The position numbers were made by a program, and so were the translations under genes. From a virus, in the IMG/VR virus record IMGVR_UViG_3300044957_000763, positions 248,001-312,000 of that record: a DNA stretch of 64,000 nucleotides; one strand, written 5' to 3'. This document shows positions 1 to 64,000 of this stretch, piece after piece; within the stretch, counting starts at the first letter, position 1; each line of letters opens with the position of its first letter. Under the pieces are notes generated by a model. The model worked only from the letters and a program-made list of their open reading frames with translations, did not search any database and was not told where the DNA came from.

Positions 1-22
1 GGTAAGCTCAATCAGGACTGAA

Positions 23-274
23 TCAGCTTTCCCCGGACACAGTTTTTGATTCATGTAGCACGCTCAATATGTCTTCAATATAGTCTTCTTTGGTTTGATT
101 GGGCTCGAGAATAATCACGTCATCTGCATTGTCACTTCCTATGTATTCGGTGATTCTTGCTCTAATCCAATGACTGCTTTCGCCCATCTCTTTGTACGCA
201 ATTGCTAAAGCTCGCCATTTCTTCATTAAACGTTTGCGCCGAATTTCTTGAAAGAATTTTATGATATTGCTCAT
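23..274 (-). CDS. Hypothetical protein, 83 aa
   Basis: Small charged protein with a basic N-terminal half (about residues 8-25, RRKRLMKKWR) and an acidic C-terminal half. It is the last gene of a leftward four-gene run and overlaps the stop of the Nudix gene by the ATGA arrangement, so it is probably translationally coupled to it. No signal peptide, membrane segment or family motif seen. Function unknown. Confidence 0.7.
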   Translation of the reverse strand: MSNIIKFFQEIRRKRLMKKWRALAIAYKEMGESSHWIRARITEYIGSDNADDVIILEPNQTKEDYIEDILSVLHESKTVSGES

Positions 275-750
275 TCATCGCCCCACTGAGGTGTTATCAA
301 CAATTCTTGTTTGTCGAGCACACTCGCAAGTCTTTGCGCCGCCGGCCATGTGCACGGGAACGCCAGTTCGTTGATTGGCATTGTGTCAACTGTGAACCAA
401 TTCCATTCATAGAACTTATCAGGTTCTGCGTTGTACAAATCAAACCCAGGTATACGACTGGCTAGTGTATATACAGTCAGGTGATATGAGTCAAACTCTT
501 CTTTGTAATATGAGTGCGAACATAATTGACCAAGATATTTCACCACTAAACCACATTCCTCTTCGGTTTCGCGTTCTGTTGCGACACAAAAGTTCTCGCC
601 CCACTCGAGTCCGCCGCCAGGAAGACACCACAATCCGTCATCGTGCTTGCCAGTTTTGCGCCGACCCATTGGAAACCTTTTTTGTTCGTCTGGTACGAAC
701 ACGGCTACGCCTGGTCTGAATTTAAGTTTTCTTTCTATTTCTTTTGACAT
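271..750 (-). CDS. Nudix hydrolase
   Basis: A 159-aa Nudix protein. The Nudix box is complete at about residues 45-68: G-x5-E (GGLEWGE), then RETEEECG, matching G-x5-E-x7-R-E-U-x-E-E-x-G-U; the glutamates bind the catalytic metal. The family cleaves nucleoside diphosphates linked to another group (NTPs, ADP-ribose, NADH, dinucleotides); the sequence does not settle the substrate. It lies in a leftward operon, directly next to the 115-aa gene upstream and overlapping the 83-aa gene downstream. Together with the NADAR, NadD and deoxyribosyltransferase-like genes elsewhere in the window, an ADP-ribose or nucleotide clean-up role is plausible but inferred. Confidence 0.92.
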   Translation of the reverse strand: MSKEIERKLKFRPGVAVFVPDEQKRFPMGRRKTGKHDDGLWCLPGGGLEWGENFCVATERETEEECGLVVKYLGQLCSHSYYKEEFDSYHLTVYTLASRIPGFDLYNAEPDKFYEWNWFTVDTMPINELAFPCTWPAAQRLASVLDKQELLITPQWGDE

Positions 751-1098
751 TTATCTCACCCAATGGATTGTTGCAGTATTTCCGTTCACCTGTAATCCAA
801 GCCCATAAACATTTGGCTTGCTAACGGCAATATCTCTTGCTTCGTTGAATTTCTTGTTGACGCGCTCACCCGTGAGTCCCCATTTCTGTTCCCAGATTTC
901 TGCCTCTTGGTCATTGGCAAATACCGCGATAACATTGACCTCCATTGGGTCTGGACCCGCTGTTGTGGTGTTAACCGCAGCATATTTGCCAGCCCCAAGT
1001 GAAATCATGATGACCGCATCAGGAAAATCACCTGGGGTGTCAGTCATATCGCTGTCTTGCGAGTCAATCAGCTTATCAATGTCGATTACTGAACTCAT
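751..1098 (-). CDS. Hypothetical protein, 115 aa
   Basis: Soluble protein of unknown family, acidic at the N-terminus (residues 5-25 rich in D and S), with a mixed alpha/beta look afterwards. It sits 2 nt after the methyltransferase gene and directly abuts the Nudix gene, so it is part of the same leftward transcript. No functional motif recognised. Confidence 0.75.
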   Translation of the reverse strand: MSSVIDIDKLIDSQDSDMTDTPGDFPDAVIMISLGAGKYAAVNTTTAGPDPMEVNVIAVFANDQEAEIWEQKWGLTGERVNKKFNEARDIAVSKPNVYGLGLQVNGNTATIHWVR

Positions 1099-1100
1099 GA

Positions 1101-1742
1101 CTATATTTTACCCCAAATAGCAATATGGTCTTGTTCTGGCGCGATGGCTCTTGAAACAATCCACGGATGGTATGCCTTATTATGCGGCAAATCCCACACG
1201 GGCTTCTCCCAGTGAGTTGTATCATTGCCAATATGAACGTAATTGTCGACCATGGCAATGATTTCTCTCTCATCAGGGCCGAACATGTTGCCAGTCGACA
1301 TACCCGGCTCCCACTTATGCGTGAGCCAGGATGCCACAACCACCTGCGGCTTGTATTTTGCCACAGCATCCACTGCATCAATGATGTCTACCACCGCAGG
1401 CGGACACGTACACGCCTGGCCCATCGCCTGATATTGTGCAATGATTTCCGGCCGCATCTGCATACCAGAATCCGTCATTGGAATACCAAGTGCATTGCCA
1501 AGATGACCATTACCAGCACCAACCTCGATTACGTTGCGACCAGCGATGAAATCGGTTAGGTATTCTACCAGCTCCTGCGTAGGGTACAAGTAGACGGCGT
1601 TCTGGCCACACCATAGCCTAAAGCTATCGCGATTGATGGCGTTGACTTCATCCGCTGGCAACACGCGACAGAAACCATTGCTGTCTAGCAATATGGAGTC
1701 AAGGTGTGTAACATCGTGTCTTTCAATGAAACTTACGTTCAT
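1101..1742 (-). CDS. Class I SAM-dependent methyltransferase-like protein
   Basis: A 213-aa protein. Residues about 68-84 carry a glycine-rich Rossmann motif I (NVIEVGAGNGHLG), the S-adenosylmethionine-binding loop of class I methyltransferases. The later acidic motif and catalytic residues are not obvious, so the substrate cannot be named and a non-catalytic relative is possible. It is the first gene of the leftward 23-1742 operon. Its start is fixed by a TATACT -10 box at 1749-1754, exactly 6 nt before the ATG, implying a leaderless mRNA. Confidence 0.75.
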   Translation of the reverse strand: MNVSFIERHDVTHLDSILLDSNGFCRVLPADEVNAINRDSFRLWCGQNAVYLYPTQELVEYLTDFIAGRNVIEVGAGNGHLGNALGIPMTDSGMQMRPEIIAQYQAMGQACTCPPAVVDIIDAVDAVAKYKPQVVVASWLTHKWEPGMSTGNMFGPDEREIIAMVDNYVHIGNDTTHWEKPVWDLPHNKAYHPWIVSRAIAPEQDHIAIWGKI

Positions 1743-1748
1743 TCAATC

Positions 1749-1754
1749 AGTATA
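1749..1754 (-). promoter_or_regulatory. -10 box of a leaderless promoter
   Basis: TATACT on the minus strand followed by 6 nt and the ATG of the methyltransferase-like gene. Transcription would start at or next to the start codon. Same geometry as many other genes in this window. Confidence 0.7.
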
Positions 1755-1772
1755 CCACGATATCACATTGGA

Positions 1773-1955
1773 TTACAACTCCGGTTCGTCAACCGGAGGT
1801 TTGGTGATAATTTTGGCGAACTCAAATAGCTCGTAGATTCGCCTTCTCCTATCAGCGCCCATGGTGTTGAGTGTAATAAAAACCGTAATGGTCATTTTAC
1901 CGGTTTGTTCATACTCGAGCAACTCGGACACTATTTCATTGTCGTCCATGGGCAT
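1773..1955 (-). CDS. Hypothetical protein, 60 aa
   Basis: Small acidic protein with a basic RRRR patch near residue 36. A longer reading frame extends upstream to 2153, but a TATACT box at 1961-1966 lies 5 nt before the ATG at 1955 and the longer frame would overlap the divergent gene at 2010, so the short form is chosen. No recognised family. Confidence 0.65.
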   Translation of the reverse strand: MPMDDNEIVSELLEYEQTGKMTITVFITLNTMGADRRRRIYELFEFAKIITKPPVDEPEL

Positions 1956-2009
1956 GATATAGTATACGGATTTTGCGCGTGTGTTACATGCATGTGCTAT
2001 AATCATATT
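1956..2009. promoter_or_regulatory. Divergent pair of leaderless promoters
   Basis: Minus strand: TATACT at 1961-1966, 5 nt before the ATG at 1955. Plus strand: TATAAT at 1998-2003, 6 nt before the ATG at 2010. The whole intergenic interval is 54 nt, so both transcripts must start at or beside their start codons. Confidence 0.75.
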
Positions 2010-2402
2010 ATGGAGTCTTTTTTGGAATCTTTGTTTCCGACCAACCCAGTGTTGCTGCAATGGGTTAGGAATAATTACCCAGACGCAGAGTGCATTATGT
2101 CTGGCTTGAACATGATGTCTGAATTGGGTTCCGTGGGGATGATGAGGCATCAAGTAAGAGATGTATCGCGCGCCACCGGCATTCCTACAAAAGACTTAGC
2201 TGAGTATTGCCGGTTGGTGTACGAAATAATGTCAAAAGACCGCCTAAGAATCACATTGGTTGAAATCAACATGTATGGCATTCAAGACGGTTGCACATTG
2301 TTGTGCCAAGTAGAGGAAGACGACGGTCCGTATGAAGTGGTCGAACGCATTTATGTTAAAGACCTACTTGACAAACACGGCATCATTTATCAAGAAATAT
2401 AG
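2010..2402 (+). CDS. Hypothetical protein, 130 aa
   Basis: The start was moved downstream of a longer open frame (from 1905) because TATAAT at 1998-2003 lies 6 nt before this ATG. The protein is soluble, with a helical N-terminal half and a beta-rich acidic C-terminal half (about residues 85-120). Its 3' end overlaps the convergent endolysin gene by 20 nt. No family recognised. Confidence 0.7.
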   Translation: MESFLESLFPTNPVLLQWVRNNYPDAECIMSGLNMMSELGSVGMMRHQVRDVSRATGIPTKDLAEYCRLVYEIMSKDRLRITLVEINMYGIQDGCTLLCQVEEDDGPYEVVERIYVKDLLDKHGIIYQEI

Positions 2403-3240
2403 CCTTGTCGTGTAGAGTGACTTTGTAACCGCTATTCTCTGCAACTTGTCTCACTGAAACCCACGCCCTGTTGTTCTCATCAATATCTGCCACGTCCAAC
2501 AGTACTGTTTTGGTACCTTGATTCCATTCAAGTTTGGAATTCTGAAGTAGCTTTACGGTGGAACCAGGAACGAGATATGTAGCGAAGTCTTTGGCGCGTG
2601 CAATCACAGAACCATTGGTAACACGATTATTTGTCCAGTCTTCTTTACCCGGAACAATAACAGTCCATTCTGAATAGTCTTCTGCATTTTCGTTCGCATC
2701 ATGACCATTAATGATTTCCTGAACAGCATTCACGACATAAGCCTTTTTCACCTTTGTGCCTGGACATGTTTTGCTGGTCTTTGGGTCATCACGGTGGAAT
2801 TTGATTGTATCTGCATTGACATCGAGCCTCTCGCACATAAGGGCTAATGCATGCATGGCATTATCGCGAACCAGCTTGCCTCTACCAGTGTCGAATGATT
2901 CAGTGTCATAGTACCCAAGCATTTCAACGCCCCATGACTTGTTGTTGAACGACGCTGCATGTACCCCTCGCTTGTCCATACGCTGAAATACAATAATTCC
3001 TTCGCCTTGGTCGTCTACGAACACATGCGGCGCACCGTTCCACCCAAGAGTGTTCTGATAGTAATGCAAAAGATTCTGCAAATGTTGCGCCGTAAATCCA
3101 TTGGGTCTTTGTGCCAACGAAGGAGACGCAGTGTGATGCAGTGTTACAAACGTGGGATTGAACGAAGAAAACTTCAGTGAATCCAGATAATCAGCAAATT
3201 CTTTGCGCGTCATGCGCTTACCAACAAACGGTACAGCCAT
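2383..3240 (-). CDS. N-acetylmuramoyl-L-alanine amidase (endolysin)
   Basis: A 285-aa Amidase_2-type peptidoglycan amidase, which cuts the bond between N-acetylmuramic acid and L-alanine. Zinc ligands are visible: His in TLHHTA (about residue 35), His in KFHRDD (about 148) and Cys in TCPG (about 158), with the usual intervening fold including GAPHVFVDDQGEG. The C-terminal 80 residues resemble the stalk domain of copper amine oxidase N-terminal type (pattern WVSVRQVAENSGYKVTL), seen attached to cell-wall enzymes and probably a wall-binding module. There is no signal peptide, so release would need a holin, which is not recognised here. Role: host lysis at the end of infection. Confidence 0.9.
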   Translation of the reverse strand: MAVPFVGKRMTRKEFADYLDSLKFSSFNPTFVTLHHTASPSLAQRPNGFTAQHLQNLLHYYQNTLGWNGAPHVFVDDQGEGIIVFQRMDKRGVHAASFNNKSWGVEMLGYYDTESFDTGRGKLVRDNAMHALALMCERLDVNADTIKFHRDDPKTSKTCPGTKVKKAYVVNAVQEIINGHDANENAEDYSEWTVIVPGKEDWTNNRVTNGSVIARAKDFATYLVPGSTVKLLQNSKLEWNQGTKTVLLDVADIDENNRAWVSVRQVAENSGYKVTLHDKAIFLDK

Positions 3241-3283
3241 GACTGTACTTATACATCTTAGTATCTATGCCGCATCATAATGC

Positions 3284-3739
3284 TCATTTGTGCTCTTCTT
3301 GATATTTGAGCGTTAGAGGCACGATGTACTGGGCAAAATTCTCATAGTTGGATTCTGCGAGTATCTTGGCCTGATTATCGTTAACACCAAGCGTGTGCTT
3401 GAAATAGAAAATCAGTGAATTCATGCCCAGTTGCTTTTTCTCTTCTGCTGCTTGTTCAAGACCAAGAATGTCATCCAGATAATCAAAGCACTCTTCGCCA
3501 TACTCATTCTCGTACCAACCAAACTCATCGCTGTCGCTAACAAAATTGTCCACAGACGAAGAAGACCCTACATAGCCATCAGAATGCTCTATGGCATATG
3601 CAATTGCATCTCGATAATCCTTGGGAGGGTTGTCTGTTTTGAATGTCTTGTTGAGACTCGGATTAGAGCTGTGCGTGACTTCAAATCCGTTGTAAACAAC
3701 CTTATCGTACTCGTAGTCGTAGTTGCAATTGATGAACAT
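3284..3739 (-). CDS. Hypothetical acidic protein, about 151 aa
   Basis: Tyrosine- and aspartate-rich N-terminal half, then a helical C-terminal segment. A TATACT box at 3746-3751 lies 6 nt before the ATG at 3739, so this start is preferred to one 18 nt further upstream. No family recognised. Confidence 0.7.
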   Translation of the reverse strand: MFINCNYDYEYDKVVYNGFEVTHSSNPSLNKTFKTDNPPKDYRDAIAYAIEHSDGYVGSSSSVDNFVSDSDEFGWYENEYGEECFDYLDDILGLEQAAEEKKQLGMNSLIFYFKHTLGVNDNQAKILAESNYENFAQYIVPLTLKYQEEHK

Positions 3740-3822
3740 GCATTGAGTATAGCACAATCATGCACAGTTATGATACGAAACCTGCCTCGTCGCTGCCTTG
3801 TCTTAATATCGTTACAATGTGG

Positions 3823-3828
3823 TATAAT
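3823..3828 (+). promoter_or_regulatory. -10 box upstream of a 21-codon ORF
   Basis: TATAAT with an untranslated leader of about 50 nt before a strong Shine-Dalgarno (AAAGGAGG). This promoter has a real leader, unlike most in the window. Confidence 0.5.
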
Positions 3829-3884
3829 AATTGTGTTCGCCGGAGAACCAAATTTGTCAGTGGAGACGCACAAAGGAGGTACAA

Positions 3885-3950
3885 ATGGTAAAACAACTAG
3901 AGGATTTGATGAACCACATCATTGACTTGGTCATTAAAAACGACCACTAA
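3885..3950 (+). CDS. Short peptide, 21 aa, with strong Shine-Dalgarno
   Basis: ATG preceded by AAAGGAGG with a 4-5 nt spacer, one of the best ribosome-binding sites in the window. It encodes 21 residues (start MVKQLEDLMN) that would form one amphipathic helix. It has its own TATAAT at 3823-3828. Product and role unknown; it could be a small regulator. Confidence 0.45.
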   Translation: MVKQLEDLMNHIIDLVIKNDH

Positions 3951-3955
3951 ACGAA

Positions 3956-3977
3956 AAGCCTACAAAGTAGTAGGCCT
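3956..3977 (-). terminator. Possible hairpin terminator
   Basis: GCCTAC / GTAGGC stem of 6 bp with a 6-nt loop, followed on the minus strand by TTTTCGTTT. It overlaps the stop codon of the leftward gene 3976-4203. The stem is short, so confidence is limited. Confidence 0.35.
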
Positions 3978-4203
3978 ACCAAAACTTTCGCACTGTGCGA
4001 AACACATCTTCTTCTGGGATATAGTACATCACCTTGCCAAACAAACCAATGAATCCGTTGTAAATACCAAGTTTGCTTGTGTAATACATTTGCTTGTCTT
4101 CGTCAAATTTCCATTGGAAGATTGAGTTGTCAGCAGTCTTTCTCTTTTTAGTCCAAAACAGTGGACGACTCCAATTTTCGTATTTTGCTTGATTGCTTGT
4201 CAT
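3976..4203 (-). CDS. Hypothetical protein, 75 aa
   Basis: The start ATG follows the previous stop by 1 nt (TAA C ATG), favouring this over a longer frame that overlaps the upstream gene. Rich in aromatic and basic residues, soluble, no family recognised. Second gene of a leftward pair with 4205-4648. Confidence 0.6.
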   Translation of the reverse strand: MTSNQAKYENWSRPLFWTKKRKTADNSIFQWKFDEDKQMYYTSKLGIYNGFIGLFGKVMYYIPEEDVFRTVRKFW

Positions 4204-4204
4204 G

Positions 4205-4648
4205 TTATTTGCTCGGTGCTGTAAAGTACTCTCCAGCAATTGTGTGTGCGTCGAATACTTGTGTGCCATCAAAGTTTGTTATTTCGACTCCGCAATCTGG
4301 ATAGTCGCGCAAATCAATTGGAGCCATTTCAAGTGGACGTGCCTCTGAAAAACGACACAAGTCTTCAGCAACTTCCTTCGCCCTGGCCAGTGTTGGGTAT
4401 TCTGCAACACCATCGAGTTGCGGACCGTCTACTTTATATACGGTCCCGTGTTCTCCATTAATTGGGAACACATGGATGAATGTTCCGATTGGTTCAATGA
4501 TGTACCAATAATCCACTGACCCCAAGCCGTTGCGCTCCTGCTCCCACTTGATTGGTTTTGCATTACCCTTGATGACATCTACTGCTCGGTCAAGTTTTTC
4601 CCAGTATCTGCGGCTCTCTTCATTGTCGTAGTTGCGCTCGAATCTCAT
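4205..4648 (-). CDS. Hypothetical protein, 147 aa
   Basis: Soluble alpha/beta protein of unknown family, first gene of a leftward pair. CATAAT at 4655-4660 is exactly 6 nt before the ATG, indicating a leaderless mRNA. The -10 box overlaps the stop of a possible small ORF upstream (4656-4772). Confidence 0.75.
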   Translation of the reverse strand: MRFERNYDNEESRRYWEKLDRAVDVIKGNAKPIKWEQERNGLGSVDYWYIIEPIGTFIHVFPINGEHGTVYKVDGPQLDGVAEYPTLARAKEVAEDLCRFSEARPLEMAPIDLRDYPDCGVEITNFDGTQVFDAHTIAGEYFTAPSK

Positions 4649-4655
4649 GATGTTA

Positions 4656-4772
4656 TTATGACACGTTTGTCAATTCCATCTCAATTGAAGCCAATTCGTG
4701 CTTCCGCATGCAAAACCTGCAATCCCTGAACTCTAACTCCACAGGGTCACCAAACGGTGCGATTTGCAACAC
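4656..4772 (-). CDS. Possible small CxxC protein or gene remnant, 38 aa
   Basis: GTG-initiated frame with a zinc-ribbon-like CRFC motif followed by RKHE (residues 18-25). A TAG stop separates it from an in-frame 40-codon stretch just upstream (4773-4895) that has its own cysteines, so the 4656-4895 interval may be a decayed zinc-finger gene. No ribosome-binding site is evident. Confidence 0.25.
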   Translation of the reverse strand: MLQIAPFGDPVELEFRDCRFCMRKHELASIEMELTNVS

Positions 4773-4903
4773 CTAGACATTCGTGCCAATACACAATCCC
4801 AGTTCTTGAACCCTAAGCAGACAAACCTCATGACAAAGGAAGTTTGTCACTGTGCCCTTCCCGACTACGCGGAGCTCAGAAAGGAGCATGGTCATCAACT
4901 GAC

Positions 4904-6241
4904 TTATACCAGAGCCAGCGGAGCACTGCCCAAAAACTCCTCGAGCAACTCAGGAATCCGGTGCTTATCCCAGTAGGGAATTACCAGAAGTGGAATGTTG
5001 TTGTCTTCACACCATTTGGCTTTGATGACGTCATGAAGTTGGACTTTGGCTAGATTGGCTGCCATTTGTTCTTGGGTGTCTTTACCAGAACTCCTGAATG
5101 AATATAGTTCATAGTGTTGTGTGCCATGAAATTCAATTAGCATTTGATTAGGCACACGAACACCAAAATCAAATGGTAGTGTCCTGGTGTCTCTGCAAAA
5201 AGTAAACCTAACTTGTTCTTGAAATTGATACCCTCGCTCAGCGAGCCATTTTCTAATTGTGTTTTCTCCTTTAGAAGAATGGCACCTTGGACAACCATTG
5301 CCTTGTAGGTGGCTTATGGGTTTTTGCTCAAAATCGCCATGCTTCTTGCATGTAATTACAACCATTGTTTTGTTGTGGACATACACCACCTTGTCGTAGT
5401 TGTACTGGTCTGTGCCATGAACCACCTTTGATTTCGCAACAAACTTTTCTGTGTTTGATTTGTTTCTATCTTTGTAACATTTTGGACAACCAGCACCTTG
5501 TAGGTGTTCGGTGGGTGTTTGCTTAAAATCGCCATGCTTTAAGCATATAATGGTAACCTTGGTGTGTGCACTGACATACACCACCTTGTCGTAATTGTAT
5601 GTGCCTGAATCATGAACCACCTTAGACCTGGCAACAAACTCTTCTGTGCTCGATTTTTTTCTATCATTACCACACTTAGTACAACCACGGCCTTGTATGT
5701 GTGTGCGGGGTCTTTGCTTAAAATCTCCATGCTTTAAGCATGTAATGACAACATTGGTTTGTGAATTGACATACACCACCTTGTCGTAATTGTATGTGCC
5801 TGAACCATGAGTCATATTAGACCTGGCAACAAATTCCTCAGTGTTTGACTTTTCATTGCCGGCACATTTTGGACAACCGGCACCTTGTAGGTGGCTTGCG
5901 GGACTTTGCTCAAAATCACCATGCTTCTTGCATATAATGACAACATTAGTGTAGCAACCAACATACACCACTTTGTCATAGCTGTACTGGTCTTCGCCAT
6001 GAACCACCTTGGACCTGGCAACAAATTCCTCAGTGTTTAATTTTTGCTTACCGCTACATTTTGAACAACCCCTACCTCGTAGGTGGCTGTTTGGCTTTTG
6101 TTCAAAATCACCATGCTTCTTGCATGTAATGATAACATTGGTTTTGCTTCTGGTATACACCACTTTGTCGTAGCTGTATCGCTTGTCATGAACAATATTA
6201 GCTCTATCAACAAACTCTTCTTTGTTTGATTTCGCAGGCAT
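4904..6241 (-). CDS. Five-repeat zinc-finger protein with Vsr/homing-type nuclease domain
   Basis: A 445-aa protein built from five tandem copies of a roughly 58-residue module (about residues 5-62, 68-126, 132-190, 197-255, 262-320). Each has EEFV..., YDKVVY, a C-x-K-H-G-D-F motif and a final C-x-x-C, so each probably binds one zinc with the Cys/His set; this resembles DUF723-type treble-clef modules. The C-terminal 110 residues look like a restriction-fold nuclease of the Vsr/homing kind: LPFDF, then IEFHGTQHY and a conserved K-x-K-W. Such proteins recognise long DNA sites with the repeats and cut with the terminal domain. It is next to a TnpB and an HNH gene, consistent with a selfish-nuclease cluster. 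Activity is inferred. Confidence 0.75.
   Translation of the reverse strand: MPAKSNKEEFVDRANIVHDKRYSYDKVVYTRSKTNVIITCKKHGDFEQKPNSHLRGRGCSKCSGKQKLNTEEFVARSKVVHGEDQYSYDKVVYVGCYTNVVIICKKHGDFEQSPASHLQGAGCPKCAGNEKSNTEEFVARSNMTHGSGTYNYDKVVYVNSQTNVVITCLKHGDFKQRPRTHIQGRGCTKCGNDRKKSSTEEFVARSKVVHDSGTYNYDKVVYVSAHTKVTIICLKHGDFKQTPTEHLQGAGCPKCYKDRNKSNTEKFVAKSKVVHGTDQYNYDKVVYVHNKTMVVITCKKHGDFEQKPISHLQGNGCPRCHSSKGENTIRKWLAERGYQFQEQVRFTFCRDTRTLPFDFGVRVPNQMLIEFHGTQHYELYSFRSSGKDTQEQMAANLAKVQLHDVIKAKWCEDNNIPLLVIPYWDKHRIPELLEEFLGSAPLALV
5282..6229 (-). repeat. Five tandem coding repeats of about 195-200 bp
   Basis: The five zinc-finger modules are similar at nucleotide level (recurring segments encode EEFVARSKVVHG and YDKVVYV). 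Divergence between copies is mostly at the variable linker, so copy number could change by recombination. Confidence 0.8.
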
Positions 6242-6351
6242 AACACAAGTATTATGACTGTTTCTTCACCGGCACACCAATCTGAAAATACCGTTCCTGT
6301 AAATCTACAAAAATCTACAAGTTTAAGTTTCAATCAGCTAAACCTATTGCT

Positions 6352-6369
6352 CGTCGCCGTTAGGCGACG
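6352..6369 (-). mobile_element. Hairpin at the right end of a TnpB element
   Basis: CGTCGCC-gtta-GGCGACG, a perfect 7-bp stem overlapping the tnpB stop codon. In IS200/IS605-type elements the 3' end of tnpB and its flank form the guide (omega) RNA; this hairpin fits that position. No transposase tnpA is present nearby. Confidence 0.5.
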
Positions 6370-7538
6370 TAGGCTTGTCTTAATGGATTGACAACTACTG
6401 GCGTTGCGGCAACGCTCCTATCCCATTCACAGCTGAAGGCTGTGTTTGGGAATACTTTTCGTCCTATGTTTGCACTGCCGTTGGCATCTGCATTAAGCAG
6501 CGCGCCTTCGGCACTGCGATACAAGCCTCGTTCTATACGAGTTCCAGAGAATGATTGTTCATTTTTCTGTCCTTTCTCCCAGACAGGGATTTCATCCCTA
6601 TCCAAGAACGATGCTTGACTTGTGTATGATTCTTCAGTAAAGATAACATCAATTCCCAAGGCGTTAGCCTTGTACTGAATTTTCTGCAACAAGTTACAGA
6701 AAGGAACAGATTGGAAGTTTTGATTAGTTTTCTTTCCTAGTTTTATCCCTGTTTTCCATCCATCGTTTTTTCCAATAACGATTGTTCCGATATTGTGCTT
6801 CGCACAATTCTCGATAATCATTTTGCTGACGTGATGGAAGTAATTTTCCAGTCTGAAGTATCTCTTTCGAGATGTTTTCTTACTGATATTTTTGTTGTAC
6901 CAGCGATTGAAACTCTTTACTATACGACCGTTGATAAGTATTGGACTATGCTTATCTGAAGTTATCGTTGCTAGATTATTCAATCCTATGTCAATGCAAC
7001 AAAAATTGTTCTTGTTGGCTCTCGCTTTCGGCAGAGCCTTCTGTTCGTATTGGACTTCGACCATAAAACCGAAGGTTTTTGGTGTAGCCACTACTTGTTT
7101 GAACGGTTTATCTGATTTGATGCTAAAGCATCCATTTGTTGGAGTTAGGAAATCCAACGGTTTTCCGCTTTGTCCTCCTTTAATAGTTTCATTATAGAAA
7201 ATGACTTGAGCTAGTTTCTTTTTATAATGCGGGGGCTTAGGACATCCAAGGAATTTGGATTTATCTTTTTTGTAAGCAGAGAGCGCCTTTCGATAATTAC
7301 TCCAATCCGTCAATACCTGACGGATTGTCTGCTTCGCCGTCTTTGTATTGTGTAGATTTTTGAAACAGTCTAGATGTTGAGTTTCTTTAATTAGAATACT
7401 AATATCTGGAAGTCTTTCTTTCTCAAACCAAGCCTTTCTCATGAGAAAATTGCATCTGTTGTAGAGTTCTTTGCTCATGCTTGCCAGTCTGAGCAATTCT
7501 TTCGTTGCTTTGATATGATGTCTTTCTACCACAATCAC
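6360..7538 (-). CDS. tnpB: TnpB-family RNA-guided nuclease lacking the zinc finger
   Basis: A 392-aa OrfB/TnpB-type protein with GTG start. The RuvC-like core is intact: CIDIGLNNLATI (about residue 186, catalytic Asp), IFTEESYTSQASFLD (about 300, catalytic Glu) and LLNADANGSANI (about 352, catalytic Asp). The C4 zinc finger found between the last two motifs in classical TnpB is absent and replaced by an SGTRIERGLYRS-type segment, a recognised zinc-finger-less subgroup. The N-terminus (IVVERHHIK) is also typical of that subgroup. There is no tnpA, so it is a stand-alone TnpB or a non-autonomous element. It sits between two other nuclease genes. Confidence 0.85.
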   Translation of the reverse strand: MIVVERHHIKATKELLRLASMSKELYNRCNFLMRKAWFEKERLPDISILIKETQHLDCFKNLHNTKTAKQTIRQVLTDWSNYRKALSAYKKDKSKFLGCPKPPHYKKKLAQVIFYNETIKGGQSGKPLDFLTPTNGCFSIKSDKPFKQVVATPKTFGFMVEVQYEQKALPKARANKNNFCCIDIGLNNLATITSDKHSPILINGRIVKSFNRWYNKNISKKTSRKRYFRLENYFHHVSKMIIENCAKHNIGTIVIGKNDGWKTGIKLGKKTNQNFQSVPFCNLLQKIQYKANALGIDVIFTEESYTSQASFLDRDEIPVWEKGQKNEQSFSGTRIERGLYRSAEGALLNADANGSANIGRKVFPNTAFSCEWDRSVAATPVVVNPLRQAYVA

Positions 7539-7610
7539 ATAGTATATTTAAGGACATACCCTATCTTCACCTTATTGATTTATGAAGAAAGTAGAAATTG
7601 TTAGATATTC

Positions 7611-8408
7611 CTAGATTTTTGTAGATTTTTCAGAACAGTTTCGCAACCCTTTAGGTGGCTTCTCTACACCCAGCCGCCGACACCATTTGTGAATGGCTGA
7701 ATCTGATACCCCAAGGTCGACGGCCAGTTGAGTCAATGGCTTAGACCATACGAGGGCCTTGAGCTCTTCCGCTGTTGGATGAGGAACTTTGTGACGAGAG
7801 GGACGGGGATTGGTGCGCCAGGTGGCACATTTGGCGCAATGTTTGAGCCTGCTATTAAATTGTGCATTACAATTTGGACATACTTTTTTGGGTTTGGCAT
7901 GAGCACAATTTCTTCCAGCAAATGTATCCGTTTGTGTATGGCAATGTGGGCACAAGATGCGCAAATTTTCAATACGGTTGTCGTTATTGTTGCCGTTAAT
8001 ATGGTCAAGCTGAAGAACCAGTGGCTTGTTGTTCCACACAGGTTTTTGCCCGCACTCTTCGCAAATGTCCAATTTTAGGCCAGCACTAATGAGTTTTCGC
8101 TTGAGGTCGCGACCATTGATGCCTGGGCCATTCAAAACTAAATATTCATTTAGGTTCCGACCAGTTTTCCATCCAGCTTTCTCGCCACTAGAGTATTGCT
8201 TAATGTGCGAATCATCAATGTTGTCTTGTTGAATTCTTGCTTTGAGAGTTCGTGAATAATACCCTCGATGGTCAAATCCCCAATAGTCCAATACTTCTGT
8301 ATATGTTTTTGATTTTAACACCAAAGCCTCAAAATCTATGACCGGCATTGTCCAAATTGGATTTCTTTTTCTTCTTGGCTTGATATTAGCAGAACAATTT
8401 TTCATCAT
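7611..8408 (-). CDS. HNH endonuclease (homing type)
   Basis: A 265-aa protein. Residues about 143-190 form a classic HNH: CEECGQ, then LQLDHINGNNNDNRIENL and CPHC, with catalytic His and two CxxC zinc pairs. A second zinc pair pattern follows (CPNC ... CAKC, about 195-215), and the C-terminus has a helix-turn-helix-like segment (LAVDLGVSDSAIHKWCRRLGV) that likely adds site specificity. A longer frame starts inside the neighbouring tRNA gene and is rejected; the ATG at 8408 follows TATAAG by 9 nt. Probably a freestanding homing endonuclease. Confidence 0.88.
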   Translation of the reverse strand: MMKNCSANIKPRRKRNPIWTMPVIDFEALVLKSKTYTEVLDYWGFDHRGYYSRTLKARIQQDNIDDSHIKQYSSGEKAGWKTGRNLNEYLVLNGPGINGRDLKRKLISAGLKLDICEECGQKPVWNNKPLVLQLDHINGNNNDNRIENLRILCPHCHTQTDTFAGRNCAHAKPKKVCPNCNAQFNSRLKHCAKCATWRTNPRPSRHKVPHPTAEELKALVWSKPLTQLAVDLGVSDSAIHKWCRRLGVEKPPKGLRNCSEKSTKI

Positions 8409-8438
8409 TGTGTTGTTCTTATACAACAAATGATAATT

Positions 8439-8513
8439 TGGCTCCCCGAGGAGGATTCGAACCGCCTTCTGGACGTTCAAAGCGTCCTATCCTAGCCAAT
8501 AGACGACCGGGGA
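8439..8513 (-). tRNA. tRNA-Gln (UUG)
   Basis: Cloverleaf read on the minus strand: acceptor TCCCCGG/TCGGGGA (one G-U), D-arm containing TTGGCTAG, anticodon stem GGACG/CGTCC with loop CTTTGAA (anticodon UUG, normal U33), T-loop TTCGAAT, discriminator G73 and encoded CCA. U1-A72 and G73 match known glutamine identity elements. The T-stem has one mismatch. Confidence 0.9.
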
Positions 8514-8516
8514 GTA

Positions 8517-8591
8517 TGGCACCCAACCAAGGATTCGAACCTCGCTCTCGTGGTCCAGGGCCACGCGTCACTACCGCTAGACTAGTTGGGT
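8517..8591 (-). tRNA. tRNA-Gln (CUG) with C33
   Basis: Perfect 7-bp acceptor ACCCAAC/GTTGGGT, 3-bp D-stem GTC/GAC, anticodon stem CGTGG/CCACG with loop CCCTGGA, T-loop TTCGAAT, G73 and encoded CCA. The anticodon position reads CUG (Gln). Position 33 is C instead of the near-universal U, which is unusual, and the first pair is A1-U72 rather than U1-A72. Confidence 0.85.
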
Positions 8592-8594
8592 GTT

Positions 8595-8687
8595 TGGCTG
8601 CCGCTCCAGGGCTCGAACCTGGAAATCCATTCTGCATGGTCTTCTCGTTCAAAGCGAGAGATGTTCCCTAAATTACACTAAGCGGCA
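8595..8687 (-). tRNA. tRNA with UUG (Gln) anticodon and long variable arm
   Basis: Acceptor TGCCGCT/AGCGGCA, D-stem GTGT/ACAT with GG in the loop, anticodon stem TCTCG/CGAGA with loop CTTTGAA (UUG), T-arm CCAGG-TTCGAGC-CCTGG, G73 and encoded CCA. Between anticodon arm and T-arm lie about 20 nt with a CCAT/ATGG stem, a class II variable arm as in Leu, Ser or bacterial Tyr tRNAs. A Gln anticodon on a class II body is not expected; U1-A72 and G73 agree with Gln identity. Confidence 0.82.
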
Positions 8688-8721
8688 ATGCTGGTTTGTT
8701 GTGTGGGAAGCGCTGCTGTCT

Positions 8722-8748
8722 AACGTTTGCTGTTATTTTGCGAACGTT
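8722..8748 (-). promoter_or_regulatory. Hairpin between leader ORF and tRNA cluster
   Basis: AACGTTYGC inverted repeat (8 of 9 pairs) with a 9-nt loop, located after the Gln-rich leader ORF and just before the tRNAs. No U-run follows, so it is not a simple terminator. It may be a processing or regulatory structure. Confidence 0.4.
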
Positions 8749-8779
8749 GTCGTGAGCTTGGCAGTATATTGCGTCAGCA

Positions 8780-8884
8780 TCACGCGACAGAGCGCGTGCG
8801 TTGCTGTTGTTGCTGGCGCACAGCAAGGATGCCGAGGGTGGAGGCCTTCGGTGAGCTGGTTCTGACTGTGTATGTCTTGCTCAT
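8780..8884 (-). CDS. Leader peptide with five consecutive Gln codons, 34 aa
   Basis: ATG with an AAGGA ribosome-binding site about 8 nt upstream. It encodes 34 residues including Q24-Q28 (codons CAG CAA CAA CAG CAA at 8801-8815), then RTRSVA and stop. A CACGCG/CGCGTG hairpin begins right after the Gln codons and overlaps the stop. It lies in the leader of three Gln-anticodon tRNAs, as amino-acid leader peptides do in attenuation systems. A control role is inference. Confidence 0.5.
   Translation of the reverse strand: MSKTYTVRTSSPKASTLGILAVRQQQQQRTRSVA
8781..8798 (-). promoter_or_regulatory. Hairpin directly after the Gln codon run
   Basis: CACGCG-6 nt-CGCGTG, 6-bp perfect stem. A ribosome held at the Gln codons (8801-8815) would cover its 5' arm, so its folding could report Gln-tRNA charging. 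Confidence 0.4.
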
Positions 8885-8909
8885 GTTAGTTTTCCTTGCG
8901 TTAATCAAG

Positions 8910-8963
8910 GCGAATCGGATATAAACTTGTCTCTCTCAGACTTGTTACTTATAGTCGATTCGC
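8910..8963 (-). promoter_or_regulatory. Inverted repeat in the tRNA leader
   Basis: GCGAATCG (8910-8917) and CGATTCGC (8956-8963), 8-bp perfect inverted repeat extendable by further pairs. One arm lies inside the 8-codon mini-ORF, the other about 12 nt upstream of the ribosome-binding site of the Gln-rich leader ORF. Confidence 0.4.
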
Positions 8964-8971
8964 TTTGACAT
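8945..8971 (-). CDS. Eight-codon mini-ORF at the start of the tRNA leader
   Basis: ATG placed 4 nt after the TATAAT box, encoding MSKRIDYK and a stop. It fits the leaderless pattern of the window and its codons include one arm of the 8910-8963 inverted repeat, so its translation could affect leader folding. Confidence 0.3.
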   Translation of the reverse strand: MSKRIDYK

Positions 8972-8975
8972 TGTT

Positions 8976-8981
8976 ATTATA
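8976..8981 (-). promoter_or_regulatory. -10 box of the tRNA-Gln transcript
   Basis: TATAAT on the minus strand, the only good -10 upstream of the three tRNAs besides a weaker TATACT near 8765-8770. It would give a leader of about 280 nt. The 8690-9036 interval has no other gene. Confidence 0.55.
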
Positions 8982-9036
8982 CCACGTTTTGACGAGTAAA
9001 ACCTGTTTTTGTTCCAAAAAGGTAAAAAAGTCTGAT

Positions 9037-9735
9037 TTATGCTCCATGAACAGAGAAGCTGGACAGTGTGTATGCCACTGCGATTCCAACAATCATTGAC
9101 AGAATATTAATTTCTCGTCGGTTGCTTTTGTGTGTTTCTGGAATCATGTCAGCGGCCAGAATATAAATCAGTGTTCCGCACACGAATGCTGTTAGTGTGT
9201 CTGTTGCGATTGGAAGACCGATTGTGCCTGCTCCGAATCCCATCAGTGTTGCCACGATAATCAATCCAAACCATTCATAGATTACTTTGGTTGGCATTTT
9301 GTGTGTGAGCGCCAGTGCGACTAGTGCAATGCCGTCAATGGCTCGGTGCACACTGAGACCAATCAGTGCGTCTCTGACGTTACTGCTAGACAGAGAATAG
9401 ATGGCAAGACCGTCTAGTATTGCGTGCACAATAAAGCCAGTTACAAGTAACTTGGAGATTCCTTTGTGTTGTTCGTTGCTGCAATTGTGTTCGTCATGAG
9501 GACACATTGCCAAGCACGACGACAGCAAAAAATACAGACCAAATCCGACAACAACGGCAAATCCATTTGCGTGTGCCGATTCGTTTTGCATGATTTCTGG
9601 AATCAAATGCGTAAAAATGGTTGTGAGCAGTAGTCCGGCTCCGAACGGAATCAACCATTTCTTGATTTCCTTATTGTGTGCGAGGATGATTCCAAGTACT
9701 GGCGTGGTGATTGCGAATAGTATTAATCCGAGCAT
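9037..9735 (-). CDS. ZIP-family divalent metal transporter
   Basis: A 232-aa membrane protein with about eight hydrophobic segments. The two metal-binding helices typical of ZIP proteins are present: VHAILDGLAI (about residue 103) and VHRAIDGIAL (about 130), plus HLIPE in an earlier helix (about 43). A His/Cys-rich loop (CPHDEHNCSNEQHKG) between helices 3 and 4 is typical too. ZIP proteins bring Zn2+, Fe2+ or Mn2+ into the cytoplasm. The gene overlaps the upstream RNA ligase gene by 13 nt, so they share a transcript. A phage-borne metal importer is unusual. Confidence 0.9.
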   Translation of the reverse strand: MLGLILFAITTPVLGIILAHNKEIKKWLIPFGAGLLLTTIFTHLIPEIMQNESAHANGFAVVVGFGLYFLLSSCLAMCPHDEHNCSNEQHKGISKLLVTGFIVHAILDGLAIYSLSSSNVRDALIGLSVHRAIDGIALVALALTHKMPTKVIYEWFGLIIVATLMGFGAGTIGLPIATDTLTAFVCGTLIYILAADMIPETHKSNRREINILSMIVGIAVAYTLSSFSVHGA

Positions 9736-10436
9736 TTGTTTTTTACCAATTGTGTTTTGTTCCAGTTATCGTCGCTTTTGAACCATGGTGCTACCATTTT
9801 ATATCTTCCTGTGCACCATTGTCCATCGCCGCTTTTCAAGTATACCCCTTCTCTGGCTTGATTTTGTGCATACAAACTTGGGCCATCGCGCATTTCCAAT
9901 AATGTTTTTGGCGTACACGTTCCACTGTGGATAACGCCAATCGTTGAGAACCCTGCTTCTCTAAGTAATTTCAAAGCCAGTGTTGGGTCAAGGAATTTTC
10001 GCTCATCAGAGTGATAGATGTCGTATGCCACAAACCAATCAGGCAATTCATTATATGCGATTGTGTGTTTTGCGAAAAGCCATTCGCCGTAAATACTGAT
10101 TTGGCCACCAGTGGCTTTGGACACACTTCTGATTTTATCAGCGTTCTCATATAGCCAAGTCCAAACCCTGGAGAACTGCTGTTGTGCTGGTGTTTTGCGT
10201 GCTGAATACCCTTTGCGCAGAATATGGCTGCGATTGCGGACTATTGGTTCGCCTTTGTGTATGGAAATACCCATGTTCGCACCGTCGATTTTCTCTTGAA
10301 TGCTGATTTCTCCGGCCAGAAACATTTCCATATCGCAGATAGTAGCTACACGGTCGTCGCTATCGGCATTGGGTTCCAACGGCAAGTGCATTGTCCGTGG
10401 GAATTCTGGCAATATTCTTTTCTCGATTTCGTACAT
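9723..10436 (-). CDS. RNA ligase (nucleotidyltransferase superfamily)
   Basis: A 237-aa RNA_ligase-family protein. Motif I is EKIDGANMGI (about residue 44), with the lysine that takes up AMP; the conserved R-x-R-S-H follows, IYGEWLF is motif III-like, and EGVYLKSG and YKMV fit motifs IV and V. The family (T4 Rnl2 and relatives) seals 5'-phosphate and 3'-OH RNA ends and lets phages repair tRNAs cut by host anticodon nucleases. Its place next to a tRNA cluster fits such repair. It is the second gene of an operon starting at 10645, overlapping the first by TAATG. Confidence 0.85.
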   Translation of the reverse strand: MYEIEKRILPEFPRTMHLPLEPNADSDDRVATICDMEMFLAGEISIQEKIDGANMGISIHKGEPIVRNRSHILRKGYSARKTPAQQQFSRVWTWLYENADKIRSVSKATGGQISIYGEWLFAKHTIAYNELPDWFVAYDIYHSDERKFLDPTLALKLLREAGFSTIGVIHSGTCTPKTLLEMRDGPSLYAQNQAREGVYLKSGDGQWCTGRYKMVAPWFKSDDNWNKTQLVKNKCSD

Positions 10437-10645
10437 TATGTTTGTTCTTTGAATCCTTCACAATTGTCGCCTTGTGCTGTCATGGTGTTGTTGGCGACCC
10501 TTTCGTCTATCAAATCCTTCAAATCTGAATGCTTGAGGCAACAAAATTCACCCGGCAAGCCTCCAAGGTATCGACACGTGGCACTACGTTGCCCAATACG
10601 ACAAATTTCATTTACATGTGATATAGGAAGTAATACGTTTGACAT
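10436..10645 (-). CDS. Small Cys-rich protein, 69 aa
   Basis: Six cysteines (C15, C24, C35, C36, C62 and surroundings, with KHSDL) suggest a metal-binding or disulfide-stabilised fold. First gene of the operon with RNA ligase and ZIP transporter. The ATG lies 5 nt after a TATAAT box. Function unknown. Confidence 0.65.
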   Translation of the reverse strand: MSNVLLPISHVNEICRIGQRSATCRYLGGLPGEFCCLKHSDLKDLIDERVANNTMTAQGDNCEGFKEQT

Positions 10646-10646
10646 G

Positions 10647-10690
10647 CCTGATTATAGCACATAACATTCCTGATTATAGCACATAACATT
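10647..10690. repeat. Perfect tandem duplication of a 22-bp promoter segment
   Basis: Two identical 22-bp units, 10647-10668 and 10669-10690, each containing a minus-strand TATAAT (10651-10656 and 10673-10678). The proximal one drives the leaderless 10645 gene. The distal copy would add a 22-nt leader. Confidence 0.8.
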
Positions 10691-10693
10691 GAG

Positions 10694-10699
10694 TATAAT
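10694..10699 (+). promoter_or_regulatory. -10 box of a leaderless promoter
   Basis: TATAAT, 6 nt before the ATG at 10706, divergent from the duplicated minus-strand promoter. Confidence 0.7.
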
Positions 10700-10705
10700 C
10701 TGAAT

Positions 10706-11185
10706 ATGAATTTGATATATGCGCCGGAAAAAATTGATGTGACTGATTGGCACTCTGTGTTTCTCGCGGGACCAACTCCTAGAGACCCCAGTGTTGCGTC
10801 GTGGCGGCCAAAGGCGATTCAGTTATTTTCGGACATGAAGTTTAATGGTTCACTTTATATTCCAGAGCCAAGGAATGGTGGATTCGACCAAGATGATGAG
10901 GCCCGGTCAGAATGGGAGCATCTTGGTATAGCGAATGCCGGCGCAGTTTTATTCTGGGTTCCTCGCGACATTGCCGGCGGCATGCCTGGGTTTACAACCA
11001 ATGTGGAGTTTGGGTGGGTGGTTCGCATGGTATATGAAGAGGGCCATCCAGACAGGGTGTTTTATGGTCGCCCAGACCATGCTGAAGAGTGCAAGTATTT
11101 AGATTGGTTATATCATCGGTACGCGGAAAAAGAACCTCACAGTGACCTTGAGTCTATGGTTAGGTGTGTTGTTGATTGGTTGTAA
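10706..11185 (+). CDS. Nucleoside 2-deoxyribosyltransferase-like protein
   Basis: A 159-aa protein with VFLAGPTPR near the N-terminus (about residue 18), the acidic W-E pair in SEWEHLGIANAGAVLFWVP (about 70-88) and FTTNVEFG (about 98-105), the pattern of the nucleoside 2-deoxyribosyltransferase fold. Members move or hydrolyse the base on (deoxy)ribonucleosides or nucleotides. A paralogue lies at 47022-47546 and shares the same three motifs. Leaderless promoter at 10694. The exact substrate is unknown; nucleotide salvage or removal of modified or signalling nucleotides is possible. Confidence 0.82.
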   Translation: MNLIYAPEKIDVTDWHSVFLAGPTPRDPSVASWRPKAIQLFSDMKFNGSLYIPEPRNGGFDQDDEARSEWEHLGIANAGAVLFWVPRDIAGGMPGFTTNVEFGWVVRMVYEEGHPDRVFYGRPDHAEECKYLDWLYHRYAEKEPHSDLESMVRCVVDWL

Positions 11186-11198
11186 CAACACCCAACGA

Positions 11199-12011
11199 CT
11201 ATCCCATTGCTTCCATTTCTTTCTTGAATGCTCGGTTTGCGGCACTCGAGAATATGCCAATGTAGATTGACATAAATGCGATTTCAGCAAAGATAAACAC
11301 CATTGCCAGGATTTTGCCAGGTATTGTGATGGGGAACAGGTCTCCGTACCCGGTGGTTGATGCGGTGACAACTGAATACCAAAAGCCATCGAACACCCTG
11401 ACATATTTGTCTGGTTGTGCAAACTTTTCTATTTCGTAAATCAGCGCCCCAAACAAGGCAATAATACCAAGGTTGAATGCAAAGATTTGACCAATCATTT
11501 GTTTGCCTTTCCAGATTTCTGTGATAAGTTGTTGCGCTTTGGGGCTGTATCGGTAGAATTTCAAAACGCTAACAATCCTCATAGCGCGAACTGCCCCCAG
11601 CCACGAAGCTGGTACAAAAAACCCTAACCAAAATGGCAATATAGACATCAGGTCAATGATTGCGGTGAGTTTTCGCGGCCACATGCGCGGATTACTACTG
11701 TTTTTCCATCGCACGAAGTATTCAATGGTGAAGACACACGCGATAAACCTTTCCACCCACAAGAAGAATATAGGTGACTCTAGTGAGTGTGCAGTGCGAT
11801 ATACGTCAGTTTCAACAACATAGCATCCTAATCTGACAAACACTAGCACCAGGATGAATCGTTCAATCCACCAGCTTAATGGTTGTCCGCGCATGCTTCT
11901 GGCAAGTGCGCCTATGGGCGCAAGTGTAAGGTCGCTTACGACATTTCCAACTGTTTGAATGCCGCCTACGATTCCTAATGGTTCCGTCGAATCATCTATG
12001 ATTTTAGGCAT
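11199..12011 (-). CDS. Voltage-gated potassium channel
   Basis: A 270-aa six-helix ion channel. Selectivity filter TTGYGD at about residue 220 within a standard pore loop, followed by the last helix. Voltage sensor: WLGAVRAMRIVSVLKFYRY (about 140-160) places regularly spaced Arg/Lys in S4, and S2/S3 contain acidic partners (IEYFVRW, IIDLMSILPF). Forms tetramers that conduct K+ across the inner membrane. There is no cytoplasmic RCK domain. The start overlaps the upstream HisRS-like gene by 8 nt. K+ channels are known in chloroviruses but are rare in phages; a role in membrane potential during infection or against superinfection is inferred. Confidence 0.92.
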   Translation of the reverse strand: MPKIIDDSTEPLGIVGGIQTVGNVVSDLTLAPIGALARSMRGQPLSWWIERFILVLVFVRLGCYVVETDVYRTAHSLESPIFFLWVERFIACVFTIEYFVRWKNSSNPRMWPRKLTAIIDLMSILPFWLGFFVPASWLGAVRAMRIVSVLKFYRYSPKAQQLITEIWKGKQMIGQIFAFNLGIIALFGALIYEIEKFAQPDKYVRVFDGFWYSVVTASTTGYGDLFPITIPGKILAMVFIFAEIAFMSIYIGIFSSAANRAFKKEMEAMG

Positions 12012-12678
12012 TGTTTTTATCCTCGAGTTGGGTCAACCTGGTCATGAACCGGTCGATTCCAATTGCAAATCCTATTCCTTCGGCATAGGCCCCACCGCCA
12101 ACGATTTGACCTTGTGCGCCCATGTCTGGGATTGAGATTTCAAAACCGTTTCCTGTATAGTATGACAGACCACGAGATGCCGCTGAATCAATCACCAGAA
12201 TGTTTTCTGGCACAAATGCGACCAGCATGCTTTTGGCCATTGCAATCATCTCATCAATGTAGTCTTTTCTAGGATTAAGTACCTCTACTCCGAATTGAGA
12301 AAACTCTCGGTATCGTCCGTCTTGAGGTTGTTCATAGCGCCAGCATCGGACGTCGTAGAACATTTTAACGTCCTTGTCAAAGCGATATTGTTGAGCAATC
12401 AACTGACACGTTGCCGTGCCCTCTGGTCTTAGACACAATGCGCGACCTTTCTTGTCTGGGAATCGGTACATTTGTCTTTCGACCAATTCCGGTCCCACTT
12501 TATCCAGGTACACTTCTTCTTTCTCGATTGAAGGAAGGATGATTTCTTTGTATCCGTATCCCAGTGCAATATCTGCCCAAGTATTGACAATCTTTCGCCT
12601 AAGCTCTGCTGTTGAACCGTACAGTATACGAGTGCCCTTGACTTGTTTTTCGCCTAGTTTGATTTCTCCATCTATCAT
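12004..12678 (-). CDS. Truncated histidyl-tRNA-synthetase-like protein
   Basis: Class II aminoacyl-tRNA synthetase core of about 224 aa (frames extend to starts at 12723 and 12804). It has motif 1 region KQVKGTRILYG, motif 2 with RCWRYEQPQDGRYREF, the histidine-binding motif LSYYTGNGFEI, and motif 3 GFAIGIDR. Normal HisRS is about 420 aa; here the roughly 100-residue insertion between motif 2 and the histidine motif and the C-terminal anticodon domain are missing. It could activate His without recognising the tRNA anticodon, like HisZ or other HisRS paralogues, or act as a tRNA or nucleotide sensor. The start is uncertain: a TATTAT box at 12714-12719 favours 12678. Confidence 0.75.
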   Translation of the reverse strand: MIDGEIKLGEKQVKGTRILYGSTAELRRKIVNTWADIALGYGYKEIILPSIEKEEVYLDKVGPELVERQMYRFPDKKGRALCLRPEGTATCQLIAQQYRFDKDVKMFYDVRCWRYEQPQDGRYREFSQFGVEVLNPRKDYIDEMIAMAKSMLVAFVPENILVIDSAASRGLSYYTGNGFEISIPDMGAQGQIVGGGAYAEGIGFAIGIDRFMTRLTQLEDKNNA

Positions 12679-12712
12679 TGCGGTACCACTTGCGTTTTCA
12701 TGCGCTTTGTGC

Positions 12713-12718
12713 GATAAT
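12713..12718 (+). promoter_or_regulatory. -10 box upstream of the Ser/His/Gly-rich gene
   Basis: GATAAT with a leader of about 36 nt to the ATG at 12761 and a GGAG at 12745-12748 about 13 nt before the ATG. It overlaps a minus-strand TATTAT for the divergent HisRS-like gene. Confidence 0.45.
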
Positions 12719-12760
12719 ACCATACGTAAGGCAAAAAATGCCACGGAGAAAAAATCAAGA

Positions 12761-13331
12761 ATGTCGTATTTCAGTAAAATTTGGAACAGGTGGTTCGGTC
12801 GCAAATCGTCTGGTTCTGTTTCGTCTCAATCAACAACAGTTTCTACATCATCTAATGTGGATACGCTAAATGTAAGCACATCGCCCTCGAGTCCACAAAC
12901 CAATAGCAAAATACGCACTGCGTCACGAGGTCAAAGTGGTGCAGGTTATAGCGGCGAATCATCCGCTTCATACGTTGACCCTGCAACTGTAATCATGGTT
13001 GCTAATAATTACAGTGACCCTAGTCCAGCGCACACAGAAGAACAGCGAGTGTCTTCCGGCGAACCTTCACCCTATCTTGCGCCATATGAGGCCCATGAAC
13101 AATACTATCATGACTCGTCCGGTTCGTCACATCGAAATAGTGACAACAGTAGTCATGATTCCAGCTATGGCCATCACGAGTCAAAGCTATAGCCATCACG
13201 ATTCTGGTAGCAGCTATCACGAGTCAAGCTATAGCCATCACGATTCTGGTAGCAGCCATCACGATTCTGGCAGTAGTTATAGCTCAGACTCTGGCGGTGG
13301 TTGTGACGGTGGCGGTGGCGGTGGCGACTAA
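12761..13331 (+). pseudogene. Ser/His/Gly-rich low-complexity protein with a +1 frameshift
   Basis: The first frame (12761-13192) gives 143 aa: a short basic start (MSYFSKIWNRWFGRK), a long Ser/Thr-rich stretch, then HDSS/HHES repeats. It stops at TAG 13190-13192. The next frame continues the same repeat and ends in a Gly/Asp/Cys-rich tail (about SDSGGGCDGGGGGGD) at 13331, as is typical of such proteins. The break is one extra A: GAGTCAAAGCTATAG at 13178-13192 versus GAGTCAAGCTATAG in the next repeat (13221-13234). Removing that A gives one 189-aa protein. It may be a true mutation, a sequencing error or programmed frameshifting. Function unknown. Confidence 0.65.
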
Positions 13332-13354
13332 GCCACATAAGCATTTGAATTCTT

Positions 13355-13392
13355 AAGTGATTGCTATGGCTTACTCATAGCAATCACTTTTT
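13355..13392 (+). terminator. Strong intrinsic terminator
   Basis: AGTGATTGCTATG / CATAGCAATCACT, 13-bp perfect stem with a 7-nt loop, followed by TTTTT. It lies 24 nt after the end of the Ser/His/Gly-rich gene. Confidence 0.9.
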
Positions 13393-13462
13393 CATTAGGT
13401 CTTCGTCTGTTGGTTTCACCTTGCGGTACAAACTTCAAGCACTCTTCAAAGCTGGCATTCAT
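13364..13462 (-). CDS. Possible 32-aa protein after the AAA-CYTH gene
   Basis: ATG 8 nt after the stop of the AAA-CYTH gene; encodes a polar 32-residue peptide (start MNASFEECLKF). Its last codons read through the opposite-strand terminator stem. No ribosome-binding site is clear, so it may be spurious. Confidence 0.3.
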   Translation of the reverse strand: MNASFEECLKFVPQGETNRRRPNEKVIAMSKP

Positions 13463-13470
13463 GTTGTCTT

Positions 13471-14568
13471 TTAGACAGTACACGCCATTGCTGAGTTGGT
13501 GTACGCAGGGTCGTTAGTAACATCTAACGCCTCTTTTGCCCATGTTGGCAACATGAATTTATTTGATGCTTCTTCGCTTTCAAACTCGCATTCTAGTGTG
13601 ATAAGACCATCAAGATGTCCATGATAGATGTCTAACTCAAGTGTGTGTCCGTCATATGGTATGTAATAACGAGTTTTACAAACACTTGGCCAGTTTGCGC
13701 CCATAGTGTCAAAGAGCTCCATAGGTATTTTGGTTTCCCATTCCATTCTCTTAAGTGCGCCGCTACCTTTAATGCAAAGTTCAAATACAGACTTATCGTA
13801 AGACCTAGTCCTGATGACAAATCTGTCATCTTTCATAACATAGTGTTGGTTGATTTCTTTGCTGGTGGCAGTTTCTAAAACTTCTCTTGGCACACTATTT
13901 AGCTTAAACTTGCGTTCGATTTCAACATCAAGAATAGGGTGCAACAAAGACAGAATTGCTTGCAACTTAGCGTCTAAACTTTGTCCCGCTGGAATGAACA
14001 CCCAATTGGGGTGGTTTTTCCATGCTTCAACCAGTACAGTGTCTCGTTCAATGGCCATTTTTGCTGTGTCATACCGAGCTGGATTTGTAGAGCACAACCT
14101 GTCGTAGTCTTCGGCACTATGGCAAGCTAATGATTGCATGTGAATAACCATGCTGTATCTGGACATTACTGCGTCAATGTCCATTCCATATCGTGTGGAC
14201 ATTGTAATGTTCCCACCTGGTAGATATGCAGCCGGGTCTAACAATCCACGGTCAAAGAACACTGCGCGTTTTTTGGATTCTGCAGCCGCGTGTAGGTGCC
14301 CGTTTTCCATTGCCACCTGCGTCGGAATAATGGTTTCGTTGATGTAGTTCAGCCAATCTTCAGAAAACATTACATCACTGCCTGGTTTTGGGTATCCATT
14401 TGTCAGCAACATCGACGCAACCTCTGTCATAAATCTGGCTTTGTCTGCATAAGCGCCTTCTAAATAGTTAATGACAGTGCTTTTTCCAGCCAGCGGACCT
14501 CCAGTGAAAACAATGCGGTGTTGAACCTGGTTGACAATTGGGTCGGTGATTTGCTTGTGGTTTAGCAT
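13471..14568 (-). CDS. AAA-type P-loop ATPase/kinase fused to CYTH domain
   Basis: A 365-aa two-domain protein. Residues 15-200 form a P-loop NTPase of the AAA_28 kind with Walker A GGPLAGKST (about 23-31) and an acidic motif in AVFFDRG (about 100). Residues 212-360 form a CYTH (triphosphate tunnel) domain starting with the EIERKFKL signature (E-x-E-x-K) and followed by charged strands (FVIRTR, ELCIKGSG, LEWETK-type, LELDIYHGHLDGLITLECEFE). CYTH enzymes bind triphosphates (inorganic PPP, ThTP, cAMP synthesis). The fusion occurs in bacteria and phages; its substrate is not established. Leaderless: CATAAT at 14574-14579, 5 nt before the ATG. Confidence 0.85.
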   Translation of the reverse strand: MLNHKQITDPIVNQVQHRIVFTGGPLAGKSTVINYLEGAYADKARFMTEVASMLLTNGYPKPGSDVMFSEDWLNYINETIIPTQVAMENGHLHAAAESKKRAVFFDRGLLDPAAYLPGGNITMSTRYGMDIDAVMSRYSMVIHMQSLACHSAEDYDRLCSTNPARYDTAKMAIERDTVLVEAWKNHPNWVFIPAGQSLDAKLQAILSLLHPILDVEIERKFKLNSVPREVLETATSKEINQHYVMKDDRFVIRTRSYDKSVFELCIKGSGALKRMEWETKIPMELFDTMGANWPSVCKTRYYIPYDGHTLELDIYHGHLDGLITLECEFESEEASNKFMLPTWAKEALDVTNDPAYTNSAMACTV

Positions 14569-14709
14569 ATTGTATTATGGCACAATAATCAAAAGGGGTA
14601 TCTTGAAGTCCGCCGCCCCGCCAGCAATGCAGACCCTATCGGATTGCCAGCGCAATATGCACATCAATGCAAGAGGTCGCAGATGTTTTTTATTACACCA
14701 AGATGTATG

Positions 14710-15789
14710 CTAATCAACTGAGCTAACTGGAATCGCTTTAACAGTATTCCAGTCCAGCAGGGCGAATGCATCTTCGGTCATTGGCCCTGCTGTGGTAAAT
14801 CCAACAGCCATTCTGCACCTTGGGTGATTGTTCAACCTTCTGCATCCGTACATTAGCCAATCAGGTCGCAAGTTTCTGGGCACATTCTTAATTCCACATT
14901 CCGTAACCACTATTTGGCATTCTGTGTCCTCGGGGCTGATTGCGTCGTGTATTGCAACAAAGTCGACAAATCTTTGATACAGCCTATCGCCCCATTGTTG
15001 TCTTGTCATTCCCGCTTGATAATCCGGTGCATATACATGCACGTTTATAAACGAACTGGCTTTTAAGAAAGGTGCCTTGAGTGTGGTTATCTCTTGTCTT
15101 AAACCATCGGCATACTGGTATTCATAGCTTGGTCTTATCAGCAACGCACCTTGAGTGTTTACAGAATTTGGCCCGAGCCATCTGTTGTTCATCATTTCTT
15201 TGAAGCTCTGACTAAAAGTGCCATACGGGGCATATCCGGGGTTTTCGTTAACCTCGGAGTCTATTACCCAAGCCGATTCATTCTCGTCTTCAACCATTCC
15301 ATATTGTTGCCAAGACAATCCCTTTTCGCGATATGCAACCGCAAAAGTATCAATAACTTGGTTTCTCAACCATATCATTGGTTCCCAAAATGCTACATCG
15401 ACGTTTTTCCTTGGGTTGGTATATTCGTTCCAGTTTTTCCAAAGGTGCACATCAAGTTCATTAGTGAAATCCATTTTGTGGTATTCGGCATAATGCATTC
15501 GCCATGCTTTAGTGTTGGCAATATACGTGTTTGTTTGAACAATAATTCCAAGTCCTGCGGTCGCAGCTTCAAGTGCGATAAACCGATGAATTTCTTGCTG
15601 GGTGTAAGTGTTCGGCCCTTTTGCGCCTATTTCAGATAGCGCAGTATCAATCCGCACAACGTTGGCCTTATTGGCCTTTGCGGATTGAATACAGCGACGA
15701 TGAATTGCTCTATTGGGAGCATTTGCGCTGGTGCCCTCATAACCCCACGGGAGATGAAGCCCAACCAGCTTAGGAGTAATTGTGACCAT
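14710..15789 (-). CDS. Glycoside hydrolase clan A-like (cellulase-superfamily) protein
   Basis: A 359-aa protein with a TIM-barrel clan GH-A layout: KNWNEYTNP near residue 120 places the catalytic acid/base Glu after an Asn, and IVVTECGI near residue 300 places the nucleophile Glu. There is no signal peptide, so it would be virion-associated or act in the cytoplasm. Expected role: cleavage of a beta-linked polysaccharide, perhaps in host capsule or debris. It is a distant relative of the 19328-20929 enzyme. A palindrome covers its -10 box, suggesting repression. Confidence 0.65.
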   Translation of the reverse strand: MVTITPKLVGLHLPWGYEGTSANAPNRAIHRRCIQSAKANKANVVRIDTALSEIGAKGPNTYTQQEIHRFIALEAATAGLGIIVQTNTYIANTKAWRMHYAEYHKMDFTNELDVHLWKNWNEYTNPRKNVDVAFWEPMIWLRNQVIDTFAVAYREKGLSWQQYGMVEDENESAWVIDSEVNENPGYAPYGTFSQSFKEMMNNRWLGPNSVNTQGALLIRPSYEYQYADGLRQEITTLKAPFLKASSFINVHVYAPDYQAGMTRQQWGDRLYQRFVDFVAIHDAISPEDTECQIVVTECGIKNVPRNLRPDWLMYGCRRLNNHPRCRMAVGFTTAGPMTEDAFALLDWNTVKAIPVSSVD

Positions 15790-15790
15790 A

Positions 15791-15807
15791 GAATCATATT
15801 ATGATTC
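15791..15807. promoter_or_regulatory. Palindromic operator-like site over a -10 box
   Basis: GAATCATA-T-TATGATTC, perfect 8-bp arms, covering the minus-strand CATAAT (15798-15803) that precedes the glycoside hydrolase start by 8 nt. A dimeric regulator bound here would block the promoter. Confidence 0.5.
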
Positions 15808-15821
15808 TTAGTTTAACAGCC

Positions 15822-17501
15822 CTACATACTGTCTGGCATAGAAACCCCAAGGATGCCACCAACCAGAGACAGTGTTTGCTTTGTTAATTGCACAATTTGC
15901 AATCGGGCATAAGTTTGTTCCGGTTCGTTTTCTTGGATAACTTTACAGTTTTCATAGAATTCGTGAAACATCTTTGATAGCTCTACGGCAAAGTGCGCCA
16001 ATTGATGAACACTGCATGTCTCGGCGCATTTGTGAACCTCATCATTTAGCGATAGACACTTGACAATCAGCTTGTTTTCTTGAATGGTCAACTTGTGATT
16101 CCAGTCAAATTCAACATGCTGCGACGGTGCTTTGGCCAAGATTGACGCACATCGCGCATGGGCATACTTGACATAGAAACAAGGGTTGTCTTGCGCTTGC
16201 TTAACTGCAAGTCCTATATCAAAGTCCATGTGCTTGCTGGCAGAAACATACAGGTAGAAGAATCGCACCACGTCTTTTGCAGTGTCGAAATCTGACCCAA
16301 GTTCTTGCGCAACCTCGTTAATCAAATCAACCAGGGTATACAAGTTGCCATCTCGCTTTCGCATTAACACAGGCTGACCTTCTTTGATAAATCGCACAGC
16401 CTGGAAAATCACAACATTGAGCGATTCTGGGTTATGACCAAGTGCAGCCACACCTGCCTTTAATCGCGGAATGTAACCATGATGGTCTGGTCCAAACAAG
16501 TCAACCACATGCTGGTTACCTCGAGCGTATTTGTCGTGATGATAACTGATGTCACTTGCGGCATATGTCATTCGTCCGTCTGACCGCACTAGAACTCGGT
16601 CGTCGGAATCTCCGTACTGTTTGGTCAATAACCACGTTGCGCCATCAATTTTTGCAGATTGGCCACTGTCTTGAAGGTGTTGTAATGTGACACCCACCTT
16701 ACCAGACTCAATCATCGCCTGCTCACTGACCCACATGTCGAACTCAACTCCGAACTGAGCGAGTTCTTGTTTCTGATTGTCAATCATCATTTGTTGTGAG
16801 GTTGATTGATACCAATTCGTGTCGGCGTTTATTAAGTGCGCCGCATCGTACATTGATACCAGCACACTTGCAATGCCCTCAACGTATTCTCCTTTGTATC
16901 CATTTTCAGGCATGTCGTAAGACATACCAAGTAAATTGAACACATGGTGCTTCACGCTTTCGGAAAACAGTCGCATTTGCTCGCTGTTGACACCATCATT
17001 GATGTAATACTCTCGTGTCACATTGTGACCAATCATAGTCAAGACTCGAGACAGCACATCACCAATAGCAGCGCCTCGGGCAGCGGCTACCGTAATCGGT
17101 CCGTTTGGGTTGACCGAAACATACTCAACACTATAGCTCTCAGGTTGTTTGGTGCTTGATATTGTTTCCCCACCAAGTGCGCTTTGTGTTGCGTGTTGCA
17201 ATAGTGTCGTGTCTACTTTGACGTTGAGAAACCCTGGCTTAGACCATATAAACGTCAAACCCTGCTCTTCAAGACCGGCGAAGCCTTTGGTCTGGTTAAT
17301 TGCATGGAACACACCATAACTGTCGGTGCCAGAGATTTTAGCTGCCCGCATACAAAATGTTGTGGTGTAATCATATTCTATATTAGATGCTGATGGCTGA
17401 AGGTCTATTGGAATAGACAACAACGAATCATGCAACAATCCTGCAATCACAGTCTGTTCGACGGCGTGTTCAATATGTTTTTCAATATCCAGTTGCAACA
17501 T
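15822..17501 (-). CDS. Arginyl-tRNA-synthetase-like protein lacking HIGH histidines
   Basis: A 559-aa, essentially full-length ArgRS relative. It has the family's VEYVSVNPNGP...ARGAAIGD block, YINDGVNSEQ, the GHDRVLVRSDG-like and HHDKYARG region, a CRARF-like DALR end (RLQIVQLTKQTLSLVGGILG) and NDNPCFYVKYAHAR-like segment. In normal ArgRS the first block reads GP-L-H-V-G-H-GR; here it is GPITVAAAR, so both HIGH histidines are gone. The KMSK region is MRKRDGNLYTLVDL. ATP activation is therefore doubtful, and the protein may instead bind tRNA-Arg or act as a decoy. Leaderless: TAGAAT at 17508-17513, 6 nt before the ATG. Confidence 0.85.
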   Translation of the reverse strand: MLQLDIEKHIEHAVEQTVIAGLLHDSLLSIPIDLQPSASNIEYDYTTTFCMRAAKISGTDSYGVFHAINQTKGFAGLEEQGLTFIWSKPGFLNVKVDTTLLQHATQSALGGETISSTKQPESYSVEYVSVNPNGPITVAAARGAAIGDVLSRVLTMIGHNVTREYYINDGVNSEQMRLFSESVKHHVFNLLGMSYDMPENGYKGEYVEGIASVLVSMYDAAHLINADTNWYQSTSQQMMIDNQKQELAQFGVEFDMWVSEQAMIESGKVGVTLQHLQDSGQSAKIDGATWLLTKQYGDSDDRVLVRSDGRMTYAASDISYHHDKYARGNQHVVDLFGPDHHGYIPRLKAGVAALGHNPESLNVVIFQAVRFIKEGQPVLMRKRDGNLYTLVDLINEVAQELGSDFDTAKDVVRFFYLYVSASKHMDFDIGLAVKQAQDNPCFYVKYAHARCASILAKAPSQHVEFDWNHKLTIQENKLIVKCLSLNDEVHKCAETCSVHQLAHFAVELSKMFHEFYENCKVIQENEPEQTYARLQIVQLTKQTLSLVGGILGVSMPDSM

Positions 17502-17535
17502 GCGGATATTCTACCACAAACGTGCTATAATCACA
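17502..17535. promoter_or_regulatory. Divergent leaderless promoter pair
   Basis: Minus strand TAGAAT (17508-17513), 6 nt before the ArgRS-like ATG. Plus strand TATAAT (17526-17531), 4 or 7 nt before tandem ATGs at 17536 and 17539. The total gap between genes is 34 nt. Confidence 0.7.
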
Positions 17536-18036
17536 ATGATGTTTAGAAAGCAAAGACAGAAGTTGCTCGAGGCACGTATCTATGAACTGGAAAAAGAACT
17601 GGAATCAAAACGCGAGATAATTCGAGTGCTTGAGGCCAACTGTGACATATTTATTGCTGAACGCCACAGTGCGTGTGAACACGAGTATCAAATGGTATGT
17701 GCTTGTGTTTTGCCAGACATAGAACCATATGAAACTGGCGGAATGTTTTCTTCAGTACCAGGTGTGACTAAAACCTTTTTTCATCCAGCAGAACACGATG
17801 ACAGTGATACAGTTGCAATATACGCACACAGATGCAAAAAGTGCCACCATCTGAAGCCAGCTACGTGTTTTGATGTCGCTGCAGAAGCATCAAGTAAATG
17901 GGTTGAATATGAAGGAGCGGCAATCCGAGAAGGTCATAAATATATGGTGTGTGAGTCATCCCATAAACCAAAGCCAGTCAACAAACTAGATGCAATCGTT
18001 GCTGAATGTGAAAATTATAAGACATCCAAATTGTAG
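17536..18036 (+). CDS. Coiled-coil protein with Cys/His cluster, about 166 aa
   Basis: The N-terminal 40 residues form a predicted coiled coil (leucine/glutamate heptads around LEARIYELEKELESKREI). The rest has scattered metal-ligand candidates: CEHEY, CACV, then HRCKKCHHLKPATC (about residue 115). Starts at tandem ATGs right after TATAAT. The C-terminal stretch KLDAIVAECE resembles the recurrent LD tail of other proteins in this window. It overlaps nadD by 47 nt in another frame. Confidence 0.65.
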   Translation: MMFRKQRQKLLEARIYELEKELESKREIIRVLEANCDIFIAERHSACEHEYQMVCACVLPDIEPYETGGMFSSVPGVTKTFFHPAEHDDSDTVAIYAHRCKKCHHLKPATCFDVAAEASSKWVEYEGAAIREGHKYMVCESSHKPKPVNKLDAIVAECENYKTSKL

Positions 18037-18646
18037 TCCAGACGCCAATCCTAATTGGCAACATATCGCTATTGTAGGTGGCACATTTGACCCACCTCAT
18101 TGGGGACATTCTACGCTTATCAAAGCTGCACAAGACAGCCTAAAGTGTGACTTAACCGTCATTCGACCATGCAACGGAAACCCACTTAAAACAAAATCAC
18201 ATGGTGACTTCAATCATCGCGTAGAAATGTGCGACATATTGTTTGGCGACATTCCTGGTGTTGAAATTTTTACATTCGAACAAGAACTTTCATATCCAAC
18301 ATACAGCTATGTTACGGTTCAAAGTATGTTCAATAAAAAAAAGTACGGCAATGCGTATTATCATTTCATGGTTGGAGAAGACTGTTTTGAGAGCATTGAA
18401 CAATGGAAAAATCTTAGTGAACTCTTTGCATACGCAAACATTTATGCTGTTGGGCCCAATGTGATTCAGGCATATGAGCGACTTCCTGAGTGGATTCGGC
18501 GCAACATGGGATACGTACAGATGCATTCAGTGGTCGATATCCATTCAACTCAAATTCGCAATCAGGTTTCAAATGGTAAGTATGACGAGCAGTACACATC
18601 TATAAATGTGCTACAATATATCAGAGAGCACAATCTATACAGGTGA
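17990..18646 (+). CDS. nadD: NadD-like nicotinate/nicotinamide mononucleotide adenylyltransferase
   Basis: A nucleotidyltransferase of about 200 aa. Residues 29-41 carry GGTFDPPHWGH, the (H/T)xGH-type ATP-binding signature, and HSTQIRNQ near residue 190 matches the ISSTxIR motif. Between them are HRVEMC and HFMVGEDCFE-type segments of NadD. The enzyme makes NaAD or NAD+ from (nicotinate/nicotinamide) mononucleotide and ATP in the cytoplasm. The N-terminus is about 20 residues longer than usual and overlaps the upstream gene; a GTG at 18008 is an alternative start. It may rebuild NAD+ during infection, which would counter NAD-depleting defence; that role is inferred. Confidence 0.88.
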   Translation: MQSLLNVKIIRHPNCSPDANPNWQHIAIVGGTFDPPHWGHSTLIKAAQDSLKCDLTVIRPCNGNPLKTKSHGDFNHRVEMCDILFGDIPGVEIFTFEQELSYPTYSYVTVQSMFNKKKYGNAYYHFMVGEDCFESIEQWKNLSELFAYANIYAVGPNVIQAYERLPEWIRRNMGYVQMHSVVDIHSTQIRNQVSNGKYDEQYTSINVLQYIREHNLYR

Positions 18647-18650
18647 CAAA

Positions 18651-19232
18651 ATGAAAGAATACACAATGAATGACGTCCGCCTTGCGGTCAACATGGCTTT
18701 TGATATGTTTGGAGACAAGATTCGCAAAGGCGATAAAACGCCATACATCGGCCACCTGTTGCGCGTGCTTGGCATTGTTCAAGAGGGTTCAGGTGGATTT
18801 CGCGCCCAGGTCGGTGCGGTGTTGCACGATGTGATTGAAGATATTGACGGTGGCGAAGATGCCATCCGTCAAGCGTTTGGGGAAGACATGGTTAGCCTAG
18901 TGCGCGAGTGCTCTGATACAGATGTTAGACCCAAGCCGGCATGGAAAGAGCGCAAAATTATGCACATTGCTCACATGGAGCATGCCTCTGCCGACGCATT
19001 GCGTATTTTGCTGGCCGACAAGATTGACAATGGCCGCAGTCTTTGCGTATTGGCAAACTATGCCGACCTCAATAGTTTTAATGCCACACCTCACGACCAA
19101 GCATGGTATTTTCACTCGGTTTCGGCCGCAATGTCGGCTTGGTCAGACATTCTTCCTGGGTATCAAGTTGATGAACTATCGGATATTGCAGAAGAATTAG
19201 CCGACCTTGTAGACTACGTTCCAGTAGAGTGA
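18651..19232 (+). CDS. HD-domain hydrolase, SpoT/MESH1-like
   Basis: A 193-aa HD protein with the SpoT pattern: TPYIGHLLRVLGIV (first His), then GAVLHDVIEDID (HD and ED pair) and ADKIDNGRSL (later Asp). This is the arrangement of (p)ppGpp hydrolases. There is no synthetase domain, so it is a small alarmone hydrolase candidate. It starts 4 nt after nadD with GGTGA upstream. A second, shorter HD protein of the same family is at 21178-21621. Degrading alarmones would keep the host in growth mode; activity is inferred. Confidence 0.78.
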   Translation: MKEYTMNDVRLAVNMAFDMFGDKIRKGDKTPYIGHLLRVLGIVQEGSGGFRAQVGAVLHDVIEDIDGGEDAIRQAFGEDMVSLVRECSDTDVRPKPAWKERKIMHIAHMEHASADALRILLADKIDNGRSLCVLANYADLNSFNATPHDQAWYFHSVSAAMSAWSDILPGYQVDELSDIAEELADLVDYVPVE

Positions 19233-19327
19233 TTACCAGTAATTTTACCAGCCAGCAATGCAATGAATGTCATTAAAAATTCCTAATGTTACAAGTGGTT
19301 CACTACCAGTGGCACTAGGAGTTTTTA

Positions 19328-20929
19328 ATGGCAATTTCAACATATCGCAAGCGGTTTCCGCTTCCTGAAGTCAAGTATCTCAATGGTCTTGGCTTCAATC
19401 TTCATTGGGACAACGGTGGTTTGCCAGGAGAACTGGCCGCAATTCGCGCAACAGGCGCAAGATGGGTTAGAACCGACCTGCTTTGGAACGCTGTTGAATT
19501 CAATGGCTCTTACAACTTTTCTCGATGGGATAAGCACTTTGCAGGTCTAAAAGAAAACGGATTGCGCTCGGTTAATATTCTTTGTTACAATCACCCAGAC
19601 TACATGAGTCCAGAACAAAAATCGCAAATGGTAAACGCATGGGATACCAGTTTTGGTCTCTATGGTGACCAACAGATAGCCGGGTTCTTGGCCTACGTCG
19701 AAGCCACGGTCAAGCGATATGCCGGCCAAGGTCATATTTGGGAGTTTTGGAACGAACCCAATGTCGGTCATTTTTGGAAACCAGCAATTGACCCTGCACA
19801 ATTTATGCATGTCTTCTCACAAGTTGCTAAACTTATCAGAGATATTGCGCCAGATGAATATATTGCTATTGATGCTAGTCATATTAATGGTGATTCTCCA
19901 TCAGGTATGTTTCTGGAAAACTGCATAAAGCTCGGATTGCTAGACTTGATTGATGTGTGGTTCATACACCCGTACACTACCATTTGGAATACAGGTTCTG
20001 TATTGAACGCCGAGGCCGCAGGTGCCCAATATACATGGGCCAAGAAATTGATTGCAAAATACATACCAAAGGGCAGGTATATTCGCGTGTTTCAGGGTGA
20101 ATGTGGGATAACTGAAACGGACTGTGATTTTTACGAGCCGTCTCCATTTACTACCACAAACACAACATCCACCGGCGGCACAAAGACTGATTCTGCAACT
20201 GACTCTGCAGACGCCGCGGCTCTTCCGACACGAAGTGAAAACCTATTAGGAGAACTGTCGACCAACTTTAATAATCCGCTATGGAGAGGGTATTGGCTCA
20301 AGCCTAATATGGTTACCGGAGTTCTAGACCCGCTTGGCAAGAATAATGCTGTTCGTTTGCTTAGTGCTGATAGAGATGCCGACCCAGGCAGGAATGTGTC
20401 AGGATTGATTGCTGGCTCAAATACTATCGTAGGAAGCACGACCAACCCTCAATATTATGTTGTTAGTTATTACGCCAGAGCTACTAAGGACAATTTGTTT
20501 GTATTCTTTGGATTATCAGACAAATACATTGCATACCATCTTTTGGATGATAAATGGAGACGATATTACATCACTTTCAAGGTTACATCAAATGAAACTC
20601 GGGCATTTCAGGTGTATGAACGATTCCCCAACAATGTTGATTGGGAAATTGCTTATCCTATGGTTGAGAGAATTGACAATCCAGAACCCAACACACAAGA
20701 GAGAAGACAAGCACTTCAAGCAGAGTATGCGAAGAAACAATGGCAAGTTGCTCTTAAAAACGGAGTGGCAATGAACATATGGTACAATTGGATGGACGAC
20801 GGGTCAAACGCCCTGGGCTATTACGACAATTTTGGAGTTGTAGAAGAGGATAGGTTAACCAAAAAACCAGCGTATCATGCGTTACAACAAGCATACTTTG
20901 ATTGGCGAACCAACGGTATTCCTAAATAG
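19328..20929 (+). CDS. Glycoside hydrolase clan A enzyme with inserted beta-rich domain
   Basis: A 533-aa protein. A TIM barrel begins with LNGLGFNLHW and RWVRTDLLWNAVE, has the acid/base motif WEFWNEPN (about residue 140), HPYT, and the nucleophile in FQGECGI (about 260). The barrel is interrupted by a Thr/Ser-rich linker (about 275-300) and a region of about 140 residues resembling a carbohydrate-binding beta-sandwich (TNPQYYVVSYYAR, FQVYERF), after which the last barrel strand returns (VAMNIWYNWMDDG, about 485). This resembles GH39/GH5-type enzymes acting on beta-linked glycans. There is no signal peptide. It has a good GGAG ribosome-binding site 8 nt upstream. Confidence 0.8.
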   Translation: MAISTYRKRFPLPEVKYLNGLGFNLHWDNGGLPGELAAIRATGARWVRTDLLWNAVEFNGSYNFSRWDKHFAGLKENGLRSVNILCYNHPDYMSPEQKSQMVNAWDTSFGLYGDQQIAGFLAYVEATVKRYAGQGHIWEFWNEPNVGHFWKPAIDPAQFMHVFSQVAKLIRDIAPDEYIAIDASHINGDSPSGMFLENCIKLGLLDLIDVWFIHPYTTIWNTGSVLNAEAAGAQYTWAKKLIAKYIPKGRYIRVFQGECGITETDCDFYEPSPFTTTNTTSTGGTKTDSATDSADAAALPTRSENLLGELSTNFNNPLWRGYWLKPNMVTGVLDPLGKNNAVRLLSADRDADPGRNVSGLIAGSNTIVGSTTNPQYYVVSYYARATKDNLFVFFGLSDKYIAYHLLDDKWRRYYITFKVTSNETRAFQVYERFPNNVDWEIAYPMVERIDNPEPNTQERRQALQAEYAKKQWQVALKNGVAMNIWYNWMDDGSNALGYYDNFGVVEEDRLTKKPAYHALQQAYFDWRTNGIPK

Positions 20930-20963
20930 AACCTATCGCACGCCGGCGCATCTATGCGGGCTG

Positions 20964-21119
20964 ATGAGATATATTCAAGTTGGAGATGTCGCATCAGCCC
21001 GCTCTGCTGTTGAGGCAACTGGCGCATTAGTAATTTCTGATGGCCGACTCGATTCTACGTTTGCCGTCTATGTAATTGACCCTCGATATGAAGCGATTAT
21101 GAATGCGCTGAAGAAATAA
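20964..21119 (+). CDS. Hypothetical protein, 51 aa
   Basis: The open frame extends to an ATG at 20877 inside the hydrolase gene, but that part reads like antiphase coding sequence, so the internal ATG is preferred. The protein has an alpha/beta look (TGALVISDGRLDSTFAVYVI). No ribosome-binding site is clear. Function unknown. Confidence 0.45.
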   Translation: MRYIQVGDVASARSAVEATGALVISDGRLDSTFAVYVIDPRYEAIMNALKK

Positions 21120-21166
21120 TAGACTTGTCTATTGTTCTATGGTGTAATTCTGGTTTTACTTTGTGA

Positions 21167-21172
21167 TATACT
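21167..21172 (+). promoter_or_regulatory. -10 box of a leaderless promoter
   Basis: TATACT, 5 nt before the ATG at 21178. Confidence 0.65.
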
Positions 21173-21177
21173 AGAAT

Positions 21178-21621
21178 ATGGCTACTTTACAAAGAGCAAT
21201 TGAACTGACCGTATTGTTGCACTCAAAACAAGTGGACAAATCCGGTCAGCCATATATACTTCACCCAATGCGCATTATGCTCAGGTGTTCAACAGCAGAA
21301 GAACGCCAGGCGGCTATAATGCACGACCTTATAGAAGACACTAATCTTACGATTGAAGAACTCGCCAAAGAGGGTTTTTGTCAATCCGTGATTGATTGCG
21401 TAAACTGTCTTACGCGCCGTGATGGTGAAACCTACGCAGATTTCATTGAACGATGCTGCGAGAACTCAATGGCAATCAAAATCAAGTTGTTGGACATTGC
21501 GGACAATATGGATGTCACACGGCTTGATACACTGGGAGAGAGCGACCTTGGTCGACTCAAGCGGTATCATCGAGCGAGAAAGCGATTACTTGAAGCACAA
21601 GGTGCGATAAGTATAGTATGA
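21178..21621 (+). CDS. Small HD-domain hydrolase, SpoT/MESH1-like
   Basis: A 147-aa protein with LLHSKQVDKSGQPYILHPMRI (first His region), AAIMHDLIEDT (HD...ED) and KLLDIADNMD (later Asp), the spacing of (p)ppGpp pyrophosphohydrolases. It is near the minimal length for this fold. It resembles 18651-19232 more in motif order than in sequence. Leaderless promoter; the next gene overlaps by ATGA. Confidence 0.78.
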   Translation: MATLQRAIELTVLLHSKQVDKSGQPYILHPMRIMLRCSTAEERQAAIMHDLIEDTNLTIEELAKEGFCQSVIDCVNCLTRRDGETYADFIERCCENSMAIKIKLLDIADNMDVTRLDTLGESDLGRLKRYHRARKRLLEAQGAISIV

Positions 21622-21920
21622 GCGAAAACACAAACCCTCGACAACTTGTTTATGACGCTATCGACCGTGAGCGAGATTACCAAGATATGGTATGGGGTCG
21701 CGGCCATGATGAAGCACACGACCTTCCAGCATGGTTGTTAATCATGCGACATCTACTCGCTGAGGCCGAGACAGCATGGTTGAATGGCGGACCTGGAGAA
21801 AGCCAAAGAAAAATTCTTCAGACCGTCGCTACAGGTGTTGCTGCCATTGAAGTCTGCGGACTTTACGAACGTAATTACACGTCAAGCAGAAAGAGAAACG
21901 ACAACGTTCGCTACGGGTAA
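21618..21920 (+). CDS. MazG-like all-helical protein (tentative), 100 aa
   Basis: Helical protein with RERDYQDMVWG, WLLIMRHLLAEAETAW and VATGVAAIEVCG, a pattern of E/D-bearing helices recalling MazG-like or phage dNTP pyrophosphohydrolase domains. The motif match is loose. It is coupled to the HD gene by ATGA and overlaps the convergent DUF3307 gene by 39 nt. Confidence 0.5.
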   Translation: MSENTNPRQLVYDAIDRERDYQDMVWGRGHDEAHDLPAWLLIMRHLLAEAETAWLNGGPGESQRKILQTVATGVAAIEVCGLYERNYTSSRKRNDNVRYG

Positions 21921-22331
21921 TAGACATACCAGATGGAAAAATTGGTCTAGGGTTACATAGACCACAAATCCCGCAGGCGTATTGAATCGTTCTTTGAATT
22001 TTTCAATAGTTTGCGCGTGTGGGTCTTTGGTTAATTTTCTATACCAAAAAAGTGGCTTGTAGCTGTCAATAATGAAATGGCTGAAATAAATCCATGTTAT
22101 CAACAGTCCAAAAGTAACCCAATGTTCGCTCCATGCTTGTGGTGTTCCCCTCCAAAATAACATAAGCAAACCCACGCACAGTGTGTAAATAGCGCAATGT
22201 TTTGAGCGAACAACAGGGTCTTTCGTTTTGTTTTCTGCCATTGTTTGTGTTTGGAACAACCAGTCTCCTGTCATATGGCCTATTCCAAATAGAACAATGA
22301 GCGCACCGCCAATTGATTCGAGATTTGTCAT
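21882..22331 (-). CDS. DUF3307-family membrane protein
   Basis: A 149-aa integral membrane protein with about four helices. Family features: GHMTGDWLFQT near the N-terminus, SKHCAIYT, SHFIIDSYKP and a C-terminal LDQFFHLVCL, placing His, Asp and Gln in conserved spots of DUF3307. Function of the family is unknown. It is transcribed from a TATAAT with a short leader and an AGAGGTGG ribosome-binding site. Confidence 0.75.
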   Translation of the reverse strand: MTNLESIGGALIVLFGIGHMTGDWLFQTQTMAENKTKDPVVRSKHCAIYTLCVGLLMLFWRGTPQAWSEHWVTFGLLITWIYFSHFIIDSYKPLFWYRKLTKDPHAQTIEKFKERFNTPAGFVVYVTLDQFFHLVCLLPVANVVVSLSA

Positions 22332-22459
22332 AATCCACCTCTTACTCCCATTATAACAAATTTCACCAAGGGGTTGACAAATCGCTCAAAAACATGCAAT
22401 CATACAAATCGTATTTCGTTTGTGGTATCATATCCACGTCGAAAGACATAGGAGAAACA

Positions 22460-24277
22460 ATGAATTCGAAGTTAACGCCTTTGGGCAAAATTACAATCTT
22501 GGTCGTTGTCACCACGGTTGCCTTCCTTGGATGGCGCATGTTTGGAGACAAGGTTAAATCAATGCTTGGTGGTGAAACAACCGCTTCGGTTGTGCCTAAG
22601 CAGGTCAATCTTCCTGCATTGACTGTATCGGCAGGTGAAGGCACCAACCTTCAACTCAACACGATTACAGAAACCCCATCTGCGAATGGTGGTACGTCTA
22701 TGCGTATGCTTTTGTGGGCATGGAATGCTCAGTCTGGTCTGATGCTTGCCAATGGTGGCGCAAAAACCACTCAGGGTTCGCTTATGGAACAGTTGGGAGT
22801 TAACTTACAGTTGACTCGCCAAGATGACCCGAGCAAGATGCAAGAAGCACTTATTGCATTCGCACAAGAACTCAAGAATGGCAATCCTCAGCCAAAATCT
22901 GGTGCGCACTATGTTGCCATCATGGGCGATGGTGCGGCCGCTTTCTTGAAGCCTGTCAATGACCAGTTGCGCAAACTCGGACCTGAATATACCGCCAAGG
23001 TTATCGGTTCAGCCGGTTATTCCCGTGGTGAAGATAAGTTCATGGGACCCGCAGAGTGGAAGAACAATCCAAATCTTGCAAAGGGCGGTGTTGTTGCTGG
23101 ATATCTGCGTGACGGAGACTGGAATATTGCTTTGAAGTGGCTTGGTGACAACAACATCAAGAACAACCCTGATGAGCGAACCTGGGACCCGGATGCACTG
23201 AACTGGGTTGCAGCCAATGACTACATTGACGCATCTGAAAAGTATATCGCCGGATACAACGAAGACCGCCCTGTGGTTCGCAACGGCAAGCGCACTGGTG
23301 AAACCAAGCGCATTACTGTTCAGGGTGTTGTAACGTGGACTCCCGGTGACGTTATTGTTGCCGAAAAGAAAGGTGGACTTGTTTCCATCGTGTCCACTCG
23401 AGAGTATTCCGCTCAGATGCCTAACACAATCATCGGCATCGACAAGTGGATGAAAGACAACCGAAAGGATGTCGAGAACATGTTGTCCGGTGTCTTTGCT
23501 GGCGGTGACGCTATTAAGTCGTCAGATGAGGCCTTGAAGAAGGCTTCGCAGATTAGCGCAAGCGTGTACAACGAGTCCGGTGCGGACGCCAATTACTGGT
23601 ATATGTACTTCAAGGGCACTACTAAGCGAGATGCAAAGGGTCTAATGGTTGAACTTGGTGGTTCGTCTGTCAACAACCTTGCAGACAATATGTTGCTGTA
23701 TGGCATGGTGCCTGGTTCTCAGAACCTGTTCGCCGCAACATACACAACTTTTGGAGATGTTGTTGTTCAGCAGTATCCCAACCTCGTGCCTTCGTATGAC
23801 CCAGTAAGTAGCATTCTTGATACTTCTTATATCAAGAATCTATCTGGTCGGTCTAACCAAACGTTGCGTAACGCTCAGATTGCCCAGGCTTCACCCAAGT
23901 ATGACCCGTCTGGCACAATTCAGCCAATTGGTTCAAAAAATAGCTGGCGGGCTTTCTTTGCTCCTGGTCAGACAGACATTCCTGCAAATGGTTCTAAGAC
24001 ACTGCGAACAATGTTGAATGACTTGTTGGTTGCTGGCAATGCCTATGTTGAAATTCATGGTCATGCTGACGGTGCCTCTGAGCGAGGTAAGTCTGATTCA
24101 TTGTCTGAGTCTCGTGCCTTCGCTATCAAGCGCTGGTTGGAAACACAGGCACCTGTGAACTTCCCGGCCGGTCGAATCCGTGTTGTATCGCACGGCAATT
24201 CGAATCCGTTGGAACCAAACACCGCTCGTGGTAGCGTTTGGAACCGACGTATCGAGGTTGTGATTGGCGTTCGATAA
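22460..24277 (+). CDS. ABC-importer substrate-binding protein with C-terminal OmpA domain
   Basis: A 605-aa protein. An N-terminal membrane anchor (about 8-28, ITILVVVTTVAFLGWRMFG), a periplasmic-binding-protein region of about 450 residues related to NMT1/TauA/SsuA-type binders, and an OmpA-like peptidoglycan-binding domain at the end (VEIHGHADGAS, LSESRAFAIKRWLE, SVWNRRIEVV). The start follows GGAG by 6 nt; a longer frame upstream is unlikely. It is the first gene of an operon with permease and ATPase. The OmpA tail would tether the binder to the cell wall, which suits a diderm periplasm. Substrate unknown (taurine/sulfonate/nitrate-like by family). Confidence 0.82.
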   Translation: MNSKLTPLGKITILVVVTTVAFLGWRMFGDKVKSMLGGETTASVVPKQVNLPALTVSAGEGTNLQLNTITETPSANGGTSMRMLLWAWNAQSGLMLANGGAKTTQGSLMEQLGVNLQLTRQDDPSKMQEALIAFAQELKNGNPQPKSGAHYVAIMGDGAAAFLKPVNDQLRKLGPEYTAKVIGSAGYSRGEDKFMGPAEWKNNPNLAKGGVVAGYLRDGDWNIALKWLGDNNIKNNPDERTWDPDALNWVAANDYIDASEKYIAGYNEDRPVVRNGKRTGETKRITVQGVVTWTPGDVIVAEKKGGLVSIVSTREYSAQMPNTIIGIDKWMKDNRKDVENMLSGVFAGGDAIKSSDEALKKASQISASVYNESGADANYWYMYFKGTTKRDAKGLMVELGGSSVNNLADNMLLYGMVPGSQNLFAATYTTFGDVVVQQYPNLVPSYDPVSSILDTSYIKNLSGRSNQTLRNAQIAQASPKYDPSGTIQPIGSKNSWRAFFAPGQTDIPANGSKTLRTMLNDLLVAGNAYVEIHGHADGASERGKSDSLSESRAFAIKRWLETQAPVNFPAGRIRVVSHGNSNPLEPNTARGSVWNRRIEVVIGVR

Positions 24278-24289
24278 GGTAACACGCAT

Positions 24290-25123
24290 ATGTCCACAGT
24301 AGTTGCTTCTCAATCCCCCAAGCCCCGCAAGGACTTGGGGGACATTCTCTCGGCGTTTGCACCAAACCACGTGCTATCTGCCTCTACAATGAAAATCATT
24401 GTATTGTTGCAAGTTATTGCGTGTTTGGTAGTGTGGATTAACTCACCATTCACAGTTCTACCAAAGCCAATGGAAGTGTGGCATGCACTGATTGAGTTGT
24501 TTACAAACCAGGGCATGGGTGGAGAAATCATTACAAGCATGGAGTTGAACATCAAAGCTATGCTGTTTACATGTGTGTTAGCACTTGGGCTCGCATACCT
24601 TACGGTGATGCCATTCTTTCGTCCTATAGTAACCGCAATGTCCAAAGGGCGATTTCTTAGCTTGGTTGGATTCACCTTTGTTTTTACATTGATGGTTGGT
24701 GGTGGTCACCCGCTTAAAATGTCATTATTGGTGTTTGGTATGACTGTGTTCTTCCTTACATCAATGGCTTCTGTAGTTGCTGAAATACCCAGAGAGGCTT
24801 TTGACCACGCAAGGACTCTTAGAATGAGTGAGTGGCGCACCGTATGGGAAGTCGTGATTCTAGGAACTGCCGATAAGGCACTTGAAGTATTACGACAAAA
24901 CGCCGCTATTGGATGGATGATGCTTACAATGGTAGAAGGCATCTCTCGTTCAGAAGGCGGAATAGGTGCCATGTTGTTGAATCAACAAAAGCATTTTCGC
25001 ATTGCAGAAGTGTTTGCGATTCAGCTTACAATTTTGATGGTTGGATTGTGCCAAGACTATGTGCTTGGTCTCATTAGACGTATTGTATGTCCGTATGCAT
25101 ATTTGACATTGGAGAGAAAATGA
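24290..25123 (+). CDS. ABC transporter permease, SsuC/TauC-like
   Basis: A 277-aa membrane protein with about six helices. The EAA-type cytoplasmic loop that docks on the ATPase is seen near AEIPREAFDHARTLRMSEW (about residues 163-182). Expected to pair with the neighbouring ATPase and the OmpA-tailed binder to import a small molecule. Its end overlaps the ATPase start by ATGA. Confidence 0.85.
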   Translation: MSTVVASQSPKPRKDLGDILSAFAPNHVLSASTMKIIVLLQVIACLVVWINSPFTVLPKPMEVWHALIELFTNQGMGGEIITSMELNIKAMLFTCVLALGLAYLTVMPFFRPIVTAMSKGRFLSLVGFTFVFTLMVGGGHPLKMSLLVFGMTVFFLTSMASVVAEIPREAFDHARTLRMSEWRTVWEVVILGTADKALEVLRQNAAIGWMMLTMVEGISRSEGGIGAMLLNQQKHFRIAEVFAIQLTILMVGLCQDYVLGLIRRIVCPYAYLTLERK

Positions 25124-25923
25124 ACTACTCTTATGAATTTACAGATACATTATTGTCTGTCCAAGGTGTCAACTTAAGCCTTGGTGGCAAAGAAATCCTG
25201 CGAGATGTCAACCTTGAAATCAAAGACATCCGTCGCCCTGACACCAAGCAAGGGCAAGTTGTTGGTCTGCTCGGCCCTTCTGGTATTGGAAAAACCCAGT
25301 TGTTCCGAATTATCTCTGGACTCAACAAACCAGATAGTGGTCGTGTACTGGTTGGCTTAGAACAAAAACCCGTGAACAAGGGTGATGTCGGAGTTGTAGC
25401 CCAAAACTATCCGCTGTTTCAGCACCGCACTGTGTATAGCAACGTGTTGGTTGCATCTGGTGGCAATGTTGAAAAGACAAGTGCACTACTGGAGCAATTT
25501 GGGATATCTGAACACGCAACAAAATATCCAGCACAACTTTCAGGCGGCCAAAGGCAACGCGCAGCTATTGCACAGCAATTTGCCTGTAGTGAACACTTGC
25601 TTTTGATGGATGAGCCATTTTCTGGTCTAGACTGCATTGCACTTAGACGGGTGAGCGAATTCATCAATAAGATTGCTTCTAGTAATGAGTTGGCAACAAT
25701 TATCATCGTTACACACGACGTTTCGGCAGCACTTACGGTTTGCGACACGATTGTGTTGTTGGGCAGAGACCGAAACGAAGATGGCGAAATCATTCCTGGT
25801 GCCAAGGTTCAGTCAGTCTATAACCTCATTGATGCCGGTCTCGCATGGAGAGAAGGGATTGAAAACAGTCCTCAATTTTTCACCATGCTCAACGAAGTTC
25901 GCGACAAATTTGCTACACTATAA
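25120..25923 (+). CDS. ABC transporter ATPase subunit
   Basis: A 267-aa ATPase with Walker A GPSGIGKT (about residue 50), Q-loop, signature LSGGQRQR (about 139), Walker B LLLMDEP (about 160) and the H-loop in VTHD (about 196). The start at the ATGA overlap is supported by GGAG 5 nt upstream; an alternative start 33 nt earlier would overlap more. It powers import by the 24290 permease. Confidence 0.9.
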   Translation: MNYSYEFTDTLLSVQGVNLSLGGKEILRDVNLEIKDIRRPDTKQGQVVGLLGPSGIGKTQLFRIISGLNKPDSGRVLVGLEQKPVNKGDVGVVAQNYPLFQHRTVYSNVLVASGGNVEKTSALLEQFGISEHATKYPAQLSGGQRQRAAIAQQFACSEHLLLMDEPFSGLDCIALRRVSEFINKIASSNELATIIIVTHDVSAALTVCDTIVLLGRDRNEDGEIIPGAKVQSVYNLIDAGLAWREGIENSPQFFTMLNEVRDKFATL

Positions 25924-25925
25924 TC

Positions 25926-26390
25926 ATGGACATCAGAAGTGGTTGTGGATACCCAGGTGCGTCTCTGAGCAATTTTGCGCCTCACAAGTTCATCATTGAT
26001 GATGTTGAGTGCAACAGCATGGAGGGCTTTTTGCAAAGTTTGAAATTCAAAAACCCAGACATGCAATTGGTTATATGTCTGTTGGTTGGCAAAAGTGCAA
26101 AGTTTGCCGGCAAGAAAAAGAAGTGGTGGAGTGACCAAAAGCTATATTGGCGCGGCAAAGAAATCATGCGTGATTCATCAGAGTATCAAGAACTCCTCGA
26201 CCGGGCGTATAACGCTCTGTGTGAACAAAGCGAGAAATTTAGGCTTGCTTTATTGGCCACAGGAAATGCTACAATAGAACACAGCATGGGCAAAACTGAC
26301 AAAGCACAAACCGTGCTGACACGACAAGAGTTCTGTTCTAGGCTGACAAAACTACGCACAGAACTACAAAAAGAGAATCATGAGGCTTAA
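25926..26390 (+). CDS. NADAR-domain protein (YbiA-like)
   Basis: A 154-aa NADAR protein with YPGASLSNFAPHKFIIDD, EGFLQSLKFK and near the C-terminus IEHSMGKTDKAQTVLT, the family's conserved blocks. NADAR enzymes act on N-glycosidic bonds in riboflavin intermediates and ADP-ribosylated molecules, and can reverse nucleic-acid ADP-ribosylation. It sits directly after the ABC ATPase. A TACACT box lies 6 nt before the ATG, so it may also be expressed on its own. A role in removing host ADP-ribose marks is inferred. Confidence 0.85.
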   Translation: MDIRSGCGYPGASLSNFAPHKFIIDDVECNSMEGFLQSLKFKNPDMQLVICLLVGKSAKFAGKKKKWWSDQKLYWRGKEIMRDSSEYQELLDRAYNALCEQSEKFRLALLATGNATIEHSMGKTDKAQTVLTRQEFCSRLTKLRTELQKENHEA

Positions 26391-27267
26391 TCAATATATT
26401 GAAGCATTTAAGGAACCTGGAAATCTTCTGGCACTAGCAAGTTTTGCCATGTTATCTACTGCCACATGGGACCCAAGGGTATTATGTGTTGGTGCGGTGG
26501 TTGAGGCGTTGTATTTGCTAGTATTTGCAGACAGCAAAATTTACCACAAGAAACTAAGGGACAAAGAAAACAAGCTCAAAGAAGAAGTGTTCCGCAGAGA
26601 GTTTGAAGAACTGCGTCAAAAAGCCATTGGTGAAGTGTCAAAACCTATAGCAGAGCGATTTCAAACTCTTGAGCATATTAGAAATCAAGTTGAACAGGCT
26701 TCGGTTGACAAGGAAACTTGGTATCTTGATGTTGTGCGCAAGCTAGACCAAATGTTGATGGCGTTCTTAAATTTTGGCCTCAAGGAGTCGCAGTTTAGAA
26801 ACCACTTACATAATGCAATGCGCACGCTTGCAACACAGAAAAAGCGCAACGTCGGCAAGGTAGGAGCGTGTCCTGATGATGCGACACTTGAAGAGGTCGA
26901 ACAATGGACTAGAGACGTCGCTGAACACATCACACAATCGTACAGTGATGAGATTGCCGATGTTGAAAACAAAATAAATCAAACACAGGCCGCAGACCCA
27001 AACTTGCCGATTCTTCAAAAACGCGCTGAGTTGATTAAGCGACGCAGTGAGTATGCAGGCAAAGTAGGTAGAATGCTAGTGAGTATGCATCACCAAATGC
27101 GCTTGCTTGAAGACACATTTGGTCTTATCTCTGACGAGGCTCAGAGCAGACCGCCACAACAAGTGCTGACAGACATTGAAGAAGCAGTGTTCCAAAGCAC
27201 ATTGTTGACCAACGCAATTGATGAATTCGCCTCTTCTAACGAACAGGTGTTAACCGTAGGAGCATAA
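26380..27267 (+). CDS. Membrane-anchored coiled-coil protein, 295 aa
   Basis: The N-terminal 50 residues hold one or two membrane segments (LLALASFAMLST, VLCVGAVVEALYLLVF), followed by long charged helices with likely coiled coils (about 55-110 and 190-260). No enzyme motif. It overlaps the NADAR gene by 11 nt and is followed closely by 27272-28027, so it probably works with the importer operon. Function unknown. Confidence 0.7.
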   Translation: MRLNQYIEAFKEPGNLLALASFAMLSTATWDPRVLCVGAVVEALYLLVFADSKIYHKKLRDKENKLKEEVFRREFEELRQKAIGEVSKPIAERFQTLEHIRNQVEQASVDKETWYLDVVRKLDQMLMAFLNFGLKESQFRNHLHNAMRTLATQKKRNVGKVGACPDDATLEEVEQWTRDVAEHITQSYSDEIADVENKINQTQAADPNLPILQKRAELIKRRSEYAGKVGRMLVSMHHQMRLLEDTFGLISDEAQSRPPQQVLTDIEEAVFQSTLLTNAIDEFASSNEQVLTVGA

Positions 27268-27271
27268 CATA

Positions 27272-28027
27272 ATGAGTGATATTCTAAAGAAAGTCAAAGG
27301 GTTGTTTGTCGAAGGTGGCGATAGCCAAAGCACAGATATGCCCAGTGAATCTGCCGGCAACATTGGTGGCGATGACGCATGGAAGCAATGGGAAAACATT
27401 GCAAAAGGGGAGGCGAGTCGCACCCCAATGCCTCTAGCAGAAGCCATTGCGCGACAACCAGGACCAGATATAGACTCTGTGTCTGTCACACTACCACCAC
27501 CTGCGGCCAAGCCGGCTGATGAGTTTGTCATGCCAAAGAAGCGCGAAGACGGTAGCTGGGACTTCTCGCCAATTTATGCACACTCCAATTTACAACCGCC
27601 GGCATTCACTGCAGAGCAGGCCAGAGACATTATCTCGTCTTTGCCCACATCTCTTCCCCTTGAGGTACGCAGGGAAACGGTGAGCAAGACAATTGGTGCC
27701 ATTGGCAAAACACTTGGTATTACACCAGATGTTATTGCGTCTGATGCCGCATTGAAGATTGTGGCTGTTGAAGACTTTCGCGGCAAAATGAATCAGCGAT
27801 TTGGCGAGTATGAAGTTAAGGCACAACAGGCCATTTCTGAATACGAGAAAAAGATTGCTGAAACAAAGCTAAGTATTGAGTCGGCAAAAGCTAGGTCAGC
27901 AGAAGTCATGAGCGCATGCGATACAGAGATTGATAGACTCGATGATGTCACTGAGTTCTTTACACTTGACACCGGTTCTAGCAAACATGTCGCATCTGCC
28001 TCAAAACCAGAGAAAGTGGGTGTATAA
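27272..28027 (+). CDS. Soluble coiled-coil protein, 251 aa
   Basis: Disordered Pro/Ser-rich N-terminal part (about 15-90), a middle helical domain (AFTAEQARDIISSLPTSLP...) and a coiled coil at about 170-225 (YEVKAQQAISEYEKKIAET). Last large gene of the importer operon. No family recognised. Confidence 0.7.
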   Translation: MSDILKKVKGLFVEGGDSQSTDMPSESAGNIGGDDAWKQWENIAKGEASRTPMPLAEAIARQPGPDIDSVSVTLPPPAAKPADEFVMPKKREDGSWDFSPIYAHSNLQPPAFTAEQARDIISSLPTSLPLEVRRETVSKTIGAIGKTLGITPDVIASDAALKIVAVEDFRGKMNQRFGEYEVKAQQAISEYEKKIAETKLSIESAKARSAEVMSACDTEIDRLDDVTEFFTLDTGSSKHVASASKPEKVGV

Positions 28028-28050
28028 CCAAATCAGGAGGCAATCTACAC

Positions 28051-28143
28051 ATGATGCACTTGATGAAAAATAGCACTTTACAGACTCGTTTACCACATGG
28101 CCCCAGACACTCAAGACACTCCATTCAACAATTGTTGAACTGA
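28051..28143 (+). CDS. Short peptide, 30 aa, with strong Shine-Dalgarno
   Basis: AGGAGG lies about 9 nt before the ATG. It encodes 30 residues rich in Met, His, Arg and Gln (start MMHLMKNSTL). Its last codons contain a perfect 16-bp palindrome. It lies between the operon and its terminator. Function unknown. Confidence 0.45.
   Translation: MMHLMKNSTLQTRLPHGPRHSRHSIQQLLN
28124..28139. promoter_or_regulatory. Perfect 16-bp palindrome
   Basis: TTCAACAATTGTTGAA inside the end of the 30-aa ORF, with a partial echo (TGATTGTTGCA) just after. Possible operator or RNA hairpin. Confidence 0.35.
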
Positions 28144-28228
28144 TTGTTGCATCTCGAAATAGTTGCCAATGCCCTCAATTTGGCACCCGACGAGTCTGCA
28201 GCAAGCCGCGAGGGTGTAGTTGCCCGTC

Positions 28229-28267
28229 CACGAATAACCTGCTTTTTGCAGGTTATTCGTGTTTTTT
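28229..28267 (+). terminator. Strong intrinsic terminator of the importer operon
   Basis: CACGAATAACCTGC / GCAGGTTATTCGTG, 14-bp perfect stem, 5-nt loop, followed by TTTTTT. About 85 nt after the 30-aa ORF. The stretch between them holds no clear gene. Confidence 0.93.
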
Positions 28268-28316
28268 GTTTAACATTAAATCGGGAGTAACCCAAAAACA
28301 AAACAAAGAGGTAACT

Positions 28317-28859
28317 ATGCTACGATTTATTTTCACAATTAATGTCGCTATTGCGGCTGCAAAACGCGCAACATTTTCTCGACAACGACTCGCAGATACT
28401 TGGTATGAGCGATACATTCGACACTATGTCAGGCTTTCACTCATGCGACCAAATAGCTTTTTTATGTTGACAGGTCCAAACCGAACCAGCAGATTGCTTC
28501 CATCAGGTCCTAATTTGCTGGTTACAACAGGTGTCATCAAATGGAATCAATCATGCGAAGTGTTTGGTCCTATTGAAAAATCTCAAACCAGGCTCAACTT
28601 CAAACACAAAAATCAAAGTGACACGCTTGCCAATTACCACCCTGATTTAGAAGATAACAAAAAATTCAAGTCTAATGTGGCGGCTTGTGTATATTTTGAA
28701 GAATTGCAAAGGCCAAATACTGTTGAAGAGATTGAAATTACCTACGAAGACGCAATGACCAAAGTAAATACTGACATTATTGGCGCACTTGATGAATACA
28801 TTAAGGCAGACAAGGAGTCAGAAAATACCGATAACAAAAATCAAGTCGGATTAAACTAA
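28317..28859 (+). CDS. Hypothetical basic protein, 180 aa
   Basis: Starts after AGAGG with a 5-nt spacer. The N-terminal 20 residues are mildly hydrophobic (LRFIFTINVAIAAAKRA), then basic, with an acidic C-terminal end. The 3' end overlaps the convergent DUF1003 gene by 4 nt. No family recognised. Confidence 0.65.
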   Translation: MLRFIFTINVAIAAAKRATFSRQRLADTWYERYIRHYVRLSLMRPNSFFMLTGPNRTSRLLPSGPNLLVTTGVIKWNQSCEVFGPIEKSQTRLNFKHKNQSDTLANYHPDLEDNKKFKSNVAACVYFEELQRPNTVEEIEITYEDAMTKVNTDIIGALDEYIKADKESENTDNKNQVGLN

Positions 28860-29398
28860 TTTGATTTAGTTTCGCGCAAGAGTGTTTTGATATCTTCTCT
28901 TAAGGCTTCGATTTCAGACAATGCATTTTGTGTTTCACGAGTAAGTGCCTTGATATCTTCGTTCATAGTCCCAACTTCTTCTTGCATATTTTGCAATTGG
29001 CGATTTGTTTCTAGATTCATCAAGTATTCGTGCTGAGCTCGAAGCCTGTCTCGGTCTGCTTGTCGTCTTTGACTCATCAAAATGATTGGTGCCTGAAGTG
29101 CCGCAATGGTAGACAAAATCAAATTTAGCAATACAAAAGGCGGTGCGTCAAAAGAGTGTGGCTGGAAAAACCTTAGTGTGTTGAACGCAATCCAACACAG
29201 CATAGTGCAACAGAAGCAACCAACGAACCACCAACTTCCAGCGACCTCGGTTACCTTGTCTGCAAGGTTGTCGCCAAAGGTTTTTGCCCGTTCGAATTCC
29301 TCCATTGCCTCGAGCAATTTAGAATCACTTTGGGCGAATAGTTCGTCCCAGCGACCGGTGTTTCGAGCGTTGTTATTTGTGTTGCGAATGTGTCCCAT
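28856..29398 (-). CDS. DUF1003-family membrane protein
   Basis: A 180-aa protein with FGDNLADKVTEVAGSWWFV, then two transmembrane helices, FDAPPFVLLNLILSTIAALQAPIILMSQRRQ-type signature (split here for brevity) and a C-terminal coiled coil of about 60 residues. This is the DUF1003 arrangement; function in bacteria is unknown (often a predicted membrane protein linked to stress). The start has a GGAGG ribosome-binding site 9 nt upstream. Confidence 0.88.
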   Translation of the reverse strand: MGHIRNTNNNARNTGRWDELFAQSDSKLLEAMEEFERAKTFGDNLADKVTEVAGSWWFVGCFCCTMLCWIAFNTLRFFQPHSFDAPPFVLLNLILSTIAALQAPIILMSQRRQADRDRLRAQHEYLMNLETNRQLQNMQEEVGTMNEDIKALTRETQNALSEIEALREDIKTLLRETKSN

Positions 29399-29451
29399 CT
29401 ACGGCCGCCTCCTTTCATTTGATATTCACCTGAAGTCTTATTATATCACAC

Positions 29452-29481
29452 TTGACATACGACCTTTAGTTGTGCTAGAAT
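29452..29481 (+). promoter_or_regulatory. Promoter with -35 TTGACA and -10 TAGAAT
   Basis: TTGACA at 29452-29457, 18-bp spacer, TAGAAT at 29476-29481, 5 nt before the ATG at 29487. One of the clearest full sigma-70-type promoters in the window. Confidence 0.75.
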
Positions 29482-29486
29482 CAGGT

Positions 29487-29672
29487 ATGGAATTCAAACG
29501 TGGTGAAAAAGTTACAGACGGTCTATTAACTGGTATTGTTTGCAAGCCTAAGACATATATTGACGACGAATTGCGAACGGTTATTGTGCTGTCAAAATCA
29601 AAACAGCATATTGACTTAGACCCATCAACGCTGACCAAGATTAAAAAAGACGACGAAGAGCAATGGTGGTAG
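29487..29672 (+). CDS. Hypothetical protein, 61 aa
   Basis: Start set by the promoter 5 nt upstream; a longer frame from 29106 runs antisense to the DUF1003 gene and is rejected. Small beta-rich, charged protein (GEKVTDGLLTGIVCKPK). Function unknown. Confidence 0.65.
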   Translation: MEFKRGEKVTDGLLTGIVCKPKTYIDDELRTVIVLSKSKQHIDLDPSTLTKIKKDDEEQWW

Positions 29673-29673
29673 T

Positions 29674-30081
29674 GTGAACAACGCAGATTGGACTAGTAAG
29701 CCATCTTATAAGGAAGAAATCCTGCCTTGGCTTTGTGGACTTTTTCATGGTAGAGAACAGAAATCCAATCTTCGTGTGTCAGATGTTTGCCAAGAGTTGA
29801 TTCTTGCTCTTGATAACAGACTTATTTGCGTTTATCGTTCTTCAATGCTGAAGCGCAATGAGGTTATTGTCAAATGCACCCAACGAGGTCAAAAAATTCT
29901 TGATAGAGACACATCAAAACGGATTTCTTTCCCTCCAGAAATTGGTTGTGACGATGACTCACTCGACAAGTATTACGCTAGTGCCACTCAGGTTTTTGCT
30001 GCTGATTTGGTTCAAATGTGTACCAAATCTAGTTTTTTAGACGATATTTTGGAACAATTTTCAATACTTGAGCGAAATTAA
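29674..30081 (+). CDS. Hypothetical protein, 135 aa, with LD tail
   Basis: GTG start 1 nt after the previous stop. Soluble, winged-helix-like hints (LALDNRLICVYRSSMLKRNEVIVKC). Near the C-terminus it has SSFLDDILEQF, similar to the recurrent LD tail. No family recognised. Confidence 0.65.
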   Translation: MNNADWTSKPSYKEEILPWLCGLFHGREQKSNLRVSDVCQELILALDNRLICVYRSSMLKRNEVIVKCTQRGQKILDRDTSKRISFPPEIGCDDDSLDKYYASATQVFAADLVQMCTKSSFLDDILEQFSILERN

Positions 30082-30165
30082 GCAGTCCCTTTTGCCGCCA
30101 AATTGTAATAATAGAGTGTGGTAAATGGAATAGGAGCAGTTCGTCATCTGTTGATACAGCACAGA

Positions 30166-30591
30166 ATGGCGCAATTTCAGAATATGCAAACCGTCGACCC
30201 GAGTCGCGGCGGAGTTCATATTGGCCAACAGCCTGTCGCTATTCAGGCGCAAGACCCAAACCAGCTCAATGACATTCGCAATAACTTCATGTCAAACGGA
30301 TATGCGACTCCAGTTCGACTTCAAAACGGGAAGACTGTCATTATTGCCCATGGTGCGCCTCCACAAAATGGTCAAAGATATTGGTTTATTGGCCCGTCAG
30401 CAACACAGTTTGGAAGCAATGACGGGTGGTTAAACGCAGAACAGTCCAAAGCCTGGGCCGCATCCCAGGGATATCCAGGCGCAGAGTTCATTTCATGCTA
30501 TAACCAGGGCGCATTTGACAACACAGGAAAACTTGAGATTGGAGTGCCCACAGACACTAACAGTACTGAGTTTACTGTAAAGGCGGACTAA
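30166..30591 (+). CDS. Hypothetical protein, 141 aa
   Basis: The ATG at 30166 is preferred to a GTG at 30118. It contains KTVIIAHGAP (about residue 64) and EFISCYNQG (about 112), a His-Gly then Ser-Cys spacing loosely like caspase-type cysteine proteases; the match is weak. It overlaps the next gene by TAATG. Confidence 0.6.
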   Translation: MAQFQNMQTVDPSRGGVHIGQQPVAIQAQDPNQLNDIRNNFMSNGYATPVRLQNGKTVIIAHGAPPQNGQRYWFIGPSATQFGSNDGWLNAEQSKAWAASQGYPGAEFISCYNQGAFDNTGKLEIGVPTDTNSTEFTVKAD

Positions 30592-31151
30592 TGTCAAAAA
30601 ATTATGATTGGCAATTATGCCACAATCAAGGCGTTAATGACGCCAGGGTTGTCATGGGTAAGTTGAAGTCCGCTGGTCATATTCATCATTTTGAAGAAAA
30701 AAATGATGGTGTGAGCCAAAAGAAACAACGCGACTTCTTGGTGTGGTTCCAAAACGGTCTCGAGAAACCGTCACACGTTGAAGTTAAGAGTGAAAAATGG
30801 CAATTTATCAACATCGCTCTTGAGTTGATTCATGATATAGATAACAACACTCCCGGTAAACATATTAGTTTTGATAACGACTACTATCTGCACTATATGG
30901 TACCAGACAATTTAGCAGTGCGTTTTGATTGTAAACCAGTCCGGGACAATCTTCTTTTGCCACTTTTAGAAGAGAAAGACCATTTTGTGTCTGGGCAAAA
31001 AACGGCATATGAGTTTAATGGAACCAAACTCAAACTAACATATCCAAAAACATTTCGCTCGGGCACATACTCACATACGAGTTGCACGTTGATTGCACCA
31101 AAGGAATTAGTTGAAGAATACGCAGATTCGTGGCAACTCTATCAACTTTAA
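30591..31151 (+). CDS. Possible PD-(D/E)XK-like nuclease, 186 aa
   Basis: QRDFLVWFQNG and HVEVKSEKW (about residues 47-70) give a D...E-x-K pattern on adjacent strands as in restriction-like nucleases. The rest is alpha/beta without clear homologues. Start overlaps the previous stop (TAATG). Function tentative. Confidence 0.55.
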   Translation: MSKNYDWQLCHNQGVNDARVVMGKLKSAGHIHHFEEKNDGVSQKKQRDFLVWFQNGLEKPSHVEVKSEKWQFINIALELIHDIDNNTPGKHISFDNDYYLHYMVPDNLAVRFDCKPVRDNLLLPLLEEKDHFVSGQKTAYEFNGTKLKLTYPKTFRSGTYSHTSCTLIAPKELVEEYADSWQLYQL

Positions 31152-31160
31152 GCAAAATGC

Positions 31161-31166
31161 CATAAT
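31161..31166 (+). promoter_or_regulatory. -10 box of a leaderless promoter
   Basis: CATAAT, 5 nt before the ATG at 31172. Confidence 0.6.
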
Positions 31167-31171
31167 ACGCT

Positions 31172-31582
31172 ATGGATAGTTGTACATTCACTGACGCCAA
31201 AGGTACTGTAAATTTTTTTGACAAAGATAGGGTGTCATTGCTTGCCAAAAGCATCGCTCCGGTAATAGATTATATGTGGCCTAAGGCTAAGGTCGATGAC
31301 ATTATTGAACTTAGTGACAAGGCACTATGGATGTTCTTGGAGCTATCAAATGAATATGATGTTTTGAGTCCCGCTGGAAGGTCTGATGTGTGTGAGCGCG
31401 TAGGCAAAGAACTCAATGAAGCGTATACCCACCGTTGTAAACCAAGAGTGCTTAAGAACAACAAGAAACCATCCAAGAAACAACTTGGTACGCACGAGGC
31501 GTTTTTTATTCAATATGCATCAGTTATAGCCTTTATTGTCTATGGAGACTTGAAATCAAAATACAAATTGGTGGAAGCATGA
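31172..31582 (+). CDS. Hypothetical protein, 136 aa
   Basis: Helical, moderately basic near residues 85-105. Leaderless promoter. Coupled to the next gene by ATGA. No family recognised. Confidence 0.7.
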   Translation: MDSCTFTDAKGTVNFFDKDRVSLLAKSIAPVIDYMWPKAKVDDIIELSDKALWMFLELSNEYDVLSPAGRSDVCERVGKELNEAYTHRCKPRVLKNNKKPSKKQLGTHEAFFIQYASVIAFIVYGDLKSKYKLVEA

Positions 31583-32064
31583 CAAATACAGAATTCATAT
31601 CTCAAATCGAACAAATGGTTGCGCAACTTCCAACTGATTTGATGCGCATGAAAGAACTCCCAGAAAAACGCGGAGCTCTGTTGTATTCAGGTCCTGTACC
31701 AGATGTTTCACAATTCCACGAATGGGTTGAGAAAGCCCTGTGGATGCTTGAAAACTCAGCCGTGGCTGCAAGAAATTTGCCGGCTGGAAAGTTTGTGGCA
31801 CTTGCGTACAAGGGCGGATACGTAATTATATCTGACGACCTCAAAGATTCTTTATCAGAAGAAATGTTTAAGGCCTGTCGTGTCGTCACATATTCTGATT
31901 TTGGTCTAGAGAGAGGGTCAACGTGCTTGGTTTTCACACGTGTTCCATTTGAGCTTTCTATAGTGTTTAATGGAGATGTGTGCATGGTTTTCCTTGCGGG
32001 CAACTCTGAAGCCGACGTTGTGGTGTATTCTCCAGAACGACTGAGGCAAATTATGGTACACTAA
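31579..32064 (+). CDS. Hypothetical protein, 161 aa
   Basis: Alpha/beta soluble protein (GKFVALAYKGGYVIISDDL; TCLVFTRVPFELSIVFNGDVC). ATGA-coupled to the upstream gene. No family recognised. Confidence 0.7.
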   Translation: MTNTEFISQIEQMVAQLPTDLMRMKELPEKRGALLYSGPVPDVSQFHEWVEKALWMLENSAVAARNLPAGKFVALAYKGGYVIISDDLKDSLSEEMFKACRVVTYSDFGLERGSTCLVFTRVPFELSIVFNGDVCMVFLAGNSEADVVVYSPERLRQIMVH

Positions 32065-32068
32065 ATTT

Positions 32069-32764
32069 ATGGCTGAATATGCTAACTTTCATGAATTCCG
32101 CAGATATATGAACCAAGCAGACGTTGTTGGACTTTGTGATGCGATTACATGTCACAAGAACAAAGAACAATTGTCTAAATGGTTACAGTCTCAAATGAAC
32201 AGGAGAGTTGCGTCTGATGCGGCGTCTATGCATGGTATGGCATTTTGTAGTTTTGAGCACACTTTACAGTGTCCAATGAGCTATTTATCGGATGAGGTTC
32301 TAAAGTGTGCCGGTGTTGCAATTGAAAGAATAATAACCCGCTTAATCGCACAGAAAGATGTAGACGCAACATCATATGGAGATGCATTTACATATCAATA
32401 CGAGAATGCATATGGTCTGCACAGTTATGATTCTGATTCTATTCGGGTTGGCAACGATGAAGTTTTGGTTTCAGTAAACAGTCCGGCACCAGATGATTTT
32501 ATTGAAGGATTCAAGAATTGTTTTGCTGTGAGACACAAGCAGCACCACTCATCGCTTTTATCAGTGGTGCCCAAAGATTGTTTTGCTATTGGATTGGCTA
32601 TTTTGGCAAAAAGCAGTAAGATGATTCAAATTCATGTTGGTGTTGCGTTGAAAAATCCGATGAATGTGCGTATAATTACAAACGAGGCTAAAAGTAGTCC
32701 ATTTGACAAAATGATGGCTGTTAACACCATTATTGACAAGGCAGGTTTTCATGAGCAAATATAG
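32069..32764 (+). CDS. Hypothetical protein, 231 aa
   Basis: TACACT lies 6 nt before the ATG. The protein has a helical N-terminal half and a beta-rich C-terminal half (KMIQIHVGVALKNPMNVRII). It overlaps the start of the AAA+ protease gene by 14 nt and may be functionally linked to it, for example as adaptor; this is a guess from position only. Confidence 0.7.
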   Translation: MAEYANFHEFRRYMNQADVVGLCDAITCHKNKEQLSKWLQSQMNRRVASDAASMHGMAFCSFEHTLQCPMSYLSDEVLKCAGVAIERIITRLIAQKDVDATSYGDAFTYQYENAYGLHSYDSDSIRVGNDEVLVSVNSPAPDDFIEGFKNCFAVRHKQHHSSLLSVVPKDCFAIGLAILAKSSKMIQIHVGVALKNPMNVRIITNEAKSSPFDKMMAVNTIIDKAGFHEQI

Positions 32765-34772
32765 AGACCCAGAAGATACACGAGATAATCATATACCAGG
32801 ACTGCCAGATAGCATGGAACAACAGCGTGTTTCAGAAGACGTTATCAAGTCTAGAGTACGTGAAATCAACGAAGTTGGTGCAAAACTTAAAACTGAATTT
32901 GCTGGCATTGACAAGCAGATTGACACCATCATTCGCTATGTAACCCCTTTTTACGCGACGCCAGAATTGCTCACAAGACCCATAGTAGTGTGCCTGTGGG
33001 GCATGACTGGCGTAGGTAAGACACACGTTCTTCGTCGTTTGGCCAATTTAACCAACATGCAATCTCGATACGCCACATTCGATATGGGGGAATATTCTGG
33101 TGGATTCTCGGAATATACACTCAGGTATCAGCTTGACGATGTGGCAGACACTGTTGAAGACGGTAGGGCAATGATTGTGTTTGATGAAATGCAAACCATT
33201 AGGTTCATTGACGAAACAGGAAGCGAAGTCGACCGCCCGGCTGCAAGATTGATTTGGGACGTGCTGGATGGTGCACCGATGACTCGAAATACGTCTTTTA
33301 ACAATGATGTACTCGAGATGGTTAAAGACTTCAAGCGACTGCGACGACTCGGTGTAACTATTGAGAAGAACACGGTTGTATCTGGCACAAATCATTTCAA
33401 GAAAATCCGCCGACGATGGTCTAGAGAAGATTCAGAAGACACATTTACTGCTATAAATTCTGATGATTTTGAAACGATGTACAGGGCTAATCCTGTGCAC
33501 TTCAATTACAACGAAGACTATGAAGCATGGTTAAAGGTTTTTGAAGAATTCAAAGACATCAACGATTTCATTTCTTATATCCAGTTGGTTAGTGATGGGT
33601 ACAAACTTGGTGAACCAAACAACCTGTCTCGTAGTTTGATTTTCTGCGTTGGCAATCTTGATGAGGTATATCATGAAAGCCACGATATCAGCCCTGATAT
33701 TGACATTGAAAGCCTGCGAGAATACACTGAGAAAGTCACGCTTTCTCAGGTGAAAACCGCACTATTAGACAGATTCAGACCAGAACAGATTGCAAGACTT
33801 GGCAACAACCATGTTATCTATCCAAGCCTTGACAGAAATAGTTACTGGAAAATCATTAGAAAACACATAAGCAACTCGCTTGCCAGGGTCAAATCGGCAT
33901 ACAATGTTGACTTGAACGTGGACGAAAGCGTGGCTGAACTTATTTTCAAAGAGAGCGTATTTCCAACTCAGGGCGCAAGACCGGTAAATAACTCATTCAG
34001 CATGTTGTTTGACTCATATCTTGCCGATGCATTGTGCCAATTACCAGCCACTGGACCAATTGATTGGAAATATGATGCTACCAATCGAAAATACCAGTTC
34101 TCTCGTGGTGAAAGCACGTATTCGGTTGATGTTCAACTTATGGTTGAGTCGCAACGCGATAATGAAGAAAATGACAAGCAGGCAATTATAGCTGTTCACG
34201 AGGCAGGCCATGGACTCGCTGCCGCGCTCTATACTGGCAGATGGCCAAAGGAACTTCGCTCTCGCACTGCTGGAACAGAGGGCGGATATACGACGTTTGA
34301 ACCGCTTCAGTTCAAAACTCGCAATGACATTCTTGGAATAATTAAACAAGGCATGGCTGGCATTGTAGCTGAGGAAGTAATTTATGGAGTCGATAACATC
34401 AGCAATGGTTCCGGAGAAGACTTTTCGATGATTACTAAAGAAATCCAACAAGCAGTTGCCGCACTTGGGCTCTTCAGAGAGTCTTGGATTGGCACAAGCA
34501 ATTCACATGTTGGCCTTCTTTCAGATTCGCAAAGCATGAAGAAAGTGTCTCAAATCGTTATTGACTTGATTAAAGAATCACACAGCACGATGGTTGAGGA
34601 CTTTATTCAGCACAAAGAACTAATTTTGCGAATTGCAGAATACTTGATATCCCATACTGTCATGCCGGGGGTCATGTTTGCCGAGATGTGCGAAAAGCAC
34701 GGGGTGAAATTGCCAACTAGATTTAGTCACAGAGAATCACTACTGCAGTCATTAAAAGAAATCAATAGTTAA
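32751..34772 (+). CDS. AAA+ ATPase fused to M41-type metalloprotease
   Basis: A 673-aa protein. AAA+ module: Walker A GMTGVGKT (about residue 86), Walker B AMIVFDEM (about 141), an Arg-bearing RFRPEQIARL and a small lid domain (FPTQGARPVNNSF), features closer to the Clp/Hsp100 D2 type than to FtsH. C-terminal protease: zinc motif AVHEAGHGLA (HExxH, about 482) with a downstream SGEDFSMITKEI segment that supplies the third ligand as in FtsH. FtsH's two N-terminal membrane helices are missing, so it should be cytosolic. Likely an ATP-driven protease that unfolds and degrades selected host or viral proteins. Confidence 0.85.
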   Translation: MSKYRDPEDTRDNHIPGLPDSMEQQRVSEDVIKSRVREINEVGAKLKTEFAGIDKQIDTIIRYVTPFYATPELLTRPIVVCLWGMTGVGKTHVLRRLANLTNMQSRYATFDMGEYSGGFSEYTLRYQLDDVADTVEDGRAMIVFDEMQTIRFIDETGSEVDRPAARLIWDVLDGAPMTRNTSFNNDVLEMVKDFKRLRRLGVTIEKNTVVSGTNHFKKIRRRWSREDSEDTFTAINSDDFETMYRANPVHFNYNEDYEAWLKVFEEFKDINDFISYIQLVSDGYKLGEPNNLSRSLIFCVGNLDEVYHESHDISPDIDIESLREYTEKVTLSQVKTALLDRFRPEQIARLGNNHVIYPSLDRNSYWKIIRKHISNSLARVKSAYNVDLNVDESVAELIFKESVFPTQGARPVNNSFSMLFDSYLADALCQLPATGPIDWKYDATNRKYQFSRGESTYSVDVQLMVESQRDNEENDKQAIIAVHEAGHGLAAALYTGRWPKELRSRTAGTEGGYTTFEPLQFKTRNDILGIIKQGMAGIVAEEVIYGVDNISNGSGEDFSMITKEIQQAVAALGLFRESWIGTSNSHVGLLSDSQSMKKVSQIVIDLIKESHSTMVEDFIQHKELILRIAEYLISHTVMPGVMFAEMCEKHGVKLPTRFSHRESLLQSLKEINS

Positions 34773-34776
34773 TACA

Positions 34777-35385
34777 ATGATTATCAACGTACTTCCACCA
34801 GAAAAAATACGCGATGAGTTTGGTTGGGCTAGCATCGAGTGGTGGCAGTATATGTTTTGCACTGTTCAGCGTGTGGATTACATTTACGAACCATTCATGA
34901 CTATAAATGTTGATAGCTTTGATTCTCTTCGGAATGCTTTGCACGCCATAGAAGAAGAAGCACTGATGTACATGGTCAACGAAACAGCCAGAGGCAAGTC
35001 CGCTGAAATCAAAGACTTGATTCCCGATAACGACCTTGTGATTATCAGCAAACACACCGACATATCATTGGTCAACCAGTTATATGCCCCTAGTGTACTT
35101 CAGTGTTGGCACAGGATGTTCGAGCACGAAGGTGATTTGTACGATGACACCGACCTGGTTTTACGCCACGGCATGGTCTTAGATGATAAGATACCAATAG
35201 CCGTCAAAATTGATAATTTGCCTGGTGAGTGCGAACTCGGAAACATGGGTTCTGCTGTTATCTCTGCGGTCATTGTTGAATCAGACGCGAGCAAACTCAA
35301 TTTTGAAACGCACACAATACACAGACTAAAGCCAGACAATGACAAAAAAGCCTCCACACTTGACATACTTTTGGGGATGCAATGA
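34777..35385 (+). CDS. Hypothetical protein, 202 aa, with LD tail
   Basis: Acidic soluble protein without recognised domains. Ends in KKASTLDILLGMQ, a clear case of the recurrent C-terminal LD tail. Starts 4 nt after the protease gene; the next gene overlaps by ATGA. Confidence 0.7.
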   Translation: MIINVLPPEKIRDEFGWASIEWWQYMFCTVQRVDYIYEPFMTINVDSFDSLRNALHAIEEEALMYMVNETARGKSAEIKDLIPDNDLVIISKHTDISLVNQLYAPSVLQCWHRMFEHEGDLYDDTDLVLRHGMVLDDKIPIAVKIDNLPGECELGNMGSAVISAVIVESDASKLNFETHTIHRLKPDNDKKASTLDILLGMQ

Positions 35386-35537
35386 GTACCAAACAAAAAA
35401 ATGACATAATGATGCTGTTGGCGGTTTTTATTGTATCGTATTTCTTGTATCAAACAAGAAACTCTTTGCATTGGCCGCTCGTCGTTATTATCGAAATCTT
35501 TGTAATTGCGAGGCTAAGCCAATTGTCGCGTGATTAA
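35382..35537 (+). CDS. Small two-helix membrane protein, 51 aa
   Basis: ATGA overlap with the upstream gene. Two hydrophobic helices (MMLLAVFIVSYFLY and WPLVVIIEIFVIA) joined by a short loop, with charged ends. Too short for typical ORF cut-offs. Size and topology would fit a holin-like or membrane-modulating protein, but this is only topology. Confidence 0.6.
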   Translation: MSTKQKNDIMMLLAVFIVSYFLYQTRNSLHWPLVVIIEIFVIARLSQLSRD

Positions 35538-35538
35538 A

Positions 35539-35955
35539 ATGTCAATTGATAAAGACATAGAAGCATACGTTTTAACCGAACTCAAAACTCGGAATACTAT
35601 TTACGAACCTACAGTTGGTGACGTAATGTGTTTTTACACGCCACACGGTGTTTATGGCCCGGTTCCATACGAGTCTAATGCGTATTATTCTACATTCTCT
35701 ACCCAAGAAAAGATAGTAAATTCAAATGCAAAGGCGTCCGCCGAAGCGTGCATAGTCAAAATTCAAGAAAAAATCAACATCGCCAAACAAGAAGTTGCCT
35801 CGGCAGCAAACAACGAATTGAGCTTTGTACACGTAAGGTTTTATGGACTCAGGACTCGGATTTGCCGGTCATTTGTATTAGTTTCCGCCGATGTTTGTGT
35901 GGCATGTTCGTACAAGCATATTGGTTTTTTAGATGCACTGTTTGACTTTGGTTAA
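35539..35955 (+). CDS. Hypothetical protein, 138 aa, with LD tail
   Basis: ATG 1 nt after the membrane-protein stop (a GTG 9 nt earlier is possible). Soluble, with Cys near the C-terminus, ending IGFLDALFDFG, another LD tail. No family recognised. Confidence 0.65.
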   Translation: MSIDKDIEAYVLTELKTRNTIYEPTVGDVMCFYTPHGVYGPVPYESNAYYSTFSTQEKIVNSNAKASAEACIVKIQEKINIAKQEVASAANNELSFVHVRFYGLRTRICRSFVLVSADVCVACSYKHIGFLDALFDFG

Positions 35956-35965
35956 TCACATGTGA

Positions 35966-35971
35966 TATAAT
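35966..35971 (+). promoter_or_regulatory. -10 box of a leaderless promoter
   Basis: TATAAT, 6 nt before the ATG of the XRE regulator. Confidence 0.7.
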
Positions 35972-35977
35972 CAATAT

Positions 35978-36355
35978 ATGCCTATAACCGATGGTGTGCA
36001 TATGATGCATGAATTGAAACAATTGTCTGAGCAATACAATCAGCTCGAACTTGCAGACAGGCTTGGAATTAGTCAATCGTATGTAAGTATGCTTTTAACC
36101 GGAAAGCGACAAGCAAGTACCACTCTCGCTGGTAGAATCAAGCGTCTTTATAGCGGGACTGAGACCCAAACCGCAAAATGGGACAAAAAGCACGGTTCTG
36201 GTTCTGTAGTTGTTTCTTTGACTTGTCCACATATGACGTCAGAAGAAAAGACCAAACTGGCCCAAGTTTTGGCGTATTACGCCTCGGCATACATGAAAGC
36301 AGAAGTTGACGCAGCAGCAGGCGTGCCTAGCGAACGACCTAAGCCACTGCCTTAA
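35978..36355 (+). CDS. XRE-family helix-turn-helix regulator
   Basis: A 125-aa protein. Residues about 20-55 form a Cro/CI-type HTH (LELADRLGISQSYVSMLLTGKR). The C-terminal half is helical and could dimerise. A transcription regulator, possibly of this or the neighbouring divergent promoters. It converges on the 36352-36600 gene with 4-nt overlap. Confidence 0.85.
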   Translation: MPITDGVHMMHELKQLSEQYNQLELADRLGISQSYVSMLLTGKRQASTTLAGRIKRLYSGTETQTAKWDKKHGSGSVVVSLTCPHMTSEEKTKLAQVLAYYASAYMKAEVDAAAGVPSERPKPLP

Positions 36356-36600
36356 AGCGAAAAGTTTCCAGTGCGTCGTTGCATTATCAGCAAAAGGCGC
36401 ATAGATGTTCCTATCATATACCTGAGTTCAGCGGCTATTTCCTCATCGCTTCCGTGCTTAGACACACCTTGGGAAAGACAGTGCCTCATTGCAGTCTCCG
36501 AACTTGGAAATTCTTTGGCAGAGCCGGCGGCCGCGTCTGCTGACTGCTGTGCAATTCTAGAAAGGTGATACTGAATGGCGTGTGTGCTTTCTTCTGGCAT
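36352..36600 (-). CDS. Hypothetical protein, 82 aa
   Basis: Helical, Ala/Arg-rich protein. CATAAT on the minus strand (36607-36612) lies 6 nt before its ATG. The -10 box overlaps the plus-strand start codon of 36610. Function unknown. Confidence 0.65.
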   Translation of the reverse strand: MPEESTHAIQYHLSRIAQQSADAAAGSAKEFPSSETAMRHCLSQGVSKHGSDEEIAAELRYMIGTSMRLLLIMQRRTGNFSL

Positions 36601-36612
36601 ACTGTAATTATG
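36598..36612. promoter_or_regulatory. Interlocked divergent leaderless promoters
   Basis: The 15-nt CATACTGTAATTATG reads CATACT-6 nt-ATG on plus and CATAAT-6 nt-ATG on minus. The first three bases of each -10 are the other strand's start codon. The two promoters cannot be occupied at once. Confidence 0.65.
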
Positions 36613-36696
36613 CGAGAAATTCAGAGTTTTATAAACGGAAAAGAGGTGAAAGTTGACAATCTCAGCAATTTCTACAAAAAAGGCAGGAATATGTAA
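36610..36696 (+). CDS. Short ORF, 28 aa, next to TnpB element
   Basis: Starts 6 nt after CATACT. Encodes a charged 28-residue peptide (start MREIQSFING) ending just before the inverted repeat that marks the TnpB element, so it may be a gene cut short by insertion. Confidence 0.4.
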   Translation: MREIQSFINGKEVKVDNLSNFYKKGRNM

Positions 36697-36719
36697 ATAG
36701 AATATATAAGTAATTCTAT
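36697..36719 (+). mobile_element. Inverted repeat at left end of TnpB element
   Basis: ATAGAAT / ATTCTAT, 7-bp arms, 9-nt loop, immediately before the tnpB start. Fits a subterminal hairpin of an IS200/IS605-type element; also contains a TATAAG -10-like hexamer. Confidence 0.45.
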
Positions 36720-37889
36720 GTGCTGAAGGCTTTTAAGTACAGAATATATCCGAACCAGAAACAGGTTGAAATGTTCAACGAACATTTCGGAGCAACACGA
36801 TTCGTCTATAACTGGGGATTGGAAAAGAAAACGAAAGCCTATCAACAAGAGTCGAAGACTTTATCGTGTTTTGAGTTAACTAATCGACTGAAGCAACTCA
36901 AAGAAGAGCAGCCTTGGTTGAAGGCTGTGAATAGCCAATCACTCCAGATGGCATTGCGTCATTTAGACAGTGCTTACACTAGGTTCTTTCGAGAGAAGAA
37001 AGGATTTCCCAAGTTCAAATCAAAACACAATCCAAAACAATCATTTCAGTGTCCTCAGAATTCATCTGTTGACTGGAATAGTGAAACGCTCTCTATTCCG
37101 AAAATCAAGGGGATTAAAGCCAGGCTCCATCGAAAATTCGATGGAGAAATCAAAACTGTCACAATAAGCAAGAATTGTGTTGGACATTATTATGCATCAA
37201 TTCTTGTTGAGACAACAGAATTGATGCCGCAAAAGACGGTTCTGGACATTGACAATGCCGTAGGCATAGATGTTGGCATTAGTAGATTCCTAACCACTTC
37301 AGATGGAATGATTGTTGAGAATCGAAAGTTCTTCAAAAAGTCAGAGAAGAGACTGGCTTATGAACAGTATCGACTTAGTAAGATGAAGAAAGGCTCTGCT
37401 AACAGAACTAAACAAAAGAAAAGAATTGCCCGTATTCACGAGCATGTATCCAATCAAAGACGAGATTTTCTGCACAAAGTGACGAGAAAACTAGTTGACG
37501 AGAATCAAGCGACTACGTTTTGCATCGAAGACCTTTCAATTAAGAACATGCAGAAGAATCACTGTCTTGCCAAATCCATCGCAGACGCATCTTGGGGTAT
37601 GTTCTTTGAACTCCTGAAGTACAAATGTGATTGGTCAGGAAAGAATCTTCTTGATATCGGAAGATTTGAACCAAGTAGCAAGATGTGCAGTGCATGTGGT
37701 GCTGTAAACAGAGAACTAAAGCTATCTGATAGAACATGGACATGCGCCTGTGGCGCATGTCATGACAGAGATAAAAATGCCGCCGAGAACATTCGTAGAA
37801 TGGCTTTTCAGCGTCAGAACTTAATTAGATGTATAGGGCTGGAACAGCCCGAATCAACGCCTTTGGACACTGTAGCAATAGCTACGTGA
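36720..37889 (+). CDS. tnpB: TnpB RNA-guided nuclease, canonical
   Basis: A 389-aa TnpB with GTG start. N-terminal FKYRIYPNQKQ, RuvC motifs GIDVGISRF (about residue 183), FCIEDLSI (about 266) and CHDRDKNAAENI (about 346), and an intact C4 zinc finger (CSACG ... CACGAC). Conserved catalytic Asp, Glu and Asp are present, so it is likely active. No tnpA accompanies it. It belongs to a different TnpB branch from the 6360-7538 copy. Confidence 0.92.
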   Translation: MLKAFKYRIYPNQKQVEMFNEHFGATRFVYNWGLEKKTKAYQQESKTLSCFELTNRLKQLKEEQPWLKAVNSQSLQMALRHLDSAYTRFFREKKGFPKFKSKHNPKQSFQCPQNSSVDWNSETLSIPKIKGIKARLHRKFDGEIKTVTISKNCVGHYYASILVETTELMPQKTVLDIDNAVGIDVGISRFLTTSDGMIVENRKFFKKSEKRLAYEQYRLSKMKKGSANRTKQKKRIARIHEHVSNQRRDFLHKVTRKLVDENQATTFCIEDLSIKNMQKNHCLAKSIADASWGMFFELLKYKCDWSGKNLLDIGRFEPSSKMCSACGAVNRELKLSDRTWTCACGACHDRDKNAAENIRRMAFQRQNLIRCIGLEQPESTPLDTVAIAT

Positions 37890-37922
37890 ATGAAAAAGGA
37901 AGTCGCACACTTTATGCGTGCG
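37872..37922 (+). mobile_element. Right-end hairpins of the TnpB element
   Basis: GTAGC-aata-GCTAC (37872-37885) overlaps the tnpB stop, followed by CGCAC/GTGCG (37904-37922). The position at the 3' end of tnpB fits the omega RNA and right end. Confidence 0.45.
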
Positions 37923-37950
37923 GCAGTTCACGCCATAATTACAGTATACT

Positions 37951-39027
37951 ATGTCTGAGAAAAGTGAACAACCAGGCTGGATGGTCAACAAAAAATACGG
38001 ACATGTTTCCGATATTACATGGCATCAGTTGCCAGATGACGATGACCACATTTACGTTAACCATTTCAAAAAAATTCGTGGTTTAACAGCCGCCCCTAAA
38101 AAAATTGCCAAAAACCCATCCGAGCCTCACGAAAATGAAGAGGCATGGGTGTTCACAGATGAAACTACAATGAACGATTGGTTGCGCGATGACGCCGCAC
38201 TATTGTCAAGAAAGTTGCAAAATTATCTGGAGAAACTTTCTAGCATAGACTCGCGTGCAAACTTTATGATAAGCTCAATATGGCCAGATAATTTCATTTT
38301 AGGATATGTGCCAAAAGACTATAGGGATTATTCAAGGGTGTATTTATCAGCCCGAAAAATTTGTGAATACAGCGTGGATTCAGTGGTGAAATACACTGAA
38401 AAACAACTTGGGATGCCACTTTGTGAATTCAATCGTGTGTGGAATAAAATGGAATACGCTCAATACAACAACGAGTTGAGCATTGTGCTTGCGATAAGTT
38501 CCCAAGAACAAATAGATTACTTCAATAAACACTCACCAAATGAATCTGTTGTTGTAGACAAAATTGCATTTGTTATGAAGGCTATGTGCCCAGAATTGAA
38601 GTACAACCTTACGGTTCGTCGTACTCCAAGATATTTGTTTGGCGACGACAAGCATCTTGTAAGCCTGGCTACAGACTTTGATACCGAGTTTTACAAAGTA
38701 CTGGGCAACAACATTAAAACCAAGCTCAGCAACGCAGTGCGGCGACCACTATTACACAGTGCAAATATTTCTGCCTATCTTGTGGGTCGAGATATGCTTG
38801 GAAAAGTTCCATCCCATGTACTTCAACGCTCAATAATATTGCCATATACCTATGCTTCTGCTAAATGCTACACAGTATATGCGCCCATCAACATTAATGT
38901 TTGGGCAAGACCAGATAATACGATAATTGTTGATACCAACCTGGCCACCGGTTCCGCAGAGTTGACCAGATTCAATAATACACTTTCATCAAGCAATATT
39001 CTAGACCAGTTATTGGAGATGTCCTAA
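37951..39027 (+). CDS. Hypothetical protein, 358 aa, with LD tail
   Basis: Large soluble protein without recognised domains; mixed alpha/beta. It ends SSSNILDQLLEMS, an LD tail. CATAAT at 37934-37939 is 11 nt before the ATG. The next gene starts at its stop codon (TAATG). Confidence 0.7.
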   Translation: MSEKSEQPGWMVNKKYGHVSDITWHQLPDDDDHIYVNHFKKIRGLTAAPKKIAKNPSEPHENEEAWVFTDETTMNDWLRDDAALLSRKLQNYLEKLSSIDSRANFMISSIWPDNFILGYVPKDYRDYSRVYLSARKICEYSVDSVVKYTEKQLGMPLCEFNRVWNKMEYAQYNNELSIVLAISSQEQIDYFNKHSPNESVVVDKIAFVMKAMCPELKYNLTVRRTPRYLFGDDKHLVSLATDFDTEFYKVLGNNIKTKLSNAVRRPLLHSANISAYLVGRDMLGKVPSHVLQRSIILPYTYASAKCYTVYAPININVWARPDNTIIVDTNLATGSAELTRFNNTLSSSNILDQLLEMS

Positions 39028-39524
39028 TGACACACAAAGAACTGGTGATGAGGGCGGCCAAGTGGCTCACCAACACGCGCAAGTGCTCCGTGGTTGTTAC
39101 TGAATTTGTGACATCTGGAATTACGGAAAGTCCAGATGCACTTGGATGGAAAAATGCCAGGAATACGATTTTGATTGAGTGCAAAACCAGTAAAACAGAT
39201 TTCAACAGAGACCATGACAAGCCTTTCCGTAGATTTTGGGAGTTTGGTCTTGGCCAAGTCAGATATTATCTTACTCCACCAGACTTGATTACAGTTGAGG
39301 ACTTGCCAGACGGGTGGGGGTTGTTGTATTGTCATGCCAACAGGATTCAAATAGTTCACGAACCCAATAAAAAAGCCACCAGCAAAGATGTGGCGTGGAA
39401 CGAAAATGCCATACTGTATTCACTAGTCAGAAGGGCGGTAATCAGGGGGTTTGACATTCATTCTCCATATAGTGAGGCTCCAAAAGCAGGTAGAAAACGT
39501 CGTAAAAGGAGAAAGTCTAAATAG
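39027..39524 (+). CDS. PD-(D/E)XK nuclease-like protein, 165 aa
   Basis: Motifs: EFVTSG, PDALGW (Asp), ILIECKTSK (E-x-K) and RYYLTPPDLI, as in a family of small phage and bacterial restriction-fold nucleases. The C-terminus is very basic (GRKRRKRRKSK), suiting DNA binding. Probable DNA endonuclease; target unknown. Confidence 0.75.
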   Translation: MTHKELVMRAAKWLTNTRKCSVVVTEFVTSGITESPDALGWKNARNTILIECKTSKTDFNRDHDKPFRRFWEFGLGQVRYYLTPPDLITVEDLPDGWGLLYCHANRIQIVHEPNKKATSKDVAWNENAILYSLVRRAVIRGFDIHSPYSEAPKAGRKRRKRRKSK

Positions 39525-39567
39525 GTCGACACTTATAGTGTCAAATATGATATAATCTGGTTGTTCT

Positions 39568-39840
39568 ATGGAAGTGCACCTTAAAAAGCCACATCTCATC
39601 GTTCTCTGCCAAGCATTTGATGGCGATAGCATTCTATCGCCAGATATCACTCATTTTTACTGGAGGCGCCGGCAAACGAAATTGAAACCTGGAGACTTCG
39701 CAATTTTGTTTGAAACGGGTCTAATGGAGTGGATTGACGGATTGGACTTTGGCCAATCTTCAAGCGAGGGAGTCATTACACCAGCCGGGAAAGAACTGGT
39801 TGAAGAACTTGGATTGTGCACGTATGCATACTCCAAATGA
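39568..39840 (+). CDS. Hypothetical protein, 90 aa
   Basis: Preceded by TATAAT (39551-39556) with 11 nt to the ATG, so a leader of about 5 nt. Small alpha/beta protein. The next gene's promoter lies within and after its end. No family recognised. Confidence 0.65.
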   Translation: MEVHLKKPHLIVLCQAFDGDSILSPDITHFYWRRRQTKLKPGDFAILFETGLMEWIDGLDFGQSSSEGVITPAGKELVEELGLCTYAYSK

Positions 39841-39875
39841 GTATGCAATGCGCAAAGATATGGTATCATACCATC

Positions 39876-40190
39876 ATGAAACACACAGCGCATGTTTTGA
39901 ACGACGAGGGTGATATTGTTTTAACATGGGACCCAAAGATTCGTGAAGACCGAGAAAACATGAAGCAAATATTTGCGACATTCATCGAACAGGGTTATGA
40001 AGCGTATGCAGTCAGTGAAAAGCCATCCAAACTAGATGCAATGCTTGGTGTCGAGTACGTAAAAACCAAGCAAGTGTTTGACCTTGATGCAACTATTGGC
40101 AAGCTGATTATGCGCAAGAAGGTGGTAATCGCTCCTGCCACTGTTCATGGCGGATACCCCAAGTCAGGAATGAATCAAGGACGCCTATAA
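39876..40190 (+). CDS. Hypothetical protein, 104 aa
   Basis: TATCAT lies 6 nt before the ATG, so the longer frame from 39816 is rejected. It contains an internal KPSKLDAMLG segment similar to the LD tail. The stop overlaps the next start by one base. Confidence 0.65.
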   Translation: MKHTAHVLNDEGDIVLTWDPKIREDRENMKQIFATFIEQGYEAYAVSEKPSKLDAMLGVEYVKTKQVFDLDATIGKLIMRKKVVIAPATVHGGYPKSGMNQGRL

Positions 40191-41125
40191 TGCGCAAACC
40201 AGCACTTAGTAAAACCAACCGAGTCAAGCAGAGGCCGAACAAACCGATTGAACTAGATGTTGAACTCCACCCCCCAATCAGCACCGTGACTGAGAACGAG
40301 TTGGAGTTTCCACACGACAGGTGTGAAATGGTTCGCACACCGCAAGAATGGCACCAAGAACATTTTCAATTCATGGAGCATACTCATGGGTTGTGCTCAA
40401 ATATAGAAGAAGCTGAAGAACTTGAAGCCGTAGTGTATTTTGACCACGCACACGTTCGTGTGGTTTTCTGTTGCACACATTGTCTTGAAATGGTGCCTTG
40501 GGTCGGTGAAATGTTTGGCAGAACACACGTTTGTACTAATTGCAATGCAAATATGACCGGAGAACAAGCGTGTCGTGCAGCATATCTTGCGCTTTTAGGC
40601 ATCAGGCACCCGAACTGCACATTAAACGAACAAGACTTCAAATCTAAGACAGACAACCTAGACCCATATGCTTTTGTTGAACAATACGTTTCGTTTGTTG
40701 AATTGTGTATTAACGACAGAAACACAGCCGAACGACGCGCTTTGAATCTAATGAAACACTTATTCGGTGAGCGTGTATATAATCAGATTGTCAACAACGG
40801 TGAAACATGGGTTAAGGGCGCAGACGGTATGTATTATCGTTTGTTTTGGAGCCGGCACGGCAATGTCGCGGTATATGAATACCGATACAAAACCCAAGCA
40901 GCAAAAGCAGGAAAAGCCTGGAAGCCAGTGGCGGCATACTGCGGCCACTTCGGTGAAAACTACCCAATCAGTGACCAGATTATTGCACAAATTTGTATGC
41001 TGAAAACAGACCCGAATAGGTACATCAATCAAGCCAACAAGGTGCAAGACGAACACTTGTCAAATTGCGGGCCCGAAGTTTTGCACAAAGCAATGATGGA
41101 TAAAATCATGGCAATACAGATTTGA
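40190..41125 (+). CDS. Zinc-ribbon protein, 311 aa
   Basis: A CCTHC ... CTNC pair (about residues 92-118) forms a likely zinc ribbon. The rest has no recognised domain. TAATG overlap with the upstream gene indicates coupling. Function unknown. Confidence 0.7.
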   Translation: MRKPALSKTNRVKQRPNKPIELDVELHPPISTVTENELEFPHDRCEMVRTPQEWHQEHFQFMEHTHGLCSNIEEAEELEAVVYFDHAHVRVVFCCTHCLEMVPWVGEMFGRTHVCTNCNANMTGEQACRAAYLALLGIRHPNCTLNEQDFKSKTDNLDPYAFVEQYVSFVELCINDRNTAERRALNLMKHLFGERVYNQIVNNGETWVKGADGMYYRLFWSRHGNVAVYEYRYKTQAAKAGKAWKPVAAYCGHFGENYPISDQIIAQICMLKTDPNRYINQANKVQDEHLSNCGPEVLHKAMMDKIMAIQI

Positions 41126-41132
41126 TTCATGG

Positions 41133-41138
41133 TATACT
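41133..41138 (+). promoter_or_regulatory. -10 box of a leaderless promoter
   Basis: TATACT, 6 nt before the ATG at 41145. Confidence 0.7.
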
Positions 41139-41144
41139 TTGGGT

Positions 41145-41756
41145 ATGAAGGTGTTTTTTACATCAGACACTCATCTTGGGGACACCAGATTCAGCGTGAT
41201 GAATCGCCCAGGATTCAAAGATGCCCAATCAATGGTTGACCACTTGGTAGAACTTCACAACTCAATTGTTTCGCCAGAAGACCTTGTTTATCATATTGGA
41301 GACGTGTGCTATGACCAAGCACCAGAGTTCTTGCCGCAGATTGACCGATTTAATGGCGCGAAGATTTTGTTGCGCGGCAATCATGACCGAGTATTTACAG
41401 ACGAACAGCTTAAACCTTATTTTACGCGAATCTACGCAGAGGGTGAGGGTGTTGAAGTTGAAGCAAATGGCATACCGTGCTATGCTGTCCATTACCCGCA
41501 CATGGGGGTCAATGACCGGTTCAATCTAACTGGGCACATTCATAGTGCTTGGCGATTCCAGCTCAATACGATGAATGTTGGAGTGGATGTCAACCATTAT
41601 CGACCAACTTCCGCCGATGACATTCCGAGAGTACTCAAGGCAATCACTGAATTCTACGATGATGATGTATGGGTGGCTTACGCCGAGTGCAACAAACGAT
41701 ACCAAAACGTGCGCGGCAAGAAAGGCAATCGTGTCGCAGAGTATCATAACCGATAA
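41145..41756 (+). CDS. Calcineurin-like metallophosphoesterase
   Basis: A 203-aa protein with SDTHLGD (metal-binding D-x-H), HIGDVCYD (G-D), LRGNHDR (G-N-H-D), AVHYPH and GHIHS, the full set of metallophosphoesterase ligands. It hydrolyses phosphomonoesters or diesters; substrate not predictable. Leaderless start chosen over an ATG 6 nt earlier. Confidence 0.9.
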   Translation: MKVFFTSDTHLGDTRFSVMNRPGFKDAQSMVDHLVELHNSIVSPEDLVYHIGDVCYDQAPEFLPQIDRFNGAKILLRGNHDRVFTDEQLKPYFTRIYAEGEGVEVEANGIPCYAVHYPHMGVNDRFNLTGHIHSAWRFQLNTMNVGVDVNHYRPTSADDIPRVLKAITEFYDDDVWVAYAECNKRYQNVRGKKGNRVAEYHNR

Positions 41757-41765
41757 CAAACGTGG

Positions 41766-41771
41766 TATACT
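41766..41771 (+). promoter_or_regulatory. -10 box of a leaderless promoter
   Basis: TATACT, 6 nt before the ATG at 41778. Confidence 0.7.
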
Positions 41772-41777
41772 AAAGAC

Positions 41778-42245
41778 ATGAAAGGCAAAAGTTTTTCAGA
41801 CCATATCATTCCAATGGAGCTAACCACCTATTGGACAATCATGCCAAAGGACACCAACTATATGTTTCCACTGGTATTTGGCGGAGCGATGATGTCACAG
41901 GTCGACCTTGCCGCAGCCACACACACGCGCATGCTTCTGCATTGGACAGGTTGCGACAAAGCCGTTACTCATAAGGCCAACATATTGTTCTCGGCACCTT
42001 CGTATGCCGGCGACACCATCAGGTTCGATTCAAAATTAGTCGAAGTAAGAGACAACTCGCTTCGGTTTATTGTGGAGGTGTATCGCATCCCACTGACAGA
42101 CAACACTGTGCCAAAGCAAATCACCTATGAGCACATTGGCACTCACGAATTGGTGTTTGTAACCATGTCAGGTGAGAGTTTTACGCCTCATCGACTGCGT
42201 GATGTAATTCCTGCCGAAGTTTTGAAGACGATGGACAATGCTTGA
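41778..42245 (+). CDS. Acyl-CoA thioesterase-like hotdog protein
   Basis: A 155-aa hotdog-fold protein: MPKDTNYMFPLVFGGAMMSQVDLAAA carries the N-x-x-x-x-x-x-F-G-G-x-x-M...D pattern of YciA-type thioesterases, followed by strands VTHKANILFSAP and GDTIRFDSKLVEV. Expected to hydrolyse acyl-CoA esters. Such an enzyme is odd in a phage; membrane-lipid changes are conceivable. Overlaps the next gene by 8 nt. Confidence 0.78.
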   Translation: MKGKSFSDHIIPMELTTYWTIMPKDTNYMFPLVFGGAMMSQVDLAAATHTRMLLHWTGCDKAVTHKANILFSAPSYAGDTIRFDSKLVEVRDNSLRFIVEVYRIPLTDNTVPKQITYEHIGTHELVFVTMSGESFTPHRLRDVIPAEVLKTMDNA

Positions 42246-42750
42246 TGCACAGCAAGTATTAAACGAATACCTGCATAGTCCGCGCAGGGCGCTTGAGTTG
42301 ACTATCAACGTGCCATCGTTTAGCGTGTTTTTTGACCCGCGAAATGAGTTTGTTCAATGGATGAAAGAGTTTTGTGGCGACAAGACGGTTATTGACTGTG
42401 GCTGTGGCCGTGGTCAAACGATAGCTGTGTTGCGTCATGCTGGATTAGAGGCTGTTGGAATTGATTTGTATGGTGCTGAAATACCTCTCATCCGTGATAT
42501 TCATTTGATTAATGCTGTGTACTTTCCATTTAGTCCAGAAAACGTTGCACTGATTTGCAGACCATGTCGCGGCGAGTGGATTCATGCTACAATCTGCAAA
42601 GCTGTGGAGAGCGGTGCAAAGTGCGTGTATGTTGGCAAAGAAAGTCACTACGAAGAAGACCTTGAGCCTCTGCCATACAGGGTTGAAAAAGTGCTGTCTA
42701 GTGCCGGTATGCAAAACGAAACCGCTTGGGTCATAAGCAAGGAAGAATAA
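42238..42750 (+). CDS. SAM-dependent methyltransferase-like protein, 170 aa
   Basis: Rossmann motif I VIDCGCGRGQTIAVLRH and acidic motif AVGIDLYG (about residues 49-78) indicate SAM binding. Later motifs are weak, so the substrate is unknown. It overlaps the genes on both sides (8 nt, and TAATG). Confidence 0.7.
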   Translation: MLDAQQVLNEYLHSPRRALELTINVPSFSVFFDPRNEFVQWMKEFCGDKTVIDCGCGRGQTIAVLRHAGLEAVGIDLYGAEIPLIRDIHLINAVYFPFSPENVALICRPCRGEWIHATICKAVESGAKCVYVGKESHYEEDLEPLPYRVEKVLSSAGMQNETAWVISKEE

Positions 42751-43481
42751 TGCCTAATTTTTCAAGACTCTTGTGGATACGAGGTGTCAACTGGTCAGAG
42801 GACACTAAGCCGCTGTTGGTTGGTATTAGAGCTGGCATTGATAAAGATTACATGCATTGGTCTGCCGCTGACTCTTACACCACTTGGAACCCAGACGAAT
42901 ATGTAGTTGTCAGGGAGTTTGAATACTCTGGATATGACTCGATTGACGATGCCGAAGCCGAACTTAACAAAACTTATGCGCCAAAACCACAACCACCATC
43001 GGCCCGTCTGGGTTGGGTTTCTCCCAGTGGTGAATGGTATCCTTGTGGATATTGTTGCCATTCAGACTTAGAGTCATTGCTTGGAGAAATTTATTATAGT
43101 CAAACTTATCCCAATCTTGAAAATCGCGGATGGGTTTCTATAAAAGGCGGCGCACTTATTGGAGTGCGAGAAGACAACTGCCCAATCAGTGAAGACACCA
43201 AAAATACGGTGCGAAAAGTTGTTGAAGAGTTTGAACTAGCGGAATCACTTAACCCAGATATCAATTGGGATAATGTTCTACTAGCAAATCCAGAAGGCTA
43301 TCGCGAAGAGTCTTGGTTCACGCGGCCGAGCGAAATCTATGGAATCAAACAAGACAACACGTATGCGCAAAAATTGCGCGACTCATACGAAGTGTATTTT
43401 GGAGACTATCACAAAGAAGTCGCACCATTGATTACACCACCAACTCGAGTTAAGCGAGTTGGCGAACACCCAGGAGATTAA
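42750..43481 (+). CDS. Hypothetical protein, 243 aa
   Basis: The ATG overlaps the previous stop (TAATG). Tryptophan- and tyrosine-rich with one CGYCC motif (about residue 100). No family recognised. The following small gene begins 1 nt later with GGAG. Confidence 0.7.
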   Translation: MPNFSRLLWIRGVNWSEDTKPLLVGIRAGIDKDYMHWSAADSYTTWNPDEYVVVREFEYSGYDSIDDAEAELNKTYAPKPQPPSARLGWVSPSGEWYPCGYCCHSDLESLLGEIYYSQTYPNLENRGWVSIKGGALIGVREDNCPISEDTKNTVRKVVEEFELAESLNPDINWDNVLLANPEGYREESWFTRPSEIYGIKQDNTYAQKLRDSYEVYFGDYHKEVAPLITPPTRVKRVGEHPGD

Positions 43482-43482
43482 C

Positions 43483-43710
43483 ATGAAAAAAGCAGTAGTT
43501 GTATCGTTTAACTGGAATACCCGAGATATCAAGTTCACCGATTTTGAGGGCCCGGATGCCGGCTGGCAAGCCGAAGAGTGGGTCGACCCAAATTCTTTTG
43601 TGTGGAAAGATTTTCCTGCAAGCGAGGGTTGGACTCATATTCTTCACAAGAACGAAGAGTGCATGGAATCTGATAGCAAAGATTTAGTAGACTGGATTAT
43701 GAGATTATAA
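43483..43710 (+). CDS. Hypothetical protein, 75 aa
   Basis: GGAG with a 7-nt spacer before the ATG decides this start over a longer frame. Tryptophan-rich acidic protein. Function unknown. Confidence 0.65.
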   Translation: MKKAVVVSFNWNTRDIKFTDFEGPDAGWQAEEWVDPNSFVWKDFPASEGWTHILHKNEECMESDSKDLVDWIMRL

Positions 43711-43746
43711 ACAGCAGGCGCAAAGCCCAAAAAGTTCCACAATAGG

Positions 43747-43773
43747 TTGACACCTGTGATTGTGTGTCATAAT
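43747..43773 (+). promoter_or_regulatory. Promoter with TTGACA and CATAAT
   Basis: TTGACA (43747-43752), 15-bp spacer, CATAAT (43768-43773), 7 nt before the ATG of a 15-codon ORF. A second -10, TAGAAT (43813-43818), lies 6 nt before the SpoU start. Confidence 0.6.
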
Positions 43774-43780
43774 ACCAATC

Positions 43781-43828
43781 ATGGCACGAAAAAAGACTGG
43801 ATTCAAGTGTGGTAGAATAAACACATGA
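43781..43828 (+). CDS. Upstream ORF, 15 codons
   Basis: Encodes MARKKTGFKCGRINT; its TGA overlaps the SpoU ATG (ATGA). It could couple translation of the methyltransferase when transcription starts at the upstream promoter. Confidence 0.4.
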   Translation: MARKKTGFKCGRINT

Positions 43829-44373
43829 ACAAAGACCCTCGAAACGTCATGGACGTTTATAAGTATTGGTCTACAGATGCTATCTTGGCAGACTTAGACA
43901 CAAAGCGACACAACTTCTCTGTGTTGTGCGCCAACGTACACGGAGACTTCAATATTGGCACTGTGATTCGCAATGCCAATGCATTTTTAGCTTCTGAGGT
44001 CATGTTGTATGGCCGCCGCAAGTGGGACAGGAGGTCGGCTGTTGGCACCCAGAACTACACTCACTTCAAGCATGTCAGAGACATTGATGGTCTGGCAGAA
44101 ATTAAGAATGAAGCCTATGTTATTGGTGTAGATAATATTGATAGGGCAGAGCCTATTGACTTTGCAGAAATTCCAACTGACCGACATGTGGTCTTTGCTT
44201 TCGGTGAAGAGCAGGTTGGACTTCCACAGGAAATGCTTGATATTTGTGACAAAGTGGTCTATATTCGACAGTTTGGCAGCGTGCGCAGCTTGAATGTTGG
44301 AGTAGCATCTGGAATTGTAATGTACGAGTATTGCCGGCGACTGGATTTGTTGTCTGGACTTCAGCAGGAATAA
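43825..44373 (+). CDS. SpoU-family (SPOUT) RNA 2'-O-methyltransferase
   Basis: A 182-aa protein with the three SpoU motifs: NIGTVIRNANAF (motif 1), FAFGEEQVGLP (motif 2) and RSLNVGVASGIVMYEY (motif 3, the SAM-binding knot). These enzymes methylate 2'-OH in tRNA or rRNA. It is a short form without extra RNA-binding domains, near TrmH/TrmL size. With tRNA genes and RNA ligase in the window, tRNA modification is plausible. Confidence 0.9.
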   Translation: MNKDPRNVMDVYKYWSTDAILADLDTKRHNFSVLCANVHGDFNIGTVIRNANAFLASEVMLYGRRKWDRRSAVGTQNYTHFKHVRDIDGLAEIKNEAYVIGVDNIDRAEPIDFAEIPTDRHVVFAFGEEQVGLPQEMLDICDKVVYIRQFGSVRSLNVGVASGIVMYEYCRRLDLLSGLQQE

Positions 44374-44399
44374 CACAATTCCGGGTGTAAAAATACCAT

Positions 44400-45872
44400 G
44401 TGCGTTCAAAGACACAAGCCATCATACGTCTAGCGCAAATCTTTGAAGATTACGGGCTACATGCTACCGCTGATATTGTCGACGGTAGCATGTGGCGAAT
44501 TGCACTCGACTTGAGCGATGTTGCACCAGAACACGACGCAAGCAGGTTGTCGGAAGAAGAAGCATTGGAAGACATTAAAACCCAAGTGCGCGACGGTTTT
44601 GAATCATTGTATGGTACCAAAGCCATTGATGAATCAGTGAATAGTGTGTCTGACTGGGGCACTTCTTTTTGGATTATGCCTGATGGTTCTAGAATCGACC
44701 TTGGTTACACACATCACGATAGTTCAATATCGAATATTATCAGAGAACAAGACTTGCACGACCATCCTGCTTATAGCAAATTCATGGAATATGGCTCGTA
44801 TAAACTTATGGGCATGTATTTTGGAGCATTGCGTGTTTATTATGAAGGCGACAAGCTGTCTGTAACATCGAATGCGCAACCAACACCGGCGCAAATGTCA
44901 TCAATCGAATTTCTAATAGAACAAATCGAACCCATGATAGTAAAAATTGAACAAGAAAAGCTATCAGAAAGAACTGGTGGGCACTTAGGATATGACGAAT
45001 ATTCATCAGTTGCCGATTGGCGAGATGCTATTTTTAGAAAATCCAAACAAACCAATTTTGTTAAAACCGTTCAAGACATAGAAGATATTTCTGGTACAGG
45101 CTCTCAACTTTGGAAAAACATCGAGATGCGTAATCTTATACAACGATACCCAGGTGATGAAAATGCTAAGTTTAGACGCATGTATATGCGTTCTGCCAGT
45201 ACTCGACTTGCGAACAGAAATGAATACTACAAACAAGCACTTGAGGCTGGCCATAAAGAAATGTTCAGTGTGATTGAACCCGATGAAAATACAATAGAAT
45301 TCCACAATATGCACTCATTCTGGTTGTACCCTGATGGTCGATTAATGGACTTGGGCAAACAATGGCACGAAATGGCTTTTGATAAAGTAATGCATGAAAA
45401 AGGCCTCGACACCGAAGAAGAATTTGGCAATATGTATTCATCTAAAGATGGACCACATGAAATCATGAGCGATTATTTTGGTATGATTAGGTTGTTTATT
45501 CAAAACAAAAACATCTTGATAGTTACTTCATACCGCAGACCTACACAGATGCAAATTGACCAAATTCAAAACATATCACAAAAAAGCAACCGAGGAGTTA
45601 TAAAGATTGAACAATATGGTTATGTCAATGGTGGTCGACTGGTTACAAACTCTATGTCTAAATGGATTGAAGAACTTGACAAATATCGACCTGATTCAAA
45701 AGGTGAATCTTCGTATAATAAAATGCGCAATAACATTGGTGAGGTCGAGGAAGACGCCACTAATCAACCATACTGGAAGGCTAGGGAGCGACAAAACTTA
45801 GAAACAACATATCCTGGCCCGGAGAATGAGCAGTTGCGCAAAATGTATGAGAGGTCTGCTAGTTATGGGTAA
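44400..45872 (+). CDS. Hypothetical protein with internal duplication, 490 aa
   Basis: GTG start. Two halves repeat the same blocks: FWIMPDGSRIDLG and FWLYPDGRLMDLG; YKLMGMYFGALRVYYEG and HEIMSDYFGMIRLFIQN; RYPGDENAKFRRMYMRSAS and TYPGPENEQLRKMYERSAS. Each half has a further basic/helical N-terminal part. No known family. The end overlaps the next gene by 8 nt. Confidence 0.75.
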   Translation: MRSKTQAIIRLAQIFEDYGLHATADIVDGSMWRIALDLSDVAPEHDASRLSEEEALEDIKTQVRDGFESLYGTKAIDESVNSVSDWGTSFWIMPDGSRIDLGYTHHDSSISNIIREQDLHDHPAYSKFMEYGSYKLMGMYFGALRVYYEGDKLSVTSNAQPTPAQMSSIEFLIEQIEPMIVKIEQEKLSERTGGHLGYDEYSSVADWRDAIFRKSKQTNFVKTVQDIEDISGTGSQLWKNIEMRNLIQRYPGDENAKFRRMYMRSASTRLANRNEYYKQALEAGHKEMFSVIEPDENTIEFHNMHSFWLYPDGRLMDLGKQWHEMAFDKVMHEKGLDTEEEFGNMYSSKDGPHEIMSDYFGMIRLFIQNKNILIVTSYRRPTQMQIDQIQNISQKSNRGVIKIEQYGYVNGGRLVTNSMSKWIEELDKYRPDSKGESSYNKMRNNIGEVEEDATNQPYWKARERQNLETTYPGPENEQLRKMYERSASYG

Positions 45873-46206
45873 TAAATGTTCACTTGCGACAGATGGAATT
45901 TTGATGTTTGTGTGTCCTGGCTGTGACGAAGTTCATGGTATTCGTGTTGAAGGCGAACACTCATGGGGTTGGAACAAATCTATGGAGACTCCGACGTTCA
46001 CACCAAGCATTATTGTTACGCAAACACTATACGGACCCGACAAACTTCCATTTGGAAAATACAAAGGAGAATATCCTTGCGAGTCCACCAAAGCAGTGTG
46101 TCACTCATTTGTGACAGATGGTCAAATCAGATTTCTCGAAGACAGTTATCATAGTCTGGCAGGACAAACTGTGCCACTTCAAGATTGGGAATCAGCATTT
46201 GGTTAA
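45865..46206 (+). CDS. DUF6527-like protein, 113 aa
   Basis: MFVCPGCDEVHGI, WGWNKSMETPTFTPSIIV, CHSFVTDGQIRFLEDSYHSL and AGQTVPLQDW match the DUF6527 pattern, a small Cys/His domain common in phages. Probably metal-binding; function unknown. Start chosen at the ATG overlapping the previous gene by 8 nt. Confidence 0.75.
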   Translation: MGNKCSLATDGILMFVCPGCDEVHGIRVEGEHSWGWNKSMETPTFTPSIIVTQTLYGPDKLPFGKYKGEYPCESTKAVCHSFVTDGQIRFLEDSYHSLAGQTVPLQDWESAFG

Positions 46207-46239
46207 TTGTGGTACAAGTGGCTTATTTGTACTAAGTGC

Positions 46240-46245
46240 GATAAT
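46240..46245 (+). promoter_or_regulatory. -10 box of a leaderless promoter
   Basis: GATAAT, 6 nt before the MetAP ATG at 46252. Confidence 0.65.
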
Positions 46246-46251
46246 CAAGTT

Positions 46252-46995
46252 ATGCACGATGCACAAATACATGCAGGAAAAGTAGTCGCCGGCGCATTAC
46301 AATTGATGAAAACACTCACTGAACAAGGTGAGCGTAACACGCTTGAACTCAACAACGCTGCAGAAAAATACATGTTTGAGTACGACGTGTACCCATCGTG
46401 TAAAGGTTATGAGCCAAAGTGGAACTCATCCATGATTTATCAATATGGCACATGTATATCTGTGAATCATGAAATCGGCCACGGTCCACCAGCCGCAGAC
46501 AAAATGCTTGTTGACGGCGATGTGGTCAAATTCGATATAGTCGGAGCACATCAAGGATGGCACGTCGATGCCGCCATTACAGTCCCAGTAGGCAATATCT
46601 CTGACGAACGAGCAAGGCTCATAAAAATCACTAAGACCGCCTGCGCTATTGGTATTGAACAGGCTGTCCCAGGAAATACAGTTGGTCATATCACTCGCGC
46701 CATTGCCAAAGTCGCACTTGACAATAATCTTGGTATCGTTGTTGGGCTCAATGGCCACGGTATCGGACAAGCCATTCATGAATTACCAAACATACCAAAC
46801 ATTGGGACTGGCGGAAATGAGGTACTGAAAGAAGGTCAAACCATTTGTATCGAGCCAATGTTCACGCTTGGCTCTGGCGATAACAAGGTGCTAGAAGATG
46901 GGTGGACAATCGTTACCATTGATGGCAGTTGCGCGGCTCACTGCGAACATACCGTGTGTGTTCAAGAAAAACCATTGATTTTAACCGTGAAGTAA
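46252..46995 (+). CDS. map: Methionine aminopeptidase type I
   Basis: A 247-aa enzyme of normal type I length. Metal ligands: KFDIVGAHQGWHVDAA (two Asp), GHGIGQAIHE (His), CIEPMF (Glu) and CEHTV (Glu). Substrate-site His in NHEIGHG. It removes the initiator Met from nascent proteins. The leaderless promoter fixes the start; 15 codons of open frame upstream are not used. A viral copy could support processing of viral proteins. Confidence 0.93.
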   Translation: MHDAQIHAGKVVAGALQLMKTLTEQGERNTLELNNAAEKYMFEYDVYPSCKGYEPKWNSSMIYQYGTCISVNHEIGHGPPAADKMLVDGDVVKFDIVGAHQGWHVDAAITVPVGNISDERARLIKITKTACAIGIEQAVPGNTVGHITRAIAKVALDNNLGIVVGLNGHGIGQAIHELPNIPNIGTGGNEVLKEGQTICIEPMFTLGSGDNKVLEDGWTIVTIDGSCAAHCEHTVCVQEKPLILTVK

Positions 46996-47009
46996 TTTTA
47001 TCAATGTGC

Positions 47010-47015
47010 TATAAT
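47010..47015 (+). promoter_or_regulatory. -10 box of a leaderless promoter
   Basis: TATAAT, 6 nt before the ATG at 47022. Confidence 0.7.
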
Positions 47016-47021
47016 AACCAT

Positions 47022-47546
47022 ATGAAGGTTCTTAGATACGAAAATACCATCGAAGAGATTCTTGCAGAATCCGAATACCCCAAAATCTTTTTAGCCGGGC
47101 CTACGGTTCGTGGCAATCAACAACATCTTACATCGTGGAGATTTGAAGCCGCAAGTATCTTTGAGCGCATGGGGTTTGATGGCACTTTGATTGTTCCAGA
47201 GTTTACAGACCGTGCCGAGTCCGATTTAGGGAAAGACTGGATTGTCACCTGGGAATTCACTGGGTTAAAAAAGGCCGACTGCATTATGTTTTGGATTCCT
47301 CGAACTCGTGAACTTATTGGACTCACCACCAATTTTGAAATGGGATATTGGATGGGCAGGGAAAGGGACAAGATGGTTTATGGTCGACCCAATGACGCCT
47401 ATCGCATCAATTACCCGGATTTGATGTGGGTGCTCGATAGTGAAGATGTAGGCACCGGACAACCTACTGATATTTTCACAACTCTTGAGGACACCATTAG
47501 TGATTCCATTCGATTAGCCAATTATCGACATAACAAGAGTGGGTAA
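47022..47546 (+). CDS. Nucleoside 2-deoxyribosyltransferase-like protein (second copy)
   Basis: A 174-aa paralogue of 10706-11185. Shared blocks: KIFLAGPTVRG, VTWEFTGLKKADCIMFWIPR and LTTNFEMGYWMGR, then MVYGRP. The strand order and acidic W-E pair fit the nucleoside deoxyribosyltransferase fold. The two copies differ widely outside motifs, suggesting different substrates. Leaderless start. Confidence 0.8.
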   Translation: MKVLRYENTIEEILAESEYPKIFLAGPTVRGNQQHLTSWRFEAASIFERMGFDGTLIVPEFTDRAESDLGKDWIVTWEFTGLKKADCIMFWIPRTRELIGLTTNFEMGYWMGRERDKMVYGRPNDAYRINYPDLMWVLDSEDVGTGQPTDIFTTLEDTISDSIRLANYRHNKSG

Positions 47547-47547
47547 T

Positions 47548-49026
47548 ATGATTGTGAAAAGAATTTTCAATGTTTTGGCCTTGATGACCATGGCTGTTTT
47601 GAGTTTGGCACAAGAAGTCTTCGTGACGCCAAGCAACCACAATGGTTGGACTTTTGCTGTTGTAGGCCCAAACAAGACACCCTCTGCTCGCTGGTACATT
47701 GGTCACAATCAAGGAGTCAGTCATATTGGAAATGGCTCAATGTGGCTTTACACAGGCGACAATGATAGTGTGGTGTATGCCAGAAACACCAACCTAAAGG
47801 GTATTAAGGTGTCTGATATCGGCAAGTTGCGATATCGTACCTATACAAGCGGCGTGCTTAAAAACATTGCTCCACAACTGGTGTTACGCATTGATATTAC
47901 AGGCGATGGCAAGGGCGACGTGTCTCTATTCCACGAACCGTCTTTTCAAGGCAACATTCCTCGCAACCAGTGGTTTGAGTGGAATACGCTGTCTGGCAGG
48001 TGGTGGTGTGATAAGAATGGCATCAATGACCTCAAGACCTTGGACTCTTGGTTGCGCGAATACAATACCAACGCGGTAGTTGATTATTTGCAAATTCAAG
48101 CAGGTACGTGGGCAGACCCGAACAGCGCATGGGGGCGGTCTTGGCTTGGGGTTGATATTATTCATAGTGTTGTTGGACTTGGGCAAGATTTGATTTACAA
48201 TTTTGAACCAGACCCAGTGTCGCCGCCTCAAACCCAAAAACCAATCGCTAAGCCTATTGGCGATACCATTATCGTCAATCCGTTTATTGTGGTCAACCCC
48301 ATCGTTATTAACAACCCCGTTTACTACATTGATATGGGCAAAAAAGTCAATCAAAAGTTGGACATAGAAGGTGTTGATGATTCTAAACCCAAGAAAGACA
48401 CGCCTGAGCAAGACCCATACAAGACAGACGACAACATGTTTGTTCCATTGCTCTTTAGTGGAAACACCAATATAACAAACATTCTATCTCAGATTGGAGC
48501 AATTGGCAATCCTGACCAGCAACTTACAGCCGGCGGTGCATTTAAGTTCGGCGGGGTGCCATTCTATATCCCCAAAGGTCGTAACAACGTGTGGGACGCA
48601 CTCGCCTACAAAGACGAAGCAGAACACAAACTAACTGTTAAGGCCGGATTACAAGGCGCAATCGAAGTTCATACCATTATGAATTTGACTGTGTGGGGCA
48701 AAGAGAAAGCAGGCTTGTTTATTGAGTTTCGTGGTTCTGCTGGTGCGTATCACAAAGTTGATTTGGTTCCAGACCGTGATGTTCGAGACTGGCACAAGCG
48801 AGACAATGACAATATCGTCTCACCATCTCATGTGGTGTGGAGCCGGCCTATAAACACACACAATGGGCATCAACCGTGTGAGGTTCGGTTAGACTCTCAA
48901 TTCTTCAAGTTACCAGATGATTTTGCCAAACAAGAACTTACTTCTGTCACAATCGTTGACCAAGGCAACAAAAAGTCACACCGAGTGTTTGTTGTTGGTG
49001 TGACAGTAAAAATCAAGGTTAAGTAA
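47548..49026 (+). CDS. Secreted beta-rich protein, about 492 aa
   Basis: Starts with a signal peptide (basic VKR, hydrophobic core, cleavage near LSLAQ, residues 1-22). The mature part has two regions: residues about 23-210, beta-rich with DITGDGKGDVSLF (calcium-loop-like), and about 290-490 with NPCBM or lectin-like character (FIEFRGSAGAYHKVDLVPDRD). The middle has a beta-rich hydrophobic repeat (GDTIIVNPFIVVNPIVINN). It is likely exported to the periplasm or surface. Substrate or target unknown. Confidence 0.7.
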   Translation: MIVKRIFNVLALMTMAVLSLAQEVFVTPSNHNGWTFAVVGPNKTPSARWYIGHNQGVSHIGNGSMWLYTGDNDSVVYARNTNLKGIKVSDIGKLRYRTYTSGVLKNIAPQLVLRIDITGDGKGDVSLFHEPSFQGNIPRNQWFEWNTLSGRWWCDKNGINDLKTLDSWLREYNTNAVVDYLQIQAGTWADPNSAWGRSWLGVDIIHSVVGLGQDLIYNFEPDPVSPPQTQKPIAKPIGDTIIVNPFIVVNPIVINNPVYYIDMGKKVNQKLDIEGVDDSKPKKDTPEQDPYKTDDNMFVPLLFSGNTNITNILSQIGAIGNPDQQLTAGGAFKFGGVPFYIPKGRNNVWDALAYKDEAEHKLTVKAGLQGAIEVHTIMNLTVWGKEKAGLFIEFRGSAGAYHKVDLVPDRDVRDWHKRDNDNIVSPSHVVWSRPINTHNGHQPCEVRLDSQFFKLPDDFAKQELTSVTIVDQGNKKSHRVFVVGVTVKIKVK

Positions 49027-49027
49027 T

Positions 49028-49291
49028 ATGGTTCAAGAATACTGGAATTTAGGAGAAGAACAGTCCGCAACCAAGCAATGGCCACGCAACAGCGTACAAT
49101 GCCTTGGTAAAATCACCCGTGCGCTTGTTGAACTCAATGGACAAATGCTTTCGTCTCATATATTGCAGAGTGGATATTCTGAAGGTAGAGAACCTATTAT
49201 TATGAGAATTTCCTTACCTGTTGGTCAAAAGGAAAAATTTGAACAATTAGTTGGCTTTCCTCTCACTAAACCCGATGAGGTTGAAATCTAA
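49028..49291 (+). CDS. Hypothetical protein, 87 aa
   Basis: Small soluble protein directly after the secreted protein gene (1-nt gap). No motif recognised. Confidence 0.65.
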   Translation: MVQEYWNLGEEQSATKQWPRNSVQCLGKITRALVELNGQMLSSHILQSGYSEGREPIIMRISLPVGQKEKFEQLVGFPLTKPDEVEI

Positions 49292-49292
49292 C

Positions 49293-49595
49293 ATGGGTAT
49301 GTTCGATACTTTTGTCTTTGATTGCCCTAATTGCGGCGCACAGATACAACAACAAACTAAGGAATTTGGTTGCACGCTGTCTATCTTAAAAGAGGGAACT
49401 GAACTAGAAAGCAGTTCTTGGGACAAGATTGACTTTACTGGATATTTACGTATCCAACACTATACTGAACCATATACATGTCAAGATTGCAAAAAGAACG
49501 CCTATGCAGCAATTTTGCGTGGTACAATTATCAAATTCTGCCCACAAGAAGAGGGTGAGGCGTTTACGGAAATGTTCGAAGGAGAAAAAGAATGA
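49293..49595 (+). CDS. Zinc-ribbon protein, 100 aa
   Basis: MGMFDTFVFDCPNCG and CQDCKKNAY give two CxxC pairs (about residues 11-14 and 67-70), a zinc ribbon seen in several phage proteins that begin with MGMFD. The ATG after the previous stop is preferred to a longer frame. ATGA overlap downstream. Confidence 0.7.
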   Translation: MGMFDTFVFDCPNCGAQIQQQTKEFGCTLSILKEGTELESSSWDKIDFTGYLRIQHYTEPYTCQDCKKNAYAAILRGTIIKFCPQEEGEAFTEMFEGEKE

Positions 49596-49768
49596 CTACG
49601 ATTACTGGACAACGAAAGAAGCGAGAACCCAAGTGGTATGAAACACCAATTGGAAAAATCAGATTAAAATTCATTGTGATTGCCAGCAAAATGCCATTGA
49701 TTGGCAAGACCGTCAAGGCTAAATACTATAATTTGCCAGGTGTTGGCAATGCCAAAAATCCCCGATAA
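49592..49768 (+). CDS. Small basic protein, 58 aa
   Basis: ATGA-coupled to the zinc-ribbon gene. Very basic (QRKKREPKWYETPIGKIRLK), likely nucleic-acid binding by charge. It overlaps the next gene by 20 nt. Too short for usual ORF cut-offs. Confidence 0.55.
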   Translation: MTTITGQRKKREPKWYETPIGKIRLKFIVIASKMPLIGKTVKAKYYNLPGVGNAKNPR

Positions 49769-50072
49769 ATACGATACACCTGATAATGTGTACTGGCTGT
49801 TAGACCGCATTGAGAATATGCGCACGTTTAACGCCGTGGTTGATGCTATTACAGACCTCAAGCTGGAGGATATCAACGACGCCAGCGAACAAGAAATCTC
49901 AGAAGCACTCGAGAGATACACAGACCCAGGAGTAAACACAATGGCGGCCACAATGGCTATACAGCGATTTTATTCGCGATTGCACGATTTAGGTGCGACA
50001 ATATCTATGGTGGCATTGACACATCGTAGCAACGCCCCGTATATACCAATAGAAAAGTTACAGGAGAAGTAA
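49749..50072 (+). CDS. Hypothetical helical protein, 107 aa
   Basis: Helical protein without recognised family. The start at 49749 avoids a long overlap with the preceding small gene. Next gene begins 1 nt later with GGAG. Confidence 0.65.
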   Translation: MPKIPDKYDTPDNVYWLLDRIENMRTFNAVVDAITDLKLEDINDASEQEISEALERYTDPGVNTMAATMAIQRFYSRLHDLGATISMVALTHRSNAPYIPIEKLQEK

Positions 50073-50073
50073 C

Positions 50074-50340
50074 ATGGAACTTTTACACGTATATGCCTCG
50101 GATTTTCCACACGGAGAGGTTTATATCGCCGGCACAAAGGATGGTTTAAGATTGCTTAAAAAAGCCATTGAAGACGCAATCGAGAATGAAAAGAGCACGA
50201 GTGATGAATTCTACACAAATGATGGAGAGGGATACAACGTTTTGATTGCAGCCGTAGACGAAGGCACAATGACATCATATGTTGAACCATACGCCGAATT
50301 GCAACGTAACGGACCGGGTCCGTGGTTGATTTGGCGGTGA
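50074..50340 (+). CDS. Hypothetical protein, 88 aa
   Basis: GGAG 8 nt before the ATG. Compact alpha/beta protein (GEVYIAGTKDGLRLLKKAIEDA). No recognised family, though the layout recalls immunity-type small proteins. Confidence 0.65.
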   Translation: MELLHVYASDFPHGEVYIAGTKDGLRLLKKAIEDAIENEKSTSDEFYTNDGEGYNVLIAAVDEGTMTSYVEPYAELQRNGPGPWLIWR

Positions 50341-50361
50341 TAAATGTGGTAGGATAGAACA

Positions 50362-50907
50362 ATGAGCCTTTACAACATGATGAACGGGTACAACGAGCAC
50401 GCTGGTTTGTTATGCCATATTCTGGGACTTAAGGTCAGAGAAGACATGGAAGGAACTCCAGTGGGTAGATTTCGTGACATCAGTCTCAACGCAGACGGAA
50501 CCGAAATCTACCTTCTAACCAGGAATGGTGGTGGTAATCGTGAGTGCTGGAACAATACAGAAGATTCAACATCAGGAAATTGTCTTTGTCCTGGTTGTAT
50601 TCAGACCCAATTGTTGCCACAACATGAAAACTACATCAACGACCGTGACGACGACTTTGATTGCACTTTCGCAATCACTATTTTCAGTGTTCCAAAAGAG
50701 TATTTGGAACTCACTAAGTCGCTGGCCACTGGCGAAGAACCGATGACGCTTGAGCAGAAGACCATGGCTTCAATTGAGCGCATTAAGAACATGTCGTCTA
50801 AAGAACTACGCGCAGACCCTGGCATTGGCGGATTGATGAATCAACTTGAGGAAGCACTGCAACAATCAGGTGCGATTGCCATGCTGGACGCTGACATTCA
50901 GCAATGA
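50362..50907 (+). CDS. Hypothetical Cys-containing protein, 181 aa
   Basis: TAGGAT lies 6 nt before the ATG. It has CLCPGC (about residue 74) in a likely zinc site, then a helical C-terminal half ending AIAMLDADIQQ. ATGA-coupled to the next gene. Function unknown. Confidence 0.65.
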   Translation: MSLYNMMNGYNEHAGLLCHILGLKVREDMEGTPVGRFRDISLNADGTEIYLLTRNGGGNRECWNNTEDSTSGNCLCPGCIQTQLLPQHENYINDRDDDFDCTFAITIFSVPKEYLELTKSLATGEEPMTLEQKTMASIERIKNMSSKELRADPGIGGLMNQLEEALQQSGAIAMLDADIQQ

Positions 50908-52052
50908 GCAAACTTCCAAAGAACAAGACTACTGTGTGGTTGACTAACTACTCAGCAGGAACCATTGAAGAGAAAATATTAGTCAAGAGAAAGTCTGGAG
51001 TATATAGCATTCAGCATACAGATATTATCTTAGACCACACACTCACACCAAGCATCGAGCAATCTATTGCAGAACAAAACACTGACGAACATGTATACTC
51101 ATGGGGTGTAAAATTAAACACCACGCTGTCTATTGCGTCTAGTCTTGACTGGGCATTGTGGTGTTTAGAATCTGAAAAGTCAAATAATGAAAAGCGGCTT
51201 GAAACGATAAATCAAATCCTGCAAACCTATAACATTGGGGACTCGTCATTATTGCACAATATGCAACCATTTGTGCATGCACAACTTGTGCGACTGAATA
51301 GCGATGACACTAGTGGTTTTGTAGAGGTGTATTACAAGTCAAATTGGAGCAGCGCTATGCATCAATCAATGGGGCGCAATGCTAACTTGTTGTTGCACCA
51401 GGGTCTTGGTGTGAAAGAAGGCCGACTAAGCCAAGAAAACATGTATGTGCGAATCGGTCGGTATGGTGTTGGGTTCTACATTACTGATGATTTGTTTAAC
51501 GAACTTGTTCACGAATCGCAAAGTTTAATTGACCAAGCAGAAACAGTAAAACAATTACAGGCAATGTGGGGCAATCACCAATATGGATTCAGTATTGAAT
51601 TCCAACAGAGTCCGCCGCACCCATATATGGCATACAAGAATCACTGGTGTCATTTTGAAGAGGGCGATTATGAACGAGCGCAAAAAATAATTTCAAAACA
51701 ATTGCCTACGGCTTTGTCGGTTGCAGCACGGTCTAACTTAAAAACAAAATCCAAAGCCCCGGTTGTGCAATTCGCACTGTCTCGTTCCGCAGCCGAACGC
51801 GAAGGTGTGAATAGTGAAACTGATGGACATTGTTTGATTGAATACTCCGCAAAGGCCGATTTGCGCAAAAACACATACTATGGAATGAGTAAACCACTAA
51901 CAGGATTGTGCTTTGGGCGCACAGATGGCACTGTTAGCTTGTATATTCAAGGAGACCCAAATCACGTGCACAAGTTGACCGCAGAGGCTTATAGACAATT
52001 GATGCGCAAATCTACTAGCGTTCTTGACGCACTTATTGAGGCAGACCAATGA
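50904..52052 (+). CDS. Hypothetical protein, 382 aa, with LD tail
   Basis: The middle contains NLLLHQGLGVKEG ... GRYGVGFYITDD (about 163-200), which loosely recalls the PARP/ADP-ribosyltransferase core (GL...G.G.Y..D). The match is too weak for a call. It ends KSTSVLDALIEADQ, an LD tail. ATGA overlaps on both sides. Confidence 0.7.
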   Translation: MSKLPKNKTTVWLTNYSAGTIEEKILVKRKSGVYSIQHTDIILDHTLTPSIEQSIAEQNTDEHVYSWGVKLNTTLSIASSLDWALWCLESEKSNNEKRLETINQILQTYNIGDSSLLHNMQPFVHAQLVRLNSDDTSGFVEVYYKSNWSSAMHQSMGRNANLLLHQGLGVKEGRLSQENMYVRIGRYGVGFYITDDLFNELVHESQSLIDQAETVKQLQAMWGNHQYGFSIEFQQSPPHPYMAYKNHWCHFEEGDYERAQKIISKQLPTALSVAARSNLKTKSKAPVVQFALSRSAAEREGVNSETDGHCLIEYSAKADLRKNTYYGMSKPLTGLCFGRTDGTVSLYIQGDPNHVHKLTAEAYRQLMRKSTSVLDALIEADQ

Positions 52053-52168
52053 TTACATTACACCACGACCATGAAGCCGTCACTATTGACGAACCTCATC
52101 TTAACCTCATGCGCTCGTTTCAACTGTCGACTGAAACCGCATATGTCGAACGCATTAGAGTAACATAA
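52049..52168 (+). CDS. Small protein, 39 aa
   Basis: ATGA-coupled to the upstream gene; His/Glu-rich N-terminus (MITLHHDHEAV). Below common ORF cut-offs. Function unknown. Confidence 0.5.
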   Translation: MITLHHDHEAVTIDEPHLNLMRSFQLSTETAYVERIRVT

Positions 52169-52211
52169 TTGTGCCTGAAATTCAATCATGCACGACTCGT
52201 ATTAGATGTGA

Positions 52212-52217
52212 TATAAT
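52212..52217 (+). promoter_or_regulatory. -10 box of a leaderless promoter
   Basis: TATAAT, 6 nt before the ATG at 52224. Confidence 0.7.
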
Positions 52218-52223
52218 CAAGAC

Positions 52224-52571
52224 ATGGGAATGAATCTCTCTGTCTACGCAGGCCCAATGGTTGAAATTAAGTCTGATGGTCCACTTGGTACGTCACGTGA
52301 CATGCGCGAGTTTGCTTATGAAATACTGGAAGAGGCACTTTGGGTACCAGAAATCCATGGAGACCCTCTGTATTTCTTGCCCAATTGGCATGACTTTGCC
52401 GTATTCAGTGGCACATGGTCAAAATACGATAGTGATTCTCCAAATATAATCAATCCAGACATAGAATCGGACAAAAGTTGGTTTGCCAACCAAATCCAAG
52501 ACCTAACAAGTCAATTCCCTGAAGGCACTCAATATGAAATCATTTGGGGAGTGGTATCATATTGGATATAA
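52224..52571 (+). CDS. Hypothetical protein, 115 aa (paralogue pair)
   Basis: Starts MGMNLSVYAGPMVEI and ends QYEIIWGVVSYWI. The next gene repeats both features (VYAGPVVVIGI ... EYDVMWACVEF), so the two are diverged tandem duplicates. No recognised family. Confidence 0.7.
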   Translation: MGMNLSVYAGPMVEIKSDGPLGTSRDMREFAYEILEEALWVPEIHGDPLYFLPNWHDFAVFSGTWSKYDSDSPNIINPDIESDKSWFANQIQDLTSQFPEGTQYEIIWGVVSYWI

Positions 52572-52912
52572 ACCCAGAATGGTATAGAGTATACGCCGGC
52601 CCTGTGGTAGTTATTGGAATTGAACACGAACAATATGTTCAATTGTTTTGTGAATCATGTGATGGTGATTTCAGAACAGTAAAAAACCCCAATGCAATCA
52701 TTTTGATTCCAAATTCAATGGAGTTAAGACAATTCGGAGATATTTTCTCTTGCTACGGCTCAGACACGAGTTTTTTAGACTCTCCTGATTGTTTTCAGGC
52801 TATCGTCAATCTAATTAAAGCTGCTGCCATACACCTTGCAAAACTCGCAACCGATGCGATAGAATATGATGTGATGTGGGCGTGTGTTGAGTTCAATGAG
52901 GAATCGCAATGA
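52562..52912 (+). CDS. Hypothetical protein, 116 aa (paralogue pair)
   Basis: TTG start with GGGGAG about 9 nt upstream, overlapping the preceding paralogue by 10 nt. Contains CESCDGD (about residue 27). Same overall layout as 52224-52571. Function unknown. Confidence 0.6.
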   Translation: MDINPEWYRVYAGPVVVIGIEHEQYVQLFCESCDGDFRTVKNPNAIILIPNSMELRQFGDIFSCYGSDTSFLDSPDCFQAIVNLIKAAAIHLAKLATDAIEYDVMWACVEFNEESQ

Positions 52913-53964
52913 ACGAAGATGAAATCCTTAATCTGATAAAGTCAAACGTTATTTCAAACAAGGAAATGGAATTGCTGTATTCAAAATACACCAATGACCC
53001 AATTTCTTTCAACGACATGTGGACTATAAAACATAGTTTAACTGCATCCACCGACTACGATTACGGAACCTTAGTATTCAATCGGCTAAAAGATGTATTC
53101 AATCGGCTAAAAGATAATGACAAGGAGTTGCGTAAAAAAATCGCAAAGATTGTTAAACTATGGACTGGAGTTTATAAAACAGGATTCAAAGCACTTACAC
53201 CTGATTTGCTGACCTCTCTCAATGAACAATGCAATCAGATTGCAACATGTGTGGCCAACCGAGACAGCCTGTTGCCAAGATGTTTTGAGTATGGATATAG
53301 TCAAGAAGAAGTAAGTGATTTTGCACAAACATATAGCCACATTGAAAAAGCGGTCGTATATTGTATTACACAGTCATGGTGCGCAAGCACAGGCAAAAAC
53401 ACTGACGCAGACCAACAAGATGTTCTTGCAAACTTGATTGGGCTCAATATATCCGAAGAAATCAACACAAACATGCTTCAGATTATTACTGTGTCTCCTT
53501 GGGACATGCCGCCGCTTCCGCCGCTTGTGATACCGGAACGACCAGCAGTTATTCTTGAAGTAATGAAAGTTGGCGAAGGATGGGTGAATGCAGGCTGGGA
53601 AGACTTGTTCAACCCAATTGTTATGGTTGAATGCTTAGAAGTAGATGAGCCACTCTCTATTGGTGACCGAATCATTGTCAAAGGTTCTAAATGGAACCCA
53701 AAAACCTCGTTGATTCAAGAGCCAGAATATGACGGTATAGCAGAACCTGAATGCCCATTGTCAACCGAAGAAGAACTATTGGAGCTTAGATACGAATTCA
53801 ACCCAGAACAGGAACAAGAGAGGCTATATGACAACCACAAAAAGGCGTGGATGAAGTCCAATTGGATAGCGCATACAGAAGAACAACTGTGCAAAATCGC
53901 GGATGGAAAAACACTTGAAGAAATATTTGATGAAGCAATTTCAGATTTGATTGCTCAAATTTGA
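52909..53964 (+). CDS. Hypothetical protein, 351 aa
   Basis: ATGA-coupled to the previous gene. Long helical N-terminal half with a duplicated VFNRLKD heptad, then a Pro-rich linker (PPLPPLVIPERP, about 202), a beta-rich middle and a helical acidic end. No recognised family. Confidence 0.7.
   Translation: MNEDEILNLIKSNVISNKEMELLYSKYTNDPISFNDMWTIKHSLTASTDYDYGTLVFNRLKDVFNRLKDNDKELRKKIAKIVKLWTGVYKTGFKALTPDLLTSLNEQCNQIATCVANRDSLLPRCFEYGYSQEEVSDFAQTYSHIEKAVVYCITQSWCASTGKNTDADQQDVLANLIGLNISEEINTNMLQIITVSPWDMPPLPPLVIPERPAVILEVMKVGEGWVNAGWEDLFNPIVMVECLEVDEPLSIGDRIIVKGSKWNPKTSLIQEPEYDGIAEPECPLSTEEELLELRYEFNPEQEQERLYDNHKKAWMKSNWIAHTEEQLCKIADGKTLEEIFDEAISDLIAQI
53074..53115 (+). repeat. Perfect 21-bp tandem duplication in coding sequence
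   Basis: Two identical 21-bp units (53074-53094, 53095-53115) encoding VFNRLKD twice. In frame, recent slippage or duplication event. Confidence 0.85.
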
Positions 53965-54089
53965 AATTTTCCAACACAGAATATAACAGAAAATGTGTCT
54001 TGGATATACAGCACATACAGCACATGCAACAAAGAATTGTACAGTTCGACAACACTCAAATCCATCAATACAGTTTAAGGAATTATAAC

Positions 54090-54638
54090 ATGGCCAATCA
54101 CGCATACGTCACAACCAAAAAACACATGACGCCAGAGAAGGTTCGTTCTGTTCTAGACAGATTAAACACAGAGCTGTTCTTCGATTGTTTGGTGATTACA
54201 GACACTGTGTACGATGATGGTACATCTGGGTGGCATATCTGCATCAAGGGCGAAAGCGAATACGTACTAAGGCAGTGCTGGCTAAACAGCCGCCGCAGTT
54301 TTGAAATCAGACACGGCGGCGGCACAGACTTTATATGGTGGGTAGACCAACGAATTCAAGACGAAATCAGCAAGGTCTTCGACGGCCGCGTCAAGGACGA
54401 CGGCGGTGATGGGTGGGATGAAGTTCTAACGTCTTGGAATATGGCAGATTCATACCCAGAACATATCAAAAGGCGCATAGAGTCGTATAAGAAGTGGGCA
54501 ATTGCAGAAGGCAGGGTGTGGGACCATATTTGGGTGATGTGCCTTAGTAAAATGCGATGGATGCTTTGGGATTATCCAAAGTCATACCGCGAACCATACA
54601 AGGCCGCACAAAGGAAGAAGAAACATGCACATGCATGA
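54090..54638 (+). CDS. Hypothetical protein, 182 aa
   Basis: The ATG at 54090 has AAGGA upstream. The frame stays open to an ATGA-coupled start at 53961, which would add 43 low-complexity residues. The protein is Trp-rich with a basic, His-rich end (KKKHAHA). No recognised family. Confidence 0.65.
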   Translation: MANHAYVTTKKHMTPEKVRSVLDRLNTELFFDCLVITDTVYDDGTSGWHICIKGESEYVLRQCWLNSRRSFEIRHGGGTDFIWWVDQRIQDEISKVFDGRVKDDGGDGWDEVLTSWNMADSYPEHIKRRIESYKKWAIAEGRVWDHIWVMCLSKMRWMLWDYPKSYREPYKAAQRKKKHAHA

Positions 54639-54651
54639 GACCTTCTGAGTT

Positions 54652-54680
54652 GACAAATCACCGTGTGATAAGGTAGTATT
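54652..54680 (+). promoter_or_regulatory. Promoter with TTGACA and TAGTAT
   Basis: TTGACA near 54651, 18-bp spacer, TAGTAT near 54675, then 9 nt to the ATG at 54689. Confidence 0.55.
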
Positions 54681-54688
54681 ACAAAGTA

Positions 54689-55492
54689 ATGAGACGCTCA
54701 AGAGAAACATCTATCATTCGCGATGACAACGGGGTTGTTATCGGTGTCACTATGAAGGCTGATTTTACAGCAGAGCACGAATGGGGCATCAAAGACCTCA
54801 AAAACACTCTCGGGGTAAATGACACCAAGTTGGGCATCAAAGGCCGAATCATCAATAACTGCGGACGATTGTTCTACTTCAAAACCAACAAGGGCGCATA
54901 CTTGTGCGTCCCTGGGTACTTTGACCCCAAACCTGAAAACCTGGACAAAGAAGGCGAGTTGCACGGCTGGAGAGAAACGCTTTCTAGCGCATGGAGCGGA
55001 CAGGACATGTACATCTATGCCAAGGGCGAAAAAGATGTACTTGCTCTTGAAGAGATTTACAAGCAAGCGCAAAAGAAAAATGTCGCTATTGGACTTGGCG
55101 GGGCAGACCCTCGAAATCCGTTCGACCGCGCGGGACTCAATATCATGATTGTGTCTAATATGCCAAAAGACGTTTTGCAGAAAATCTATGATGATGACCT
55201 GGATTATCAGAACCTACAAAAAGCCGACAAGAAAACTAAGCTGAAAGAGGCTATCAATGCCAAGTACAAGGACACATGGAAAAAACCAAGTATTAGAGCT
55301 GGGTGGGCAAATGGTCACAGCGCAACTCGTGAGGGCAAGCCTATCGCAGAGGCAACGAAGTACGCTGTTGTTTACTGGCTCAATGCAGGAGATTATTACG
55401 GGTGGTACACTGTAGAAGAAATTCGCGAGTGGCTAAAAACTGACAAAGGAATCATTGCAAGCGAAAAGAATAAAAAACACGCAAGTGTGTAA
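54689..55492 (+). CDS. Hypothetical basic protein, 267 aa
   Basis: Soluble alpha/beta protein, basic, with many Lys in the C-terminal half (KADKKTKLKEAINAKYKDTWKK). Possibly nucleic-acid binding. Promoter with -35 and -10 directly upstream. No recognised family. Confidence 0.7.
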   Translation: MRRSRETSIIRDDNGVVIGVTMKADFTAEHEWGIKDLKNTLGVNDTKLGIKGRIINNCGRLFYFKTNKGAYLCVPGYFDPKPENLDKEGELHGWRETLSSAWSGQDMYIYAKGEKDVLALEEIYKQAQKKNVAIGLGGADPRNPFDRAGLNIMIVSNMPKDVLQKIYDDDLDYQNLQKADKKTKLKEAINAKYKDTWKKPSIRAGWANGHSATREGKPIAEATKYAVVYWLNAGDYYGWYTVEEIREWLKTDKGIIASEKNKKHASV

Positions 55493-55508
55493 ATTTGGGT
55501 CTATAAAA

Positions 55509-55838
55509 ATGAAAATCAACAATGAAGAGGCCAGAAAACTGTCATTTAGCTTTCACGAATGCCTAAGTCAACAATTCAATGATAGTGTTTCTGGAATTAT
55601 TTATGATATAGATAATTCCATCAAAGCTGACGCCGAAAAGGGGTTTTTTGATACGCAGTTCACACTTGCTAAAAACTCGTTTATGAGTCACGTCGTGCGC
55701 AAAAACCGCCTCGGCCTGTATGTTCTCACTAATGAAGGCCAAAAAGTATGGTCTATCCTTCAAAGTTGTGGATTCTGTGTAAAAAAATCTTGGTTTACTG
55801 GCACTATATACGTTAACTGGAAAAAATCAAGTTCTTGA
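55509..55838 (+). CDS. Hypothetical protein, 109 aa
   Basis: Start at the ATG after the upstream gene's stop, preceded by TATAAA. Alpha/beta fold, Cys near the end (CGFCVKKSW). No recognised family. Confidence 0.65.
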   Translation: MKINNEEARKLSFSFHECLSQQFNDSVSGIIYDIDNSIKADAEKGFFDTQFTLAKNSFMSHVVRKNRLGLYVLTNEGQKVWSILQSCGFCVKKSWFTGTIYVNWKKSSS

Positions 55839-55849
55839 TATTAGGAATA

Positions 55850-55984
55850 ATGCAAATTAAACTCTTCTGGAAACCAGACCTTGCTAACGCCTATTTTGTT
55901 GCTGAGAAACAGTCAAGATGCGACCAACCAGTTTTGCTCGAGCCTACATCAAAAAAGCCAGAAAGAGCGCAGAAGACATCGTAA
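55850..55984 (+). CDS. Possible small protein, 44 aa
   Basis: AGGA close upstream. Encodes a 44-residue polar peptide (start MQIKLFWKPD). It overlaps the following small ORF in another frame by 67 nt, so only one of the two may be real. Confidence 0.35.
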   Translation: MQIKLFWKPDLANAYFVAEKQSRCDQPVLLEPTSKKPERAQKTS

Positions 55985-56085
55985 TTCGTTGGTTCAAAGG
56001 CATGGGCATTGATGTCACTGTTGAAAAGCCGAAATTTGAAAAGGAAAAGCCGTGGGCGATTAAGGCGATAAACAAAACTGTATAA
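55918..56085 (+). CDS. Small basic protein, 55 aa
   Basis: Encodes a basic helical N-terminus (FARAYIKKARKSAEDIVIRW) and a Lys-rich end. Protein-like composition. No ribosome-binding site evident. Function unknown. Confidence 0.4.
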   Translation: MRPTSFARAYIKKARKSAEDIVIRWFKGMGIDVTVEKPKFEKEKPWAIKAINKTV

Positions 56086-56136
56086 GCATTCTTGTCGAGC
56101 ATGAAACCTAGAGTTTTGCTGCGACAGGAGCTTAAT

Positions 56137-57156
56137 ATGCCTATTACACCTAACGAAGTTGCTATTATGCGCAACGAATGCACAGTCAACAAACTGTGCG
56201 CACTTATCGACAAGAAACTTGAACAGTACACAGAAACAGAACTACTAGAGTTCTCATTCCACGCCGGAACCGGCGCCCAAATTGAACAAACTATCCTCGA
56301 GACCTACAGACAGGCCGGATGGAATGTCTCACTTGACTACAGCGCACACAAATTAGTGTTCTGCCCAGCCGGTGAAACCAATCAAAATGTAGCACTGCGC
56401 GAATCTCATTTAGCCGAGGTCTTAGAAACAGTCAGCAGACTAATTACGCACATATCAATCGCCAGAAAGATATTAATGGTGGATGCTCTGGAAAATGATA
56501 TTGTTGGTTCATACATTGACGAATCGAATGATGCACAATCATTGTGCATCAATAACCTTGGTCAAGTGGTGGATTACACAGGTCCGGACTCAAACAATCT
56601 CATACATCTGCGCGAGTATGTAAAAACAGACTGCAAAAGCACTATAATTGCCAACACACTCGTTGAGCAGGAAGAGGCTCTTGTGGCCAAGCTGTTGAAT
56701 TCGGCCGCAACACACGAACAAACCATTTACACCTATTCAGACACATTCAACAGAGCGGTGCTTGATTCAATGTCGTCACTGGAGAATCTCGGTCTAATGC
56801 CCGCCAAGTTGATAATGAATGCTTTTACGTACAGAAGACTGATGTACTTGGATTGTATTCATGGTAAGTTTGAAGAATGTACGCAACGAGACATACTCAT
56901 GCGCGGACTATATGCCCATCTTTTCACAATGGATGTACATATCTGTCAATCAATTCCTGTTGATTTTGCTTACATTGTGCCCCCGGCACAACTCCTTGGA
57001 GTGTTCACAATCCCAAAAACCAAAGGGTTCCACGTGTATGCAGATGAAGTTGCAACTCATGGTCTGCATACCGAATCAAGGTTGGTGAGTGAAACCAACT
57101 CGTACCAGACCCTGATTTATCCACAGCATGTGAGAAAAATCGCAATACGTTGGTAA
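56137..57156 (+). CDS. Possible HK97-like capsid or structural protein, 339 aa
   Basis: GGAG with a 6-nt spacer fixes the start. The N-terminal 90 residues are helical and glutamate-rich. The C-terminal 150 residues (LGLMPAKLIMNAFTYRRL, LFTMDVHICQSI, YIVPPAQLLGVFTI, VRKIAIRW) recall the order of strands in the A-domain of HK97-fold capsid proteins. This is a resemblance only; there is no neighbouring portal or protease gene. Confidence 0.5.
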   Translation: MPITPNEVAIMRNECTVNKLCALIDKKLEQYTETELLEFSFHAGTGAQIEQTILETYRQAGWNVSLDYSAHKLVFCPAGETNQNVALRESHLAEVLETVSRLITHISIARKILMVDALENDIVGSYIDESNDAQSLCINNLGQVVDYTGPDSNNLIHLREYVKTDCKSTIIANTLVEQEEALVAKLLNSAATHEQTIYTYSDTFNRAVLDSMSSLENLGLMPAKLIMNAFTYRRLMYLDCIHGKFEECTQRDILMRGLYAHLFTMDVHICQSIPVDFAYIVPPAQLLGVFTIPKTKGFHVYADEVATHGLHTESRLVSETNSYQTLIYPQHVRKIAIRW

Positions 57157-57160
57157 AACA

Positions 57161-57198
57161 GTATACCAGTTGCGTCACAACAGACACAACTGGTATAC
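57161..57198. promoter_or_regulatory. 12-bp inverted repeat containing mirrored -10 boxes
   Basis: GTATACCAGTTG / CAACTGGTATAC with a 14-nt centre. The right arm forms the plus-strand TATACT (57194-57199), 6 nt before the ATG at 57206; the left arm has the same on the minus strand. Operator-like. Confidence 0.6.
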
Positions 57199-57205
57199 TC
57201 CTAAC

Positions 57206-57382
57206 ATGACCGAAATCGAATACACCGAACTTGAAGTCGAAAAGATGCGTGCGTGGCTGATTCAAGCCGGCGCAGGTGGTGCTTTTGCATCACCTAACAC
57301 ACCAACCTACTGGGAGGCCGAACAAATCATTGAAGAGTTTGAGAAGCGTGTCCCAGAACCAGAACGCAAGTGGATTATCTAA
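57206..57382 (+). CDS. Hypothetical acidic protein, 58 aa
   Basis: Leaderless start inside a longer frame. Acidic helix-rich small protein (TELEVEKMRAWLIQ). Its promoter is in an inverted repeat. Function unknown. Confidence 0.6.
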   Translation: MTEIEYTELEVEKMRAWLIQAGAGGAFASPNTPTYWEAEQIIEEFEKRVPEPERKWII

Positions 57383-57388
57383 CCACCC

Positions 57389-57418
57389 TTGACAGACCGC
57401 ACCATTCGGTGCTACAAT
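57389..57418 (+). promoter_or_regulatory. Promoter with TTGACA and TACAAT
   Basis: TTGACA (57389-57394), 18-bp spacer, TACAAT (57413-57418), 6 nt before the ATG at 57425. The spacer contains a GCACC/GGTGC inverted repeat. Confidence 0.7.
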
Positions 57419-57424
57419 ATCAAT

Positions 57425-57760
57425 ATGCCACGAATCAAAGTAAACAACAAAGAAATCGTCGTGTGCTTCCAGCACGGTCAACAGCCTAGTCGTTATGTTG
57501 GCGCAATTCGCAATCACATTCCAGCGCAAATTGCAAATCCAGTGCCCAATACTGACTACACTAAGTGTGTCGTTCTTGTCGGAGAAAATAACTGTCGTGA
57601 CGAAGATAAGTCGACCGTTGGCAAAGCCACCGTTGTGCGTTACTACAAGGACGCGCCGAATCGCGTTGTCGCTCGGCGCATCGCACTGCAAAAGGCATTG
57701 GAAAACTCTTCGCTTAACCACTATGAACGAGAAGCTGTCTGGTCACTGATTCGCAAATGA
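57425..57760 (+). CDS. Hypothetical basic protein, 111 aa
   Basis: Small beta-rich start (PRIKVNNKEIVVCFQHG), then a basic helical half. Leaderless start. ATGA-coupled to the methyltransferase-like gene. No recognised family. Confidence 0.65.
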   Translation: MPRIKVNNKEIVVCFQHGQQPSRYVGAIRNHIPAQIANPVPNTDYTKCVVLVGENNCRDEDKSTVGKATVVRYYKDAPNRVVARRIALQKALENSSLNHYEREAVWSLIRK

Positions 57761-58362
57761 AAACGATTCTGCACCTGTGCGCAGACACAGGAAGCGACTC
57801 TAAGCCTTATGCCGACCATGGATACAATGTTATCCTGGTCGGCAGTGCTATTGGTGTAGAACACTTTCACCCACCACCCGACGTACATGGAATCATAGCC
57901 AACCCCGTGTGCACCGAGTTCAGCATCGCACCAGGATTCCACAAAGAACGCGACTACGACAAAGGTTTGTTTCTGGTGCGAGAATGCCAGCGCATTGTCT
58001 CAGAATGCAATCCTGAATGGTGGGTAATGGAAAACCCCGCCACAGGGCGTCTGAAGGAGTTTCTAGGCGCACCCGTCATGACTTATGAACCGTGGGAGTT
58101 CGGTTCGCCATGGACTAAAAAAACGGCATTGTGGGGCAAATTCAACAAACCACAGAAGATTTACAGCCGTTGGGAAGACGTGCCCAAGATTGACGGTCTG
58201 TATACCAGACCTGGAAGGTCAAAGCCGTCACTTGCATTCATGCACAAAAGCCATGCCAAACTCATTCCAGAATTCGCTTGCTTCAACCCGGAAAGCGATA
58301 TGGAATTCCGCTCATTGTGCTCACAAAAGTTCGCACAAGCGTTCTTTGAGGCAAATCCTTAA
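57757..58362 (+). CDS. C5-cytosine DNA methyltransferase-like protein
   Basis: A 201-aa phage-type protein. The catalytic loop NPVCTEFS (about residue 48) matches the P-C-x-x-F-S motif IV of cytosine-5 methyltransferases, and WVMENPATG (about 90) matches the ENV motif VI. Motif I (LHLCADTGSDSKPYADHG) is less regular. It is much shorter than bacterial Dcm, as in compact phage versions, and has no obvious target-recognition domain. Likely DNA modification, with inactivity possible. Confidence 0.75.
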   Translation: MKTILHLCADTGSDSKPYADHGYNVILVGSAIGVEHFHPPPDVHGIIANPVCTEFSIAPGFHKERDYDKGLFLVRECQRIVSECNPEWWVMENPATGRLKEFLGAPVMTYEPWEFGSPWTKKTALWGKFNKPQKIYSRWEDVPKIDGLYTRPGRSKPSLAFMHKSHAKLIPEFACFNPESDMEFRSLCSQKFAQAFFEANP

Positions 58363-58394
58363 AAGAACAAGACCAAGAAGAATACGCAAGATGT

Positions 58395-58625
58395 TTGTGT
58401 GGTAGCTTAAGGTTTCAATGTAGCAGCATGGCGCCAGATTCGTGCGTTATCTGCGCACAGTGCCATATGGTTTGGGAGATTAACGACAATGGTGAACTTG
58501 AAACCTGCCAATACCAATTTGACAACCAGCGCAAACAAGAAATTATTGACTCACTAGATGGTGTCAATTGTGCTTATGCGCCTAAGAAAAAATTACTGTC
58601 GATACTTGACATGATGCTAGAATAA
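58395..58625 (+). CDS. Zinc-ribbon protein with LD tail, about 76 aa
   Basis: CVICAQC (about residue 18) plus an upstream C-L-C encoded by codons just before the TTG start indicate a CxC...CxxC ribbon like its neighbours. No ATG exists before that cysteine pair, so the start is unclear (TTG 58395, or ATG 58428 which would lose half the ribbon). It ends LLSILDMMLE. Function unknown. Confidence 0.55.
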   Translation: MCGSLRFQCSSMAPDSCVICAQCHMVWEINDNGELETCQYQFDNQRKQEIIDSLDGVNCAYAPKKKLLSILDMMLE

Positions 58626-58694
58626 GCATGTAATTTACGCCATTTCAGCCATTCACCGAAAGGAACAGCCGCAATGATTTCATAAATCAAAAGT

Positions 58695-59402
58695 ATGAAT
58701 CTGCTCGGTTTATATCGGTCTCTTAAATCTGGGGGCAAGATTTCTAAGCGCGACGAACATTGGTTGATAGAAACCAATGGCGAAACTGTAAATGTCGACA
58801 GTTCTGTTGTCCAAAAAGCCATCGAACTAAACATGGTGCGCGAAAAACAAGACGGGCAAATCGTATTAAATGATAACATTGTGATAACATCGAATCAAGT
58901 TGATGTTAGCTATCTATATGACAAAGTACGACTGGCCGCAGTTATCAAAAGCCAGTTGATGAACAATGAATTTGATGAAGTGATTGAAGATTGTGTCCAT
59001 AGAGTCACAACCATACTCGATTGTCCTATCTCAATTATGACAATCATAGATGGCGAAGTTCAGTTCTTAAAAAGTAGTTACGGATTGACAGACTCCATCG
59101 AAGTCGCAAAAATTACACCACTGTCTGAAACCTTCTGCCAATTCACAGTCGCAAACAAAGGCGAATTTGTCGTTGAGAATTCACTAGAACATCCATTACT
59201 CAAGGACATTAATACACCAGGAATCCTGGCTTACATGGGGCACCCAATCAAATCTGACGGAGAAGTAGTCGGAACACTTTGCGCAATGGATAGACAGCCC
59301 CGCAAATGGACAGCACACGAACTAGCCACATTGAAAATTATTGCAAACATGGTCAATCTACACATCCAAGGAGTTCAAATTGACTGGCTTTCTGTTTTGT
59401 AA
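58695..59402 (+). CDS. GAF-domain protein, 235 aa
   Basis: An N-terminal helical or winged part (1-75), then a GAF domain (about 80-230) with CPISIMTIIDGEVQFLKSSYG, SETFCQFTV, YMGHPIKSDGEVVGTLCAMD and a final helix. GAF domains bind cyclic nucleotides, haem, bilins or other small molecules. No output domain is attached. It may be a sensor or, in phages, a nucleotide sponge; both are inference. Confidence 0.85.
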   Translation: MNLLGLYRSLKSGGKISKRDEHWLIETNGETVNVDSSVVQKAIELNMVREKQDGQIVLNDNIVITSNQVDVSYLYDKVRLAAVIKSQLMNNEFDEVIEDCVHRVTTILDCPISIMTIIDGEVQFLKSSYGLTDSIEVAKITPLSETFCQFTVANKGEFVVENSLEHPLLKDINTPGILAYMGHPIKSDGEVVGTLCAMDRQPRKWTAHELATLKIIANMVNLHIQGVQIDWLSVL

Positions 59403-59408
59403 ATCTGC

Positions 59409-59414
59409 TATACT
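59409..59414 (+). promoter_or_regulatory. -10 box of a leaderless promoter at a GTG start
   Basis: TATACT, 6 nt before the GTG at 59421. Confidence 0.65.
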
Positions 59415-59420
59415 TGAATC

Positions 59421-59837
59421 GTGTTTACATTCAAGTTCAAAGTAAACGAAGACAGGTCTGTGAAAATTTACGGACTTGAAACAGGAGCAGTGAAAGAACT
59501 CGCCGGCGCAGGACAAACATGGCGCATGTGGTCAGTGTCAGGACATGGCTATCAATCCGGCCGAGAATGGAAATATGGCCAGAGTAGCATCTGGATTGTT
59601 CAAGTGGATGGCGACAATATGCTTGCTGACATTGGGTTTGAACTCGGTCACAAATGGAAGGCTGGTCGCAAAATCATCGCACAAATCGTTGAACAACTCA
59701 ACCAAAACCCCGGAGCCAACCACCTGCCATATTTGATAGAACTGTCGAAAAAAGTCCGTGACTGGCATTGCGAACAACAAGAACTAACACCAATCCAAAG
59801 ACTGGAAAAAGCCATAAAAACAATCAAAAATGAATAA
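59421..59837 (+). CDS. Hypothetical protein, 138 aa
   Basis: GTG start set by the 6-nt spacing from TATACT. Beta-rich N-terminal half (FTFKFKVNEDRSVKIYG) and helical end. It overlaps the next gene by 8 nt. No recognised family. Confidence 0.65.
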   Translation: MFTFKFKVNEDRSVKIYGLETGAVKELAGAGQTWRMWSVSGHGYQSGREWKYGQSSIWIVQVDGDNMLADIGFELGHKWKAGRKIIAQIVEQLNQNPGANHLPYLIELSKKVRDWHCEQQELTPIQRLEKAIKTIKNE

Positions 59838-60093
59838 ATTGATATGCCACTGCAAATGCTATCTATTCTTTAGTGTCGAAGATGGAACAATTGTGGTGTG
59901 TAACAAATGTTTTTCACAATGGAAATGGCATGTCGGACAAAGACTTGTAGAAGTGCATTCAAGCGAAACAGATAGACTTTTTCTATCTGAAAAAAGACCA
60001 CCAACAACAACGCTCAAAGAGTATTACGCCAAAGACATCCAACCACTATCGGCGCAAAAAACATCGCTGCTTGACACGCTCTTCATGCTATAA
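59830..60093 (+). CDS. Zinc-ribbon protein with LD tail, 87 aa
   Basis: CHCKCY and CNKCF (about residues 6-10 and 29-32) form a C-x-C ... C-x-x-C ribbon, as in the next gene. Ends KTSLLDTLFML. The last codons overlap the TATAAT of the next gene. Function unknown. Confidence 0.65.
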   Translation: MNKLICHCKCYLFFSVEDGTIVVCNKCFSQWKWHVGQRLVEVHSSETDRLFLSEKRPPTTTLKEYYAKDIQPLSAQKTSLLDTLFML

Positions 60094-60094
60094 T
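60089..60094 (+). promoter_or_regulatory. -10 box of a leaderless promoter at a GTG start
   Basis: TATAAT, 6 nt before the GTG at 60101. The hexamer includes the stop codon of the previous gene. Confidence 0.65.
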
Positions 60095-60100
60095 AACAGC

Positions 60101-60322
60101 GTGAAAGCAAAATGCAAATGCACTAAGTTCTTCGACGGACCTTACCGAGATGAACAATGGCTAGTTGTGTGTATTAAATGCTTCACATTGTATCAGCTTA
60201 ATCCACAAACAGCGAAGCTGACACTAATTCAACCGCAACTCACTGAAAAAGAGCGCGTTGAATATGCTATTTGGGCGCAACAAGGCAAGAAAGCCAAGTC
60301 ATATCAAACTACAAGTGAATAG
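60101..60322 (+). CDS. Zinc-ribbon protein, 73 aa
   Basis: KCKCTKFF and CIKCFTLYQL give the same C-x-C ... C-x-x-C ribbon as 59830-60093, so they are paralogues. GTG start by the promoter spacing rule. Function unknown. Confidence 0.65.
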   Translation: MKAKCKCTKFFDGPYRDEQWLVVCIKCFTLYQLNPQTAKLTLIQPQLTEKERVEYAIWAQQGKKAKSYQTTSE

Positions 60323-60324
60323 CG

Positions 60325-60621
60325 ATGAACAATAGATTCAATCAAACAGTGACGAACACACAACTTGAAACCTCAAAATCACTCATTAACATAATCGCAG
60401 AATTAGACTTATTAGTGCCAGTCGACGGAACGTGCATCGAGTGCGCAACAGGCAAGTATAGATTCCAATTCCATATGTCTGTAGTGGAAAAGTACGCAGG
60501 ACAAATTAGAGAACTTATGAGCGAATCACCGTGCTACTGCGGCGGCTACCTGTGGCTGGTGAGTATACCACCAAAACCCAACAAACTCGACAATATGATT
60601 GAGGAAAAAACACCATGTTAG
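60325..60621 (+). CDS. Zinc-ribbon-like protein, 98 aa
   Basis: CIEC (about residue 37) and CYCGGYL (about 71) suggest a ribbon fold. It ends KPNKLDNMIEEKTPC, loosely similar to the LD tail. Starts 2 nt after the previous gene and overlaps the next by 7 nt. Confidence 0.65.
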   Translation: MNNRFNQTVTNTQLETSKSLINIIAELDLLVPVDGTCIECATGKYRFQFHMSVVEKYAGQIRELMSESPCYCGGYLWLVSIPPKPNKLDNMIEEKTPC

Positions 60622-60848
60622 ACAATCAGTGGAAACCAATAACAACAGCACCTAAAGACGGCAGCAGAATACTAGGAACCTCAAATAGCACACAAGTACA
60701 CTGCTACTATTTCCATCAAACAGATAAACAATGGTGGATTGATTACGCAGATGGACCAAGCTGGCAACCAACACACTGGATGAATGTGCCCGAATACTGC
60801 GAAACACCAAAAATCAGCTTGCTCGATGCAATATTCATGGTGGAATAA
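60615..60848 (+). CDS. DUF551-like protein with LD tail, 77 aa
   Basis: WKPITTAPKDGSRIL at the N-terminus and PTHWMNVPEYCE near the end match the DUF551 pattern, a small domain common in phages. It ends KISLLDAIFMVE, an LD tail added after the domain. Function unknown. Confidence 0.72.
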   Translation: MLDNQWKPITTAPKDGSRILGTSNSTQVHCYYFHQTDKQWWIDYADGPSWQPTHWMNVPEYCETPKISLLDAIFMVE

Positions 60849-60850
60849 CG

Positions 60851-61299
60851 TTGAGAACTACAGAAAAAACAATTATGTATGACGCATATCACGCATACCA
60901 ATATGCACTGGATGTAATCAAAGACCGATGGCTGGAGGCCGAACCTATCATAATGAAGGATGCTGAATACGCATACTTATACGCAAAAGAAGTAATCAAA
61001 GGACGATGGCCGGTAGCAGAACCAACTATCCAGCAGGATGCTGAATTTGCATACTACTACGCACAGAGAATCATCAAAGGACGCTTTCTGGCAGCCGAAC
61101 AAACCATCCTGCAGAATGCTGAATACATGCAACAATACACTGACCATTTCTTCCCATACACAAAAGTTGTCACAAAGAGAAAAATTAATGATGATTGGCT
61201 ATGGGAAAAAAGCGGCGCAATAGGATGCTTTGCACCAGAAGAATGTTCAAAATTAAAATCAGCATTCTAGATGCTATACTAGAAACAGAAGTATGTTGA
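60851..61299 (+). pseudogene. 26-residue-repeat protein, three repeats, C-terminal frameshift
   Basis: TTG start (an ATG at 60875 is possible). Three helical repeats (consensus VIKGRWPEAEPxIxQxAxYAYxYAxx), then the shared cap FFPYTKVVTK, WLWEKSGAIGCFAPEE. The frame ends at 61270 after SKLKSAF. In the paralogues this region reads EEMFKTKTSLLDAILETEVC; here one A is missing at about 61243 (GAAGAATG versus GAAGAAATG), and the lost tail is readable in the next frame up to TGA at 61297-61299. It may still yield a 139-aa protein without the tail. Confidence 0.7.
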
Positions 61300-62048
61300 C
61301 AATTACAAAAGACACTACACCAAAAGAAGCATACTTATACGCAAAAGACGTCATCAAAGGACGTTGGCCGGAGGCCGAATCAATCATCCAGCAGGATGTA
61401 AAATACACATACTTATATGCACGATACCTAATCCCAGGACGTTGGCTGGAAGCCGAACCTATTATCCTGCAGGATGCTGAATATGCATGCTTGTACGCAG
61501 AATACGTCATCAAAGGTCGTTGGCCGGAGGCCGAACCAACCATCCTGCAGGATGCTGAAGAAGCATTCTACTACGCACGTAACGTCATCAAAGGACGTTG
61601 GCCAGAGGCCGAACAAACTATTCAGCAGAATGCATATTACGCATACTGCTACGCACGAGACGTAATCAAAGGTCGCTGGCCGGAGGCCGAACCAATCATC
61701 CAGCAGGATGCACAATACGCATACGAATACGCACGAGACGTAATCAAAGGTCGCTGGCCGGAGGTCGAACCTATTATCCTGCAGGATGCTGAATATGCAT
61801 GCTTGTACGCAGAATACGTAATCCAAGACCGTTGGCCGGAGGCCGAACCAACCATCCTGCAGAATGCTGAATACATGCGTCAATACATCGCCCATTTCTT
61901 CCCATACACAAAAGTTGTTACAAAAGAACAAATTAATGATGATTGGCTATGGAAAAAAAGCGGCGCAATAGGATGCTTCGCACCAGAAGAAATGTTCAAA
62001 ACAAAAACCAGCCTGCTAGATGCTATACTAGAAACAGAAGTATGTTGA
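61293..62048 (+). CDS. 26-residue-repeat protein, seven repeats
   Basis: A 251-aa paralogue starting MLTITKDTTPKEAYLYA, with seven repeats of the WPEAEP type, then the cap (FFPYTKVVTKEQINDDWLW, CFAPEEMF) and tail KTKTSLLDAILETEVC. Each repeat should form a helix-turn-helix pair, together an alpha-solenoid. Similar repeats occur in other phage proteins; their function is unknown, binding is likely. The start overlaps the degraded tail of the previous copy, and TATACT in the tail codons (61275-61280) could drive it. Confidence 0.85.
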   Translation: MLTITKDTTPKEAYLYAKDVIKGRWPEAESIIQQDVKYTYLYARYLIPGRWLEAEPIILQDAEYACLYAEYVIKGRWPEAEPTILQDAEEAFYYARNVIKGRWPEAEQTIQQNAYYAYCYARDVIKGRWPEAEPIIQQDAQYAYEYARDVIKGRWPEVEPIILQDAEYACLYAEYVIQDRWPEAEPTILQNAEYMRQYIAHFFPYTKVVTKEQINDDWLWKKSGAIGCFAPEEMFKTKTSLLDAILETEVC

Positions 62049-62485
62049 CAATTACAAAAGACACTACACCAGAAGAAGCATACGCACACGCACTTAACGT
62101 AATCCAAGACCGCTGGCCGGAGGCCGAACCAATCATCCAACAAAACAGGGAGTATGCATACTACTACGCAAACGGCGTCATCAAAGGACGTTGGCCGGAA
62201 GCCGAACCAACTATCATGCAGAATTCAAAATACGCATTGTGTTACGCAACAGACGTAATCCAAGACCGTTGGCCGGAGGCCGAAGCAACCATCCAACAGG
62301 ATGCATATTATGCGCGGCACTACACTGAACATTTCTTCCCAGGAATAAAAGTTGTTACAAAACAACAAATTAACAATAATTGGTTATGGGAGAAAAATGG
62401 CGCAATAGGATTTTTTGCACCAAAAGAACTCTTCAAACCAACAACCAGCATTCTAGATACTATACTAGAAACAGAAGTATGTTGA
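62042..62485 (+). CDS. 26-residue-repeat protein, three repeats
   Basis: A 147-aa paralogue with three repeats, cap (FFPGIKVVTKQQINNNWLW) and tail TTSILDTILETEVC. The ATG overlaps the stop of the preceding copy (ATGTTGA). Short version of the family. Confidence 0.82.
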   Translation: MLTITKDTTPEEAYAHALNVIQDRWPEAEPIIQQNREYAYYYANGVIKGRWPEAEPTIMQNSKYALCYATDVIQDRWPEAEATIQQDAYYARHYTEHFFPGIKVVTKQQINNNWLWEKNGAIGFFAPKELFKPTTSILDTILETEVC

Positions 62486-63714
62486 CAATTACAGAAAACA
62501 CCACACCAAAAGAAGCATACTGCTACGCACGAGACGTCATCAAAGGACGCTGGCCAGAGGCCGAATACATCATCCAGCAGGATGTACAACACGCATACTT
62601 CTACGCACTTAACGTCATCAAAGGACGCTTTCTGGAAGCCGAACCAACTATCCAGCAGAATGCACAATACGCATACGAATACGCACGAGACGTAATCAAA
62701 GGCCGCTGGGAAGAAGCTGAACCAGCCATCCAGCAGTGTAACGAGTGTGCATGCGCCTACGCACACGATGTAATCCAAGCCCGCTTCTTAGCGGCCGAAC
62801 CAACTATTCAACAGTCTGCATATTACGCATACGAATACGCAAAAGACGTAATCAAAGACCGCTGGCCAGAAGCAGAACCAGCCATTCTGAAAAGTGCAAA
62901 ATATGCATACTTATACGCATATGAAATCCTTGAAAACCGCTGGCCGGAGGCCGAATCAATCATCCAGCAGGATGCTGAATATGCATGTTGTTACGCACGC
63001 AACCTAATCGAAGACCGATGGTTAGAAGCCGAACCAACCATCCAGCAGGATGCAAAAGAAGCATACTTATACGCATTTAACATCATCAAAAACCGTTGGC
63101 CGGAGGCCGAATCAACCATCCAGCAGGATGCAAAATACGCATGCTTATACGCAGAATACCTAATCCAAGACCGTTGGCCGGAGGCCGAACCTATCATCCA
63201 GCAGAATGCAAAATGCGCATACAAATATGCACTGAACGTAATCCAAGACCGATGGCCGGAGGCCGAACCAATCATCCAACAAAACAGGGAGTATGCATAC
63301 TACTACGCAAACGACGTCATCAAAGGACGTTGGCCGGAGGCCGAACACATCATTCAGCAGAATTCAAAATACGCATACTACTATGCACGAGACGTAATAC
63401 AAGACCGATGGCTGGAGGCCGAACCGACCATCCGAAAGAATGCATTTTACGCATACTGCTACGCACGAGACGTAATCAAAGACCGCTTCCTAGCAGCCGA
63501 ACTAACTATCCAGCAGAGCGCCGAATACACGCAACAATACACTGACTGCTTCTTCTCAGGAACAAAAGTTGTTACAAAACAACAAATTAACGATGATTGG
63601 CTATGGGAGAAAAAGGGCGCAATAGGATTTTTTGCACCAGAAGAAATGTTCAAAACAAAAACCAGCATTCTAGATGCTATACTCCAAGAAAGTCCGCAAT
63701 GGGCCAACATATAA
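62479..63714 (+). CDS. 26-residue-repeat protein, thirteen repeats
   Basis: A 411-aa paralogue with thirteen repeats, the longest copy. Some units vary (RFLEAEP, RFLAAEL, RWEEAEP). It ends with the cap FFSGTKVVTKQQINDDWLW and tail KTSILDAILQESPQWANI, so the tail differs after LDAIL. The start overlaps the previous stop. Confidence 0.85.
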   Translation: MLTITENTTPKEAYCYARDVIKGRWPEAEYIIQQDVQHAYFYALNVIKGRFLEAEPTIQQNAQYAYEYARDVIKGRWEEAEPAIQQCNECACAYAHDVIQARFLAAEPTIQQSAYYAYEYAKDVIKDRWPEAEPAILKSAKYAYLYAYEILENRWPEAESIIQQDAEYACCYARNLIEDRWLEAEPTIQQDAKEAYLYAFNIIKNRWPEAESTIQQDAKYACLYAEYLIQDRWPEAEPIIQQNAKCAYKYALNVIQDRWPEAEPIIQQNREYAYYYANDVIKGRWPEAEHIIQQNSKYAYYYARDVIQDRWLEAEPTIRKNAFYAYCYARDVIKDRFLAAELTIQQSAEYTQQYTDCFFSGTKVVTKQQINDDWLWEKKGAIGFFAPEEMFKTKTSILDAILQESPQWANI

Positions 63715-63763
63715 CCCTACCAAATACCAAACAACATACTCGATACAATAAACAGGTGAAGAA

Positions 63764-64000
63764 ATGAGCGGAAATGCACTGCCAGAAGACTACGAAGAAC
63801 TATGGAGACAAGAAGAACTCAAATCAAAGAACAAGAAGGAAATCAAATGCGTGTGCGTCTGTGGAAGAGAAAGAATACTGGAAGTGGATAAAGACAACGA
63901 AGACCTGACACAAATCACAAATTACCCGTGCAAGTGCGGACTGTTTATGTGCGTGGTGGGAACAAAACCAGGACTCCATACACCAATAGACTTAATGTGG
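63764..64000 (+). CDS. Zinc-ribbon protein, partial at window end
   Basis: Starts after AGGTGA with a 5-nt spacer; open to the window edge (79 codons). Contains CVCVCG and CKCG, a ribbon like those at 58395-60322. Acidic N-terminal part (LPEDYEELWRQEEL). Function unknown. Confidence 0.65.
   Translation, partial: MSGNALPEDYEELWRQEELKSKNKKEIKCVCVCGRERILEVDKDNEDLTQITNYPCKCGLFMCVVGTKPGLHTPIDLMW

Follow-up and report, generated by a model that had tools for sequence, protein, structure and literature searches.

The window analysed here is a 64,000-nucleotide stretch of a phage record of 478,840 bp (IMG/VR), and the feature under study is a leader of ~280 nt on its minus strand, upstream of three tRNA genes with Gln anticodons. 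The elements of this leader and its operon are the following.

8976..8984, minus strand: extended -10 promoter element TGGTATAAT, read from the sequence; the -35 is poor and there is no experimental start
8905..8968, minus strand: long 5' hairpin of the leader transcript, from folding
8893..8897, minus strand: Shine-Dalgarno (SD) AAGGA, 8 nt before the ATG of the Gln leader ORF
8780..8884, minus strand: Gln leader ORF of 34 aa, MSKTYTVRTSSPKASTLGILAVRQQQQQRTRSVA and a stop codon, a short SD-led ORF between the promoter and the tRNA genes; translation inferred
8801..8815, minus strand: five consecutive Gln codons, CAG CAA CAA CAG CAA, read from the sequence; proposed stalling site
8786..8795, minus strand: 5' arm of the long-range stem, in the last ORF codons, past the Gln run
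8781..8798, minus strand: first hairpin of the initial annotation, possible alone; P 0.00 in the full leader
8722..8748, minus strand: hairpin inside a three-way structure (second hairpin of the initial annotation); P 0.96
8710..8720, minus strand: 3' arm of the long-range stem, from folding
8595..8687, minus strand: tRNA-Gln (TTG), from the tRNA search and Rfam tRNA; long variable arm, T1-A72, G73
8517..8591, minus strand: tRNA-Gln (CTG), from the tRNA search and Rfam tRNA
8439..8513, minus strand: tRNA-Gln (TTG), from the tRNA search and Rfam tRNA

Transcription of the Gln operon is predicted to start near 8970, and the first tRNA begins 92 nt past the stop codon of the leader ORF. That tRNA (8687-8595) has a Gln anticodon, yet its variable arm is long and class II-like. 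Gln accounts for 3.9% of the phage residues, the chance of a run of at least five Gln in such a peptide is ~2.6e-6, and no QQQQ run occurs in the 64,293 aa of the other ORFs of the phage (ORFs of at least 100 aa). The T-box covariance model had no match in the window, where only tRNA families reach gathering scores.

The leader fold was compared with dinucleotide shuffles, yielding z values of -6.4 for the whole leader, -4.0 for the part from 8906 to 8690, and -3.7 for the distal part from 8800 to 8690, with 0 of 200 shuffles as good in each case. In the predicted structure, pairing of 8795-8786 with 8720-8710 closes a three-way structure that encloses the hairpin at 8748-8722. When a ribosome was placed on the ORF, this long-range stem retained a probability of 1.00 with the A-site at or before Gln26, decreased to 0.80 at Gln27 and 0.47 at Gln28, and was absent (0.00) from Arg29 to the stop codon. 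The stem is thus lost at Gln27-Arg29, just past the Gln run, so the position of the run fits a switch. According to the folding, ribosome-free Gln leader RNA is already in the "on" state, and in the free RNA the UCCUUGC sequence inside the ORF may possibly pair with the AAGGA and mask it. Taken alone, the duplex between the ORF end and the downstream sequence was no stronger than in shuffles (p 0.37-0.46), and the transcribed strand has no intrinsic terminator (GC hairpin plus T run) from 8780 to 8688. For these two reasons we do not file the Gln leader as a classical attenuator; we regard it as attenuator-like and as one lying among attenuators within its phage, a placement inferred from sequence alone. 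With 16-19 C vs 9-11 G per 60 nt, the segment 8780-8690 is rich in C and poor in G, which could allow Rho-dependent termination there. With respect to the initial annotation, the three tandem Gln-anticodon tRNAs, the 34-aa ORF with a ribosome-binding site, and the five Gln codons at 8801-8815 were upheld by the sequence and the tRNA search. Its hairpin at 8722-8748 also held, but as part of the three-way structure, whereas that at 8781-8798 failed as a working fold, forming only in isolation. It had further named a tRNA promoter downstream of the ORF, near 8765, as a possible refutation; the candidate there, TATACT at 8768-8763, lacks a usable -35 and is absent from the promoter matches found, and such a promoter is not supported.

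The phage has about 62 tRNA matches that cover every amino acid and are largely grouped by amino acid. The same layout, consisting of a promoter, a leader ORF, a hairpin or intrinsic terminator, and then tRNAs, is present in four further operons of this phage, and each sister leader is rich in the amino acids of its own operon's tRNAs. Only chosen stretches of the genome were read; five leaders is a lower bound, and others may have been missed. The four sister operons are arranged as follows.

Asn/His/Tyr operon: leader MRFSLNNHNGNARLTYQVNTAVHNYPNMVRANWGYQA, followed by a terminator of 14 bp and its T run; perfect 12/12 promoter TTGACA-17-TATAAT
Trp/Ala/Ile/Glu/Phe/Pro/Met operon: leader MLLLVNAMAIKESAAIFAVEPWFVVPAEHTRSRT, rich in Trp/Ala/Ile/Glu/Phe/Pro, and a terminator; perfect 12/12 promoter TTGACA-17-TATAAT
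Leu/Cys/Arg operon: leader MFFATTTTIGLRGTDSLSGTLSSLRTLRDCLREQKVETKPKSRGCK, in which all six Leu codons (TTA, CTA, TTG, CTG, CTC, CTT) occur once each, then a terminator
Lys operon: leader MSIRLKRNKRNY, in which both AAG and AAA occur, followed by a hairpin whose T run is short (weaker)

As a separate observation, the Asn/His/Tyr operon (L032; G000:C1:32300-33700, reverse strand) carries SD-led mini-ORFs, each containing cognate codons, immediately upstream of every tRNA type (oriented positions 311-334 and 559-708, and an ATG before tRNA-Tyr at 843). The mini-ORF MEDNDNN, closed by a stop codon, precedes tRNA-Asn, MDDHHHTQLNN... precedes tRNA-His, and MESDYNYTT... precedes tRNA-Tyr, with the last two reading into the tRNA sequence. 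If nothing detained it at the cognate codons of a mini-ORF, a ribosome would enter the tRNA and could conceivably block its maturation. In one alternative explanation, the leader acts post-transcriptionally: a ribosome passing the cognate codons without stalling would near or enter the tRNA and hinder its folding or processing, and a stalled ribosome would leave the tRNA free. Its support comes from the Gln leader, which has no terminator, and from the Asn/His/Tyr mini-ORFs, which abut the tRNAs and in two cases run into them. Against it, the Gln ORF ends 92 nt short of the first tRNA, the predicted cloverleaf probability of the first tRNA-Gln is unchanged by ribosome position (0.52-0.57), and plain intrinsic terminators are present in the sister operons. 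We consider this explanation unlikely and favor control of transcription.

Several other features of the phage were recorded in passing. A TCA-anticodon tRNA lies inside a GOLLD-like giant RNA (L037; G000:C1:232900-233900; RF02032, 112.9 bits, below gathering), and tRNAs of the amber and opal suppressor type, with anticodons CTA and TCA, occur at L034 429-504 and L037 469-543; the long ORFs of the window read in the standard code. The regions between tRNA clusters contain a match resembling Y RNA (YrlA) and also a repeated motif, CGGTACGAACGAGTTACGGTTATC (L032 1-88, minus strand, and L033 3939-4609). Between two Met-anticodon tRNAs, at L033 3313-3488, lies TAACGGCCCTAAGGTAGTCGAAA, which resembles a conserved 23S rRNA stretch that is also the I-CeuI site. 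The window encodes an arginyl-tRNA synthetase and a histidyl-tRNA synthetase-like core of 266 aa (15822-17501 / 12004-12804, minus strand), the former with GPITVAAARG at the expected place of the class I HIGH motif; inspection of the sequence upstream of the window's tRNA-synthetase genes revealed no leader ORF. Proteins built of a repeated YARDVIKGRWPEAEPIIQQDA unit are encoded at 61293-63714 of the window.

Cognate leaders were also found in three published giant phages, namely Salicola phage SCTP-2 (four), Bacillus phage G (one), and Agrobacterium phage Atu_ph07 (one). The SCTP-2 leaders precede tRNAs for Asp/His/Met/Ile, Ser/Glu/Thr, Leu/Pro/Tyr/Gln, and Lys/Phe/Trp; three of these SCTP-2 leaders (gp335, gp351, and gp364) and the G leader (gp86) are annotated as hypothetical proteins without known function. 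Intrinsic terminators are present in the Asn/His/Tyr, Trp-to-Pro, and Leu operons, behind all four SCTP-2 leaders, and in G and Atu_ph07. The leaders were spotted by eye before the tRNA regions of 18 tRNA-bearing phages were covered by two scans, one a mechanical search for an SD-led ORF before tRNAs and the other a stricter, blind search for tRNAs with an intrinsic terminator no more than 330 nt away and an SD-led ORF ending just before that terminator. Most of the cognate leaders were recovered by the blind scan. For SCTP-2 leader 4 (Lys/Phe/Trp) we used the ATG ORF MINASTTNIAKSMIGKAAKVSFKGGFVWAFSFKKASGQRGFLE, picked by eye; the blind scan took a TTG ORF with the same terminator. The phage G ORF MYQNTIFITNKKSNGN was dropped as a leader because it overlaps an annotated gene. 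No cognate leader-terminator unit was identified in XacN1, GAP32, CBB, 121Q, CcrColossus, KVP40, Aeh1, pEa_SNUABM_9, S-CRM01, Annadreamy, PAU, Phosso, or two IMG contigs, and the phages without a cognate leader are all smaller except Phosso (469 kb, similar size). The blind-scan matches in S-CRM01, Annadreamy, Phosso, and the two IMG contigs were few and unenriched for their own tRNAs, and they serve as controls.

To quantify the cognate bias, the residues of each of 11 leaders that match the amino acids of its own operon were compared with proteome expectation, and the leader-operon pairings were then permuted. The operon sets were compiled by hand from tRNA tables with a gap limit of ~600 nt; Asn, the most abundant residue of SCTP-2 leader 1, was left uncounted as no tRNA-Asn was found in the operon of that leader. 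The sum of z for the true pairings was 35.2, compared to a permuted mean of -1.5 (sd 5.6, maximum 27.7). This sum was reached by 0 of 200,000 permuted pairings, and 9 of the 11 leaders ranked their own operon first of 11. The results bear on the possibility that the Gln ORF encodes an ordinary small protein, or is an ORF that arose by chance and contains a Gln repeat, and that the tRNAs are constitutive or made from a promoter downstream of it. Consistent with that possibility, the peptide has no homologue, SCTP-2 and G leaders are annotated as hypothetical proteins, and a TATACT is present at 8768-8763. The permutation result, the absence of any other QQQQ run in the phage, and the lack of a usable -35 for the TATACT all speak against it, and we judge it very unlikely.

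Folding with the ribosome set codon by codon on the leader, at varied footprint sizes, was used to follow the terminators of the other leaders. The terminator probability of the Lys leader stayed at 0.00-0.5 as far as the last Lys codon and was 0.99 beyond it; it rose from ~0.05 to 0.96 for SCTP-2 leader 1, from 0.01-0.76 to 0.99 for SCTP-2 leader 4, from 0.46-0.85 to 0.94 for the Atu_ph07 leader, and from 0.2-0.9 to 0.98 for the G leader. Changing the footprint left the Lys and SCTP-2 leader 1 switches intact. Five leaders, those of the Asn/His/Tyr, Trp-to-Pro, and Leu operons together with SCTP-2 leaders 2 and 3, favor the terminator at equilibrium at every ribosome position, so their switch must be kinetic. 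The ORF end was complementary to the 5' arm of the terminator beyond shuffles in 8 of 10 leaders (p 0.002 for three SCTP-2 leaders, and 0.006, 0.010, 0.012, 0.028, and 0.030). The Lys duplex test was negative (p 0.84), though the Lys fold switches, and the phage G duplex was weak (p 0.056), with no clear drop in nascent RNA. In nascent RNA from which the 3' arm is still absent, the ORF end is predicted to hold the terminator 5' arm while the ribosome sits on the cognate codons and to free it afterwards (unclear for G). A mutually exclusive, position-dependent antiterminator shows clearly in the equilibrium folds of Lys and SCTP-2 leaders 1 and 4, is seen only in nascent RNA for the others, and is unclear for G. 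The switch point, when set from structure alone, comes immediately past the cognate stretch; cognate codons number 123 of the 271 ahead of it vs 10 of the 76 behind it (Fisher 7e-8; ten leaders, G excluded). The ORFs, the cognate codons, the terminators, and the complementarity are visible in the sequence.

These data also bear on whether the leaders sense translation generally, i.e., any ribosome failure or host shut-off, instead of the cognate charged tRNA. In support of general sensing, the ribosome-free RNA is already "on" in the Lys leader and SCTP-2 leader 1 as well as in Gln, unlike in trp-type attenuators. General sensing leaves unexplained the enrichment for the own operon's amino acids and the fact that the cognate codons end at the switch; we consider it unlikely and retain sensing of the cognate charged tRNA.

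Conservation of the Gln run and stems in relatives, proposed earlier as a check, could not be assessed for close relatives because none were found. Viral-contig scans with RNA ligase, a ZIP transporter, an FtsH-like protein, and PolIII alpha revealed no close relative (in one of these scans, which covered a capped number of matches, the best identity was 37%), nor did one genome-contig scan; with tblastn in phages, PolIII alpha reached no more than 35%. The DNA polymerase III alpha gene of the phage (L041:15635-18961) has an insertion of ~110 residues (residues 437-549) that is possibly an intein. Searching the Gln leader DNA and peptide in phages yielded nothing informative and no peptide homologue. 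The codon-degenerate VRQQQQQR pattern matched 13 viral contigs, none of them near a tRNA, and relatives of phage G and SCTP-2 reached via flanking genes provided no additional leader.

We conclude that the Gln leader is likely, on non-experimental grounds, to be one of at least five ribosome-sensing leaders that tie expression of the phage tRNA operons to the supply of the same charged tRNA. In the proposed mechanism, transcription would begin near 8970 and a ribosome would translate the 34-codon leader. When charged tRNA-Gln is plentiful, the ribosome would pass the five Gln codons to the stop codon and cover the ORF end, breaking the 8795-8786/8720-8710 stem, and the transcript would fail before the tRNAs. 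When charged tRNA-Gln runs short, through cleavage by a host defence, lack of charging, or depletion, the ribosome would stall on the Gln codons, the stem would remain closed, and the three tRNA-Gln genes would be made. The failing step in the sister operons would be the intrinsic terminator, with the ORF end sequestering its 5' arm for as long as the ribosome occupies the cognate codons; for the Gln operon, which has no such terminator, Rho-dependent termination within 8780-8690 is a guess from base composition only. Stalling, termination, and the trigger are all inferred. The logic put forward in the initial annotation, a leader peptide that senses charged tRNA with tRNAs as its output, is supported by the four sister operons and the six leaders in three published giant phages, with the regulation itself still an inference; the finding is larger than was stated there, the same design being present in further operons and phages.

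The role of phage tRNA genes has been debated for decades, with codon compensation set against replacement of tRNAs cut by host defence (PMC10264068). If our reading is correct, a regulator that reads depletion of the tRNAs under its own control would show the purpose and timing of these genes, and the operon-by-operon predictions are testable in the cultured phages Bacillus phage G, Atu_ph07, and SCTP-2. A bolder interpretation, toward which we lean only slightly, is that giant phages run near-complete tRNA sets on demand, with separate leaders, each attuned to the codons of its own tRNAs, acting as a distributed sensor of missing charged tRNAs (as might follow an attack by tRNA-cleaving defences) that switches on just those replacements and the mini-ORFs forming a second layer for single tRNA species in one operon. 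The initial annotation had called such a feedback loop new for a virus, and no description of phage tRNA genes under a leader peptide or attenuation was found in the open-licence literature searched; attenuation and leader peptides are unmentioned in PMC10264068, the jumbo-phage survey PMC7824862, and the Atu_ph07 paper PMC6102473. The mechanism itself is known, and its use on tRNA genes in viruses appears to be new but is experimentally unproven.

Among related systems, phage tRNAs have been considered against tRNA-cleaving defences (van den Berg et al. 2023, PMC10264068; retron evasion, PMC11555353; PARIS, PMC12409363), where the likely benefit is replacement of cleaved host tRNAs; PMC10264068 differs from the present work in not mentioning leaders, attenuation, or promoters of phage tRNA genes. 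T-box riboswitches likewise sense tRNA charging upstream of translation-related genes, but they bind the tRNA directly and require no ORF. Rho-dependent leader-peptide control of the tnaC or mgtL type resembles the proposal for Gln in that a leader ribosome decides on continued transcription without an intrinsic terminator; the difference is that the role of Rho in the Gln leader is guessed only from its base composition. The ribosome-mediated amino-acid attenuators (trpL, hisL, leuL, thrL, and pheM/pheST for a tRNA synthetase) share the SD-led leader ORF with cognate codons, the competing pairing of ORF end and terminator 5' arm, and a switch that depends on where the ribosome stands; Rfam Thr_leader and Phe_leader even give weak matches to SCTP-2 leaders, with scores below gathering. 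The Gln leader differs from these attenuators in lacking an intrinsic terminator, and several phage leaders differ from the trp attenuator in that the ribosome-free RNA is "on". As a group, the phage leaders are distinguished by their location in phages, by a single leader often combining codons for several of the amino acids that a mixed operon serves, and by an output that consists of tRNA genes rather than biosynthesis or synthetase genes.
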